44,270 nucleotides of DNA from Candidatus Iainarchaeum sp. Lineage in GTDB: Archaea; Iainarchaeota; Iainarchaeia; Iainarchaeales; 1-14-0-10-31-34. The stretch is taken from contig JAFCDN010000009.1 in assembly GCA_017609625.1 (NCBI GenBank), positions 1-44,270 of the forward strand, read 5' to 3'. Of this stretch, positions 1 through 44,270 are shown one piece after another; position 1 is the stretch's first letter, and each line of letters begins with the position of its first letter. Under the pieces are notes generated by a model. The model did no database searches, had not been told where the DNA came from, and saw only the letters and a program-made list of their open reading frames with translations. The translations under genes and the position numbers were made by a program.

Positions 1-314
1 TCATAAACAAAAGCAGGAGAAAAATGCATTTTTTCCAGCAGCTTTTTTGTCCTTTCAAAGTCTTTCAATTCAATTTCAGTTTCTTTTCTTTCTTTAAACT
101 TTCCTTTGCTTTTCATTGGACTCTTAAAAGTAAGAGTGTTTTTTGAATCCTTTCTTAAACGCAAAAGGAACCTTTTTTTTCTGAATTCTTTTTTTGGATT
201 ATCAAAAACTAGATTTAGTTCTTTTTCTTTTCTATGGAATTCAGCGATTTTTTTCAATTTACTTCTAAATGTTTTCTCATTTTTTATTTTGAATTTTACT
301 TCTGTTTCAATCAT
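1..314 (-). CDS. CYTH-domain protein (class IV adenylate cyclase / thiamine-triphosphatase-like), truncated at window edge
   Basis: Reverse translation MIETEVKFKIKNEKTFRSKLKKIAEFHRKEKELNLVFDN...LRLRKDSKNTLTFKSPMKSKGKFKERKETEIELKDFE; ExExK start plus LRLR...TFK...R.E.E pattern. Confidence 0.8.
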   Translation of the reverse strand, partial: MIETEVKFKIKNEKTFRSKLKKIAEFHRKEKELNLVFDNPKKEFRKKRFLLRLRKDSKNTLTFKSPMKSKGKFKERKETEIELKDFERTKKLLEKMHFSPAFVY

Positions 315-325
315 TTGAATCAGAA

Positions 326-697
326 TTATTTCCAGAGAAAAGATTTTATTTTTTCCAGCATGTTTTTTTCTTTGTGTTCTGGTTTGTCTGCTTCAAAAAG
401 AATTCTCTGTTCTGTTAAAACAGAATCAAAAGGATGATTATGGATTAATTTTGTCACTCTGTGTTTTTTGTGTTCATTATAATCTATTTCGCTGAGCAAT
501 GCAAGTGCCTGTAGTGAGCTTTCCATTGAAGTTGTGCCTGATTCATGAAGCAATGCGGCAATTTCTATTATTTCTTCGTCTGTTTCCATTCCCTGGCTTA
601 AACGCAAAGCGTTTTCTCTTACTCTGTATGCATGATGCAGTTTTTCAGTTTCAAAATTTTCTTTTAAATGCTGTTCTATTTTTCCAACTACCCCCAT
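326..697 (-). CDS. HD-domain protein
   Basis: ORF with HHAYRV...IIEIAALLHESG...HNHPFD, HD-like metal-binding pattern. Confidence 0.6.
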   Translation of the reverse strand: MGVVGKIEQHLKENFETEKLHHAYRVRENALRLSQGMETDEEIIEIAALLHESGTTSMESSLQALALLSEIDYNEHKKHRVTKLIHNHPFDSVLTEQRILFEADKPEHKEKNMLEKIKSFLWK

Positions 698-706
698 TTT
701 TTCACC

Positions 707-2038
707 TCAATCTAATTCAAATCCTTTTGAATTGCTTCTTTCAGTTATTTCGCCTCTTAAATTTTTCCCAATCAATTTTTTTGCTTCTTCTGGAGAATAA
801 TTTCCTAAAAGCCATGCAAGTTTAATAAATGCTGTTTCCGGAATCATGTCTTCTGCTGGAATTACTCCTGCATGCATTAAATCTTTTCCTGTGGAATAAA
901 CATTCATATTAATTCTGCCAAAAAACGCCTGTGAAGTCATTATTACAACAGATTTTTCTGCCAGTTTTTTTATTGCTTCAAAGTTTTTTTTGTTTTCTTC
1001 TGCGGATTTTCCTTTGCTTCCAATTGGCGCATGGCCTAAGCCTGTTCCTTCTAATACAATTCCTTTGAATCCTTGTTTTTCATAGAATTCTATTGTTTTT
1101 TCTGAAATATTTGGGTGGATTTTTATTAAAGCTACTTTTTCTTCTAAATCAGTTTTCAGAACAAGATTTTTTCCTTGTTCTTTTCTCCTGTAATTTTCTT
1201 TTAAGTATTCAATCTTTCTGCTTTCAAAATTAATTCTTGCAATTGGAATATCATTTACTGCTTTAAATGCATCTCTTCTTGAAGAATGCATTTTCCTGCT
1301 TTTGCATCCAGGAAGAATTACACAGTTGTCGTCTGCAGAGTGTTCGTGCATGCATAAAGCTACTCCAGAAAAATCTGTTTTTGAAATGAATTCTGCTGCA
1401 CAGATTAAATTCATTGAAGCATCTGAAGAACCTCTATCAGAGCTTCTTTGTGAGCCAACCATTATTACTGGAATATTTAAATTTTCAAGCATAAAAGATA
1501 AAGCTGCTGCAGTATAATGCATGGTGTCTGTTCCATGGCCTATAATTATCCCTTTTGGATTGTTTTCTTTTATTTCTTTTTCAATTGCTTCTGCAATCAT
1601 TTTATAATGCGAAAAATTCATGTCTTCTGAAAAGATTTCTGAAATATTTTTTGTTTCAATATTTGCTATTTCCATTAGTTCTGGAATATTTGTAACCAAT
1701 TTTTCTTGTTCCATTGCAGGAGAAACTGCTCCTGTTCTGTAATCTACTCTTGAGGCAATTGTTCCTCCAGTGTTTAGAATTGAAATTTCAGGCAAACCTT
1801 CAACTTTAATTATTTTTTTTTCTTCTTTTGCTGTTCCTTCTTCTATTTCACCGATTTTTTCTATCTTTTTTATTCTGTCTGATGAGATTCCAATATTGTA
1901 TCCTGATTTCATTTTTATTGTTAAAGTGTTTTCTTTTGAAGGCAAAACAGTTCCTGTAAATTCTTCATCTTCAGTGAAAACCTTTACTTCATCCAGTTCT
2001 TTTACTTCAAATTTCTCTAATAATTCTTTAGAATCCAT
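707..2038 (-). CDS. gatD: Glutamyl-tRNA(Gln) amidotransferase subunit D
   Basis: Asparaginase-type motifs ISILNTGGTIASRVDYRTGAV, GIIIGHGTDTMHYTAAALSFML, VMVGSQRSSDRGSSDA; N-terminal GatD domain. Confidence 0.95.
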   Translation of the reverse strand: MDSKELLEKFEVKELDEVKVFTEDEEFTGTVLPSKENTLTIKMKSGYNIGISSDRIKKIEKIGEIEEGTAKEEKKIIKVEGLPEISILNTGGTIASRVDYRTGAVSPAMEQEKLVTNIPELMEIANIETKNISEIFSEDMNFSHYKMIAEAIEKEIKENNPKGIIIGHGTDTMHYTAAALSFMLENLNIPVIMVGSQRSSDRGSSDASMNLICAAEFISKTDFSGVALCMHEHSADDNCVILPGCKSRKMHSSRRDAFKAVNDIPIARINFESRKIEYLKENYRRKEQGKNLVLKTDLEEKVALIKIHPNISEKTIEFYEKQGFKGIVLEGTGLGHAPIGSKGKSAEENKKNFEAIKKLAEKSVVIMTSQAFFGRINMNVYSTGKDLMHAGVIPAEDMIPETAFIKLAWLLGNYSPEEAKKLIGKNLRGEITERSNSKGFELD

Positions 2039-2080
2039 TTCAACCAGTTAAATGTAATAGGAAAAAATATTTTAATTGAT

Positions 2081-2944
2081 TTATTGCCTTTTTTTCCTGA
2101 ATCTTTCCAGAACGCTTTCCCTTAGGGTTTCTGCAATAAAACGGTTTTTGAAGAAAGTGAACTTGATTTTGGTTTTTGTTGCAACAATTTTCTGCAGTTC
2201 AATTGAATGTTTGTCAAAAGCGGGGTGTTCTGAAAAAAAATTGTGAATTTTTTTCAGGAATTTTTCAGGATATTCAATTTCAATTATATGATCTCCCATA
2301 ACAAGAAACTCTTTTTCATTTTTGAATTTCTTTTCTTTTAATACAATTCCTTTTACTCCCATTTTTGCATAGTTTTTTGAGGCAAAATGATTCAAAGGAA
2401 AATCTTTTGTAAAAACCTGAAATTGCTTAATTCCTTTATCCCTGAATGCAAGGTGTAATTTTGTGTCGCTTGCAAAATTAATAAGAACCCACCAGCCATA
2501 ATGGCAATGTCCTGCTGAAACCTTTTTTTCTCCTTTTTCTATTTTACCCAGCCAATCAAACATTAAATCAGCCCAGAAATTATCCAGTTCATATAAATCA
2601 GAAAAAAATACTGTGTTAATATTCCCGGTTTCTCTTTTTAGTGCTTTTCTTGTACCAATTTTAGAAACAAATCTGGAAGTAAGAGCATCAAAAAACTTTT
2701 TTGATTCAGAAATCCATTTTTTATCCAAAGCAAAAGATTTTCCTTCTTTTTTTACAACTCCCTCTTCTTCCAAAGCATTAACTGCTTTTTTCACTGCCTG
2801 AAAAGAAACATCCAGAGAAAATTCTGTTTTAAGCTTTCTCTTTATTTCAATCAACTGTAAAGGGAATTCTCTGCTAAGCAGAATAACTGAAAGCTCTTTT
2901 ACGCCTTTCTTTTTCATTTTTTTTGGATTAAAAAATGAACTCAT
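2081..2944 (-). CDS. winged-helix DNA-binding-like archaeal protein
   Basis: N-terminal wHTH-like VSFQAVKKAVNALEEEGVVKKEGKSFAL. Confidence 0.5.
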   Translation of the reverse strand: MSSFFNPKKMKKKGVKELSVILLSREFPLQLIEIKRKLKTEFSLDVSFQAVKKAVNALEEEGVVKKEGKSFALDKKWISESKKFFDALTSRFVSKIGTRKALKRETGNINTVFFSDLYELDNFWADLMFDWLGKIEKGEKKVSAGHCHYGWWVLINFASDTKLHLAFRDKGIKQFQVFTKDFPLNHFASKNYAKMGVKGIVLKEKKFKNEKEFLVMGDHIIEIEYPEKFLKKIHNFFSEHPAFDKHSIELQKIVATKTKIKFTFFKNRFIAETLRESVLERFRKKRQ

Positions 2945-3135
2945 AACAAAACTATGAAAAAACTGTTTATTAAACCTTTTGGTTTACTCATTAAAATTAA
3001 ACTTTTTGGTTTAATTGCTTTTCAACCCGGCTTTTTTTAACAATCGAAAAGAATAATATTTTATGTATAAGAAAAATTTTGATTCAATGAAAAAATACAA
3101 CTGGGCCTGGTTCTGGTCTGGAAACTGGCCTTTGT

Positions 3136-4431
3136 TTGATTCAGCTTTCAAATTATGCTTCAGAAGTTTTTGGAATATTTGATTCAGAAATAAAAGATAA
3201 AAAAGAATTAATTGAAAAAATATCTTCTGAGAATTTTTCTTCCAAAAGCAACAAGGAATTAATTGAATTGTTTGCTCAGGCAAAAAAAGCTTTAGGTTTT
3301 GTTCTTGCAATGGATTTCTGGTGCTGGTATACAGAGTATTTTTTTACTCCAAGACTTGAAAAAATTGTTTCAGAAAAACTTTCAGACAAAAGCAAAGCTT
3401 CTGAAACTATTATTAAGCTTACAACTCCTTTTTTTCCTTCAAAAACACTTGAAGAAGAAGAAAGTTTGGTTGAATTAACAAAATTTGTTTTGCAGAAAAA
3501 AATTAATCCAGAAAATTTTAATGAAAATGATTTTCCGGAATTTACTTTGAAATTAAATACTCATTTGAAAAACTTCTGCTGGATTCCTGTTTTAGTTAAT
3601 AATAATCCTTTGACAAAAAAAGATGTTTTAAATGAGATAAAAAACAAAACGAAAGAAAACCTTAAGGAATACAAGGGAATGGATTCAAAACTTGAAAAAA
3701 TAAAATCAGAGTTTAATTCTGCTTTAAATGAATTGAACCTTGAAGAAAAAGAATTAAAGTTTGTTAAAGACATGAATACAACTGCTTTTTTCAGGAGTGA
3801 ATCAAATTTTCTTTTAAGTTATTTTTCTTTTAAGCTGATCCCTTTTTATTCTGAAATGGCTAAAAGAATCGGATTGACTTATGCAAAAATGAAAAATTTA
3901 ACTGATGAAGAAGTTGAAAAATACCTTGCAAAAAATGAAAAGGTTGCTAAACAGCTTTTAGATGAAAGAACTGAGTTTTGTTATGTATTGGAAGAAGGGA
4001 AATATTTTATTGAAACAGGAGAAAATGCATTGAAAATAAAGTCTATTGTTGAAGCAAGCCATTCAGAAACCAAAGAAAAAATCCTTAAAGGAACTGCGGC
4101 TTCTGCAGGAACTGCTTTTGGTTTTGCAAAAGTCTTAAAAGATTCAAGCGAAATTTCTAAAGTAAAAAAAGGAGATATTTTAATTGCCCCTGCAACAAGT
4201 GTTGATTTTGTTCCTGCAATGAAAAAAGCCTCTGCAATAATAACAGAATTTGGGGGAATAACTTCTCATGCAGCAATAGTAAGCAGAGAGTTAGGAATTC
4301 CTTGTATTGTAGGAGTAAAAAATATTACAAAAATTCTGAAAGACGGAGAACAGGTTAAAGTAAATGCTTCAAATGGAACAGTGGAGAGGGTTGGAAATGC
4401 CACAGAAACTAATGCAGGGAAAGACACTTAG
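3136..4431 (+). CDS. PEP-utilizing enzyme mobile-domain protein (N-terminus probably shifted, see findings)
   Basis: C-terminal GTAASAGTAFGFAKVL...GDILIAPATSVDFVPAMKKASAIITEFGGITSHAAIVSRELGIPCIVG, a PEP-utilizing swivelling (His) domain. Confidence 0.85.
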   Translation: MIQLSNYASEVFGIFDSEIKDKKELIEKISSENFSSKSNKELIELFAQAKKALGFVLAMDFWCWYTEYFFTPRLEKIVSEKLSDKSKASETIIKLTTPFFPSKTLEEEESLVELTKFVLQKKINPENFNENDFPEFTLKLNTHLKNFCWIPVLVNNNPLTKKDVLNEIKNKTKENLKEYKGMDSKLEKIKSEFNSALNELNLEEKELKFVKDMNTTAFFRSESNFLLSYFSFKLIPFYSEMAKRIGLTYAKMKNLTDEEVEKYLAKNEKVAKQLLDERTEFCYVLEEGKYFIETGENALKIKSIVEASHSETKEKILKGTAASAGTAFGFAKVLKDSSEISKVKKGDILIAPATSVDFVPAMKKASAIITEFGGITSHAAIVSRELGIPCIVGVKNITKILKDGEQVKVNASNGTVERVGNATETNAGKDT

Positions 4432-4741
4432 ATTTTCTTTTGATAAAGATGATTTAAACAAATTAGAGTATGAAAAGAGAGAAGACATTATAGACAAATG
4501 GATTAAATGGGAAATAAGCGATTTTGCATTAAAATCAAAATTCAACAGCTACATTATTCTATGCTTGCTTAGCGTTGCAGGTGGCTTTTTTGTCTGGCAG
4601 TGGTTTTTTTTGTTTTTGATTTTCTTTTTTCCAAAAGTTTTGAGTTTGCAGTTTGATTATGGAGATTCCAGTTCTGACAGGCAGAGATGGAAGAAAAAAT
4701 ATGTTACAAGGATTGATGGTTTTGATTTGCAGAAAAGGTGA
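4397..4741 (+). CDS. small membrane protein
   Basis: ORF with two hydrophobic segments; overlaps end of upstream gene. Confidence 0.5.
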   Translation: MPQKLMQGKTLRFSFDKDDLNKLEYEKREDIIDKWIKWEISDFALKSKFNSYIILCLLSVAGGFFVWQWFFLFLIFFFPKVLSLQFDYGDSSSDRQRWKKKYVTRIDGFDLQKR

Positions 4742-5133
4742 AAAAAATGCTTAAATTAGTTAAAGGAAAACAATTAATGTTGGATATTGAACCAGATGAA
4801 TCAGATATTCAGTTCAGGGAACAGCTTGGAAACAATTATTTTAAAATGAAAATAAACGAAACAAAAACTCTTGGGGTATTTTACTTTAATTTTTTTCTTT
4901 TGCTTTTAAATCTCTTCTTAGCAGTAGTTGTTTCAGAAATTTTTGTTATTGGAATACTGCTTGCACTTTATTCAAGTTATGCAAGCCATGACAATTATTT
5001 GAGTGCTTGGAGCAAAAGAAACAAGTTTGGAAGAAAAAAAGTAATTAGAATTGATATTGATAAAAGGCCTGCAATAATTGCAGAAGGCCCAAAAGTGCCT
5101 TGGATTGAAGTGGATAAAACACGAAAGCTTTAA
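4738..5133 (+). CDS. small membrane protein, similar architecture to the preceding ORF
   Basis: ORF overlapping the previous one by 4 nt; central hydrophobic hairpin, basic ends. Confidence 0.55.
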   Translation: MKKMLKLVKGKQLMLDIEPDESDIQFREQLGNNYFKMKINETKTLGVFYFNFFLLLLNLFLAVVVSEIFVIGILLALYSSYASHDNYLSAWSKRNKFGRKKVIRIDIDKRPAIIAEGPKVPWIEVDKTRKL

Positions 5134-5852
5134 TCTATCAGTGTGAAAGAGACTCTGTCTCTTTCTTTTCCTTTATTTTCTCTTCCAAGGATTTTTATTT
5201 TTCCGATTTCTTTTGTGTTTTTTACATGCGTTCCACCACAAGGGCATTTGTCTATTCCTGGAATTTCTATTACTCTGATTTCTTTTATTGCTTCAGGCAA
5301 ACGCGAAAACAAAACTCTTCTTTTTTCATCCACTTCTTCTAAAACAGTTTCTCTGGATTTAAATTGAATTTCAACTGGTAATTCTTTTTCAACGATTTCA
5401 TTAAACTCTGTTTCAAGTTTTTTCAGTGTTTCTTCTTCAAAGCGGATTGGATAAAAGTCCATTCTGCTTTTTTCTTCTTGAATCTGGTTTCCTACAGTTG
5501 AAGCTCCAAACTGGTCTAAAATCAGGGCTGAAAGAAGGTGCTGTGCTGAATGCATTTTCATATATTTAAAACGCAGATTCCAATCCAGCAAGGCTTTAAC
5601 TTCAGTTCCTTTTTCCGGAATTTCTCCTTCCAAAAAATGCAAAATTTTTCCGTCTCTTTTTTTTACTAAAACAACTTTTGAATCTTTTCCCTGAAATTCG
5701 ATTTTTCCTTTATCTGTTGGCTGTCCTCCTGCTTCAGGATAAAAAGCAGTTTTATTTAACTCAATCCATTTCTGCTCTGCATTTGAATCCAAAACTTTTG
5801 CATTGAATTCTTTTAAATAGCAGTCTTTTAAGTAAAGCAGTTCTGTTTGCAT
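5130..5852 (-). CDS. alaX: Alanyl-tRNA editing protein AlaX
   Basis: FYPEAGGQPTDKG, HSAQHLLSAL, CPCGGTHVKNTKEIG motifs of AlaX/AlaRS editing domain. Confidence 0.93.
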   Translation of the reverse strand: MQTELLYLKDCYLKEFNAKVLDSNAEQKWIELNKTAFYPEAGGQPTDKGKIEFQGKDSKVVLVKKRDGKILHFLEGEIPEKGTEVKALLDWNLRFKYMKMHSAQHLLSALILDQFGASTVGNQIQEEKSRMDFYPIRFEEETLKKLETEFNEIVEKELPVEIQFKSRETVLEEVDEKRRVLFSRLPEAIKEIRVIEIPGIDKCPCGGTHVKNTKEIGKIKILGRENKGKERDRVSFTLID

Positions 5853-5865
5853 GCAATAATAAAAG

Positions 5866-6444
5866 ATGAAAAATCAGTTAAATGTTTTTATAAGAACGCA
5901 GTTTTTTCAGTTAAGTTTAATAATACTGATTTCTTGTTTATGTGTAGGATACTATATGTTTAGGAAGTTGTCTACTCTTATTGGAAGAGTTTCGCGTAAA
6001 TTTATAAGAAGAAAACTGCCTGAAAGAATAAAGAAAAAAATTGATGCCAGTCCAACAGGATCAGTAGGATGGTCATTTACCTTTCCAAAAGACCCCCCTC
6101 CTGCGTCCTCTGGCTAGCTTCCAGCAGGTTATAAGCAACGTGAATTTAGATTGCGTGTGGAGAGTCATGTAACCAAAGTTCCTGGAGGGCCTTTTTCACG
6201 AGAAGGGTACAGAAAAACCAGAGGATTCAGTTTCGTTAAAGATAAAAAAGAAGGCAATGCGGCACACTTGAGTGTTGAAAAAAGCAAAACAAGAATTTAC
6301 GATACTGGTAGAAACCTTGTAAGAAAAGAAAAGAATATTGATATCTATGATCAGCCGGCAGAAGGAAGCACGAGAACTATTTATTCTAAGAAGACGATAA
6401 GAGAACCCAAAGTGAAGAAGGATCGAAAGAAGAAAAAGAAATGA
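5866..6444 (+). pseudogene. small basic conserved-looking protein with in-frame TAG at 6115-6117
   Basis: ORFs 5866..6117 and 6151..6444 share one frame with only a TAG between them; sequence after the stop (LPAGYKQREFRLRVESHVTK...GYRKTR) resembles the ORF at 26368 by eye. Confidence 0.5.
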
Positions 6445-6479
6445 ATTAATATTTAATCTTTTTCAAGAGCAGTTTTATA

Positions 6480-7163
6480 ATGAAAGTTGGAAGTTTGTTT
6501 TCTGGAGGGAAAGATTCAGTTTATGCAGTGAACTGGGCGCTCGAGCAAGGGCATTTTGTAGAGGTATTAATCTGCATTGTTTCAGAAAACAAAGAAAGCT
6601 TTATGTTTCACACTCCAAATATTAATTTAACCTCTTTTCAGGCAGAGGCAGCAAAATTGCCAGTTATGTATACAAAAACCCTTGGGGAAAAAGAAAAAGA
6701 GCTTTTAGATTTAAAACAAGCTTTGCTTGAAGCAAAAACAGATTTTGGATTACAAGCAATAACAACCGGGGCACTTGCTTCTTCTTATCAGAAAAAAAGA
6801 ATAGAAAAAATCTGTGATGAATTAAATTTAGAATGCTTTTCTCCGTTATGGAAAAAAGACCAGACAGAATATGTCAGAGAACTGATTGAAAAAAAATTTG
6901 AGGTTTTAATTACTGCTGTTGCAGCACAAGGTCTGGATGAAAGCTGGCTTGGAAGAAAATTAGGTGAAAAAGTTCTCCAAGAGTTGGTTGAGTTAAATAA
7001 AAAGTTTGATTTAAATGTTGCAGGTGAAGGAGGCGAATATGAATCTTTTGTTTTAAATGCTCCGTTCTTCAAAAAAAAGCTGAAAATAGTCAATGCTAAA
7101 AAGCACTGGAAAGGCAATACAGGTTTTTTGGAAATAAAAAAAATAGAATTAATTGAAGAGTAA
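6480..7163 (+). CDS. dph6: Diphthine--ammonia ligase family (Dph6-like ATP pyrophosphatase)
   Basis: MKVGSLFSGGKDSVYAVNWALEQG PP-loop; GEGGEYESFVLNAPFF. Confidence 0.9.
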   Translation: MKVGSLFSGGKDSVYAVNWALEQGHFVEVLICIVSENKESFMFHTPNINLTSFQAEAAKLPVMYTKTLGEKEKELLDLKQALLEAKTDFGLQAITTGALASSYQKKRIEKICDELNLECFSPLWKKDQTEYVRELIEKKFEVLITAVAAQGLDESWLGRKLGEKVLQELVELNKKFDLNVAGEGGEYESFVLNAPFFKKKLKIVNAKKHWKGNTGFLEIKKIELIEE

Positions 7164-7165
7164 AT

Positions 7166-7807
7166 TCACTTTACTTTTTTCCAGTCATCTAAAAACTTTT
7201 GTATTCCTTTGTCTGTTAAAGGGTGTTTTATCATTTTATCCAATACATTAAATGGAATTGTTGCAACATCTGCACCAGCTTTTGCTGATTCAATTACATG
7301 AATCGGGTTTCTGATGCTTGCAGAAATCAGTTTGCTTTCTATTTTATACATTTTGAATATTTCCATTGTTTCTCTTATTACATTCATTCCATTGTTTCCT
7401 GCATCATCTAATCTGCCAACAAAAATGCTTACATAACTTGCTCCGGCTTTTGCTGCAAGCAATGCCTGATTAGCAGAAAAAATCAGAGTACAGTTTGTTT
7501 TAATCCCTTTTTTTGAAAGTTCTTTTATTGCTTTTAATCCTTCTTCATTTATTGCAACTTTTATTACAATGTTTTTATTTATCTTGCTGTATTCTTCTCC
7601 TTGTTTTATTATTCCTTCTGCTTTTTCTTCTGTTGCTTCAACACTAATTGGACCGTCAACTATTGAAACAATTTCTTCAATTATTTTTTTAAACGGCTTG
7701 TCCTCTTTTGCAATTAAAGAAGGGTTTGTTGTTACTCCGTCAACTATTCCTAATTCGTAATATTTTTTTATTTGTTCAGTGTTTGCTGTATCAATAAAAA
7801 CTTCCAT
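7166..7807 (-). CDS. Transaldolase / fructose-6-phosphate aldolase family
   Basis: [32 protein letters not shown]...[15 protein letters not shown]...[31 protein letters not shown]. Confidence 0.95.
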
Positions 7808-7891
7808 TTCTTCACCCTCTTTGCTAATAAAATCTGTTCCGACTATTTTTTAATTCTTTTTTAATTTTTTCTTTTGTTGTTTGAGCACGAG

Positions 7892-7910
7892 GCACGACAT
7901 AAAGTCGTGC
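7892..7910. repeat. Hairpin module X: GCACGAC-ATAAA-GTCGTGC
   Basis: Perfect 7-bp inverted repeat with ATAAA loop; same architecture as 21174..21192. Confidence 0.8.
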
Positions 7911-7912
7911 TA

Positions 7913-7927
7913 GCCAGCGAAGCTGGC
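7913..7927. repeat. Hairpin GCCAGC-GAA-GCTGGC
   Basis: Perfect 6-bp inverted repeat. Confidence 0.65.
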
Positions 7928-7938
7928 ACTTTTTTGAT

Positions 7939-7958
7939 ACAACTTTTGTAAAAGTTGT
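7939..7958. repeat. Hairpin module Y: ACAACTTTT-GT-AAAAGTTGT (conserved ATCAAAA flank read on minus strand)
   Basis: Perfect 9-bp inverted repeat; same module at 11352 and 21146. Confidence 0.8.
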
Positions 7959-7990
7959 TTTGGCAACTTGCCTTTTTTAGAAAAAGGCAG
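7958..7990 (-). repeat. 33-nt dispersed repeat CTGCCTTTTTCTAAAAAAGGCAAGTTGCCAAAA
   Basis: 32/33 identical to + strand 20977..21009 inside the tRNA-Trp intron. Confidence 0.9.
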
Positions 7991-7992
7991 TT

Positions 7993-8973
7993 TTATTTGC
8001 AGTGAGTGCCTTTTGTTCGTTCTTTTGCATAATCGTTTGTTCCAAGCTGGAAGTTTTTTTCCAGAAATTCTTCTGTCCAGACGTATTTGCATTCAAATGC
8101 ATATAAGCAGTCTGTGCAAAAATATCTGATGTCGCATTCAGTTATTTTTCCTTCTCCTACTGTTGCAGGATCAATTACTATTTCTTTTCTTGTTTTATCT
8201 ATTTTGCATTCATACATTGGCTCGCCAAAAACGTTTATTGAATATTCTCTTTCTGCATATCCAAAGTCCAGTCCGGTTACTTTTGATTTAATCAAATATT
8301 CTCCTGGAGAATCAATTTGGATTTCTGAATAAAGTGTTTTTGTTTCTTTTGCTTTAATTTTTTCCGGAGTGCCTGAAACTTCTTTTGCCAGCTGTTCTTT
8401 TTTTTCTGCTCCTTCATAGAATATTATAAAAACTTTTGTTGTGATTTCAGCAAAGTTTTCTGTTACGCTCCCAATGTTTTTTACTATTGCATCTATTTTC
8501 AGTTTTTCTGAATCAAAGTAAAAATTGTTGTTGTAGTTAAATTCTTCCAGTCTAATTTGTGCAGGAATCTGGCCAAAAAAAACTTTGCAGAAAAAAATTC
8601 CTTTTACTTCTTTACATCTGGTGCTTACTGTCGGATTTGCTGTTTTGTTGAATGCAATTGTATTCCTGCTCCATTCTATTTTGTCTCCACATTTTTCGTT
8701 TTCTGCACAGCAGTACTCTAAAGAATTGCATTCAAATTCCACTTCAAGGTCTTTTTCCTTGAAATCTTCTTTTGTTAATGAAATTCCCTGTTCAAACTTT
8801 AAGTCATATTTTGAATTATATAATCCCAGATTTTTTTTTGAGTATTCAATTTGTTTTGTAATGTCTCGTATTACTTCATCTTCTGGAAAAGCTGTTGGAA
8901 ATAAAATATTCATTATAAAAAAAATCAAATAAACTGCAACCAAAAACCCAATTAATATTTTAAATACATTCAT
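7993..8973 (-). CDS. Membrane-anchored extracytoplasmic protein, Cys-rich, unknown function
   Basis: N-terminal TM helix, several Cys pairs, beta-rich middle part. Confidence 0.6.
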   Translation of the reverse strand: MNVFKILIGFLVAVYLIFFIMNILFPTAFPEDEVIRDITKQIEYSKKNLGLYNSKYDLKFEQGISLTKEDFKEKDLEVEFECNSLEYCCAENEKCGDKIEWSRNTIAFNKTANPTVSTRCKEVKGIFFCKVFFGQIPAQIRLEEFNYNNNFYFDSEKLKIDAIVKNIGSVTENFAEITTKVFIIFYEGAEKKEQLAKEVSGTPEKIKAKETKTLYSEIQIDSPGEYLIKSKVTGLDFGYAEREYSINVFGEPMYECKIDKTRKEIVIDPATVGEGKITECDIRYFCTDCLYAFECKYVWTEEFLEKNFQLGTNDYAKERTKGTHCK

Positions 8974-9218
8974 TTTCTTCTTCTCCTTGTAATTCCTGTT
9001 TCTTTTCTATATTCCCAGATTAAAAGTTTTCTTAAAACATATCCTATTCCTAAAGTAATTGCAACCAATGCCAGAACTTTTCCATAGTCTCCTGTTTTGA
9101 AATAATAATCTCTGAAGTCTCCTAAATACTCGCCAAAATAAATCATTCCATAGGCTACAAACAAAAATCCAATTAAGAACAGTATTGCCCTGAATGCAAA
9201 AAATATTTTGTGTTTCAT
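8970..9218 (-). CDS. small membrane protein
   Basis: Two TM segments; 4-nt overlap with the following gene. Confidence 0.5.
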   Translation of the reverse strand: MKHKIFFAFRAILFLIGFLFVAYGMIYFGEYLGDFRDYYFKTGDYGKVLALVAITLGIGYVLRKLLIWEYRKETGITRRRRK

Positions 9219-9270
9219 TCAAAGTAATAGAGTTTTTCTCTTTTTTAAGTTTTTTGTTTTAATCTTTTGT

Positions 9271-11103
9271 TCATTTTGTCTGTTTTTTAAACATTTTTTC
9301 CAGTTCTTCTTCTGTTGTGGCTTCTTCTGGTTTTTTATCGCTTCGAATTGAAATCATTCTTGGAAACCTTAATGCAAGGCCTTTTCCTTCTTTTTTTGCT
9401 GCTAAATGAATTGGACTTCTTGTAATTTCGTCTGCTCTTATTTCAATCACATGTTTTGGTTCAACCCAAAAATCAGGCTTTAATTCTGATTCAACTCTTG
9501 CAGGCTTTTTTTTAGAGGAAATTTTTTTCAATAATTTTTCCATTTCACTTAAATTTTTTTCTGTCAACCCTGTCCCGATTTTTGCCACGCTTTTAAACAA
9601 ATCTTCTTTTTTTGAATATACTCCAGTAAGCAGTGCACCTAAGCCGAATTCAGTTCTTTTTCCTTTTCCGGTGTAATACCCTATTATTACTCCGTCAACT
9701 GAATCAGTTAATTCTCCTTTATAGCTTTTCTTTAATTTAATCCAGGCAAACTTTCTTGCACCGGCAATATACCTTGCATTCAAATCTTTTGCTATAATCC
9801 CTTCAAGCCCTTTTGAAATGCTTTCATCAAAAAATTCGTCAAGTTTTTTTGTTTTGTCTGTTTCAATTGCTTTAGTTAAAGCAATTGTTTTTCCTTTTTT
9901 TATTAATTCTTTAAGTTTTTTTCTTCTTTCAATAAAAGGTTTTTCCATTAAATTTTCTTCTTCTATCAGCATTACATCAAAAACAAAAAGCTTTAATGGA
10001 AACTCTTTTGTTTTGTCTTCTATTCTGTATTTTCTTTTTCTTTGGATTGTCATCTGAAAAGGCAGGAACTCTTCTGTTGATTCATTAAATGCAATTGCTT
10101 CTCCTTCTATAATTACTTTTTCTGCTTTAATTTGTTCCTGCATTGCTTTCATAATATCCGGAAACATTTCAGTCATGTTTTCTGACTGCCTTGAATAAAT
10201 CCAGATTTTTTTTCCGTTTTTATGGCACTGCAATCTGAACCCGTCGTATTTTGCTTCTACAGCACATTTTCCAATTTTTTTTATTATTTCTTCTGCAGAG
10301 TTTAATCTTTCTGCAAGTGTTGGACGAATTGGAATTCCTGCTGTAATTTTTATTTCTTTTAATCCAGCCAATCCTTTTTGTTTTAATATTTCCGCAATTG
10401 AACCCAAATCTGAATAAATGTTATATTTTTCTTCAATTTTTTCCCGCAGTTTTAGTTTCAATCTTCTTTCAAATTCTTCTTTCCAGATTTTTTCTTTAAT
10501 TTTTTTTTCTTTCATTTCTTTTTCTATTTTTTCAATCCAGTCTTTTTTTTGTTTTCCTTCTTCTAAAAGATTTGCTGCCAGTGCATCCATTATTGTAGGG
10601 TCGCCTATTCCCAAACGCAGATTTTCTAATGGAATCCTTGCAATAAACTTGCTTTCAGTTCCAGAAGCAGAATTTAAAAGTTCAGCCATTAGTTTTAATT
10701 TCAAATCTCTTGAGCCTGTTCCTTCTACTTTGGAAATTTTTATTAAATTGCTGAAAACTTTTTCTACAGTTAATTCGCTTGAAAACAAAGCTGACTGTTT
10801 TTTCTTGGAGCAGAATTCTTCTGCTACCAGTCCAAGGTCGCCTTGTTCTCTGAATTTTTTTTCTATTTCTTTTTTTGTAAAACCAGTGGATTTTGCTATT
10901 GCTTCTATTATCATTTTTTCTCCTAACCCAGACTCTGTTTTTTCATAATTTGCTCCTATTTTTCCCTGGCACAAAAAAACTATTTTTTTTATGTTTTTCT
11001 CGTCTGTCTTGCCTAATAGCTCTGCCAGTATTTTGGTCATTTCCAGCCTTGAAGAAGTGCTTTCAATTACCTCAAAATATCTGCTTAATTCTTTGAATTG
11101 CAT
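9271..11103 (-). CDS. lig: ATP-dependent DNA ligase
   Basis: EAKYDGFRLQCHKNGKKIWIYSRQSENMTEMFPDI nucleotidyltransferase motif I/III; EGIIAKDLNARYIAGARKFAWIKLK. Confidence 0.96.
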   Translation of the reverse strand: MQFKELSRYFEVIESTSSRLEMTKILAELLGKTDEKNIKKIVFLCQGKIGANYEKTESGLGEKMIIEAIAKSTGFTKKEIEKKFREQGDLGLVAEEFCSKKKQSALFSSELTVEKVFSNLIKISKVEGTGSRDLKLKLMAELLNSASGTESKFIARIPLENLRLGIGDPTIMDALAANLLEEGKQKKDWIEKIEKEMKEKKIKEKIWKEEFERRLKLKLREKIEEKYNIYSDLGSIAEILKQKGLAGLKEIKITAGIPIRPTLAERLNSAEEIIKKIGKCAVEAKYDGFRLQCHKNGKKIWIYSRQSENMTEMFPDIMKAMQEQIKAEKVIIEGEAIAFNESTEEFLPFQMTIQRKRKYRIEDKTKEFPLKLFVFDVMLIEEENLMEKPFIERRKKLKELIKKGKTIALTKAIETDKTKKLDEFFDESISKGLEGIIAKDLNARYIAGARKFAWIKLKKSYKGELTDSVDGVIIGYYTGKGKRTEFGLGALLTGVYSKKEDLFKSVAKIGTGLTEKNLSEMEKLLKKISSKKKPARVESELKPDFWVEPKHVIEIRADEITRSPIHLAAKKEGKGLALRFPRMISIRSDKKPEEATTEEELEKMFKKQTK

Positions 11104-11177
11104 AATAAACTGTATGTTTTTTTGTTTTTAAATGCTTTTACTTTAAAAACTTTTTTCAGCCCTTTTAGTATAGGTTT

Positions 11178-11196
11178 TGCACAAGCTTTTCTTGTG
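11178..11196. repeat. Hairpin GCACAAG-(CTTTT)-CTTGTGC upstream of tRNA-Pro
   Basis: Inverted repeat gcacaagcttttcttgtgc; position approximate to 3 nt. Confidence 0.6.
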
Positions 11197-11225
11197 CTCG
11201 CGTGTAAACTGCGGGTGACAGTTTT

Positions 11226-11337
11226 GGGGCTGTGGTGTAGCCTGGTCTAGCATTGTGGCTTTGGGTCGAATTATATTTTATTTATAAATTAAATTCGCAG
11301 AATAGTCATTGACCTGAGTTCGAATCTCAGCAGCCCC
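11226..11337 (+). tRNA. tRNA-Pro (TGG) with ~38-nt intron at 37/38 (intron about 11266..11303)
   Basis: Acceptor GGGGCTG/CAGCCCC, anticodon loop TTTGGG|A, T-arm CTGAG-TTCGAAT-CTCAG; intron internally paired CGAATT/AATTCG. Confidence 0.9.
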
Positions 11338-11339
11338 AT

Positions 11340-11415
11340 AACCCTTTTCAAACAACTTTTGAAAAAAGTTGTATCAAAATTTTGTTCAACATTTTCCTAA
11401 AAGGTTGAAAGGGTT
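11340..11415. repeat. Nested hairpin: outer stem AACCCTTTTCAA/TTGAAAGGGTT enclosing module Y (11352..11372)
   Basis: Outer 11-bp stem with one bulge; inner ACAACTTTT-GAA-AAAAGTTGT followed by ATCAAAA. Confidence 0.75.
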
Positions 11416-11458
11416 AAACCAAAAGTACGACACAAGGTCGAACTGTTTTAAGAACTAT

Positions 11459-12073
11459 TTATTTTACAATAATGTTTTCGTAGAGTATTCCAAAGCTATC
11501 TTTTTTTTCAACTATCACATCATATTTTCCTGGTTCCAAATCCGGCACTGTAACTGTTGTTTTATAATAATAAAAACAAAATGTTTTTTCTTCTGGAGGC
11601 GCATCGGTTGGTCCAAACAAAAATTTTGTGTCATCTATTGTTTCTTCTTCTACTATAAACAAATAGTTGTCTTGATTGATAAAAGAATAATGGGTTATTT
11701 TTGATGCTTCGCAGTGCATGCCTCCGTAAAATTCTGCTGTAATTGAATTTTTTCCTCCTGTTACAATTGGATCTGAATTAACTTCTTCTAAAGTCGGGGT
11801 TGTTTCATCCGGCACAAAAACATTGTCAACTATTTTTCCTAAAGGTCCGCTTGTTTCAACTTCAGTTTCTTCAGGAATTTCCTGAAAAAAGCTTTCTCCT
11901 GTAAAGTCTGCAGGGTCTGGTTCGTAATCAGGCACATCCAACCAAAAATCTTCTTTGTCTTCAAACATGTCTTTTGAAGGTTCTGACTGGCTTAAAGGAA
12001 ATTGTGACAAAAGAACTGCAATAACCACCACTAAAACGAAAATCCCGATATAATGTTTTTTTTCCAGTTCCAT
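11459..12073 (-). CDS. Membrane-anchored extracytoplasmic protein, unknown function
   Basis: MELEKKHYIGIFVLVVVIAVLLSQF signal-anchor; start chosen at 12073 to avoid overlap with divergent gene. Confidence 0.6.
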   Translation of the reverse strand: MELEKKHYIGIFVLVVVIAVLLSQFPLSQSEPSKDMFEDKEDFWLDVPDYEPDPADFTGESFFQEIPEETEVETSGPLGKIVDNVFVPDETTPTLEEVNSDPIVTGGKNSITAEFYGGMHCEASKITHYSFINQDNYLFIVEEETIDDTKFLFGPTDAPPEEKTFCFYYYKTTVTVPDLEPGKYDVIVEKKDSFGILYENIIVK

Positions 12074-12126
12074 GTTAATAAAGATAAAGAAACTTTTATT
12101 TAAGAGTTTGCTGTCTTTTTTTATTA

Positions 12127-12681
12127 ATGATTTCAAATTTAGTTGATTTTGTTGAAAAAATAAGGCAGGCTTTTCGGAAAAACGATTTGATTAAGCTCAG
12201 AATGTTAAGCAATGATTTGATTGAACAGGCTGCATTAACTTCTGATCCAATTCTTGCGCAGTTGTCTTTGATTTCTTATTCTTTCCAGAAACTTCTTTCA
12301 AAACCCCATATAATTGAAGCAGAGAAATGGGGCGAAGTGAAAACAAGAATTGATTATTCACTCAAAAAAGCTTCAGTTCATTTAAACAAAAAAAATTTCA
12401 AGGAATTTGAAAAAGAGCTGGATAACATTTCTTTAAAAGTTTTTGAAGTGGATTCTTCAATGGGAAACTATGTTGCAAACCTTTACGAAAAAGCAAAAGT
12501 AAAGCAGGCTTCAAGAGCATATGCTTTTGGCTTGAGTTTAAGGCAGTCAAGTAATTTAACCGGAGCAAATGAAAAAGATTTATTGAGTTATATTGGAATA
12601 ACAAAAATTCATGACAGGGAAAAGCCTGCAAAAGGAATAAAAGAAAGAAAAAAAAATCTTGAGGGGATTTTCTTTGAATGA
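12127..12681 (+). CDS. conserved-looking helical archaeal protein of unknown function
   Basis: 184-aa helical ORF overlapping a PIN-like gene. Confidence 0.55.
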   Translation: MISNLVDFVEKIRQAFRKNDLIKLRMLSNDLIEQAALTSDPILAQLSLISYSFQKLLSKPHIIEAEKWGEVKTRIDYSLKKASVHLNKKNFKEFEKELDNISLKVFEVDSSMGNYVANLYEKAKVKQASRAYAFGLSLRQSSNLTGANEKDLLSYIGITKIHDREKPAKGIKERKKNLEGIFFE

Positions 12682-13339
12682 AATAGTTTTTGATTCCAGT
12701 TCAATTATTGCAGTTGCCCAAAACTGTTTAATTAATATTCTCAAAAACTTATCAAAAAAAACAAAAAGAGAATTCAAAATAGCAAAAAGCGTTGAAGCTG
12801 AGTCAGTGGGAAAACCGTTAAAGATTGACAGGTTTGAATTAAATGCTTTAAGAATAAAAAAAGCAATTGATTCCGGCTGGATGAAAGTGGAAAAACAGGT
12901 AATTGATTCAACTGAAATAGAAAAGCTTGCAAACAACATTTTTTTTGCTGAAGGAAAGCCGATTAAAATAATTCATCTGGGAGAAGCAGAAACAATTGCT
13001 TTATACAAAAAAAATAATGCTTCTGTAATGGTTATAGATGAAAGAACAACCAGAATGCTTATAGAAGAACCGCAAAACCTGGAAAAAAAACTAAAAAGAA
13101 ATTACAGGAAAAAAATTAAAATAAACCAAACTAACCTGAAAAAGTTTTTTTCTGCAGTTGGAAAAGTTAAAATCGTGCGTTCATGTGAGCTGATTGCAAA
13201 AGCTTTTGATTTAGGCTGTTTTGGGGAAGAGCTTGATTCAACTCCAAAATCTCTTGAAGCTGCTTTATACGGATTAAAGTTTAATGGCTGTGCGATTTCC
13301 TTAGAAGAAATAGATGATTACTTAGGAGAAATGAAATGA
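12659..13339 (+). CDS. PIN-domain-like nuclease (true start possibly TTG near 12674)
   Basis: EIVFDSSSIIAVAQ...HLGEAETIALYKKNNASVMVIDERTTRML acidic PIN-type motifs. Confidence 0.65.
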   Translation: MRGFSLNEIVFDSSSIIAVAQNCLINILKNLSKKTKREFKIAKSVEAESVGKPLKIDRFELNALRIKKAIDSGWMKVEKQVIDSTEIEKLANNIFFAEGKPIKIIHLGEAETIALYKKNNASVMVIDERTTRMLIEEPQNLEKKLKRNYRKKIKINQTNLKKFFSAVGKVKIVRSCELIAKAFDLGCFGEELDSTPKSLEAALYGLKFNGCAISLEEIDDYLGEMK

Positions 13340-13785
13340 TAATAATTGAATCTGAAAAAAAAGATTTTAAAGAAATAAATAAACTTGTAAAAACAGAATT
13401 CCCTTACACTAAAAAGAAAATAAAAAAAACTGCCTTCAGGATGAGAGAAGGAAACAAGATTTTTCTTGCAAAAGAAAAAGAAGAAATTTTCGGGTTTATT
13501 GAATTCAGGTTTAAGGGTTTTACTGCGGAGCTTTTGGGTTTTGCAGTAAAAAATAAATTTCAAAAAAAAGGAGTCGGAGAAAAACTGTTAAGTTTTTTTC
13601 TTGAACACTGCATAGAAAAAGGAATGAAAAAAATTTCCCTTATAGTGAAAAAAGAAAATCTAAACGCGAAAAATTTGTATAAATCAAAAGGCTTTTTTAA
13701 AACAAAAGAATTAAAGAAAAAAATTGACAATGCAGTAATAGAAGAAATGCAGCTGGTTTTGGAAGACAATATAAGCGTAAGTTAA
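13336..13785 (+). CDS. GNAT-family acetyltransferase
   Basis: LLGFAVKNKFQKKGVGEKLLSFFLEHCIEKGMKKISLIVKKENLNAKNLYKSKGF. Confidence 0.9.
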   Translation: MIIIESEKKDFKEINKLVKTEFPYTKKKIKKTAFRMREGNKIFLAKEKEEIFGFIEFRFKGFTAELLGFAVKNKFQKKGVGEKLLSFFLEHCIEKGMKKISLIVKKENLNAKNLYKSKGFFKTKELKKKIDNAVIEEMQLVLEDNISVS

Positions 13786-14930
13786 TTGTATAAGCCTAAT
13801 ATGACTGCGTCAATTATTTTTTGCGGGTAACCTTCTGTTTGCAGTGCTTCAATTATTTCTTCTTTGGCGTACTTTTTAATTTCAGGTTCTAAATCAGAAA
13901 TAAGCTTTTTTGTTTTTTTTATTTCTTTTTTGCTTAACCCTTTTAAAACGCTTTTATCAACTTCTTTTACGCCAAATTTGCTTGTAATTCCTTTTTTCAG
14001 AAACCCTCCAATGCTTCCTAACTGTCCTGAAAGACTCATGTCTGCTTTTTCTTCTGTTTTTTTTATTTTAGACGGGTTATTTGGAATTATCTGGTCTAAC
14101 TTGTTTAGTCTTTTTTCTTTGCTTATCCCGCTGTACTTTGGTGCAGGAGCTTCTTCTGGTATTTCCACTTGCTGGAACTCTGAAAGTCTTTTCTTTCTTT
14201 TTTCTGTGTCTTCTTTTGGTTCTTCTTTTTTTGGTTTTTCAAGTATAAAACCTTCAAGAATTTCTTCATCTTCTTTTAATCTTTTTTCAGTTTTTTTTCC
14301 TGATTGTTCCAGTTCTTCAGGCTCTTTTTTTAAAATTTCTTCTGCAGCTTTTTTTTCCGGAATAATTTCTTCTGAAACTCCTTTTTCAAACAATTTTTTT
14401 TCTATTGGTTCTTTTTTTCCCTGCAGTTTGTTTAGTTCCTTGTATTTTGTTGCATGCTCTTTTAATGCTTCCATTACTTGAGTTTTTTCTTTTGGTTCTT
14501 CTGGATACAATGGCTTGTCTGGAATTTCAAGATTTAATGCCCCCATTTTATTTTCTTTTTTGTGTTTTTCTATTTTGTCCCAGTTCCCTTCTCTGAATGG
14601 AACAACTTTTTCTTCTGCACTTTTTTTTTCTGCTTTTTTCATCCAAAGCCTTTCTGGTTCTTTTTCTTCCAAAACAAAATCATCCAAAACTTTTTCTTCT
14701 ACTTCATGTCCTTTAATTTCTGCAATCTCATTTTTTAGTGCATCCATTTTGTTTCTGGTTTTCTCTTTAGTTTTAGCAATCTTTAATTCGTCAACAGCAG
14801 GCTTTGTTTTTTTCAGCTCTTGTGTAAGCTTTTCTATTTTCTTTTTTTTCTCCAGTTCTTTCTTTTTTTCTGCTGTAGTTTTATCTTCTTTCACCAGAGA
14901 ACTGATTTCTTGTACTAAAGGCATATGCAT
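13782..14930 (-). CDS. Lys/Glu-rich coiled-coil protein, unknown function
   Basis: Long charged coiled-coil ORF with a more ordered C-terminus. Confidence 0.6.
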   Translation of the reverse strand: MHMPLVQEISSLVKEDKTTAEKKKELEKKKKIEKLTQELKKTKPAVDELKIAKTKEKTRNKMDALKNEIAEIKGHEVEEKVLDDFVLEEKEPERLWMKKAEKKSAEEKVVPFREGNWDKIEKHKKENKMGALNLEIPDKPLYPEEPKEKTQVMEALKEHATKYKELNKLQGKKEPIEKKLFEKGVSEEIIPEKKAAEEILKKEPEELEQSGKKTEKRLKEDEEILEGFILEKPKKEEPKEDTEKRKKRLSEFQQVEIPEEAPAPKYSGISKEKRLNKLDQIIPNNPSKIKKTEEKADMSLSGQLGSIGGFLKKGITSKFGVKEVDKSVLKGLSKKEIKKTKKLISDLEPEIKKYAKEEIIEALQTEGYPQKIIDAVILGLYN

Positions 14931-14984
14931 CCTCTTATTAATAAACTGAAATGGTATATAAAAGTTTGTTTAGGGGTCTTTTAA

Positions 14985-16448
14985 TCAATAAGATTTTGCA
15001 ATATAAACAACTTTTTCTGCTTTTTTTCCGCAGGCAATGCAGTTTCCTTTAGCTTTTTCTTTTTCCGGAAACCTGCTTCCACGGATATTTGCATTTAATT
15101 CTTTTTCTACTTTTTCAGCGCATGGATAGGATTCCATTGAAATCCCGCAAAAATCTGCTTTAACTATTTTTCCTTCTTTTAAAACTTTTTTTGCTTTTTC
15201 AAAAGAATCTGCTTCAGCAATCACTTTATCAAAGTTCTTGTTTGCTTTTTCCTGCAAAAATTTCATTTGATTTTTTCCTTCTTTAAGAATAAATCCAGCA
15301 AGATCTGAAATCTTTTCTTTTGTTTTTTTTCCTGAATGCCTTGTAAAAACTGTTGCTTTTTTTTCTTTCAGTTCTTTTTCTCCTAATTCAATGCGGAACG
15401 GAACTCCTTTCATTTCCCAGAAATAAAACTTTTCTCCCATTGTTTTGCCTGTTAAATCAACTTCTGAAGAAATTCCTTTCTTTTTCAGTTCTTTTCTTAT
15501 TTTTTCTGCTTCTCCTAAAACTTTTTCTTTGTTTTTTTCAGTATAAATCGGAACAATTGCTGTCTGCACTGGTGCAACTGAAAAAGGGAAAATTAATCCC
15601 TTGTTGTCTCCGTGGATTGAAATCATTGCAGCAAAAATCCTGCTTACTGCAGGACCATAACAGGTTGTCCAGCAGAAATTTTCTTTTCCATTTTCGTCAG
15701 TAAACTTTACATTAAATGCTTTAGTGAATTTTTGTGAAATAATATGAGTTGAAGGCAATTGAATTACTTTTCCGTCCGGCATCATTGAATCTGAAGCAAA
15801 AGTAAATTCTGCTCCGGGGAATTTATCCCATTGAGGTCTTTCAAAGAAAATAAATGGAATGCAGAATTTTTCAAATAAAACTTCTTTTGTTGTCTGCATA
15901 TCTTCTTCTGCCTGTTTTAATGCATCTTGTTTTGAAGCAAAAGCATTATGTGATTCAATCCAGTGGAATTCTCTGCTTCTCAGAAAAGGCCTTGTAGCTT
16001 TTGTTTCATATCTAAACACTTGAGCTCTTTGGTATGTTTTAAATGGCAAATCATTGTAAGAGCGAATCCAGATTGCAAACATCTGATAAAAAGCTGTTTC
16101 TGAAGTCGGCCTTAAAGCCATTCTTTCTTCTAGCTTTTCTCCTGCTCCTGTTTCTGTTACCCAAAACACTTCCGGCGCAAAACCTTTTACATGGTCTTTT
16201 TCTTCCAAAAAGTTTTTTTCCGGAATCACTACTGGATACCAATAAGGCTTGTGGCCTTTTTCCTGCAGAACTTCTTCTAAACAGCCATACATTTTTTCCA
16301 TTGATAAAACAGACCAAGGCTGGAATACAATAAATCCTTTGATATTATATCTCATGTCTCCTAATTCAGCTTTTTTCACTATCTCTGAATACCAGTCAGA
16401 AAAATTCTTTTCTTTATCAACATTAAAAGTGACTTTTTCTTTTGCCAT
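14985..16448 (-). CDS. proS: Prolyl-tRNA synthetase (archaeal/eukaryotic type)
   Basis: ALRPTSETAFYQMFAIWIRSYNDLPFKTYQRAQVFRYETKATRPFLRSREFHWIESH class II motifs; C-terminal extension. Confidence 0.97.
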   Translation of the reverse strand: MAKEKVTFNVDKEKNFSDWYSEIVKKAELGDMRYNIKGFIVFQPWSVLSMEKMYGCLEEVLQEKGHKPYWYPVVIPEKNFLEEKDHVKGFAPEVFWVTETGAGEKLEERMALRPTSETAFYQMFAIWIRSYNDLPFKTYQRAQVFRYETKATRPFLRSREFHWIESHNAFASKQDALKQAEEDMQTTKEVLFEKFCIPFIFFERPQWDKFPGAEFTFASDSMMPDGKVIQLPSTHIISQKFTKAFNVKFTDENGKENFCWTTCYGPAVSRIFAAMISIHGDNKGLIFPFSVAPVQTAIVPIYTEKNKEKVLGEAEKIRKELKKKGISSEVDLTGKTMGEKFYFWEMKGVPFRIELGEKELKEKKATVFTRHSGKKTKEKISDLAGFILKEGKNQMKFLQEKANKNFDKVIAEADSFEKAKKVLKEGKIVKADFCGISMESYPCAEKVEKELNANIRGSRFPEKEKAKGNCIACGKKAEKVVYIAKSY

Positions 16449-16487
16449 ACTAAAACCTACAACTTAAAATATTTAATATAATTGTTG

Positions 16488-17678
16488 TCAGCTGTAGACG
16501 GTTATTTCACAAACCGCTCCTTCTTTTTTGCATTTAAATGTTCCTTTTTCACATTTCCCCCAACAAGTGTTGTTGCATGCAATCATATTTTCAGGGCAGT
16601 TGTTTGCATCCCAATTGCAATAAGCCCCTTCTTCAGTACATTCAAATAATCTGTGTTGTTCGCATTCTTTATGACAAAGCCCGTTGCATAAGATGTATTC
16701 TTCTTCACATTCTTTTTCTTCAAGACCATATTTTTTTCTTAATTCAATAAAAAGTTTGTAATTTTCTCCTTCAAAGTTTTCTCTTAATTTTTGGTATTTC
16801 AAATAATCTTCAAATTCTTCTTTAACACTGTCAAAAGATTTTCCCTCACTAATCAAAATTATTTCAGGCTCGCTTATAAGTTTTCCAACATTAAGGTAAT
16901 TTTCATTGTCATTTGTTATAATTGTTGGAGCAGTAGTTTCAACAAAACAATAGTTGCTTTCTTTATAGCTGTATTCAACAGAGCATTTAATTCCCACTGC
17001 CATATGATTTTCTGTTTCATAACTAAAAAGGACCACTCCGTACCCTAATTCCCTAAGCAAGAAAGCCAGTGTTCTTGATTTTTCTCCACAAACTCCTTTC
17101 TGATCTAAAATTACTTCATAAGGATATCTATTGTTGAGGTTTCCTGATTCAAAACCTATACTATCATATGGGATATTTTGTATTATGCTAATTGCTATCC
17201 TTGCTTGGTCATCTTTATTTTCTGTTTTTAAAACTATTTTTTTGGCTATTTCTTCCAGAAATTCTTTTTGTTCCATATCATTTAGGTATTTCAGTTCCTG
17301 TTCTCTTCTAGATGGACAATCTGGATCACAGTAAAATACTCTTGGCAAGCCAGCAAGATATTCCCCTAATTTTGGATAAACCACTAAACCCATTGAATTG
17401 GTTTTCCCTTTGAGATTATATTCAAGAGTTATTATTTTGGATTCTGTTATGAATTTAGACACACAAGTATTTCCATCCAGTATTTTGTTTTCCGGACAAC
17501 CGCAAACTTCAATTTTTTTTGTCAGGCTTCCATCTTTGCAGAAAAAAGATTTATTCAACGAACATTCCTCGTAAGGAGTTCCATCATCGCACATTAAAAC
17601 TTCGCTACAGCCCTCTAAAAAAACAAGAATAATTATCAGAAGAAGAAAAGCTATCTTTTTCATGTTATTATTTTGCAT
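16488..17678 (-). CDS. Lipoprotein with transglutaminase-like domain
   Basis: Lipobox-like FLEGCSE; GVCGEKSRTLAFLLRELGYGV...ENHMAVGIK; start trimmed to 17678 because the longer ORF runs into the tRNA. Confidence 0.7.
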   Translation of the reverse strand: MQNNNMKKIAFLLLIIILVFLEGCSEVLMCDDGTPYEECSLNKSFFCKDGSLTKKIEVCGCPENKILDGNTCVSKFITESKIITLEYNLKGKTNSMGLVVYPKLGEYLAGLPRVFYCDPDCPSRREQELKYLNDMEQKEFLEEIAKKIVLKTENKDDQARIAISIIQNIPYDSIGFESGNLNNRYPYEVILDQKGVCGEKSRTLAFLLRELGYGVVLFSYETENHMAVGIKCSVEYSYKESNYCFVETTAPTIITNDNENYLNVGKLISEPEIILISEGKSFDSVKEEFEDYLKYQKLRENFEGENYKLFIELRKKYGLEEKECEEEYILCNGLCHKECEQHRLFECTEEGAYCNWDANNCPENMIACNNTCWGKCEKGTFKCKKEGAVCEITVYS

Positions 17679-17698
17679 TATGTTGTTTTTATATTTAT

Positions 17699-17772
17699 GG
17701 GAGAGCCGAGATTTGAACTCGAGTTGCAGCAACCCCAATGCTGAGTCCTGGACCAGACTAGACTACTCCCCC
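17699..17772 (-). tRNA. tRNA-Pro (GGG), no intron
   Basis: Acceptor GGGGGAG/CTCTCCC (one G-T), anticodon arm CAGCA-TTGGGGT-TGCTG, T-arm TCGAG-TTCAAAT-CTCGG. Confidence 0.9.
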
Positions 17773-18804
17773 TTAACACTTTATTTGTGAGGTTAAAAGT
17801 TTAATAGAATTTATGTTACGGTTATTATTTTTGATACAATCACAAATAAAGTTTAAAACCTGGTTTTTTTCTAATCCGATAAATTTTCCGTTTGTCACTT
17901 TTACATTTTCAGGAAAAAAACCGCCAATTTCATTGAAACGTGAAAAACTGCTTTTTTTGCTTGTTGCTAACCCGTGAATGCCACTATAAATTGCTTTGTC
18001 TTTGTCGATTCTTATGTCAATGCCAATATCAGCAAACAAATTTTTCCATTGCCAAACCAAATCTGGATGCGCACAAGCTAATCTTAATGCAAAACTAACT
18101 CTGTTTCCACTTTGCTTTATACTAACTGAACCATCTGCACTCATAGCAAAACGAATTGCCATTATTTTTGTTTTCATTTTTTCTTTTAAAAGGAAATCTA
18201 ATGATGGCTCCGCTCCTGAATTAGTGCAATATGTTTTAGAGAAGCTTAATAACTTTTTCATCATTTCACTGTTTTTTCCTTTTTGGTAATCTAACAGCCA
18301 AACCCTATTATGTCCTCCCTTAGTTAATGAAGTATAACTTTCTTCAAAAGCTATTTTTATCATGGTTCTGAAACAACTTAGCAGCCTAGTATCACAACTG
18401 AAGAATCGTACATTGTATCTTTTATCCCTTTTTCTTAATGCAACATATCCATCGGTTAGTAAACCAACAGCAACAATTTTTTGCCAGTCTTCTGGAGAAA
18501 GCAGTTCTTTCATTTCATTTTCATTCACAAGAGGCAAATCTATTTTTTCGCATTTTCTTTTGTTGTTAATTTCTATTAAGTTTACTTTATACTCTTTAAC
18601 ATTTTTTCCTGCTACTTTACAAAGCTTTTTTAAGTAATTGTAAGACATGCGGTGTCTTCCGCTTCTGTAATGAAAAAGTAAACTTCTATTAAAACCAAGT
18701 TTCTTTGCCAGCTTTCTTGAACTTAAACCAATTTCCTCTCTAAGTTCATTTAATATTTCTGCTTGCCTTTCTTTTTCCACATCTAAGTAAAGATTATCCG
18801 CCAT
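17773..18804 (-). CDS. LAGLIDADG-type homing-endonuclease-like protein with N-terminal HTH
   Basis: XRE-like HTH (LSSRKLAKKLGFNRSLLFHYRSGRHRMSYNYLKKL); two LAGLIDADG-like helices VAVGLLTDGYV and MAIRFAMSADGSVSI. Confidence 0.8.
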   Translation of the reverse strand: MADNLYLDVEKERQAEILNELREEIGLSSRKLAKKLGFNRSLLFHYRSGRHRMSYNYLKKLCKVAGKNVKEYKVNLIEINNKRKCEKIDLPLVNENEMKELLSPEDWQKIVAVGLLTDGYVALRKRDKRYNVRFFSCDTRLLSCFRTMIKIAFEESYTSLTKGGHNRVWLLDYQKGKNSEMMKKLLSFSKTYCTNSGAEPSLDFLLKEKMKTKIMAIRFAMSADGSVSIKQSGNRVSFALRLACAHPDLVWQWKNLFADIGIDIRIDKDKAIYSGIHGLATSKKSSFSRFNEIGGFFPENVKVTNGKFIGLEKNQVLNFICDCIKNNNRNINSIKLLTSQIKC

Positions 18805-18858
18805 ACTAAAAAAAGTATTTTGTGTTTTAAATAGGCTTTGGGAGTTGACTGCCGGTAA

Positions 18859-19974
18859 TTATTTAAGCAGTTTAAAATAAAGTTCTTCTAATTTTTCTGT
18901 TCTTTTTTCTCTAGAGCCTTTTCTTGCAGTTTCAATTGCATTTTCTGAAAGTTTTTTGTAAAGTTTTTCGCTTGAAAAAACTTTTTTTACTTTTTCTGCT
19001 GCTTGTTTTACATCAAAAGGCTTGAACAAAAAGCCGTTAAATCCTTCTTTTATTGTTTCTGGCACAGCCATTTTGTCTGCCCCGACTGCAGGCATTCCTG
19101 TACTCATTGCTTCTGCAATGGTTAATCCTTGTGTTTCCATTGTTGCTGCAGTAACAAAAACATTTGATTCAGCAACTTTTTTCACTAAATCTTTTCCTTT
19201 TAATGCTCCGGTAAAAACAACTCTTTTCTGCAGGTTTTTTTCTTTAACTTTTTTCTTTAAAGAATCCAGTGCAGGGCCTGAGCCAATTACAGTAAGTTTT
19301 GCTTCTTTTAAGAGTTCAACTGTGTCAATCAAAACTTCAATGTTTTTTTCAAAAGAAAGCCTTCCAAAATACACTAACTTTTTTTCTTTTAAATTTTTGC
19401 TGCATTTAACTGAATTAAACATTTTAAAGTTTATTCCGTTAGGCAAAACTTTAATATTTTTTATGTTGTTTTTTTCCAGTTCTTTTGCTGACATGCTTGT
19501 TGGAGTTGTAGTTAAGTCACATTTGTTGTAAAACAGTTTAGTGTAAAACCACACAGTTTTTTTTGCTAATTCAGTTTCTTTTATAAAAGGCAATGGCAGA
19601 TACACCAAAAAGTCCGGAAGATAAGTATGATATGTTCCAATCTTTTTCTTTTTGTATTTTTTTGCCAGATTTAATCCAATCCAGCCGACAGAGAATGGAG
19701 TATGCATATGCACTATGTCTGGATTGAATTCTTTGAATTTTTTTTCTGCTTCCAAAGAAAAAAATGAGCTGATTCTATATTCTTTGTATGTCGGCAGAGA
19801 AATGCTTGGAATCCAAAAAATATTAAATTTTGTTTCAACTTTTTCTTTTGTTTTTGGAGCAAAAATTAAAACTTCATGGCCTTTTTTTTCCAGCTCTTCA
19901 GCAAAGTTGTCTATTGAAATAGTTACTCCGTTTATTTGAGGCCAATATGAATCTGAAAAAATAGCTATTTTCAT
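18859..19974 (-). CDS. Glycosyltransferase family 4
   Basis: MKIAIFSDSYWPQINGVTISIDNFAEELEKKGHEV...VYFGRLSFEKNIEVLID...ETQGLTIAEAMSTGMPAVG. Confidence 0.95.
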   Translation of the reverse strand: MKIAIFSDSYWPQINGVTISIDNFAEELEKKGHEVLIFAPKTKEKVETKFNIFWIPSISLPTYKEYRISSFFSLEAEKKFKEFNPDIVHMHTPFSVGWIGLNLAKKYKKKKIGTYHTYLPDFLVYLPLPFIKETELAKKTVWFYTKLFYNKCDLTTTPTSMSAKELEKNNIKNIKVLPNGINFKMFNSVKCSKNLKEKKLVYFGRLSFEKNIEVLIDTVELLKEAKLTVIGSGPALDSLKKKVKEKNLQKRVVFTGALKGKDLVKKVAESNVFVTAATMETQGLTIAEAMSTGMPAVGADKMAVPETIKEGFNGFLFKPFDVKQAAEKVKKVFSSEKLYKKLSENAIETARKGSREKRTEKLEELYFKLLK

Positions 19975-20051
19975 GTGTTAATAACCTGAGTTTAAATTTT
20001 TTTAATGCTATCGTAACAGGAAAAACCTTTTCTTTCTTTGGCTAACTTACA

Positions 20052-20080
20052 CTTTCTTTCTTTTTGGAAAAGAAAGAAAG
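20052..20080. repeat. 13-bp perfect inverted repeat CTTTCTTTCTTTT-TGG-AAAAGAAAGAAAG
   Basis: Direct reading of sequence; intergenic. Confidence 0.8.
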
Positions 20081-20086
20081 GGCAGT

Positions 20087-20791
20087 CTATCTGATGCTTT
20101 CATATTTTCTGCTTGCTTTATTAAAAAAATAGAAATTCACTGCGTTTTTTAAGTGAAAGAAAATAAAATACAGCATTCCCCATGCTTTAACTCTTCTAGC
20201 AGAAACTTCTACACTATTTTTTGTATCAAGTTTGATTTTCCCAACTTTTTTTAATCTTCTGAATAAATTAAGGTCTTCGCATGTAACAAAAGTTGTGTCA
20301 AACCCGTTTATTTTCTCAAAAGATTCTTTTCTTGCTGCAATGTTTGAGCCAATAGGGTTATTCATTCCGATTAATGCAGTAAAACTCATAAACAACGGCA
20401 TTATTATTCTGCTTATCTTTTTTTCTGTTGTGCTTGTATCAGAAAAAAACACCAAACCATAACAGCCTACAACTTCTTTATTTTTTTGAAAAAAATCATA
20501 ATATGTTTGCACCCAGTTTTCCGGCACAACTGCATCAGCGTCAGTAAAAATCAAAATTTTTCCTTGAGCAATTTTTGCTCCTGCATTTCTTTCTGCTGCG
20601 ATTCTCCTGACTTTTTCTATTACAGTTCTTGCCCCAAGAGATTCTGCAATCTCTACTGTCTTGTCTTCACTGTTTCCGTCTGCTGCAATCACTTCAAAGC
20701 TTCCGGAAAACTTTTGTTTCTGAATTGACTTAATACACGCGCCAATTCTTTTTTCTTCATTTAGTGTACAAACAATCACTGATGCGTCCAT
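20087..20791 (-). CDS. Glycosyltransferase family 2
   Basis: MDASVIVCTLNEEKRIGACIKSIQKQKFSGSFEVIAADGNSEDKTVEIAESLG...ILIFTDADAVV; start at 20791 preferred. Confidence 0.92.
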   Translation of the reverse strand: MDASVIVCTLNEEKRIGACIKSIQKQKFSGSFEVIAADGNSEDKTVEIAESLGARTVIEKVRRIAAERNAGAKIAQGKILIFTDADAVVPENWVQTYYDFFQKNKEVVGCYGLVFFSDTSTTEKKISRIIMPLFMSFTALIGMNNPIGSNIAARKESFEKINGFDTTFVTCEDLNLFRRLKKVGKIKLDTKNSVEVSARRVKAWGMLYFIFFHLKNAVNFYFFNKASRKYESIR

Positions 20792-20935
20792 AATAATCAA
20801 TATAAGAAAGAGTTTGGAGAATAAAAAGTTTTTGCTACGCAAAAACAAACTCGGCTTATAACAGCTCTCCCAAATGTCTTGTCCAGGTGTCAACTGATTT
20901 TTAATAAGGGAGGTATCGGAACCGTAGGTTCTGAT

Positions 20936-21145
20936 GGGGACACTGGGAATCGAACCCAGATTTCATGGTTTCCGCCCTGCCTTTTTCGAAAAAAGGCAAG
21001 TTGCCAAAAACGTTTTCTCTTTGAGAAAACGCGCAAGCGCCTTTTTGTTCAAACTTTTCTGTGAAAAGTTTGCTTTTTTGGTAAAGCTTTTTTTCGAAAA
21101 AAGGTTTGTCTGGAGCCAAGCGGGATGCCTTTACCCCATGTCCCC
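20936..21145 (-). tRNA. tRNA-Trp (CCA) with ~140-nt intron (about 20970..21109)
   Basis: Exon 1 GGGGACATGGGGTAAAGGCATCCCGCTTGGCTCCAG, exon 2 ACCATGAAATCTGGGTTCGATTCCCAGTGTCCCC; acceptor GGGGACA/TGTCCCC; one mismatch in anticodon stem. Confidence 0.85.
20977..21009 (+). repeat. 33-nt dispersed repeat inside tRNA-Trp intron (antisense to tRNA)
   Basis: CTGCCTTTTTCGAAAAAAGGCAAGTTGCCAAAA, 32/33 identical to minus strand 7958..7990. Confidence 0.9.
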
Positions 21146-21165
21146 GCAACTTTTCCAAAAGTTGC
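21146..21165. repeat. Hairpin module Y: GCAACTTTT-CC-AAAAGTTGC + ATCAAAA
   Basis: Perfect 9-bp inverted repeat starting 1 nt beyond the tRNA-Trp 5' end. Confidence 0.85.
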
Positions 21166-21173
21166 ATCAAAAT

Positions 21174-21192
21174 GCACGGGATAAACCCGTGC
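21174..21192. repeat. Hairpin module X: GCACGGG-ATAAA-CCCGTGC
   Basis: Perfect 7-bp inverted repeat, same ATAAA loop as 7892..7910. Confidence 0.85.
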
Positions 21193-21285
21193 TGACTTAA
21201 GGAAAAGTTTCAGTAAAACGTAGTAAAAAGTGTTTGGAAAAATTAATAAAGGATGTTATCCTACTTATTTGGATTAAGTGGTTTT

Positions 21286-22557
21286 ATGAAGAAATTAGTG
21301 TTTTTGTTTTTGTTGTTTTTGTTTGGTTCGGCTTTTGCGTTGTCTTCAACTGAAGTAACAAATTTTTTTAAATCTGAATCTCATTATTTGGATGCAGACC
21401 AGTCTTTTAGTGAAACTCCTTTTTTTGTAAAGCATGACGGAAAAAGTTACTGGGTTGTAGTTTTGATTTCTGAAAGAACCCCGACAGGGTTTGTTGCGGT
21501 TTTTGGAGACAGAAAAGAAGTAGTTGAAACTGATTCAATTAACAGAAACTTGTTCAAAACAGGTTATGTTGTTTATTCTGTGAGTTCTTATATGACAAGC
21601 CAGCAGTGGATTTTTTCTAATTCAAATAAAGGAAAGTTTGATACTTTAAGCAAAATCCTTTCTTCAGAGGTTCCGTTTAAATTAAATTCAATTAAAGAAA
21701 GCACAACAGATTCTGAAATCAGAAGCAAAGTTGATGTAATGCTTTCAATGCTTGCTTTGATGAGTGCAAAAGCAGAAGAAATAGAAATAGGTTTTGATAA
21801 TGTAATCTCTTTAGAGTTAAACTATGTAAACAACCCTGAAACAGAAGACACTGAAAAATTAAAGAAAGAGTATAAAGGAGTAATTTATTTGCTGGATGAA
21901 TTTGAAGATTTAAAGTTAGATTATTCTTTAGGAGTATTTGAATTAAAAAAAGCGATTTCTGAATCTGCTTTGGATGCAACAGAAAAACAACAGTTTCTTG
22001 CTCTGGCAAACGAACCGCAGCAGTTAAGTTCAATTGATTCGATTTTTTCTTTGGCAGAAGATGCTTCCCAGAGAATTGAAGAAATTTATTCTTCTGCGAA
22101 CTCTAAAGTCAGCGGATGGGTTGAAAACATTGATTTAATGGTTCAAAGAAATTCTGCTTTTGATGAAATCTATTCTGAAGACAAGGGCTTTTATTCTAAA
22201 ACAAAAAACTATTTTTGGAATTTAAATGATGCGCACACTTATATAACAAATGAAGAAAATTCTTCTTTATGGAAAGAACAATCAAGGGTTTCTTCTATTA
22301 AAAAAAATTTTTCTGAAGCAGAAAAAGCTTTTGAACAAAAAAATTACCAGAAAGCAGTTTCTTCTGCACAAAAAGCAAAAAACGATGCAATAGCAATAGT
22401 TGCAGGAGGTTTTTATGATAATTCAGAGCTTCCAATTGACCCTGCAACACTGATTATTGCTTTGGTTGTGTTGCTTGCGTTGCTGCTTTTGTTTAACAAC
22501 AGAAAAAAGTTTTTTTCCTCTAAAGAAGAAGTTTCTGAATTCAAGTTTCAGGAATAA
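21286..22557 (+). CDS. Signal-peptide-containing membrane protein, unknown function
   Basis: N-terminal MKKLVFLFLLFLFGSAFA signal and C-terminal TM helix. Confidence 0.65.
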   Translation: MKKLVFLFLLFLFGSAFALSSTEVTNFFKSESHYLDADQSFSETPFFVKHDGKSYWVVVLISERTPTGFVAVFGDRKEVVETDSINRNLFKTGYVVYSVSSYMTSQQWIFSNSNKGKFDTLSKILSSEVPFKLNSIKESTTDSEIRSKVDVMLSMLALMSAKAEEIEIGFDNVISLELNYVNNPETEDTEKLKKEYKGVIYLLDEFEDLKLDYSLGVFELKKAISESALDATEKQQFLALANEPQQLSSIDSIFSLAEDASQRIEEIYSSANSKVSGWVENIDLMVQRNSAFDEIYSEDKGFYSKTKNYFWNLNDAHTYITNEENSSLWKEQSRVSSIKKNFSEAEKAFEQKNYQKAVSSAQKAKNDAIAIVAGGFYDNSELPIDPATLIIALVVLLALLLLFNNRKKFFSSKEEVSEFKFQE

Positions 22558-23684
22558 ACTTCCATGATGTCTCCGTCTTTTAACTGGAAGTTCCACGAAA
22601 CCCTCTGGCCGGGAAAAGCACTTGAACCCCAGACTTTAACATACTTTAACTTTTCAGCAAAATCTCTGTGAAGAATTCCTGCAACTTGTTTTACTGTAAT
22701 TCCTTTATGCAGAACTAATGGTTCCTTCAAATTTTCTTTTTCCCCGGGTTTTCTTGTGTAAACTAGAATTTTTTCCAAAAGAGAAAAAATTTCTTTTTTC
22801 ACTTCTTCAGTATTTTCTTTTGAAAAACTGATTTGTTTTACTTCTTTTCCTTCAAAATCTTTTAACTCTGTTTTTTTTTCAGTTCCTTTTGTTATTACTG
22901 CTAAAGTTTTTTTGTATACCATTCTACTATCCAGCACTTCAGAAATTTTTTTCAGATCAGCTTTTTCGTTTATTATTACATTGCAGTTCTGTAAAGACAT
23001 GCTTTTCAGAAAATCTATTAAAGTTTCTTCTTTTACTTTCAGAAACTTTTTTCCTGCAATATTTATTCCGGGAAATTCTGATAGAGTAATTTTTATTAAC
23101 GGTTTTTTCTGGTTTAATCTGATATTAACTGCATTAGTTTCTTTCAGCAGAACATTTAGTTGTTTTTGTGCTTTTTCCTCTTCTAACACTACTACAACTG
23201 CATCTGCATTTCTTACAACTGAAAGGATTTGCATTCCATTTGCTTTTCCTTTGGAAGAACCTTTAATTATTCCAGGGCATTCCACTAACTGGATCATTGC
23301 TCCTTTGTAATCTAAAGTTGCGACTTCTGGTTTTGTTGTAGTAAACTCATAGTTTCCTACTGCCAAAGAAGCATTGCTTATTTTATTAATCAAAAAACTT
23401 TTTCCAGAGTTTGGCAGACCGATAAAAACTATTTGTCCGTTTCCTTCTTTTCTTACATTCATTGAATAGCCAGAACCTGCTTTAGGCTGTGTTTTTTGTT
23501 TTTCAAGTTTCTTTTTTAATGCTGCAATTTTTTTGGTTATCTCTGCTCTTAATTTTTCTGCTCCTTTATGTTTTGGGGCAGTGGATTTCATTTCCTGCAA
23601 TGCAGCTAATTTTTCAATGTCAGTTTTTGCTTCGTGAAACTTTTTTTCTGATGCACCATACTTGTAGTCAGCATTTGAAGGCAT
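22548..23684 (-). CDS. DRG/Obg-type GTP-binding protein with TGS domain
   Basis: IVFIGLPNSGKSFLINKISNAS, EFTTTKPEVATLDYKGAMIQLVECPGI; C-terminal TGS (HRDFAEKLKYVKVWGSSAFPGQRVSWNFQLKDGDIMEVY). Confidence 0.93.
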   Translation of the reverse strand: MPSNADYKYGASEKKFHEAKTDIEKLAALQEMKSTAPKHKGAEKLRAEITKKIAALKKKLEKQKTQPKAGSGYSMNVRKEGNGQIVFIGLPNSGKSFLINKISNASLAVGNYEFTTTKPEVATLDYKGAMIQLVECPGIIKGSSKGKANGMQILSVVRNADAVVVVLEEEKAQKQLNVLLKETNAVNIRLNQKKPLIKITLSEFPGINIAGKKFLKVKEETLIDFLKSMSLQNCNVIINEKADLKKISEVLDSRMVYKKTLAVITKGTEKKTELKDFEGKEVKQISFSKENTEEVKKEIFSLLEKILVYTRKPGEKENLKEPLVLHKGITVKQVAGILHRDFAEKLKYVKVWGSSAFPGQRVSWNFQLKDGDIMEVYS

Positions 23685-23730
23685 AATAAAGATAAAAGTT
23701 ATGTGAAGTTTTTTAAAACATAATCAGGGC

Positions 23731-24315
23731 CTAAAACCAAACTTTAAATACAATGAGTTCCTCAAAAAACAATTTTTTCCTTTTTTTAATATTAAATTTC
23801 AATCCTTTTTTTTCCATCTTTTTTTCTGTTTCTTTTATTTCATTTAAGCTGCTTTGCAGAAAAAAGCATTTTCCGTTTTCTTTCAGATGATTTCTGATTT
23901 CTGGAATAAACCTGTCAATTATTTCCCGTCCTTTTTCTCCTCCGTCAAGAGCTTTTTCCAGCAGATCTTTTTTTGTCCCTTCTTTTGGAAGATAAGGAGG
24001 ATTGAAAAAAATAAAATCAAATTTTTCTTTTATTTCGGAAAACAAATCGCTTTTTTTTGCTTTAATTTCAAGATGGTTTTTTTCTGCATTTCTTTCTGCT
24101 AATTCAACTGCTTCTAGATTTATATCTGTGCATAGAACTTTTGCTTTTTGTTTTGCTGCAATCAATCCGATTAATCCTGTTCCGCATCCTAAATCCAAAA
24201 CCTTGCTGTCTGTTTTAACTTTAACTGTTTCTGCAAGCAAAAAAGAATCTTCTCTTGGAAAATAAACTTCTGGATCAGAAAAAAGTTTTATTCTATTGAC
24301 TTCAATTGATTTCAT
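23731..24315 (-). CDS. HemK-like (Mtq2-type) class I SAM methyltransferase
   Basis: VYFPREDSFLLAETV...VLDLGCGTGLIGLIAA...FDFIFFNPPYLP (NPPY). Confidence 0.92.
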   Translation of the reverse strand: MKSIEVNRIKLFSDPEVYFPREDSFLLAETVKVKTDSKVLDLGCGTGLIGLIAAKQKAKVLCTDINLEAVELAERNAEKNHLEIKAKKSDLFSEIKEKFDFIFFNPPYLPKEGTKKDLLEKALDGGEKGREIIDRFIPEIRNHLKENGKCFFLQSSLNEIKETEKKMEKKGLKFNIKKRKKLFFEELIVFKVWF

Positions 24316-24316
24316 T

Positions 24317-25516
24317 TTAGTCAGCTTGACAGCCTTCTAATCCCGGATGAATTTCACAGACTATTTCTTCTATTTGGTTTATTGCGTCATGGCCCTGAAT
24401 TATATACTGGCAGTCAATTACCAGTGAAGGAGCATAATTCACTCCATAAGATTCAGCTAATTCAGTTTCTTCCATTATCCTGTCCAAAGGCTCTTTTTCT
24501 TGTCTGCACTGATTGAATTTGTTTGAATCTGGAATATTCAATAATAATAATCCTCTTCCAATTACTTCTGGAGAAGAATTGTCTAATGGCATTTTATTCA
24601 AATCAAATACTTCAGGAAAACTTTTTTCCATTAAATATCTTTTAAATTCAAAAAACCTTCTTTGTTCTCTTGCACACTCTGCTGCAATCACTGCATTTTC
24701 TGCTTCTTCATTCACAAAATAGTTTTTGTGCCTGTAAATCATTTCTCCTGCAAACGTTTCTCTTGCGTTTTTTGTTGTTTCAAGTATTCTTGCACAGCCT
24801 TCGCAATGAAAATCAGAAAATTCTTCAACAAAAATTTTTCCTTCGCCTGTTTCAAAACCGCATTCCTGTTTTTCGAGCCACATTATGTTATGTGGTTTAT
24901 TATCCAAATATGTTTCTGGAATAACATAATAGTCTCCTATTTTTTCAAAAATATCATTTATTAAATTTTCTTCTGAGGGATATTCTTCCAAGTCTTTTGC
25001 GTTAACCAAAGCAGTTGGAATGCTTTTTAATCCAAATTCTTGAATAAAATGCTTGTTTTCTTCTTCAGCTAAATCAATTGATTCTACAGTAATGTTTATG
25101 TCTCTTGCATTAAAGTTTGCAATAACGGAATTTTCCTCGCAAAAACTGCATTCAGAAGAATAAAAACTTTTTATTTCAACAACACTTTTCACTGGATTGT
25201 CAAAATCATCAAAGCTTCCTTTTTTCACTTCATCTTCCAGAAAAAATTTATCTATAACAAATCCTGCGGCAATTAACAGAATTATTGCAAGGATTGGAAT
25301 GACCCAAGGAAAAGGCTTTTTAACTTCTTTTTTTTCTTTTGCAGGTTCTTCAATTATTGTTTCATCTGTCTTTTCTTCTATAAATTCTTCAGGTTTTAAA
25401 ACTTCTTCTTTTTCTCCTTCCTGTAATTCTTCAGCTTTTTCTGTTTTTTCCTTTTGTTCCAGTTCTTCTATTGGATTCTCTTCTTTTATTTCTTCTTCAA
25501 TGTTTTTCTTTTCCAT
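24317..25516 (-). CDS. Membrane-anchored DsbA/thioredoxin-fold protein
   Basis: TM PFPWVIPILAIILLIAAGFVIDKFF; SSECSFCEEN and SDFHCEGCARI Cys motifs; NTR start at MEKKNIEEE. Confidence 0.85.
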   Translation of the reverse strand: MEKKNIEEEIKEENPIEELEQKEKTEKAEELQEGEKEEVLKPEEFIEEKTDETIIEEPAKEKKEVKKPFPWVIPILAIILLIAAGFVIDKFFLEDEVKKGSFDDFDNPVKSVVEIKSFYSSECSFCEENSVIANFNARDINITVESIDLAEEENKHFIQEFGLKSIPTALVNAKDLEEYPSEENLINDIFEKIGDYYVIPETYLDNKPHNIMWLEKQECGFETGEGKIFVEEFSDFHCEGCARILETTKNARETFAGEMIYRHKNYFVNEEAENAVIAAECAREQRRFFEFKRYLMEKSFPEVFDLNKMPLDNSSPEVIGRGLLLLNIPDSNKFNQCRQEKEPLDRIMEETELAESYGVNYAPSLVIDCQYIIQGHDAINQIEEIVCEIHPGLEGCQAD

Positions 25517-25583
25517 TTTCTCACTTAAAAACATGGCTCTGCTTTGTTTTTTAAATTTAACGAGTTTGTTAGTTAATAGTCTT

Positions 25584-26324
25584 ATGTTTATTGATGTCCA
25601 CTGCCATTTGGAAATGCTTCTCCCTGCAGAAAAAGCAGTAAAGGAATCTGTTTCCAATGGAGTAGAAAAAATAATTTCTTCTTCTGTTGACTTAAATTCA
25701 ATGAAAAAAAACATTGAACTCTCTAAAAAATTCAGTGAAGTTGAATGCTGTTTAGGTCTGCACCCGTCAAATCTGTTTTTAATGAACAAAAAAGAAATCT
25801 CTGCTGCACTTGATTTTTTGGAAAAAAATCTTCCTTTTTGCAAAGCAATAGGAGAGATTGGACTGGATTTTAAGCACGCAGACACTGCAGAAAAAAAACA
25901 AAAGCAAACTGAAGTCTGCAAAAAACAGCTTGTGATTGCAGAGAAAAATTCTCTTTCAGTTGTAGTTCATTCCCGCTACGCAGAAAAACACTCTCTGCAA
26001 ATCCTTTCAGGTTTTAATGGAAAAGTTTTATTGCACTGGTTTGACGGAAGCAAAAATCTTTTTTCTGAAGCAGTAGAAAAAAATTACTTTTTTTCTGTTG
26101 GCCCAGCATTAATCCACAACAAAGATTATTTAGAAAAAACTTCTCTAATTCCTTTAGAAAATTTGATGCTGGAAACTGATTCTCCGGTTGAATTTGCAGG
26201 AAAACAAGCAAAACCTTTTTGGGTTAAAAAAGTTGCAGAAAAACTTTCAAAAGAAAGAAAAATCTCTTTAAGGAAAATTGAAGAACAGACAACAAAAAAT
26301 GCGAAAGACTTTTTTTCTTTGTAA
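25584..26324 (+). CDS. TatD-family hydrolase
   Basis: MFIDVHCHLEMLL...CCLGLHPSN...AIGEIGLDF...LLHWFDGS...LMLETDSP. Confidence 0.95.
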   Translation: MFIDVHCHLEMLLPAEKAVKESVSNGVEKIISSSVDLNSMKKNIELSKKFSEVECCLGLHPSNLFLMNKKEISAALDFLEKNLPFCKAIGEIGLDFKHADTAEKKQKQTEVCKKQLVIAEKNSLSVVVHSRYAEKHSLQILSGFNGKVLLHWFDGSKNLFSEAVEKNYFFSVGPALIHNKDYLEKTSLIPLENLMLETDSPVEFAGKQAKPFWVKKVAEKLSKERKISLRKIEEQTTKNAKDFFSL

Positions 26325-26367
26325 GGAAACTTTTATTAAGTTATTAGTGTAATTTATTTGCGGTTAC

Positions 26368-26691
26368 ATGAATCAACCTCTTAATAAGGCCAGAAAATCT
26401 GGCCGTTTATTTCGTAAGAAGCCATTCTCAGACAATAGAAAAGCCCCATTTGCTGTTGTGGGAATGCCTACAGGAGTTCATACTGAAGTAAGAGTAGATT
26501 CTAATATAGCAAAAAAGGCTCCTGTAATGGAATTAAAGGATGCGGGGTATAGAGGAAAAAGAAGAAGGGCAGTAACAGGAAAACAAATGCCTTTTTTTAT
26601 GGAGTCTCCTTTAGGTCAGCGTTATAGAAGAAGAAAACTTTCTCATGTTACAACCAACCGAAGAAAAAGAAAAAGTAAGCCTATTTTTTAA
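26368..26691 (+). CDS. small basic protein, by-eye paralog of the TAG-interrupted ORF at 5866
   Basis: 107-aa R/K-rich ORF; MPTGVHTEVRVDSNIAKK...GYRGKRR. Confidence 0.6.
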   Translation: MNQPLNKARKSGRLFRKKPFSDNRKAPFAVVGMPTGVHTEVRVDSNIAKKAPVMELKDAGYRGKRRRAVTGKQMPFFMESPLGQRYRRRKLSHVTTNRRKRKSKPIF

Positions 26692-27697
26692 CTGCTTCCA
26701 AAACTTTATGTTCTTTTCCTTCAGCATAAACTTTACAGTTTCCAAAGAATTCCTGCATTTCTTTTTCCAGAAAAACGGCTTTATTTAATACAATTACAAG
26801 TCTTCCGTTTTTTTTCAGAGCTTTTTTTGCTTTATAGATGAAGTTTTCAAGAAAACTTCTTTTTTCGTGTGTTGGAGGATTTGATGCAATCAAATCAAAT
26901 TTTTCTTTTGCATTTTCAAGTCCATCAGAAACAACTGCTTGAGCGTTTTTTATTTTGTTTTTTTCAATGTTTTTTTCTGCAAGCAAAACTGCTTTTGCAT
27001 TTGAGTCAAGCAAAACAACCCTTGCTTTTGGATTTTCTTTTGCAAGAACAATTCCTATTATTCCGGTTCCGCAGCCAAAATCCAGAATCTTTTTTTCTTT
27101 TACTTCAGAAAGATTTTCTAACAGCATTTTTGTTCCTGTATCAATTTTTTTTTTGGAAAAAACTCCGAAAGAAGTCTGAAAAAAATATTTTTTGTTTCTG
27201 AAAAGAAATTCAAAAGAAGCTGTTTCTTTTTTTGTTTCTTTTATTTTTTTTTCTTTCACTGCTTTAATCAGTCTTACTCCGTTTTTAACTGAAATTGTCT
27301 CTGTGTTTCCAAAAATTTCTTTCATGTTTTTTGAAAAGTTTTTTGCTCCCCTTGAAGTTTTGCAGATAAAATAAATCTTCCCTTGTTTTTTTATTTTTTT
27401 TCCTGCTGTCCTCAAAAAATCGTTTGTTTCTTTTGTTCCCATAAAATCTTCATGAAAAACAACAGCAGAATCAAATTCTTCTTTTATTTCAGAAAAATCT
27501 TTTACAAACAAAACCTTTAGGTTTTCCTTTTGGATTGAATTTTCAACCAGATTTTTTTCATTTAATTTATTGAACAATGCTGTCATTTGATTTTGTTCGC
27601 TTAAAAGGCCAATTGTATCTAAATCAGCTTTTCCTAAGAAAAGCATTTTTCCTTTGGATTCAATTTTTTTCAAGAGTTTATTTTTCCATTTTTCCAT
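26681..27697 (-). CDS. RsmC/RlmG-like class I SAM methyltransferase
   Basis: ILDFGCGTGIIGIVLAKENPKARVVLLDSNAKAVLLAEKNIEKN...FDLIASNPPTHEKRS. Confidence 0.88.
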   Translation of the reverse strand: MEKWKNKLLKKIESKGKMLFLGKADLDTIGLLSEQNQMTALFNKLNEKNLVENSIQKENLKVLFVKDFSEIKEEFDSAVVFHEDFMGTKETNDFLRTAGKKIKKQGKIYFICKTSRGAKNFSKNMKEIFGNTETISVKNGVRLIKAVKEKKIKETKKETASFEFLFRNKKYFFQTSFGVFSKKKIDTGTKMLLENLSEVKEKKILDFGCGTGIIGIVLAKENPKARVVLLDSNAKAVLLAEKNIEKNKIKNAQAVVSDGLENAKEKFDLIASNPPTHEKRSFLENFIYKAKKALKKNGRLVIVLNKAVFLEKEMQEFFGNCKVYAEGKEHKVLEAVKK

Positions 27698-27771
27698 TTA
27701 TTCATTTTTTGACTAAACCAAAATAAATATATATTTTTTTATGGACATTTTTATTACTTTTTGGTGGTTAA

Positions 27772-28299
27772 ATGCTTTCAGAATTTTTGATTGTTTTAAT
27801 AGTTTCACTGCTTTTCGGAAACGGACTGCTTTTCTTAACCGGAAGAAGAAAAGATTCTTCTGTTATGAGCTTAAAACAACAGATAGTGGAAGACAGTGTT
27901 CCTGAAACAGTTAATGCTTCTGCTGTATCAGAAGTTTCAAGTGTTGATGTAGATGAAATTTATTCAGTCCAGGCTTCTTTAAGGGGTGTGAACGAAAAAA
28001 TCAATTTAGCTCATGAAAGAATTGCAGAGTTAGAAACTGCTTTGCAGTCAATTAGTGCAATGCTTGTATCATCAAAAGAAGACAGTTCTGGTTACAATTT
28101 AGAGGAAAAAATAAAGAAGCAGGAGAATTTCAGAAGAAACACTAAAATTGAACTGGAAGCAATAAAAAAACTTTTGAAGCAGTTAAGGGAGTTCAGAAAA
28201 ATTAAAACATCAAAGAAAACTGTTTCAATGAAAAAAAAAGAGGAAGAATTAAACAAAAAAATCCATAATCTTGTTTTTAACGTAAAGAAACGAAAGTAA
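27772..28299 (+). CDS. membrane-anchored coiled-coil protein, unknown function
   Basis: N-terminal TM helix then coiled coil. Confidence 0.5.
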   Translation: MLSEFLIVLIVSLLFGNGLLFLTGRRKDSSVMSLKQQIVEDSVPETVNASAVSEVSSVDVDEIYSVQASLRGVNEKINLAHERIAELETALQSISAMLVSSKEDSSGYNLEEKIKKQENFRRNTKIELEAIKKLLKQLREFRKIKTSKKTVSMKKKEEELNKKIHNLVFNVKKRK

Positions 28300-28333
28300 A
28301 TCGCTTTTTATTTTTTTCATTCCAGATTCTTTT

Positions 28334-28909
28334 ATGGAAAAAGAAAAAAAAGTTTCAATGGCAATTGACTGCCCTGAATGCGGAAAAAAAGCAGTGATGA
28401 CTGAATTCATAAAAGAAATCCCTTTTTTTGGAAAAACCTTGTTTTCTAATTTAAAATGCACTAAATGCAGTTTTAATTTAAATGATATTTCTTCTGATGA
28501 AGAAAAAACTCCTTCAAAGTTTTCAGTAAAAATTGAGTCAGAAAAAGATTTGACAGTAAAAATAGTCAAATCCAGCACTTCAACTGTAAAAGTTCCGGAA
28601 TTAGGTGTTAGAATAGAGCCGACTCCTTCTTCTGAAGGTTATTTTACCAACATTGAAGGCTTGCTGAACAAAATAAAGGATTCATTGTCTTTTTCTTCTC
28701 TTGAAGAGGAAGAACAAGACTCAAAAAAACTAAAAGAAAAATTGATGGAAAAAATAGAGCAGGCAAGAAACGCAAAAATTTCTTTTACTGTAATAGTTGA
28801 AGACCCTTTTGGCAACGGAGCATTAATCGGAGAAAAAGTAGAAAAAAAATCTCTTGAAGAAAAAGAAGTTTCTGAATTAAAAACAAGAATGCGTTTTCTT
28901 GAACATTAA
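28334..28909 (+). CDS. ZPR1-type zinc finger protein
   Basis: CPECGKKAVMTEFIKEIPFFGKTLFSNLKCTKCSFNLND. Confidence 0.9.
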   Translation: MEKEKKVSMAIDCPECGKKAVMTEFIKEIPFFGKTLFSNLKCTKCSFNLNDISSDEEKTPSKFSVKIESEKDLTVKIVKSSTSTVKVPELGVRIEPTPSSEGYFTNIEGLLNKIKDSLSFSSLEEEEQDSKKLKEKLMEKIEQARNAKISFTVIVEDPFGNGALIGEKVEKKSLEEKEVSELKTRMRFLEH

Positions 28910-29586
28910 CTTTTCGTTTTCCAGCTTTTCCTTTCTTTTGTGTCTTTGGAATTTTCCCTGAAACTTTTAGACAAAACGCTTGCAGCGCCGATTACTGGCT
29001 CCAAGTCATCGCCTTTTACAATAAATTTTCCTTTTTTTACTCCAGCCAGTTCTTTTCCATCAATCAGAATTTCTTTTTTTTCTTTCAAAGAATCAAAAAA
29101 ATCAATTATTGAGTTGATTGCTTTTTCTTCAATGGAATTCATTGTTTCTCCTTTGTTTCTCAGTTCATCAATATACTCTGCATTCAAAGAAAAAATAATC
29201 TGTGCTTTAGAGTTTTTTGTCACTAAATCGTTTTTTTCTTTTAGATTTTTTATTTTCTTGCTGTCCCTAAGCTCCAGAAGCTTATTGTTTTCTCCTAGAA
29301 CAGCTGAAATTACAAAAGGGCCTGTTTTTTCTCCTCTGCCGGTTTCATCTATTCCAATAACTTTTTTGGTTTTAACTTTAATTATTCTAATCAACTCTTC
29401 TGAAATTTTTTCACAGTCTTTTCCCTGAATCATTAATTTTCCTGAAGAATAAAGTGTTACAGTTGAATCATCTATTTTAACTCGTTTTTCTTCAAAAGCA
29501 TTGTTTGTTTTTTTTTCTTCAAAGTTCTTCAATGCCTTTTTTATTTCTTCTTTTTGTTTTACTCCAAAATTCAGTACTTTTTGCAT
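28906..29586 (-). CDS. RNase HII/HIII family, N-terminal TBP-like domain suggests RNase HIII type
   Basis: TVTLYSSGKLMIQGKDCEKISEELI N-terminal domain; VIGIDETGRGEKTGPFVISAVLG; VIGAASVLSKSFRE. Confidence 0.85.
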   Translation of the reverse strand: MQKVLNFGVKQKEEIKKALKNFEEKKTNNAFEEKRVKIDDSTVTLYSSGKLMIQGKDCEKISEELIRIIKVKTKKVIGIDETGRGEKTGPFVISAVLGENNKLLELRDSKKIKNLKEKNDLVTKNSKAQIIFSLNAEYIDELRNKGETMNSIEEKAINSIIDFFDSLKEKKEILIDGKELAGVKKGKFIVKGDDLEPVIGAASVLSKSFRENSKDTKERKSWKTKS

Positions 29587-29634
29587 TTTAAACCATTAAA
29601 TATTAAATCAAAATGCAATATAATTCTTTCTGAA

Positions 29635-29838
29635 ATGCTTAAATGTATGATTTGTTCTAAAGACTTTGGAAAAGTCAATGACAAGATTATTTTATGCAAG
29701 TTTAAAGACGGAATAGTGCATCAGGAATGCTGTATTAAACACTGTTCTGTTACAGGAAAACCCTGCAGGCATTCAATGGGGATTTTTCGGAGAAGCAAAT
29801 TCAAAGAAGAAAAATTCTGGGATAAAAAAGGCTCTTAA
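29635..29838 (+). CDS. small Cys/His-rich putative zinc-binding protein
   Basis: MLKCMICSKDF...ILCKFKDGIVHQECCIKHC. Confidence 0.5.
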   Translation: MLKCMICSKDFGKVNDKIILCKFKDGIVHQECCIKHCSVTGKPCRHSMGIFRRSKFKEEKFWDKKGS

Positions 29839-30010
29839 AAAATTTTATTTTAGTTTTTGAACTGGAAATTTTACTTTAAATCTTTTTCCATAAAATCGAA
29901 CCCTTTTTAAATAATTTTTTACAGTATTTTTAGTATAGTTGCTGATTTTTTTTGGGTTTATTGTTTAGCAGCGTTTTGAGGTTATAAAAAAGTTTGTAAG
30001 AGGAATTAAG

Positions 30011-31045
30011 ATGAGAATTGGGGTTTTAACAGGCGGAGGAGATGCTCCTGGATTAAATGCGGCAATCAGGGCAATTTATTATCAGGCAAAAGAATATGGC
30101 TGGAAAACAATTGGAATTTACCATGGCTGGAAAGGATTAATGCCTGGCGGAAGAAGCAAAGAAATTTCAGAAGAAAAAGCTGAAACTATTCTTGGAATAG
30201 GCGGAACTTTTTTAGGTTCTTCTAGAACAAACCCTTACAAAACTCCGGAAGGGTCAAAACAAATTTTAGAGATGATTAAAAAACACAAATTAGATGCATT
30301 GATTGTAATCGGCGGAGATGATACTTTAGGAGTTGCAGGAAAACTTTTTGAAGACTTTAAAATTCCAATTGTTGGAGTGCCAAAAACAATTGACCAGGAT
30401 ATTTTTGGAACAGAATACACTATTGGATTTGATACTGCAGTTAATGTTGCAGCAGAAGTGATTGACAGGCTTCATACAACTGCCCAATCGCATGGGAATT
30501 CTTTTATTATTGAAATAATGGGAAGGCATGCAGGCTGGCTGACTTTAAGGGCAGGGATTGCAGGAGGCGCTCACATAGTTTTGATTCCGGAAAAACCTTA
30601 TGACATCAAAAAAGTTTGTGAAACAGTTTCTAAAAGAAAAAAAGCAGGAAAATATACTTTGATTGCAGTTTCTGAAGGAGTTAAGCCCCCAAAAAAACTT
30701 CATGAAAAAAAAGATGATTTTGGAAATGTTGGATTGACTGACAGAGGGCTGGCATATACATTCAAAGAAGTTATTGATGCAGAATGCAAAATTGAAGCAA
30801 GAATAATGGTTTTTGGTCACATGCTTAGAGGCGGAACTCCTACTGCATATGACAGGGTAATGGCTTCAAGACTTGGAAGCTCTGCAGTTGATTTTTTAAA
30901 ACAAAAAAAATTTGGCATGATGACTTCAGTTCAAGGAGGCGAAATAAAGCCTTTTCCTATGAAGAAAGTGATAGGAAAATTCAAGAAAGTTTCAGACAAG
31001 GAATACAAATTACTGCAAAGCCTATTTGAAGGGGATGTTAAATAA
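30011..31045 (+). CDS. pfkA: 6-phosphofructokinase (ATP/PPi type)
   Basis: IGVLTGGGDAPGLNAAIRAI, VIGGDDTLGVAGKL, GVPKTIDQDIFGTEYTIGFDTAV, IMGRHAGWLTL. Confidence 0.97.
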   Translation: MRIGVLTGGGDAPGLNAAIRAIYYQAKEYGWKTIGIYHGWKGLMPGGRSKEISEEKAETILGIGGTFLGSSRTNPYKTPEGSKQILEMIKKHKLDALIVIGGDDTLGVAGKLFEDFKIPIVGVPKTIDQDIFGTEYTIGFDTAVNVAAEVIDRLHTTAQSHGNSFIIEIMGRHAGWLTLRAGIAGGAHIVLIPEKPYDIKKVCETVSKRKKAGKYTLIAVSEGVKPPKKLHEKKDDFGNVGLTDRGLAYTFKEVIDAECKIEARIMVFGHMLRGGTPTAYDRVMASRLGSSAVDFLKQKKFGMMTSVQGGEIKPFPMKKVIGKFKKVSDKEYKLLQSLFEGDVK

Positions 31046-31110
31046 ACATTACTTTTTTGTCCTAAAAGAATAATAATTACTGCATAAAAAAACAAAAGGC
31101 TGTGAAATAA

Positions 31111-32310
31111 ATGGATTTGGTTTCTTTAATAAAAGACTTTTCAAAATCTAAATTTAATGTTGTTTTGGTTTTAGTTTTGCTTTTGATTGGAGCATTTCTA
31201 ATTTTAATGCCGGAAAAAGAAGTGACAGAAGAAACTGGTTTTGTTGTTAATTATTTTTATCTGCCTAGCTGTCCTCATTGCACTGAACAAAGACCAATAA
31301 TTTTGGAATTACAAAAAGAAATGCCTGATGTAACTTTTGTTTTTAATGATGCGTCTTCGCATAAAGGCTCTGCTTTGTTTTATCAGATGGCTACTAAAGC
31401 AGGAATGGATGTTTCAAGGCTTGGAACCCCGACTACTTTTGTTGAAGAACACCCTTTAGTTGGAGTTCACAGCAAACAGGAAATAATAAATACAATTAAC
31501 AACTGCATTGAACAATGCAAAGACGGAGAGCAGCAAACACAAGAAGCACAGGAAATAAGCTCAAGCTTTACAGATTTTGAACTGCCTTTTATTGGAAGAA
31601 CTGATTTAACTTCTTTTTCTCTTCCTGTTCTGGCAATAGTTTTGGGTTTAATTGACGGTTTTAACCCTTGTGCAATGTGGGTTTTAGTTTATTTAATTGC
31701 AGTTTTAGCTAATGTAAAAGACAGGAAAAAAACCTGGATTGTTGTTGGAAGCTTTGTTTTTGCTTCAGGAATTCTTTACTTTTTGTTTATGACTGCATGG
31801 CTGAATGTGTTTTTGTTATTGGGTTATATTAGTGCATTAACAATAGTGATTGGATTAGTTGCTTTAGGCGGAGGGATATTAAGCATTAAAGAATATTTTA
31901 CTGCAAAAGAAGCATTGACATGCAAAGTAGGAGATGATAATTCCCATAAAAATACAATGAATAAAATACAAGAGCTTGTTGCACAGCCTTTGTCTATTGC
32001 AGTAATGCTTGGAATTTTTGCTTTGGCTTTTGTAGTTAATTCAATTGAATTTGTCTGCTCTTCTGCAATTCCTGCAGTGTTTACCCAGATTTTGGCTTTA
32101 AGCAATCTTTCCACTTTTGAACAATATTTGTATATTTTGCTTTATGATTTATTTTTTATGTTAGATGACTTAATTATTTTTGGTTTGGCTGCATTTGCAG
32201 TTAACAGCAGTTTTGGACAAAAATACGCAAAATACTGCAAGATTTTAGGCGGAATAATACTTGTATTTTTAGGTTTAGTGTTATTGTTTGCACCGCATTT
32301 ATTGAGTTAA
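31111..32310 (+). CDS. Thioredoxin-like + CcdA/DsbD transmembrane fusion protein
   Basis: YLPSCPHCTEQRP redox motif followed by CcdA-like TM region LIDGFNPCAMWVLVYLIAV...FVCSSAIPAVFTQIL. Confidence 0.88.
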   Translation: MDLVSLIKDFSKSKFNVVLVLVLLLIGAFLILMPEKEVTEETGFVVNYFYLPSCPHCTEQRPIILELQKEMPDVTFVFNDASSHKGSALFYQMATKAGMDVSRLGTPTTFVEEHPLVGVHSKQEIINTINNCIEQCKDGEQQTQEAQEISSSFTDFELPFIGRTDLTSFSLPVLAIVLGLIDGFNPCAMWVLVYLIAVLANVKDRKKTWIVVGSFVFASGILYFLFMTAWLNVFLLLGYISALTIVIGLVALGGGILSIKEYFTAKEALTCKVGDDNSHKNTMNKIQELVAQPLSIAVMLGIFALAFVVNSIEFVCSSAIPAVFTQILALSNLSTFEQYLYILLYDLFFMLDDLIIFGLAAFAVNSSFGQKYAKYCKILGGIILVFLGLVLLFAPHLLS

Positions 32311-32489
32311 AAAAAAGGAGAAAAAGAAATAAAGTCTGCAGGAAAAATTTTCTTCAAAATATTTTACGACTTTCATGACATGTTTAAATGCTACAGGGAT
32401 TGATTTACTCAAAAAACTGAATAAATAAATTTACTGGAATTTAATGTTCAAAAATTCAAAAACAGCCATTTAAATCATTTATTTTTTAT

Positions 32490-32540
32490 ATTGTCTGACA
32501 GACAATAATGAGGTTAAGACAACTGAATATCATAAGCAAG
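32490..32540 (+). repeat. Dispersed intergenic element, copy A
   Basis: ATTGTCTG-A-CAGACAAT palindrome running into CAATAATGAGGTTAAGACAACTGAATATCATAAGCAAG. Confidence 0.65.
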
Positions 32541-32546
32541 GATACT

Positions 32547-33053
32547 TTATTTTTCTTTAAATTTCTTTACTTCTTTTATAGTCCATTCTATTAAGTCAGA
32601 GGTTATGAAAAGAGAAGAATCTATTTTCAGGGAATTCAGTGTTTTTATTGTTTCCTGTTTCGAAAGAATTTTTTCCCTGAAGCATCTTAACAGAATTGCT
32701 ATTGTTCCATGAACATTTAACCCGTATTTTTTAGCAAAAACTCTGGCTTCTAAATCGTCAGTAAAAAAAAATTTGATTGATTTTTGTTTGCATAATGCGA
32801 TGGAAGATGCTTCCCCTAAATCCAGTTCATGTTTTTCAATAATTATTTTTGTTATGTCCTTGTGTTTTCCGTTAAGTTTTTCCAGAATAATATTCCTGCT
32901 TTTATTTATTTCTGTTTTTAAAAAATTTATTTCATCTGAAACTTCTTTTGTAATGAATATTTGCTTAAATAAAGAAAAGCAATTTTGTTTGTTGATTTCT
33001 GAAAGATGAATTATCGGGCCTGCATCAAAGACTGCTTCTTTAATCTTTGCCAT
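32547..33053 (-). CDS. PIN-like (DUF3368-type) putative toxin
   Basis: AVFDAGPIIHLSEIN...LGEASSIALCKQKSIKFFFTDDLEARVFAKKYG. Confidence 0.82.
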   Translation of the reverse strand: MAKIKEAVFDAGPIIHLSEINKQNCFSLFKQIFITKEVSDEINFLKTEINKSRNIILEKLNGKHKDITKIIIEKHELDLGEASSIALCKQKSIKFFFTDDLEARVFAKKYGLNVHGTIAILLRCFREKILSKQETIKTLNSLKIDSSLFITSDLIEWTIKEVKKFKEK

Positions 33054-33234
33054 GCAGACCCCATTTTGCATCCTCTTTTATTGCTGATTCCAGCACTTCC
33101 ATTTTAACTGACTTTATTTTGTCCCTAATGGCGTCTCGTATAAATTCAGACCTGTTTGCATACCAGCCTTCATTAATAATTTCATCCATTTCCGCAGACA
33201 GTCTTCCAGTTATTTTTGCAGGAACAGTTTCCAT
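33040..33234 (-). CDS. Ribbon-helix-helix putative antitoxin
   Basis: ITGRLSAEMDEIINEGWYANRSEFIRDAIRDKI; overlaps downstream PIN gene. Confidence 0.85.
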   Translation of the reverse strand: METVPAKITGRLSAEMDEIINEGWYANRSEFIRDAIRDKIKSVKMEVLESAIKEDAKWGLHGKD

Positions 33235-33243
33235 AGCATCACC

Positions 33244-33269
33244 AAAAGTATTACTATGGTAATACTTTT
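33244..33269. promoter_or_regulatory. Putative TA autoregulatory operator: AAAAGTATTAC-TATG-GTAATACTTTT
   Basis: Perfect 11-bp inverted repeat just upstream of the RHH gene start. Confidence 0.75.
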
Positions 33270-33335
33270 AAAAACTTTGCTTAGGCATAAACAAACTAAA
33301 TAAGCTTATTTTTTGGCTTTCAACAAATAATGCCA

Positions 33336-33372
33336 GGCAATGATAAGGTTAAAACTATTGAATATAGCAAAT
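33336..33372 (+). repeat. Dispersed intergenic element, copy B
   Basis: GGCAATGATAAGGTTAAAACTATTGAATATAGCAAAT. Confidence 0.7.
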
Positions 33373-33417
33373 GTCTAATAATTAAGCATATAAACCAGTA
33401 ATGATTAATTATATGCC

Positions 33418-34449
33418 ATGGTGCAAATAAAAAGAGAAGGAATTATCCTAAAACCAACTGAATTAGGGTTTGAAAATAAAGGAGTATTTAATCCAGCGTG
33501 CATTAGGAAAGGAAAATATGTTCACATGTTTTACCGTGCCTGGAATAAAGAAAACCGGTCAACAATAGGTTATTGCAGGCTTGACGGGCCTTTAAAAGTT
33601 ATAGAAAGATCAAAAAAACCATTTATGTTTCAGGAACAGGATTTTGAGTATAATCTTGAAGACCCGAGAATTGTTTTTCTTGACGGAAAATATTATCTTG
33701 TTTATGTTGCTTATGACGGCAAAAACGTGCATATAGCTTATGCAACAAGCAAAGACCTAAAAAAATTTGAAAAAAAAGGAGTAATCTCGCCTCAAATAAC
33801 ATATCATGCAACAGCAGACATATTGCGTGCCTGCAGTTTGAGGCTGAAAGACAGGTACTTTCTTTTTGAATCACATTTTATGGATGTAGTCGGCGAAGAC
33901 GCATTGTTATGGGACAAAGATGCATTCTTGTTTCCGAAAAAGATTAATGGAAAGTTTGCTTTGGTTCACAGAATCCTTCCAGACATACAGGTAATTTATT
34001 TTAATGATTTTAAAGACCTTACACTGGATTTCTGGAAAAAACATTTTGAAAGGCTGTATGATTTTTCAATTCTTGAATCAAGGTATTGGTATGAAAACAG
34101 GAACATCGGCGGCGGCTGCCCGCCAATTGAAACAGATAAAGGCTGGCTTTTGATTTATCATGCAGTGGATGATATGAATCAGGGAAAGATATATAGGGCA
34201 GGGGTGGCTTTGCTGGATAAAAAGAATCCTGTAAAAGTATTAAGCCGTCTAAGAGAACCGCTTTTTTCTCCAGAAGAAGAATGGGAAAAAAAAGGCAATG
34301 TAAATAATGTTGTATTTCCTACAGGAACTGTATTGTTTGATGACAGGCTTTATATTTATTATGGCGCAGCAGACCAAAAGATAGGCGCTGTCTCTCTTGA
34401 CTTAAACGAACTCTTAAATGAGTTGCTGACCAGCAAAAACAAGCCATAG
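33418..34449 (+). CDS. GH130-type glycoside phosphorylase/hydrolase
   Basis: GVFNPACIRKGKYVHMFYRA...YNLEDPRIVFLDGKYYLVYVAYDG...GGGCPPIETDKGWLLIYHAVD. Confidence 0.92.
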   Translation: MVQIKREGIILKPTELGFENKGVFNPACIRKGKYVHMFYRAWNKENRSTIGYCRLDGPLKVIERSKKPFMFQEQDFEYNLEDPRIVFLDGKYYLVYVAYDGKNVHIAYATSKDLKKFEKKGVISPQITYHATADILRACSLRLKDRYFLFESHFMDVVGEDALLWDKDAFLFPKKINGKFALVHRILPDIQVIYFNDFKDLTLDFWKKHFERLYDFSILESRYWYENRNIGGGCPPIETDKGWLLIYHAVDDMNQGKIYRAGVALLDKKNPVKVLSRLREPLFSPEEEWEKKGNVNNVVFPTGTVLFDDRLYIYYGAADQKIGAVSLDLNELLNELLTSKNKP

Positions 34450-34530
34450 TTTTTTGCGGCACATTTAAATCAAAAGAAACATAAAGCGGGATTTAATCCC
34501 TTTAATTATTTTTTGCTTTAATCTTATATA

Positions 34531-35715
34531 ATGAAAAAACAAAAACAAAGCAAAAAGAAATCTTTGGAAATATTATATATGGGAACATTCCCTCCAAGAG
34601 AATGCGGTATAGCTACATTTACCAGAGATTTAACAACTGCAATGGATAAGAAATTCTCTCCTCTAATAAAATCAAGGATAATGGCAATGAATGATAACTC
34701 TACTGCAACTTATAATTATCCCAAAAATGTTCTGTTGAATATTGATGATAATGATATTTCTGAATACATTAAGGCAGCAAAAAAAATCAATAAAATGGAT
34801 TCAATCAAGCTGGTTAATATCCAGCACGAATTCGGCATTTTTGGCGGGACACATAAGGACTATCTAAATGTTTTTCTTGATACAATAAACAAACCAGCGG
34901 TAATTACATTTCATTCTATTTTACCAGAGCCTGACAGCAAACTAAAAAAAGTTGTCCAATGCCTTGCGAAAAAATCAGCGTGTTTTGTTGTAATGACAGA
35001 AAACGCTGTTGAAATTCTCAGAAAAGATTATAGGATAAGCTCTCCTATTGAAGTTATCCCTCACGGCATACCAACTGTTTTATTTGGCTCTAATGCAAAA
35101 GAAAAGAAAAAGATCGGCTATAAAAACAACATCATTCTTTTAACTTTTGGAATGCTTAATGCAGGCAAAGGCTGTGAACATGTTATTGATGCTTTGCCTA
35201 AACTTGTAAAAAAATTCCCTAATCTCTTGTATTTAATTGTGGGGGAAACACACCCTATTGTAAGACAAAATGAAGGCGAGAAATACAGGAATTTTCTTAA
35301 AAAAAAGATAAAAGAATTAGGCCTTCAGAAAAACGTAAAATTTTACAACAAGTATGTCAAGTTAAGTGAAATAGTAAAATACCTAAAGGCTACAGATATT
35401 TATATATGTTCAAACAGCGACCCAAATCAAGCGGTAAGCGGAACCCTTGCTTATGCAATGGGATGCGGCAGGGTGGTTGTTTCCACTCCTTTTGTGCATG
35501 CAAAAGAAGCAATTAATCTGAAAACAGGAATACTGGCTGAATTCAATAATTCCCAGTCATTTGAGGACGCAATCCTGAAACTATTGTTAAATCCTGATTT
35601 AAAGGAAAAGATGAGCAGGAATGCGTATTCAAATACAAGGCACATGACCTGGCCTAATGTTGTGCAATCTTATATGGAGGTGTTTAACAAATATGCTGAA
35701 CTATCCAAAATGTGA
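34531..35715 (+). CDS. Glycosyltransferase family 4
   Basis: MGTFPPRECGIATFTRDL...VNIQHEFGIFGG...LLTFGMLNAGKGCEHVIDALPKLV. Confidence 0.93.
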   Translation: MKKQKQSKKKSLEILYMGTFPPRECGIATFTRDLTTAMDKKFSPLIKSRIMAMNDNSTATYNYPKNVLLNIDDNDISEYIKAAKKINKMDSIKLVNIQHEFGIFGGTHKDYLNVFLDTINKPAVITFHSILPEPDSKLKKVVQCLAKKSACFVVMTENAVEILRKDYRISSPIEVIPHGIPTVLFGSNAKEKKKIGYKNNIILLTFGMLNAGKGCEHVIDALPKLVKKFPNLLYLIVGETHPIVRQNEGEKYRNFLKKKIKELGLQKNVKFYNKYVKLSEIVKYLKATDIYICSNSDPNQAVSGTLAYAMGCGRVVVSTPFVHAKEAINLKTGILAEFNNSQSFEDAILKLLLNPDLKEKMSRNAYSNTRHMTWPNVVQSYMEVFNKYAELSKM

Positions 35716-36769
35716 AGAAACCTTTCCTGAAATCAAGCTAAGCCATCTAGTAAAACTTACAGATGATTTTGGGGTTATCCAGTTTGCAAACCACATAAAT
35801 CCTGATACGGATTTTGGATATTCTTTGGATGACAATGCAAGGGCAATCATAGTATGCTGTATGCATTCTTCTGTTTCAGAAAACAATAATAAAATAAATC
35901 TGATAAAAACATACCTGGATTTTATCATGCACATTCAGCAGCCTGACGGAAAATTATATAACTTTGTTGATTATAATAAAAAAGTAAATTTGGAGTACTG
36001 GTCTGAAGATGCCCATGGAAGGGCAATCTGGTCTCTTGGATTTTTAATTTTCACTAAAGGAATTTCTCAGGAATTAAAAAATAAAGCTGATCAAATATTT
36101 TGCAGGGCACTAAATGCAATAAAAAACATTAAGTCCCCTAGAGCAGTTGCATTTATAATCTTAGGATTGTATTTTTACAACAAAGCAAGGTCCTTGCCTG
36201 AAAATATTTCCAGAATCCGTGAATCCGCTGATCATCTGATTTCATTGTATAACAATAATTTTTCTAATGAATGGCATTGGTTTGAGAGTTATCTCACTTA
36301 TTCCAACAGCAAACTTTCTGAAGCACTTTTTTATGCTTATCTTGCCACTAAAGAAAAAAAATATTTAGAAATTGCAGAAGCATCACTTGATTTTCTGGTT
36401 TCCATTACTTTCAGAAACGGAGTTTTTTCTCCTGTTGGAAGCAATGGATGGTATGTAAAAGACAGCAAAAAATCCTGTTTTGCCCAGCAACCTGTAGACA
36501 CTGCTTCAATGGTCCAGACACTTGTTTTGGCTTATGATATAACAAAAAAAGACAGGTATTTAGAGAAAGCAGTTGATGCATTCCAGTGGTTTCTTGGAAA
36601 AAACGTTTTACAGCAGGCAATCTATAATGAGTCAACAGGAGGGTGCCATGATGGGCTTGAAGAAGTTTCAGTTAACATAAATCAGGGAGCAGAATCAACA
36701 ATTTCTTATCTTATGGCAAGATTATCTTTGGCTTTATTTTTAAATCAAACAAATTCCACTCATTTTTAA
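35693..36769 (+). CDS. alpha-barrel (six-hairpin-like) glycoside-processing protein
   Basis: GYSLDDNARAIIVCCMH...LEYWSEDAHGRAIWSLGFL...STGGCHDGL; overlaps GT gene. Confidence 0.75.
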   Translation: MLNYPKCEETFPEIKLSHLVKLTDDFGVIQFANHINPDTDFGYSLDDNARAIIVCCMHSSVSENNNKINLIKTYLDFIMHIQQPDGKLYNFVDYNKKVNLEYWSEDAHGRAIWSLGFLIFTKGISQELKNKADQIFCRALNAIKNIKSPRAVAFIILGLYFYNKARSLPENISRIRESADHLISLYNNNFSNEWHWFESYLTYSNSKLSEALFYAYLATKEKKYLEIAEASLDFLVSITFRNGVFSPVGSNGWYVKDSKKSCFAQQPVDTASMVQTLVLAYDITKKDRYLEKAVDAFQWFLGKNVLQQAIYNESTGGCHDGLEEVSVNINQGAESTISYLMARLSLALFLNQTNSTHF

Positions 36770-36777
36770 TGGGTGAT

Positions 36778-37446
36778 TTAATGTGTTGTGGAATTTGTAT
36801 CTGTCAAAAACCGCAAGCCACTTGCTTTAGTTATTAGTTTTTGACAGGAATCAAAAAGCTCGCCCATGTTTTCTTGAACGCGCCTGCAAAGCTGTTTTTC
36901 TTCTGGCTGCTGCCAGTTTATTACATAATCTCTCCAGTCCAAATCTCTGAGTTTTTTTGAATGAACTCCAAAAAATGCAAGAATCTCTTTGTCTTTTACA
37001 CAGCCTGTTTTGTTTTGGATTATTAAATAAGGAATTTCACTCAGATATTTTCTGCCAAGAGCCATATATGCAAGCATAGAGTGATGCCCGTCAAACAAAA
37101 CCCATTCCTTGTTGCGGGTCTTTACTAATTTTATATTAGGCAAACCCGAATCAGATAGTATGTTCTTTCCTGATTTTATCTGGTTAATCATTGAAGTTAT
37201 CTGAGGAATGTTTTTGATGCCGTTGTTATTATGCAGGTTTATGATTTTTCTCAGCAACACCTGCTCTGCAGTCTTTTGTTCTTTTGTTTTTTTTGTTTTT
37301 GGAAAAATTTTTTTTTCAAAAAAATCTACTGTGTCATAAATAGTCATATTTTTTTTTGCAGAAGGAATTTTGTATACAAAACCAGTTGCCGGATTTCCAT
37401 GAACTGAATTTTTCGGCTGAATTAATTCTACAAACCTGTAAATCAT
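36778..37446 (-). CDS. ParB-like (ParB/Srx fold) domain protein
   Basis: FVELIQPKNSVHG...KLVKTRNKEWVLFDGHHSMLAYMALG. Confidence 0.65.
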   Translation of the reverse strand: MIYRFVELIQPKNSVHGNPATGFVYKIPSAKKNMTIYDTVDFFEKKIFPKTKKTKEQKTAEQVLLRKIINLHNNNGIKNIPQITSMINQIKSGKNILSDSGLPNIKLVKTRNKEWVLFDGHHSMLAYMALGRKYLSEIPYLIIQNKTGCVKDKEILAFFGVHSKKLRDLDWRDYVINWQQPEEKQLCRRVQENMGELFDSCQKLITKASGLRFLTDTNSTTH

Positions 37447-37506
37447 GTAATCCAAAAAAAATATGGGCACACAACAATATTAAGGATAACTTTTATGCAT
37501 TTATAT

Positions 37507-37556
37507 AAGCAATGATGAGGTAAACCACTATAGTATCATATAGTGTTTATAGCAAA
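37507..37556 (+). repeat. Dispersed intergenic element, copy C
   Basis: AAGCAATGATGAGGTAAACCACTATA-GTATCA-TATAGTGTTTATAGCAAA; internal 7-bp palindrome CACTATA/TATAGTG. Confidence 0.7.
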
Positions 37557-37581
37557 CTATTTAAACGGGCACAACCAACAG

Positions 37582-37635
37582 TATTACTCATTTCCTGTTA
37601 TTACTCATGGTTTTTTAAATGTTTTTGAGTAATAA
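37582..37635. promoter_or_regulatory. fic promoter with repeated TATTACTCA operator-like sites
   Basis: Direct repeats TATTACTCA (37582, 37599) and inverted TGAGTAATAA (37626) around TTTTTTAAAT (37611-37620) upstream of ATG 37644. Confidence 0.65.
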
Positions 37636-37643
37636 GTATTGTT

Positions 37644-38573
37644 ATGGTCTACTTGACAAAGCAGAAGAAAGGAAACAACATTTACTATTATTTGGCTGAG
37701 AACATCCAAGTAGCCAGCGGCAAGCGAAAACAGTTAAGGAAATATGTAGGAACAAAAAGGCCCTCTGAAACAAAGCTACAGGTGCTGATGGCACAATTCG
37801 AGGAAGAAGTGGAAAAAGAAAGAACAAGGCTGCATGGCCGTCACTATTTAACAGAAGACGAAATAAAAGAAATAGACAAAATAAACAAAGAATTCCGAAA
37901 AAGATACAAAAATCAGAACAAGATAGTGCAAGAGCAGTTCGACCAGAACTTTGTTATGGCCTTTGTCTATAACACAAATTCAATTGAGGGAAGCACGCTA
38001 AACCCAAAAGAAGTGGAACTTCTGCTAAGCGAAGACATCGCGCCAAATAAGCCGCTGGATGATGTTTTGGAAGCAAAGGCTGCACAAAAAACACTGGAAT
38101 TTATAAAAACACATAAAGGAAAACTAAATAAAAGCCTTGCACTTAGAACACATGAAATATACTTCAAGGACACAAAGCCTGCAATAGCAGGAAAATACAA
38201 AACACACCAGAACAGGATAACCGGCTCAAACTTCGAGACTACTCAGCCAAAATTTGTAATAACAGACATGAAGAACTATTTCAAAGAATACAGTCAGCTA
38301 AAAAAAGAACTCCATCCACTGGAATTAGCGGCTTGGGTTCACTGGAAACTTGTAAGAATACACCCGTTCCAAGATGGAAATGGAAGAACAGCAAGAATAC
38401 TAATGAACTTTATTCTGAACAAAAACGGTTACGCAATGATAGACATCAAAACAAAGGAGAAAAAGCAATACTTCTCTGCATTGGAAAAATGCCACTACAA
38501 CAACAACGCAAGGGCACTGGCAACAAGGCTGGTGAGAAGATTCAAAAAACAATATAAAAACGCGCTAATGTGA
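37644..38573 (+). CDS. fic: Fic-domain protein (probable AMPylase, class II layout)
   Basis: HPFQDGNGRTARILMNFI Fic motif; upstream TNSIEG inhibitory-helix motif. Confidence 0.95.
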   Translation: MVYLTKQKKGNNIYYYLAENIQVASGKRKQLRKYVGTKRPSETKLQVLMAQFEEEVEKERTRLHGRHYLTEDEIKEIDKINKEFRKRYKNQNKIVQEQFDQNFVMAFVYNTNSIEGSTLNPKEVELLLSEDIAPNKPLDDVLEAKAAQKTLEFIKTHKGKLNKSLALRTHEIYFKDTKPAIAGKYKTHQNRITGSNFETTQPKFVITDMKNYFKEYSQLKKELHPLELAAWVHWKLVRIHPFQDGNGRTARILMNFILNKNGYAMIDIKTKEKKQYFSALEKCHYNNNARALATRLVRRFKKQYKNALM

Positions 38574-38613
38574 CAAAAAAACAGTAATTTTAAGCAATAT
38601 CTTCTATACATCT

Positions 38614-38652
38614 CTATAGGCAATGATGATGTTAACACCATTGTCCCTATAG
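38614..38652 (+). repeat. Dispersed intergenic element, copy D
   Basis: CTATAGG-CAATG-ATGATGTTAACAC-CATTG-TC-CCTATAG near-palindrome. Confidence 0.7.
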
Positions 38653-38854
38653 GTAATAATATTTTTTAGAAATCAGGGACATATAAAAGTCTTCTGCATT
38701 TGCTAAAAAAAAGTGGTTTTGGTTACGACTTTGCTCGTTTTCTTTTTTGTTGTTTGATTTAAATTGTTTTGCCCAATATACAAGCAAAATTAACACTAAT
38801 AAACTACTATAAAGCTGATGAGGTAATCTGCTTTGGTAACTGTTATGGTGCGGA

Positions 38855-39748
38855 TTAGACAAACCCGATTTTGAGCATCTCACTAGGGTGTGAGAGCATT
38901 TTAATGGGGCTTTGAAACGAGCCTGCGAGGCACCCGCAGTTGGAGCAATCTGCGTTGTTTCCAAAACACCTTCTTTTTTTCCAGGAAACATCAAAGTGAA
39001 ACGCATTGTCTCCCCAGTGACAGTAATCTCTGTGGTCGGGATACTTATACCAATTTATCATCGCCTTACTGAGAAGCAAATCGTTTGGGTAAAGTGACTT
39101 GACTCTTTTAAGTTCGTTGATTATTTCTTTTCTCAGTTCTTCTTTTATGGTTAGAGAGGTATTCACTCCAATTGCGGTGTATATGTTACAGACAACTCCA
39201 CGAAAACTGTTCTCCCTTGAGATTTTTACGATCTCTTCAAGCTCTTTATAGTTATCTTTCATTATTGTCATGTTGATAACAACGCGTTTGTCTCCGGAAT
39301 AGTTTTTCATGATCTTCGCGAAGGTGCCCTCTCCCCTTATTGAATCGTTTGTGTTTTGGGAGCCATCGATTGAGATGTATATCCTGTGCTTGAATTCTTT
39401 GGGTATCTTTATTGTCCCGTTCGTGATAACATAGACAAAGGGGAATATTCTATCTGTAAGCATGAGAATATCTTTTCTAAGAGCTGGTTCCCCTCCAACC
39501 AAGAGAATAAACCTTGCCCCTGCATTGTGCAGCTCATCGAACCTTTTTCTCCATACTTCTAGGGGAACTTCCTTTTTCTCTAGATCTTTCTTGTCCTGGA
39601 AATGATAACAGTGTTTGCATCTGAGGTTACAACTGTCTGTCACGTCAGCCTCTACCATAAATTTTGTTCCCAAAAGAAGTCTTTTTATCTCAAGCAAAAA
39701 AATATGAGACAAACCAAAAAACCGGTTCATAATAAAAGCCACTTCCAA
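38855..39748 (-). CDS. Radical SAM protein with C-terminal Cys cluster (SPASM-like)
   Basis: DVTDSCNLRCKHCYHF; C-terminal CHWG...CFGNNADCSNCGC. Confidence 0.9.
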   Translation of the reverse strand: MEVAFIMNRFFGLSHIFLLEIKRLLLGTKFMVEADVTDSCNLRCKHCYHFQDKKDLEKKEVPLEVWRKRFDELHNAGARFILLVGGEPALRKDILMLTDRIFPFVYVITNGTIKIPKEFKHRIYISIDGSQNTNDSIRGEGTFAKIMKNYSGDKRVVINMTIMKDNYKELEEIVKISRENSFRGVVCNIYTAIGVNTSLTIKEELRKEIINELKRVKSLYPNDLLLSKAMINWYKYPDHRDYCHWGDNAFHFDVSWKKRRCFGNNADCSNCGCLAGSFQSPIKMLSHPSEMLKIGFV

Positions 39749-40320
39749 AACCTTTAATAATTATAATTTGCTTGACACAGAGGAATCACAGAATTACACA
39801 TGGATTTAACACCAAACCAATAATAAATCTCACTCGGAGATTTTCTTTGTCGCAAGTAATATCTGAAAACCAGCTAATTTGGAATCGCACTATGTATTCT
39901 TTAGCGAAATATTTATTTCCGTGGACAAATAGTGGGTTTTTTAAATTTAAATTGACAGAGAAAAAGGAGTATTAGCGGTATTTGGGTACTGTTTTACGAT
40001 GTTTGATAAGCTCAAGACACGTTTTAACAGCAAATCAACGATTCAACCTGTCAAGTTGTCTTTTTGGTGTGTTTAAACGCTTATCTGACAATTATAAATA
40101 TACAAATAAAAAAACATAAAATTTTGGAGAGGTCTGGAGAAATAAAAAAAAATTGTTTTCAATTTTGGTAATTTGATTAACAATCTAACCACAGATCCTT
40201 TCACTTGTTGGTTGCCATAATCGGTTCTGTTAACTGAGTGTGTTAGAATTTAAAACACATTTGGAAATACTGTGCCAACTTTTAAATATACAAAGTTCAA
40301 ATTAAGAGGTGAGTTTTTTT

Positions 40321-41424
40321 ATGAATAAAATAAAGATTGCTATTGTGGGCGTTGGAAATTGTGCAAGCTCATTGATGCAAGGTATAGAGTATTACAAAAA
40401 TAAAGATGGCAAAGATGCTGTTGGATTGATGCATTGGGATATTGATGGCTACAAACCGTTTGACATTGAAGTTGTAGCTGCTTTTGATATAGACAAAAGA
40501 AAAGTTGGCAAAGATGTTAGTGACGCTATTTTTGAGCATCCAAACTGCACAACAGTTTTTTGTAAAAATATTCCTCAAACTGGTGTTAAGGTAAAAATGG
40601 GAAACGTACTTGACGGGGTTTCCGAGCACATGAAAGAATATGATGACAAACACACTTTTGTTTTAAGCAATGAAAAGGAATCAACAAAAGAAGGAATAAT
40701 CAAAGCTTTAAAGGATTCAAAAGCAGAGGTTTTGCTAAACTATCTTCCTGTTGGTTCTGAGAAAGCAGTAAGGTTCTATGCTGATTGCGTGCTTGAGGCT
40801 GGAGTGGCTTTTATTAATTGCATGCCGGTTTTTATTGCAAGTGATCCTGAGTGGGAAAAAAGGTTTAAGGAAAAGAACATACCAATAATTGCAGAAGACA
40901 TTAAATCACAACTTGGAGCCACAATAATCCACAGAACATTAGCAGACTTGTTCAAAAAAAGAGGAGTAAAACTGGAAAGAACTTATCAACTAAACATTGC
41001 TGGAAACACTGACTTCCTAACAATGCTAAACAGAAACAGGCTTTTATCCAAAAAGAAATCAAAAACTGAGGCAGTTCAATCAGTAGTTGCCAAAAGGCTT
41101 GACTCGGAAAACATACACATTGGGCCAAGCGACTACGTGCCATGGCAAAAGGACAACAAGATTTGCTATCTGAGAATGGAAGGAAAAATTTTTGGCAGTG
41201 TTCCAATGAACCTGGAACTACGTTTATCTGTAGAGGACTCTCCGAACTCAGCCGGCGTTGTAATAGATGCTATCAGATGCTGCAAGCTAGCTCTTGACAG
41301 AAAAATTGGGGGCGTATTGTATTCTCCTTCTGCTTACTTTATGAAGCACCCGCCAAAACAATTCACAGACGACGAAGCATTCAAAATGGTTGAAGATTTT
41401 ATTGCCGGTAAAAGAGTGGATTAA
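40321..41424 (+). CDS. myo-inositol-1-phosphate synthase
   Basis: IAIVGVGNCASSLMQGIEYYK...LLNYLPVGSEKAVRFYADCVLEAGVAFINCMPVFIAS...EDIKSQLGATIIHRTLADLF; RBS GAGGTGA at ~40309. Confidence 0.95.
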   Translation: MNKIKIAIVGVGNCASSLMQGIEYYKNKDGKDAVGLMHWDIDGYKPFDIEVVAAFDIDKRKVGKDVSDAIFEHPNCTTVFCKNIPQTGVKVKMGNVLDGVSEHMKEYDDKHTFVLSNEKESTKEGIIKALKDSKAEVLLNYLPVGSEKAVRFYADCVLEAGVAFINCMPVFIASDPEWEKRFKEKNIPIIAEDIKSQLGATIIHRTLADLFKKRGVKLERTYQLNIAGNTDFLTMLNRNRLLSKKKSKTEAVQSVVAKRLDSENIHIGPSDYVPWQKDNKICYLRMEGKIFGSVPMNLELRLSVEDSPNSAGVVIDAIRCCKLALDRKIGGVLYSPSAYFMKHPPKQFTDDEAFKMVEDFIAGKRVD

Positions 41425-41427
41425 AGC

Positions 41428-42777
41428 ATGAAATGCTTAATCCTTGCAAGCGGACAAGGATCGCGACTAAAAACTAAAGAAGACTTAAAATCCCTTGTTC
41501 CTCTCTTGGGTCTTCGGCTGATAGAAAGAGTAATTCTGACAGCACAAAAAGTCGGTTTAACAGAAATCTACGTGGTAACCGGTTACAAGAAAAAAAAATT
41601 AAAAGAACACCTAAAGCAGTTTGGCAAAGCTAGGAATGTAAGCATAAAAATCATTGAAAATAATGAGTGGAAAAAAGAGAATGGCTTGTCAGTTCTAAAA
41701 GCAAAAAACTTTATTAGAGAAAATTTTGTTCTGCTGATGTGCGATCATATTTTTTAATCTCCAATTCTTGAAAAACTGAAAAATAAAAAAATTGAAAGCA
41801 CAGAAATTATTCTAGCAGTGGACCATAATACAAAAAATAATGAGTTCGTGGATGTTGAAGATGCAACAAAAGTCAAAGTTGTTGGTGGCAAGATAAAAGA
41901 TATTGGAAAGTCCTTAAAAAATTATAACGCTTATGACACAGGAATATTTCTTTGTTCTACAACAATTTTTGGTGCCATAGAAAAAAGCATTAAAAAAGGA
42001 GACACTTCTCTTACTGGTGGAATAAAAGAAATAGCAAGACAAGGCAAAGCAAGAACAATGAATATTGATGGCGAGTTTTGGATTGACATTGACAATGAAA
42101 AAATGCTGAAAAAAGCTGAAAGAAGGCTTTTGACCAATTTGAAAAAAACATCTGACGGCCCTGTCTCAAGGCACTTAAACAGGCCCATATCAAATAGTAT
42201 TTCAAAGTATCTTGCAAAAACTAGTATTAGTCCAAATTTTATTTCATTTTTTTCTTTCGTCATTTCCATGCTAGGCGCATTTTTTTTCTTTTTAGGAGGA
42301 TATGTTAATTTAGTTGTAGGAGCAATTCTCATACAACTGTCGTCTATTGTTGATGGGTGCGATGGAGAAATGGCAAGACTAAAATTTCAAGCCACAAAAT
42401 TTGGCGGGTGGTTTGATTCTGTGCTAGACCGATATGCTGATGCATTCATTCTCTTCGGCCTAATTTATTATGTTTATGTTACAGACAACAATTTCTTATA
42501 TGTTGCCATTGGTTTTTTGGCAATCGTTGGCGCGTTCATGAATAGTTATACAGCTGACAAATACGATAATTTAATGAAGAGAAAACTTTGTTCAAGAGAT
42601 AATTCTTTTAGAATTGGCCGTGATGTTAGAATGTTAATAATTTTCTTTGGAGCGCTATTAAATCAGGTTGTATTAACTCTTGCTTTGATTGCAGTTTTAA
42701 CGAATGCAGAAAACATTAGAAGGATAGTGGTTCTAAGTAATGACAGAAAAACTGGTTTACTTAAAAAAGGAAATTGA
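41428..42777 (+). pseudogene. Bifunctional IPCT/DIPPS-like (inositol-1-P cytidylyltransferase + CDP-alcohol phosphotransferase), interrupted by TAA at 41755-41757
   Basis: Same frame on both sides of the stop: MKCLILASGQGSRL...LLMCDHIF*SPILEKL...; C-terminal VDGCDGEMARLKFQATKFGGWFDSVLDRYADAFILFG CDP-alcohol phosphotransferase motif. Confidence 0.88.
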
Positions 42778-43318
42778 AGAGATTATCAAAAAATCTCTTG
42801 TTCCTGAAGACTTGCCTCATTCAAAAAACACTTTGAAATGGTTGCTTAAATTAAAACCAGATGCTGGTGAAGCTCTAAAAATAGCTGCTTTAGGTCATGA
42901 CATAGAAAGAGCTATGGAGGAGCGAAAAGTTAGGAGAGACAATTATAAAAGTTACAATGAGTTTAAAGACGCTCACGCTTTAAACAGCGCCAAAATCATA
43001 GCAGAGACAATGAGAGGTTGTAAAATAAGCCGAGAACTAATAGATGGGGTCTATTTTCTAGTGCGCAACCATGAAAGAGGAGGTAATAATGGAGTCACTG
43101 TTTTAAAAGACGCAGATACCATTTCATTTTTCGATGTAAACTTGCCATATTACTTTGCCCGAAACAGCGCAGAAGAAACAAAAAAGAGATGGTTGTGGGG
43201 GTACAAAAAGCTGTCCAGTAATCTGAAAAAAATTGTAGCAGAGTTTGATTACCAAGACAAAGAACTCAGGTCTCTAGTGAGTAATTGTATTGCGAATAGA
43301 AAAAATTCAAATATTTGA
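42740..43318 (+). CDS. HD-domain phosphohydrolase-like protein
   Basis: IAALGHDIERAM...HALNSAKIIAETM...LVRNHERGG...LKDADTISFF; ATG overlaps the upstream gene. Confidence 0.8.
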   Translation: MTEKLVYLKKEIEEIIKKSLVPEDLPHSKNTLKWLLKLKPDAGEALKIAALGHDIERAMEERKVRRDNYKSYNEFKDAHALNSAKIIAETMRGCKISRELIDGVYFLVRNHERGGNNGVTVLKDADTISFFDVNLPYYFARNSAEETKKRWLWGYKKLSSNLKKIVAEFDYQDKELRSLVSNCIANRKNSNI

Positions 43319-43610
43319 AGACGTGAAAGACAAGCAAAAACTGGAAAAGAAATTAAAACAACTTCCAGACAAGGGACTGGGTCTGCTGATAAATTATGAT
43401 TACCATCTAGGCATTAATGTGCTTCCAGAATGGGTTGAGCAAATGCCCGAAAATAAAGCTGTGGCAGAGTTATTACATGTTGATTATGGCAATGGCGTAC
43501 AAAGTGAAGCCCGCCTTTATTTCAACTCCGACTTTAATCACTACAAAGAAGCTGAAAAACTATTAAACGCTCTCGGATTTAGCGTAAAACCGGTAACATT
43601 TAAGGTATAA
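43290..43610 (+). CDS. conserved-looking protein of unknown function
   Basis: 106-aa ORF overlapping the upstream gene. Confidence 0.5.
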   Translation: MRIEKIQIFEDVKDKQKLEKKLKQLPDKGLGLLINYDYHLGINVLPEWVEQMPENKAVAELLHVDYGNGVQSEARLYFNSDFNHYKEAEKLLNALGFSVKPVTFKV

Positions 43611-43611
43611 T

Positions 43612-43668
43612 CTCTATACATCTCTGTAGGCGATAATGAGGTTAAACCATTGCAATAGCATAATAAAC
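43612..43668 (+). repeat. Dispersed intergenic element, copy E
   Basis: TCTATACATCTCTGTAGGCGATAATGAGGTTAAACCATTGCAATAGCATAATAAA; shares TCTATACATCTCTRTAGGCRATRATGAKGTTAA with copy D. Confidence 0.7.
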
Positions 43669-43723
43669 AAGCTGATTGACCTATTTCTGAAGAAGAAAAG
43701 ATTATTAGGATGTGTGAAACGCA

Positions 43724-43839
43724 TGAGTAAAATCCTGGTTGTTGACAACGACCCAATTATTCGCAAAATGATTAATGAAGTATTGGAAGCTGAAAACTTT
43801 GAAGTTAAAGCTGTTGGCACAGAAGAAGACCGTGTTTAA
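43724..43839 (+). pseudogene. Truncated response-regulator receiver domain
   Basis: MSKILVVDNDPIIRKMINEVLEAENFEVKAVGTEEDRV*, only the first ~38 aa of a ~120-aa fold. Confidence 0.75.
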
Positions 43840-43861
43840 AAAATAAAAGGAAAAAAAGAAT

Positions 43862-44270
43862 TTATTTGATTTCAATTTGCTTTGGTTTGTACTCTGGCAG
43901 TTCTTTTTTTGGGATTGAAATTTTTAGGACGCCGTTTTCATATTTGGCATAAGCTTTCTGTACATCTGCATTTTCTGGCAAAGAAAAGCTTCTGTAATAG
44001 CCCTGATATGAGCGCTCTAATCTATGAGTTCCTTTTTCCTTCTCTTCCTTTTCATGCTTTTTCTCTGCTTTTATTTCAAGCAGCCCTTTCTTGATATTAA
44101 GCTTAATGTCTTTTTTGTCAATTCCGGGCAAATCTATTTCTGCTCTGAATTCCTTTTCAGTTTCCCAAAAATCGGTTAATGGCGTGCTGAGATCTTCTAC
44201 TTTCTCTGGAAGCATTGAAGCTGTTGTTGGAATAAGTCTTCCCTTGTCTGCAAAATGCTCGCCTCTAAAA
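43862..44270 (-). CDS. Hsp20/alpha-crystallin small heat shock protein; ORF stays open beyond the window edge
   Basis: EFRAEIDLPGIDKKDIKLNIKKGLLEIKAEK...YRSFSLPENADVQKAYAKYENGVLKISIPKKE; upstream frame FRGEHFADKGRLIPTTASMLPE is open to the edge. Confidence 0.93.
   Translation of the reverse strand, partial: FRGEHFADKGRLIPTTASMLPEKVEDLSTPLTDFWETEKEFRAEIDLPGIDKKDIKLNIKKGLLEIKAEKKHEKEEKEKGTHRLERSYQGYYRSFSLPENADVQKAYAKYENGVLKISIPKKELPEYKPKQIEIK

Follow-up and report, generated by a model that had tools for sequence, protein, structure and literature searches.

A small dispersing palindromic repeat that looks like a source of tRNA introns in an archaeal genome

The Rickettsia palindromic elements (RPE) are palindromic repeats of about 100–150 nt that lie in frame in protein genes and also in structural RNA genes. 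In the Euryarchaeota, the tRNA-Trp intron carries a box C/D guide RNA. REP sequences are defined with a GTAG or GTGG tetranucleotide at the foot of the hairpin (PMC6006769), and REP-like palindromes have been reported from archaea in a text that does not mention introns (PMC12306157). Mitochondria contain repetitive hairpin-forming elements and double-hairpin elements that are reportedly kept in transcripts, unspliced (PMC2800124). Translocatable tRNA introns are attributed to the Thermoproteales (Fujishima et al. 2010, as cited in PMC4390854), and a tRNA-Thr intron of Caldiarchaeum was brought by a kb-size integrating element (PMC3293823). Our search of the open-access literature turned up no description of tRNA introns made of dispersed palindromes. 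The origin of archaeal tRNA introns is an open question, and the congeneric genomes compared here contain near-identical tRNAs with and without introns.

The window, which is the whole stretch of DNA that was analyzed (44,270 nt, contig C2), belongs to a Diapherotrites MAG of 1.35 Mb in 70 contigs (91.7% complete, 3.29% contamination; here called G000). When introns were allowed, ARAGORN found a tRNA-Trp(CCA) gene at c[20935,21145] on the minus strand, a locus that it miscalls as tRNA-Arg without introns. An earlier note on this DNA had proposed an insertion of about 140 nt at position 37/38 of this gene. Exactly the coordinates it gave, 20970–21109, were recovered by an exon and BHB search, which placed a 140-nt intron after G37 using a paired anticodon stem, the T arm and the BHB as criteria. 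The features of the window are listed below (CM, covariance model).

20935–21145, minus strand: tRNA-Trp(CCA) gene, with exon 1 at 21110–21145 and exon 2 at 20935–20969
20970–21109, minus strand: predicted Trp intron after position 37; BHB central helix CUCC/GCGG, 3/4 pairs, bulges AG^A and AA^A
20977–21009, plus strand: repeat unit of the GCC subtype (CTGCCTTTTTCGAAAAAAGGCAAGTTGCCAAAA), 5 genome copies
21004–21047, plus strand: double-hairpin internal segment (CAAAAACGTTTTCTC..GAGAAAACGCGCAAGCGCCTTTTTG), with two 89% copies after tRNA-Leu in L016
21042–21072, plus strand: repeat unit of the GTT...AC subtype, CM R1 38.3 bits
21075–21107, plus strand: repeat unit of the GGT...GC subtype, CM R1 45.9 bits, exact pattern match
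21146–21173, minus strand: repeat unit of the GAT...AC subtype abutting the tRNA-Trp 5′ end, CM R1 28.2 bits
20912–20935, plus strand: member of a second palindrome family (GGTATCGGAACC-GTA-GGTTCTGAT) directly adjoining the 3′ end of tRNA-Trp; the tRNA-Gln intron of congeners is formed by a close relative
7958–7990, minus strand: remote intergenic copy of the 33-mer, 32/33 match
7931–7958, plus strand: repeat unit adjoining the remote 33-mer copy, CM R1 37.5 bits
11352–11380, minus strand: repeat unit 13 nt past the tRNA-Pro(TGG) 3′ end, CM R1 30.6 bits
20828–20846, plus strand: GTTTTTGC-TAC-GCAAAAAC hairpin, resembling an internal hairpin of the Arg-CCT intron

It was found that 129 of the 140 intron bases consist of four repeat units. 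The hairpins that the note had described are present (20978–20998, 21011–21031, 21050–21072 and 21146–21165 at the Trp locus, with GGCAA-G-TTGCC seen by eye), and the 33-mer at 20977–21009 is indeed identical at 32 of 33 positions to the minus strand at 7958–7990. The Trp pre-tRNA fold had a z of −5.0, and 0 of 200 shuffles were equally good. Judged against the archaeal BHB tRNA intron (3-nt bulges around a 4-bp helix), the Trp intron agrees at 3/4 pairs, with one C-C mismatch in the BHB central helix and one U-U mismatch in the anticodon stem. Among the introns with a scored 37/38 site, this helix has 4/4 pairs in 12 and 3/4 in most others, including Trp. Because no second tRNA-Trp gene was found in the assembly, a nearly complete genome at 91.7%, splicing of the Trp intron is predicted. 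The window also contains, at 11225–11339, a tRNA-Pro(TGG) gene that ARAGORN miscalls as Ser, with a 38-nt intron and a BHB helix of 4/4 pairs; at this position, the intron of the congener G002 is 80 nt long and contains the element.

In the Trp intron, neither a C box (RTGATGA, even at one mismatch) nor a D box (CTGA) was found, in agreement with the earlier note, which had suggested that repeats colonized or replaced a guide intron. The idea of a dispersing palindrome tolerated in a spliced intron is supported, but the replacement of a box C/D guide is not: the intron of G000 lacks boxes, none were seen by eye in that of the congener G001, and the Trp gene of G003, from a related genus, is intronless. 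Therefore, nothing suggests an ancestral guide. Elsewhere in the window, a C-box-like (TATACATCTCTATA)GGCAATGATGAGGTTAA motif, without clear D boxes and without an Rfam match, occurs in five copies (32500, 33335, 37478, 38589 and 43599).

The repeat unit was derived by extension from the sites of the 33-mer, which is found at 5 genomic sites when up to 3 mismatches are allowed (reversed control, 0). The unit is 31 nt long and reads T5-G[A/G]T-xyz-[A/G]C-T5-loop-A5-G[T/G]-z′y′x′, the 5′ T run being five or more T. In the sequence examined, there were no mixtures of the subtypes GAT/GTT...AC and GGT...GC (16:0 and 0:23), and in an alignment of equal-length copies the stem covariation score was 0.207, compared with 0.051 in shuffles. 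In 172 kb of contigs chosen by number alone, there were 16 units, whereas order-2 Markov shuffles gave 0.15 on average. Units often form tandem or inverted composites of about 70–140 nt, which have inverted end units. The repeat matched no Rfam family, and no target-site duplication was identified for it.

Copies were counted by a covariance model, with rough E-values and seeds all from G000; because 150 candidates were scored per genome, the counts are lower bounds. There are at least 111 copies in G000, at least 74 and 39 in two congeners, at least 10 in a sister genus, and at least 48 and 26 in a further two genomes from the order, with 0 in 14 of the 35 relatives. The note had called the repeat a small mobile or amplifying palindromic element and had named a copy number of two as the level that would speak against this, and the number in G000 is far above it. 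The note had likewise held that the same intron in relatives, with no copies elsewhere, would count against its proposal; it was found that the relatives differ in their unit-bearing introns.

Within G000, units lie inside the introns of tRNA-Trp, Arg-CCT, Arg-TCT, Ala-CGC and Asn, and in one more at L021 c17161–17304 (at least six introns), and the Asp intron contains related palindromes. Eleven of the 52 best copies fall within tRNA genes or no more than 5 nt away from one (p = 1.5e-15 under uniform placement; p = 6e-7 if placement is limited to 15% of the genome). Five ORFs have in-frame units that encode peptides of the [Q/A]PF(S/L)EK type, the recurring form being [Q/A]PF(S/L)EK(K/A)..QK. 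They include the tails of ribosomal proteins L37ae and L24, of which L24 is below the Pfam cut-off.

In two unrelated genes (L021 7501–7998 and L035), a unit nested within the loop of another encodes the peptide QPLNLLEKALPKQK(V/L)EQK. The second palindrome (GGTATCGGAACC-nnn-GGTTCTGAT) abuts tRNA ends at 20912–20935 of the window, in G003 (C1, C3 and C4) and in G001 (C13 and C49). A hairpin TCGCGG-TTnCGTC-CGCGAGTAACG follows many tRNA 3′ ends by 0–4 nt (L155, L157, L160, L164, L172 and others), and a third, GCACGAC-nTAAA-GTCGTGCTG, was found near tRNAs and in the Thr-TGT intron.

Close relatives differ in the presence of the element at orthologous sites. In G000, the tRNA-Asn gene is interrupted by two tandem units that make up a 68-nt intron; the G001 gene has near-identical exons and no intron. 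For tRNA-Ser-GCT, the gene of G002 contains an intron of 47 nt formed by one unit, and that of G001 is intronless. The tRNA-Gln-TTG gene, intronless in G000, contains 49 nt of the second palindrome in G001 and G002, and the exons of G001 are identical to those of G000 despite this intron. The Trp intron of G000 is 140 nt long; that of G001 consists of 67 nt of different palindromes, and G003 has no intron in this gene. The RNase P RNA (RF00373) of G001 has a double-hairpin insert of about 57 nt that is lacking in G000. Both G000 and G001 carry two in-frame inserts in the tail of L37ae, with one position common to the two genomes, and G002 carries none there. The element is thus structured and occurs in many copies, and close relatives differ in whether they have it at orthologous sites in tRNA genes, RNase P RNA and ribosomal-protein genes. 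These differences are the strongest evidence that repeats may have inserted or been copied in, with the direction unpolarized at most sites, and they are what leads us, from sequence comparison, to regard the element as putatively mobile. Because near-identical tRNAs of congeners occur with and without introns, and such an intron can be recognized as a dispersed repeat with copies elsewhere, intron gain becomes testable, through the sequencing of close strains and through splicing assays.

We also looked beyond the lineage. An exact, narrow unit pattern matched at least 85 archaeal and at least 20 bacterial loci in GTDB, often within tRNA genes. The archaeal groups among the matches listed include Aenigmatarchaeota, Woesearchaeota, Nanoarchaeota, Parvarchaeota, Micrarchaeota, Methanophagales, Methanosarcinales and others, and the apparent conservation across phyla comes in part from the selection of matches, because the pattern fixes a G-G mismatch. 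In 16 of the matched genomes, there were from 2 to at least 125 copies per genome. As for a viral origin, the exact pattern was found on 3 IMG/VR contigs only. Across archaea, excision of the element left a tRNA without interruption at 17 of 126 sites. The corresponding figure for control positions was 2 of 109, and one of these lies in a locus known to contain tRNAs. An empty-site search with the methanogen tRNA-Leu intron gave 4 genomes, at least 3 of them with the split gene. Methanosarcina sp. MSH10X1 (G046) has at least 125 copies, many of them arrayed at spacings of about 83 or 107–110 nt. At L040/L122 (G021:C9:15072), a box C/D-like RNA appears by eye to have a unit separating its D′ box from its C′ box, with the layout ATGATGA-12 nt-CTGA-[unit]-TGATGAT-12 nt-CTGA. 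In bacteria, the copies frequently have the form ..TAAAG-TTTTTGGTnnAGC.. and seem to come right after stop codons (Firmicutes L055, L061, L102, L104, L107 and L126; Bacteroidota L083, L106 and L121).

The explanation that we consider probable is that of a dispersing element, similar to REP and Rickettsia palindromes, whose copies are tolerated by tRNA genes because BHB splicing removes them. The 31-nt hairpin unit, often as tandem or inverted composites, would disperse through this and many archaeal genomes, and copies would arise by insertion or by being copied in, persisting wherever they are made harmless by RNA processing or a loose structure. In tRNA genes, the arms of the unit could form the intron-side BHB helix, and we therefore propose that the archaeal splicing endonuclease removes such copies; those located at the ends of genes, in loops of RNAs or in the tails of proteins would merely be carried along. 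The Trp intron would then be an intron site with its content refilled by repeat copies. In sum, it looks like a small dispersing DNA element is a source of archaeal tRNA introns.

A broader reading is put forward tentatively: that one short palindrome class, across archaeal phyla and some bacteria, might generally supply archaea with new tRNA introns, entering hairpin loops (the anticodon loop, D-loop, RNase P RNA loop and its own copies), possibly via single-stranded DNA. The element might bring one BHB arm, and a new intron would therefore be spliceable from the start. Several points speak against the explanation considered probable: neither a Y1 transposase, in four many-copy genomes, nor a target-site duplication was found, gain and loss are unpolarized at most sites, the Trp helices have the mismatches given above, and the genome is a MAG. 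In addition, the intron 3′ ends (GCAGCA, GGAAGCA) lie outside the unit; therefore, insertion alone leaves the BHB partner strand unexplained. In Asn, Arg-TCT and Pro, the 3′ end of the intron carries 9–11 nt that repeat the exon-1 junction in inverted form; either selection for the BHB or fold-back copying could account for this.

Such copying belongs to an account that we judge rather unlikely, in which the repeats spread with no dedicated enzyme, by template switching, slippage or gene conversion at palindromes in replication; palindromes would invite fold-back copying, which also inverts segments. The inverted exon-1 copies agree with it, as does the occurrence of tandem and nested units. 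Two methanogen MAGs (L049 and L091) have orthologous introns in the D-loop of tRNA-Leu(TAA), between which the element is inverted within AACCTTTTT/AAAAAGGTT arms. The profile PF01797 (Y1_Tnp) gave 0 hits in G000, G001, G022 and G032, all many-copy genomes (completeness 91.7% for G000 and 81% for G001), which also suits this account; mobilization by Y1/RAYT was not adopted, since PF01797 is lacking in several high-copy genomes. However, dispersed copies at unrelated loci and a sequence signature across phyla exceed what local fold-back would give.

It is improbable that the T-rich stems are terminators, or trailer or leader processing signals of stable RNAs, that the host selected and copied for such use. 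Archaeal terminators are T-runs, 7 of the 52 best copies start 1–4 nt from tRNA ends, and units adjoin the 3′ ends of the 16S (L003) and of RNase P RNA, all of which would fit. However, both sides of tRNAs are used, and copies on the 5′ side, like those in introns, RNase P RNA loops and protein tails, are left unexplained.

About equally doubtful is transposition from intron to intron between tRNA genes, as in the Thermoproteales, with intergenic copies as by-products. Units are common to several tRNA introns of one genome, but whole introns and their ends are not, and this explanation is already weakened by the 41 of the 52 best copies that lie outside tRNAs, including the rRNA spacer, RNase P RNA and ORFs. 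An artefact, in the form of chance AT-rich palindromes or of assembly or contamination errors, might be suspected in an AT-rich MAG, but is very improbable, as the shuffle and reversed-pattern controls were near 0, which rules out chance palindromes, and units recur in congeners and in Met33H, a complete chromosome.

The dispersing element favored above was compared with the described systems. Like REP sequences, it is a multi-copy hairpin of 20–40 nt (a 31-nt unit with at least 111 copies) with a short conserved stretch 5′ of the foot, tandem and inverted composites, and a conserved stem mismatch, here G-G in one subtype. In contrast to the REP/RAYT (TnpA-REP) system, it is not confined to extragenic DNA, the hairpin foot is GGT or GAT and not GTAG or GTGG, and no cognate Y1 gene (PF01797) was found in G000 and G001. 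With tag and RAYT missing, it is not a member of the REP/RAYT system by these criteria, and it is placed in no RPE family. Of the features of a MITE (terminal inverted repeats, a target-site duplication and a cognate transposase), inverted end units were seen in the composites, and neither a target-site duplication nor an enzyme was identified. Relative to the euryarchaeal box C/D guide intron, it occupies the same tRNA and the same 37/38 site, but the C and D boxes are absent. The Thermoproteales introns, as far as the cited account describes them, and that of Caldiarchaeum resemble it in intron gain between close relatives, tied to mobile DNA; there, the intron itself or a kb-size element moves, whereas here the intron is a dispersed short palindrome that also occurs outside tRNAs. 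The mitochondrial elements are likewise dispersed hairpins in rRNA genes, near tRNA genes and in ORFs, but they belong to organelle genomes and are reportedly retained in transcripts, not spliced. The likeness to RPE is one of behavior: palindromic composites lie in structural RNA genes and in frame in ORFs with a recurring peptide (in the L37ae and L24 tails and three other ORFs), although here the element is archaeal, sits in tRNA introns and has a basic unit of 31 nt. With it, archaea would gain a Rickettsia-style class of palindromic elements.
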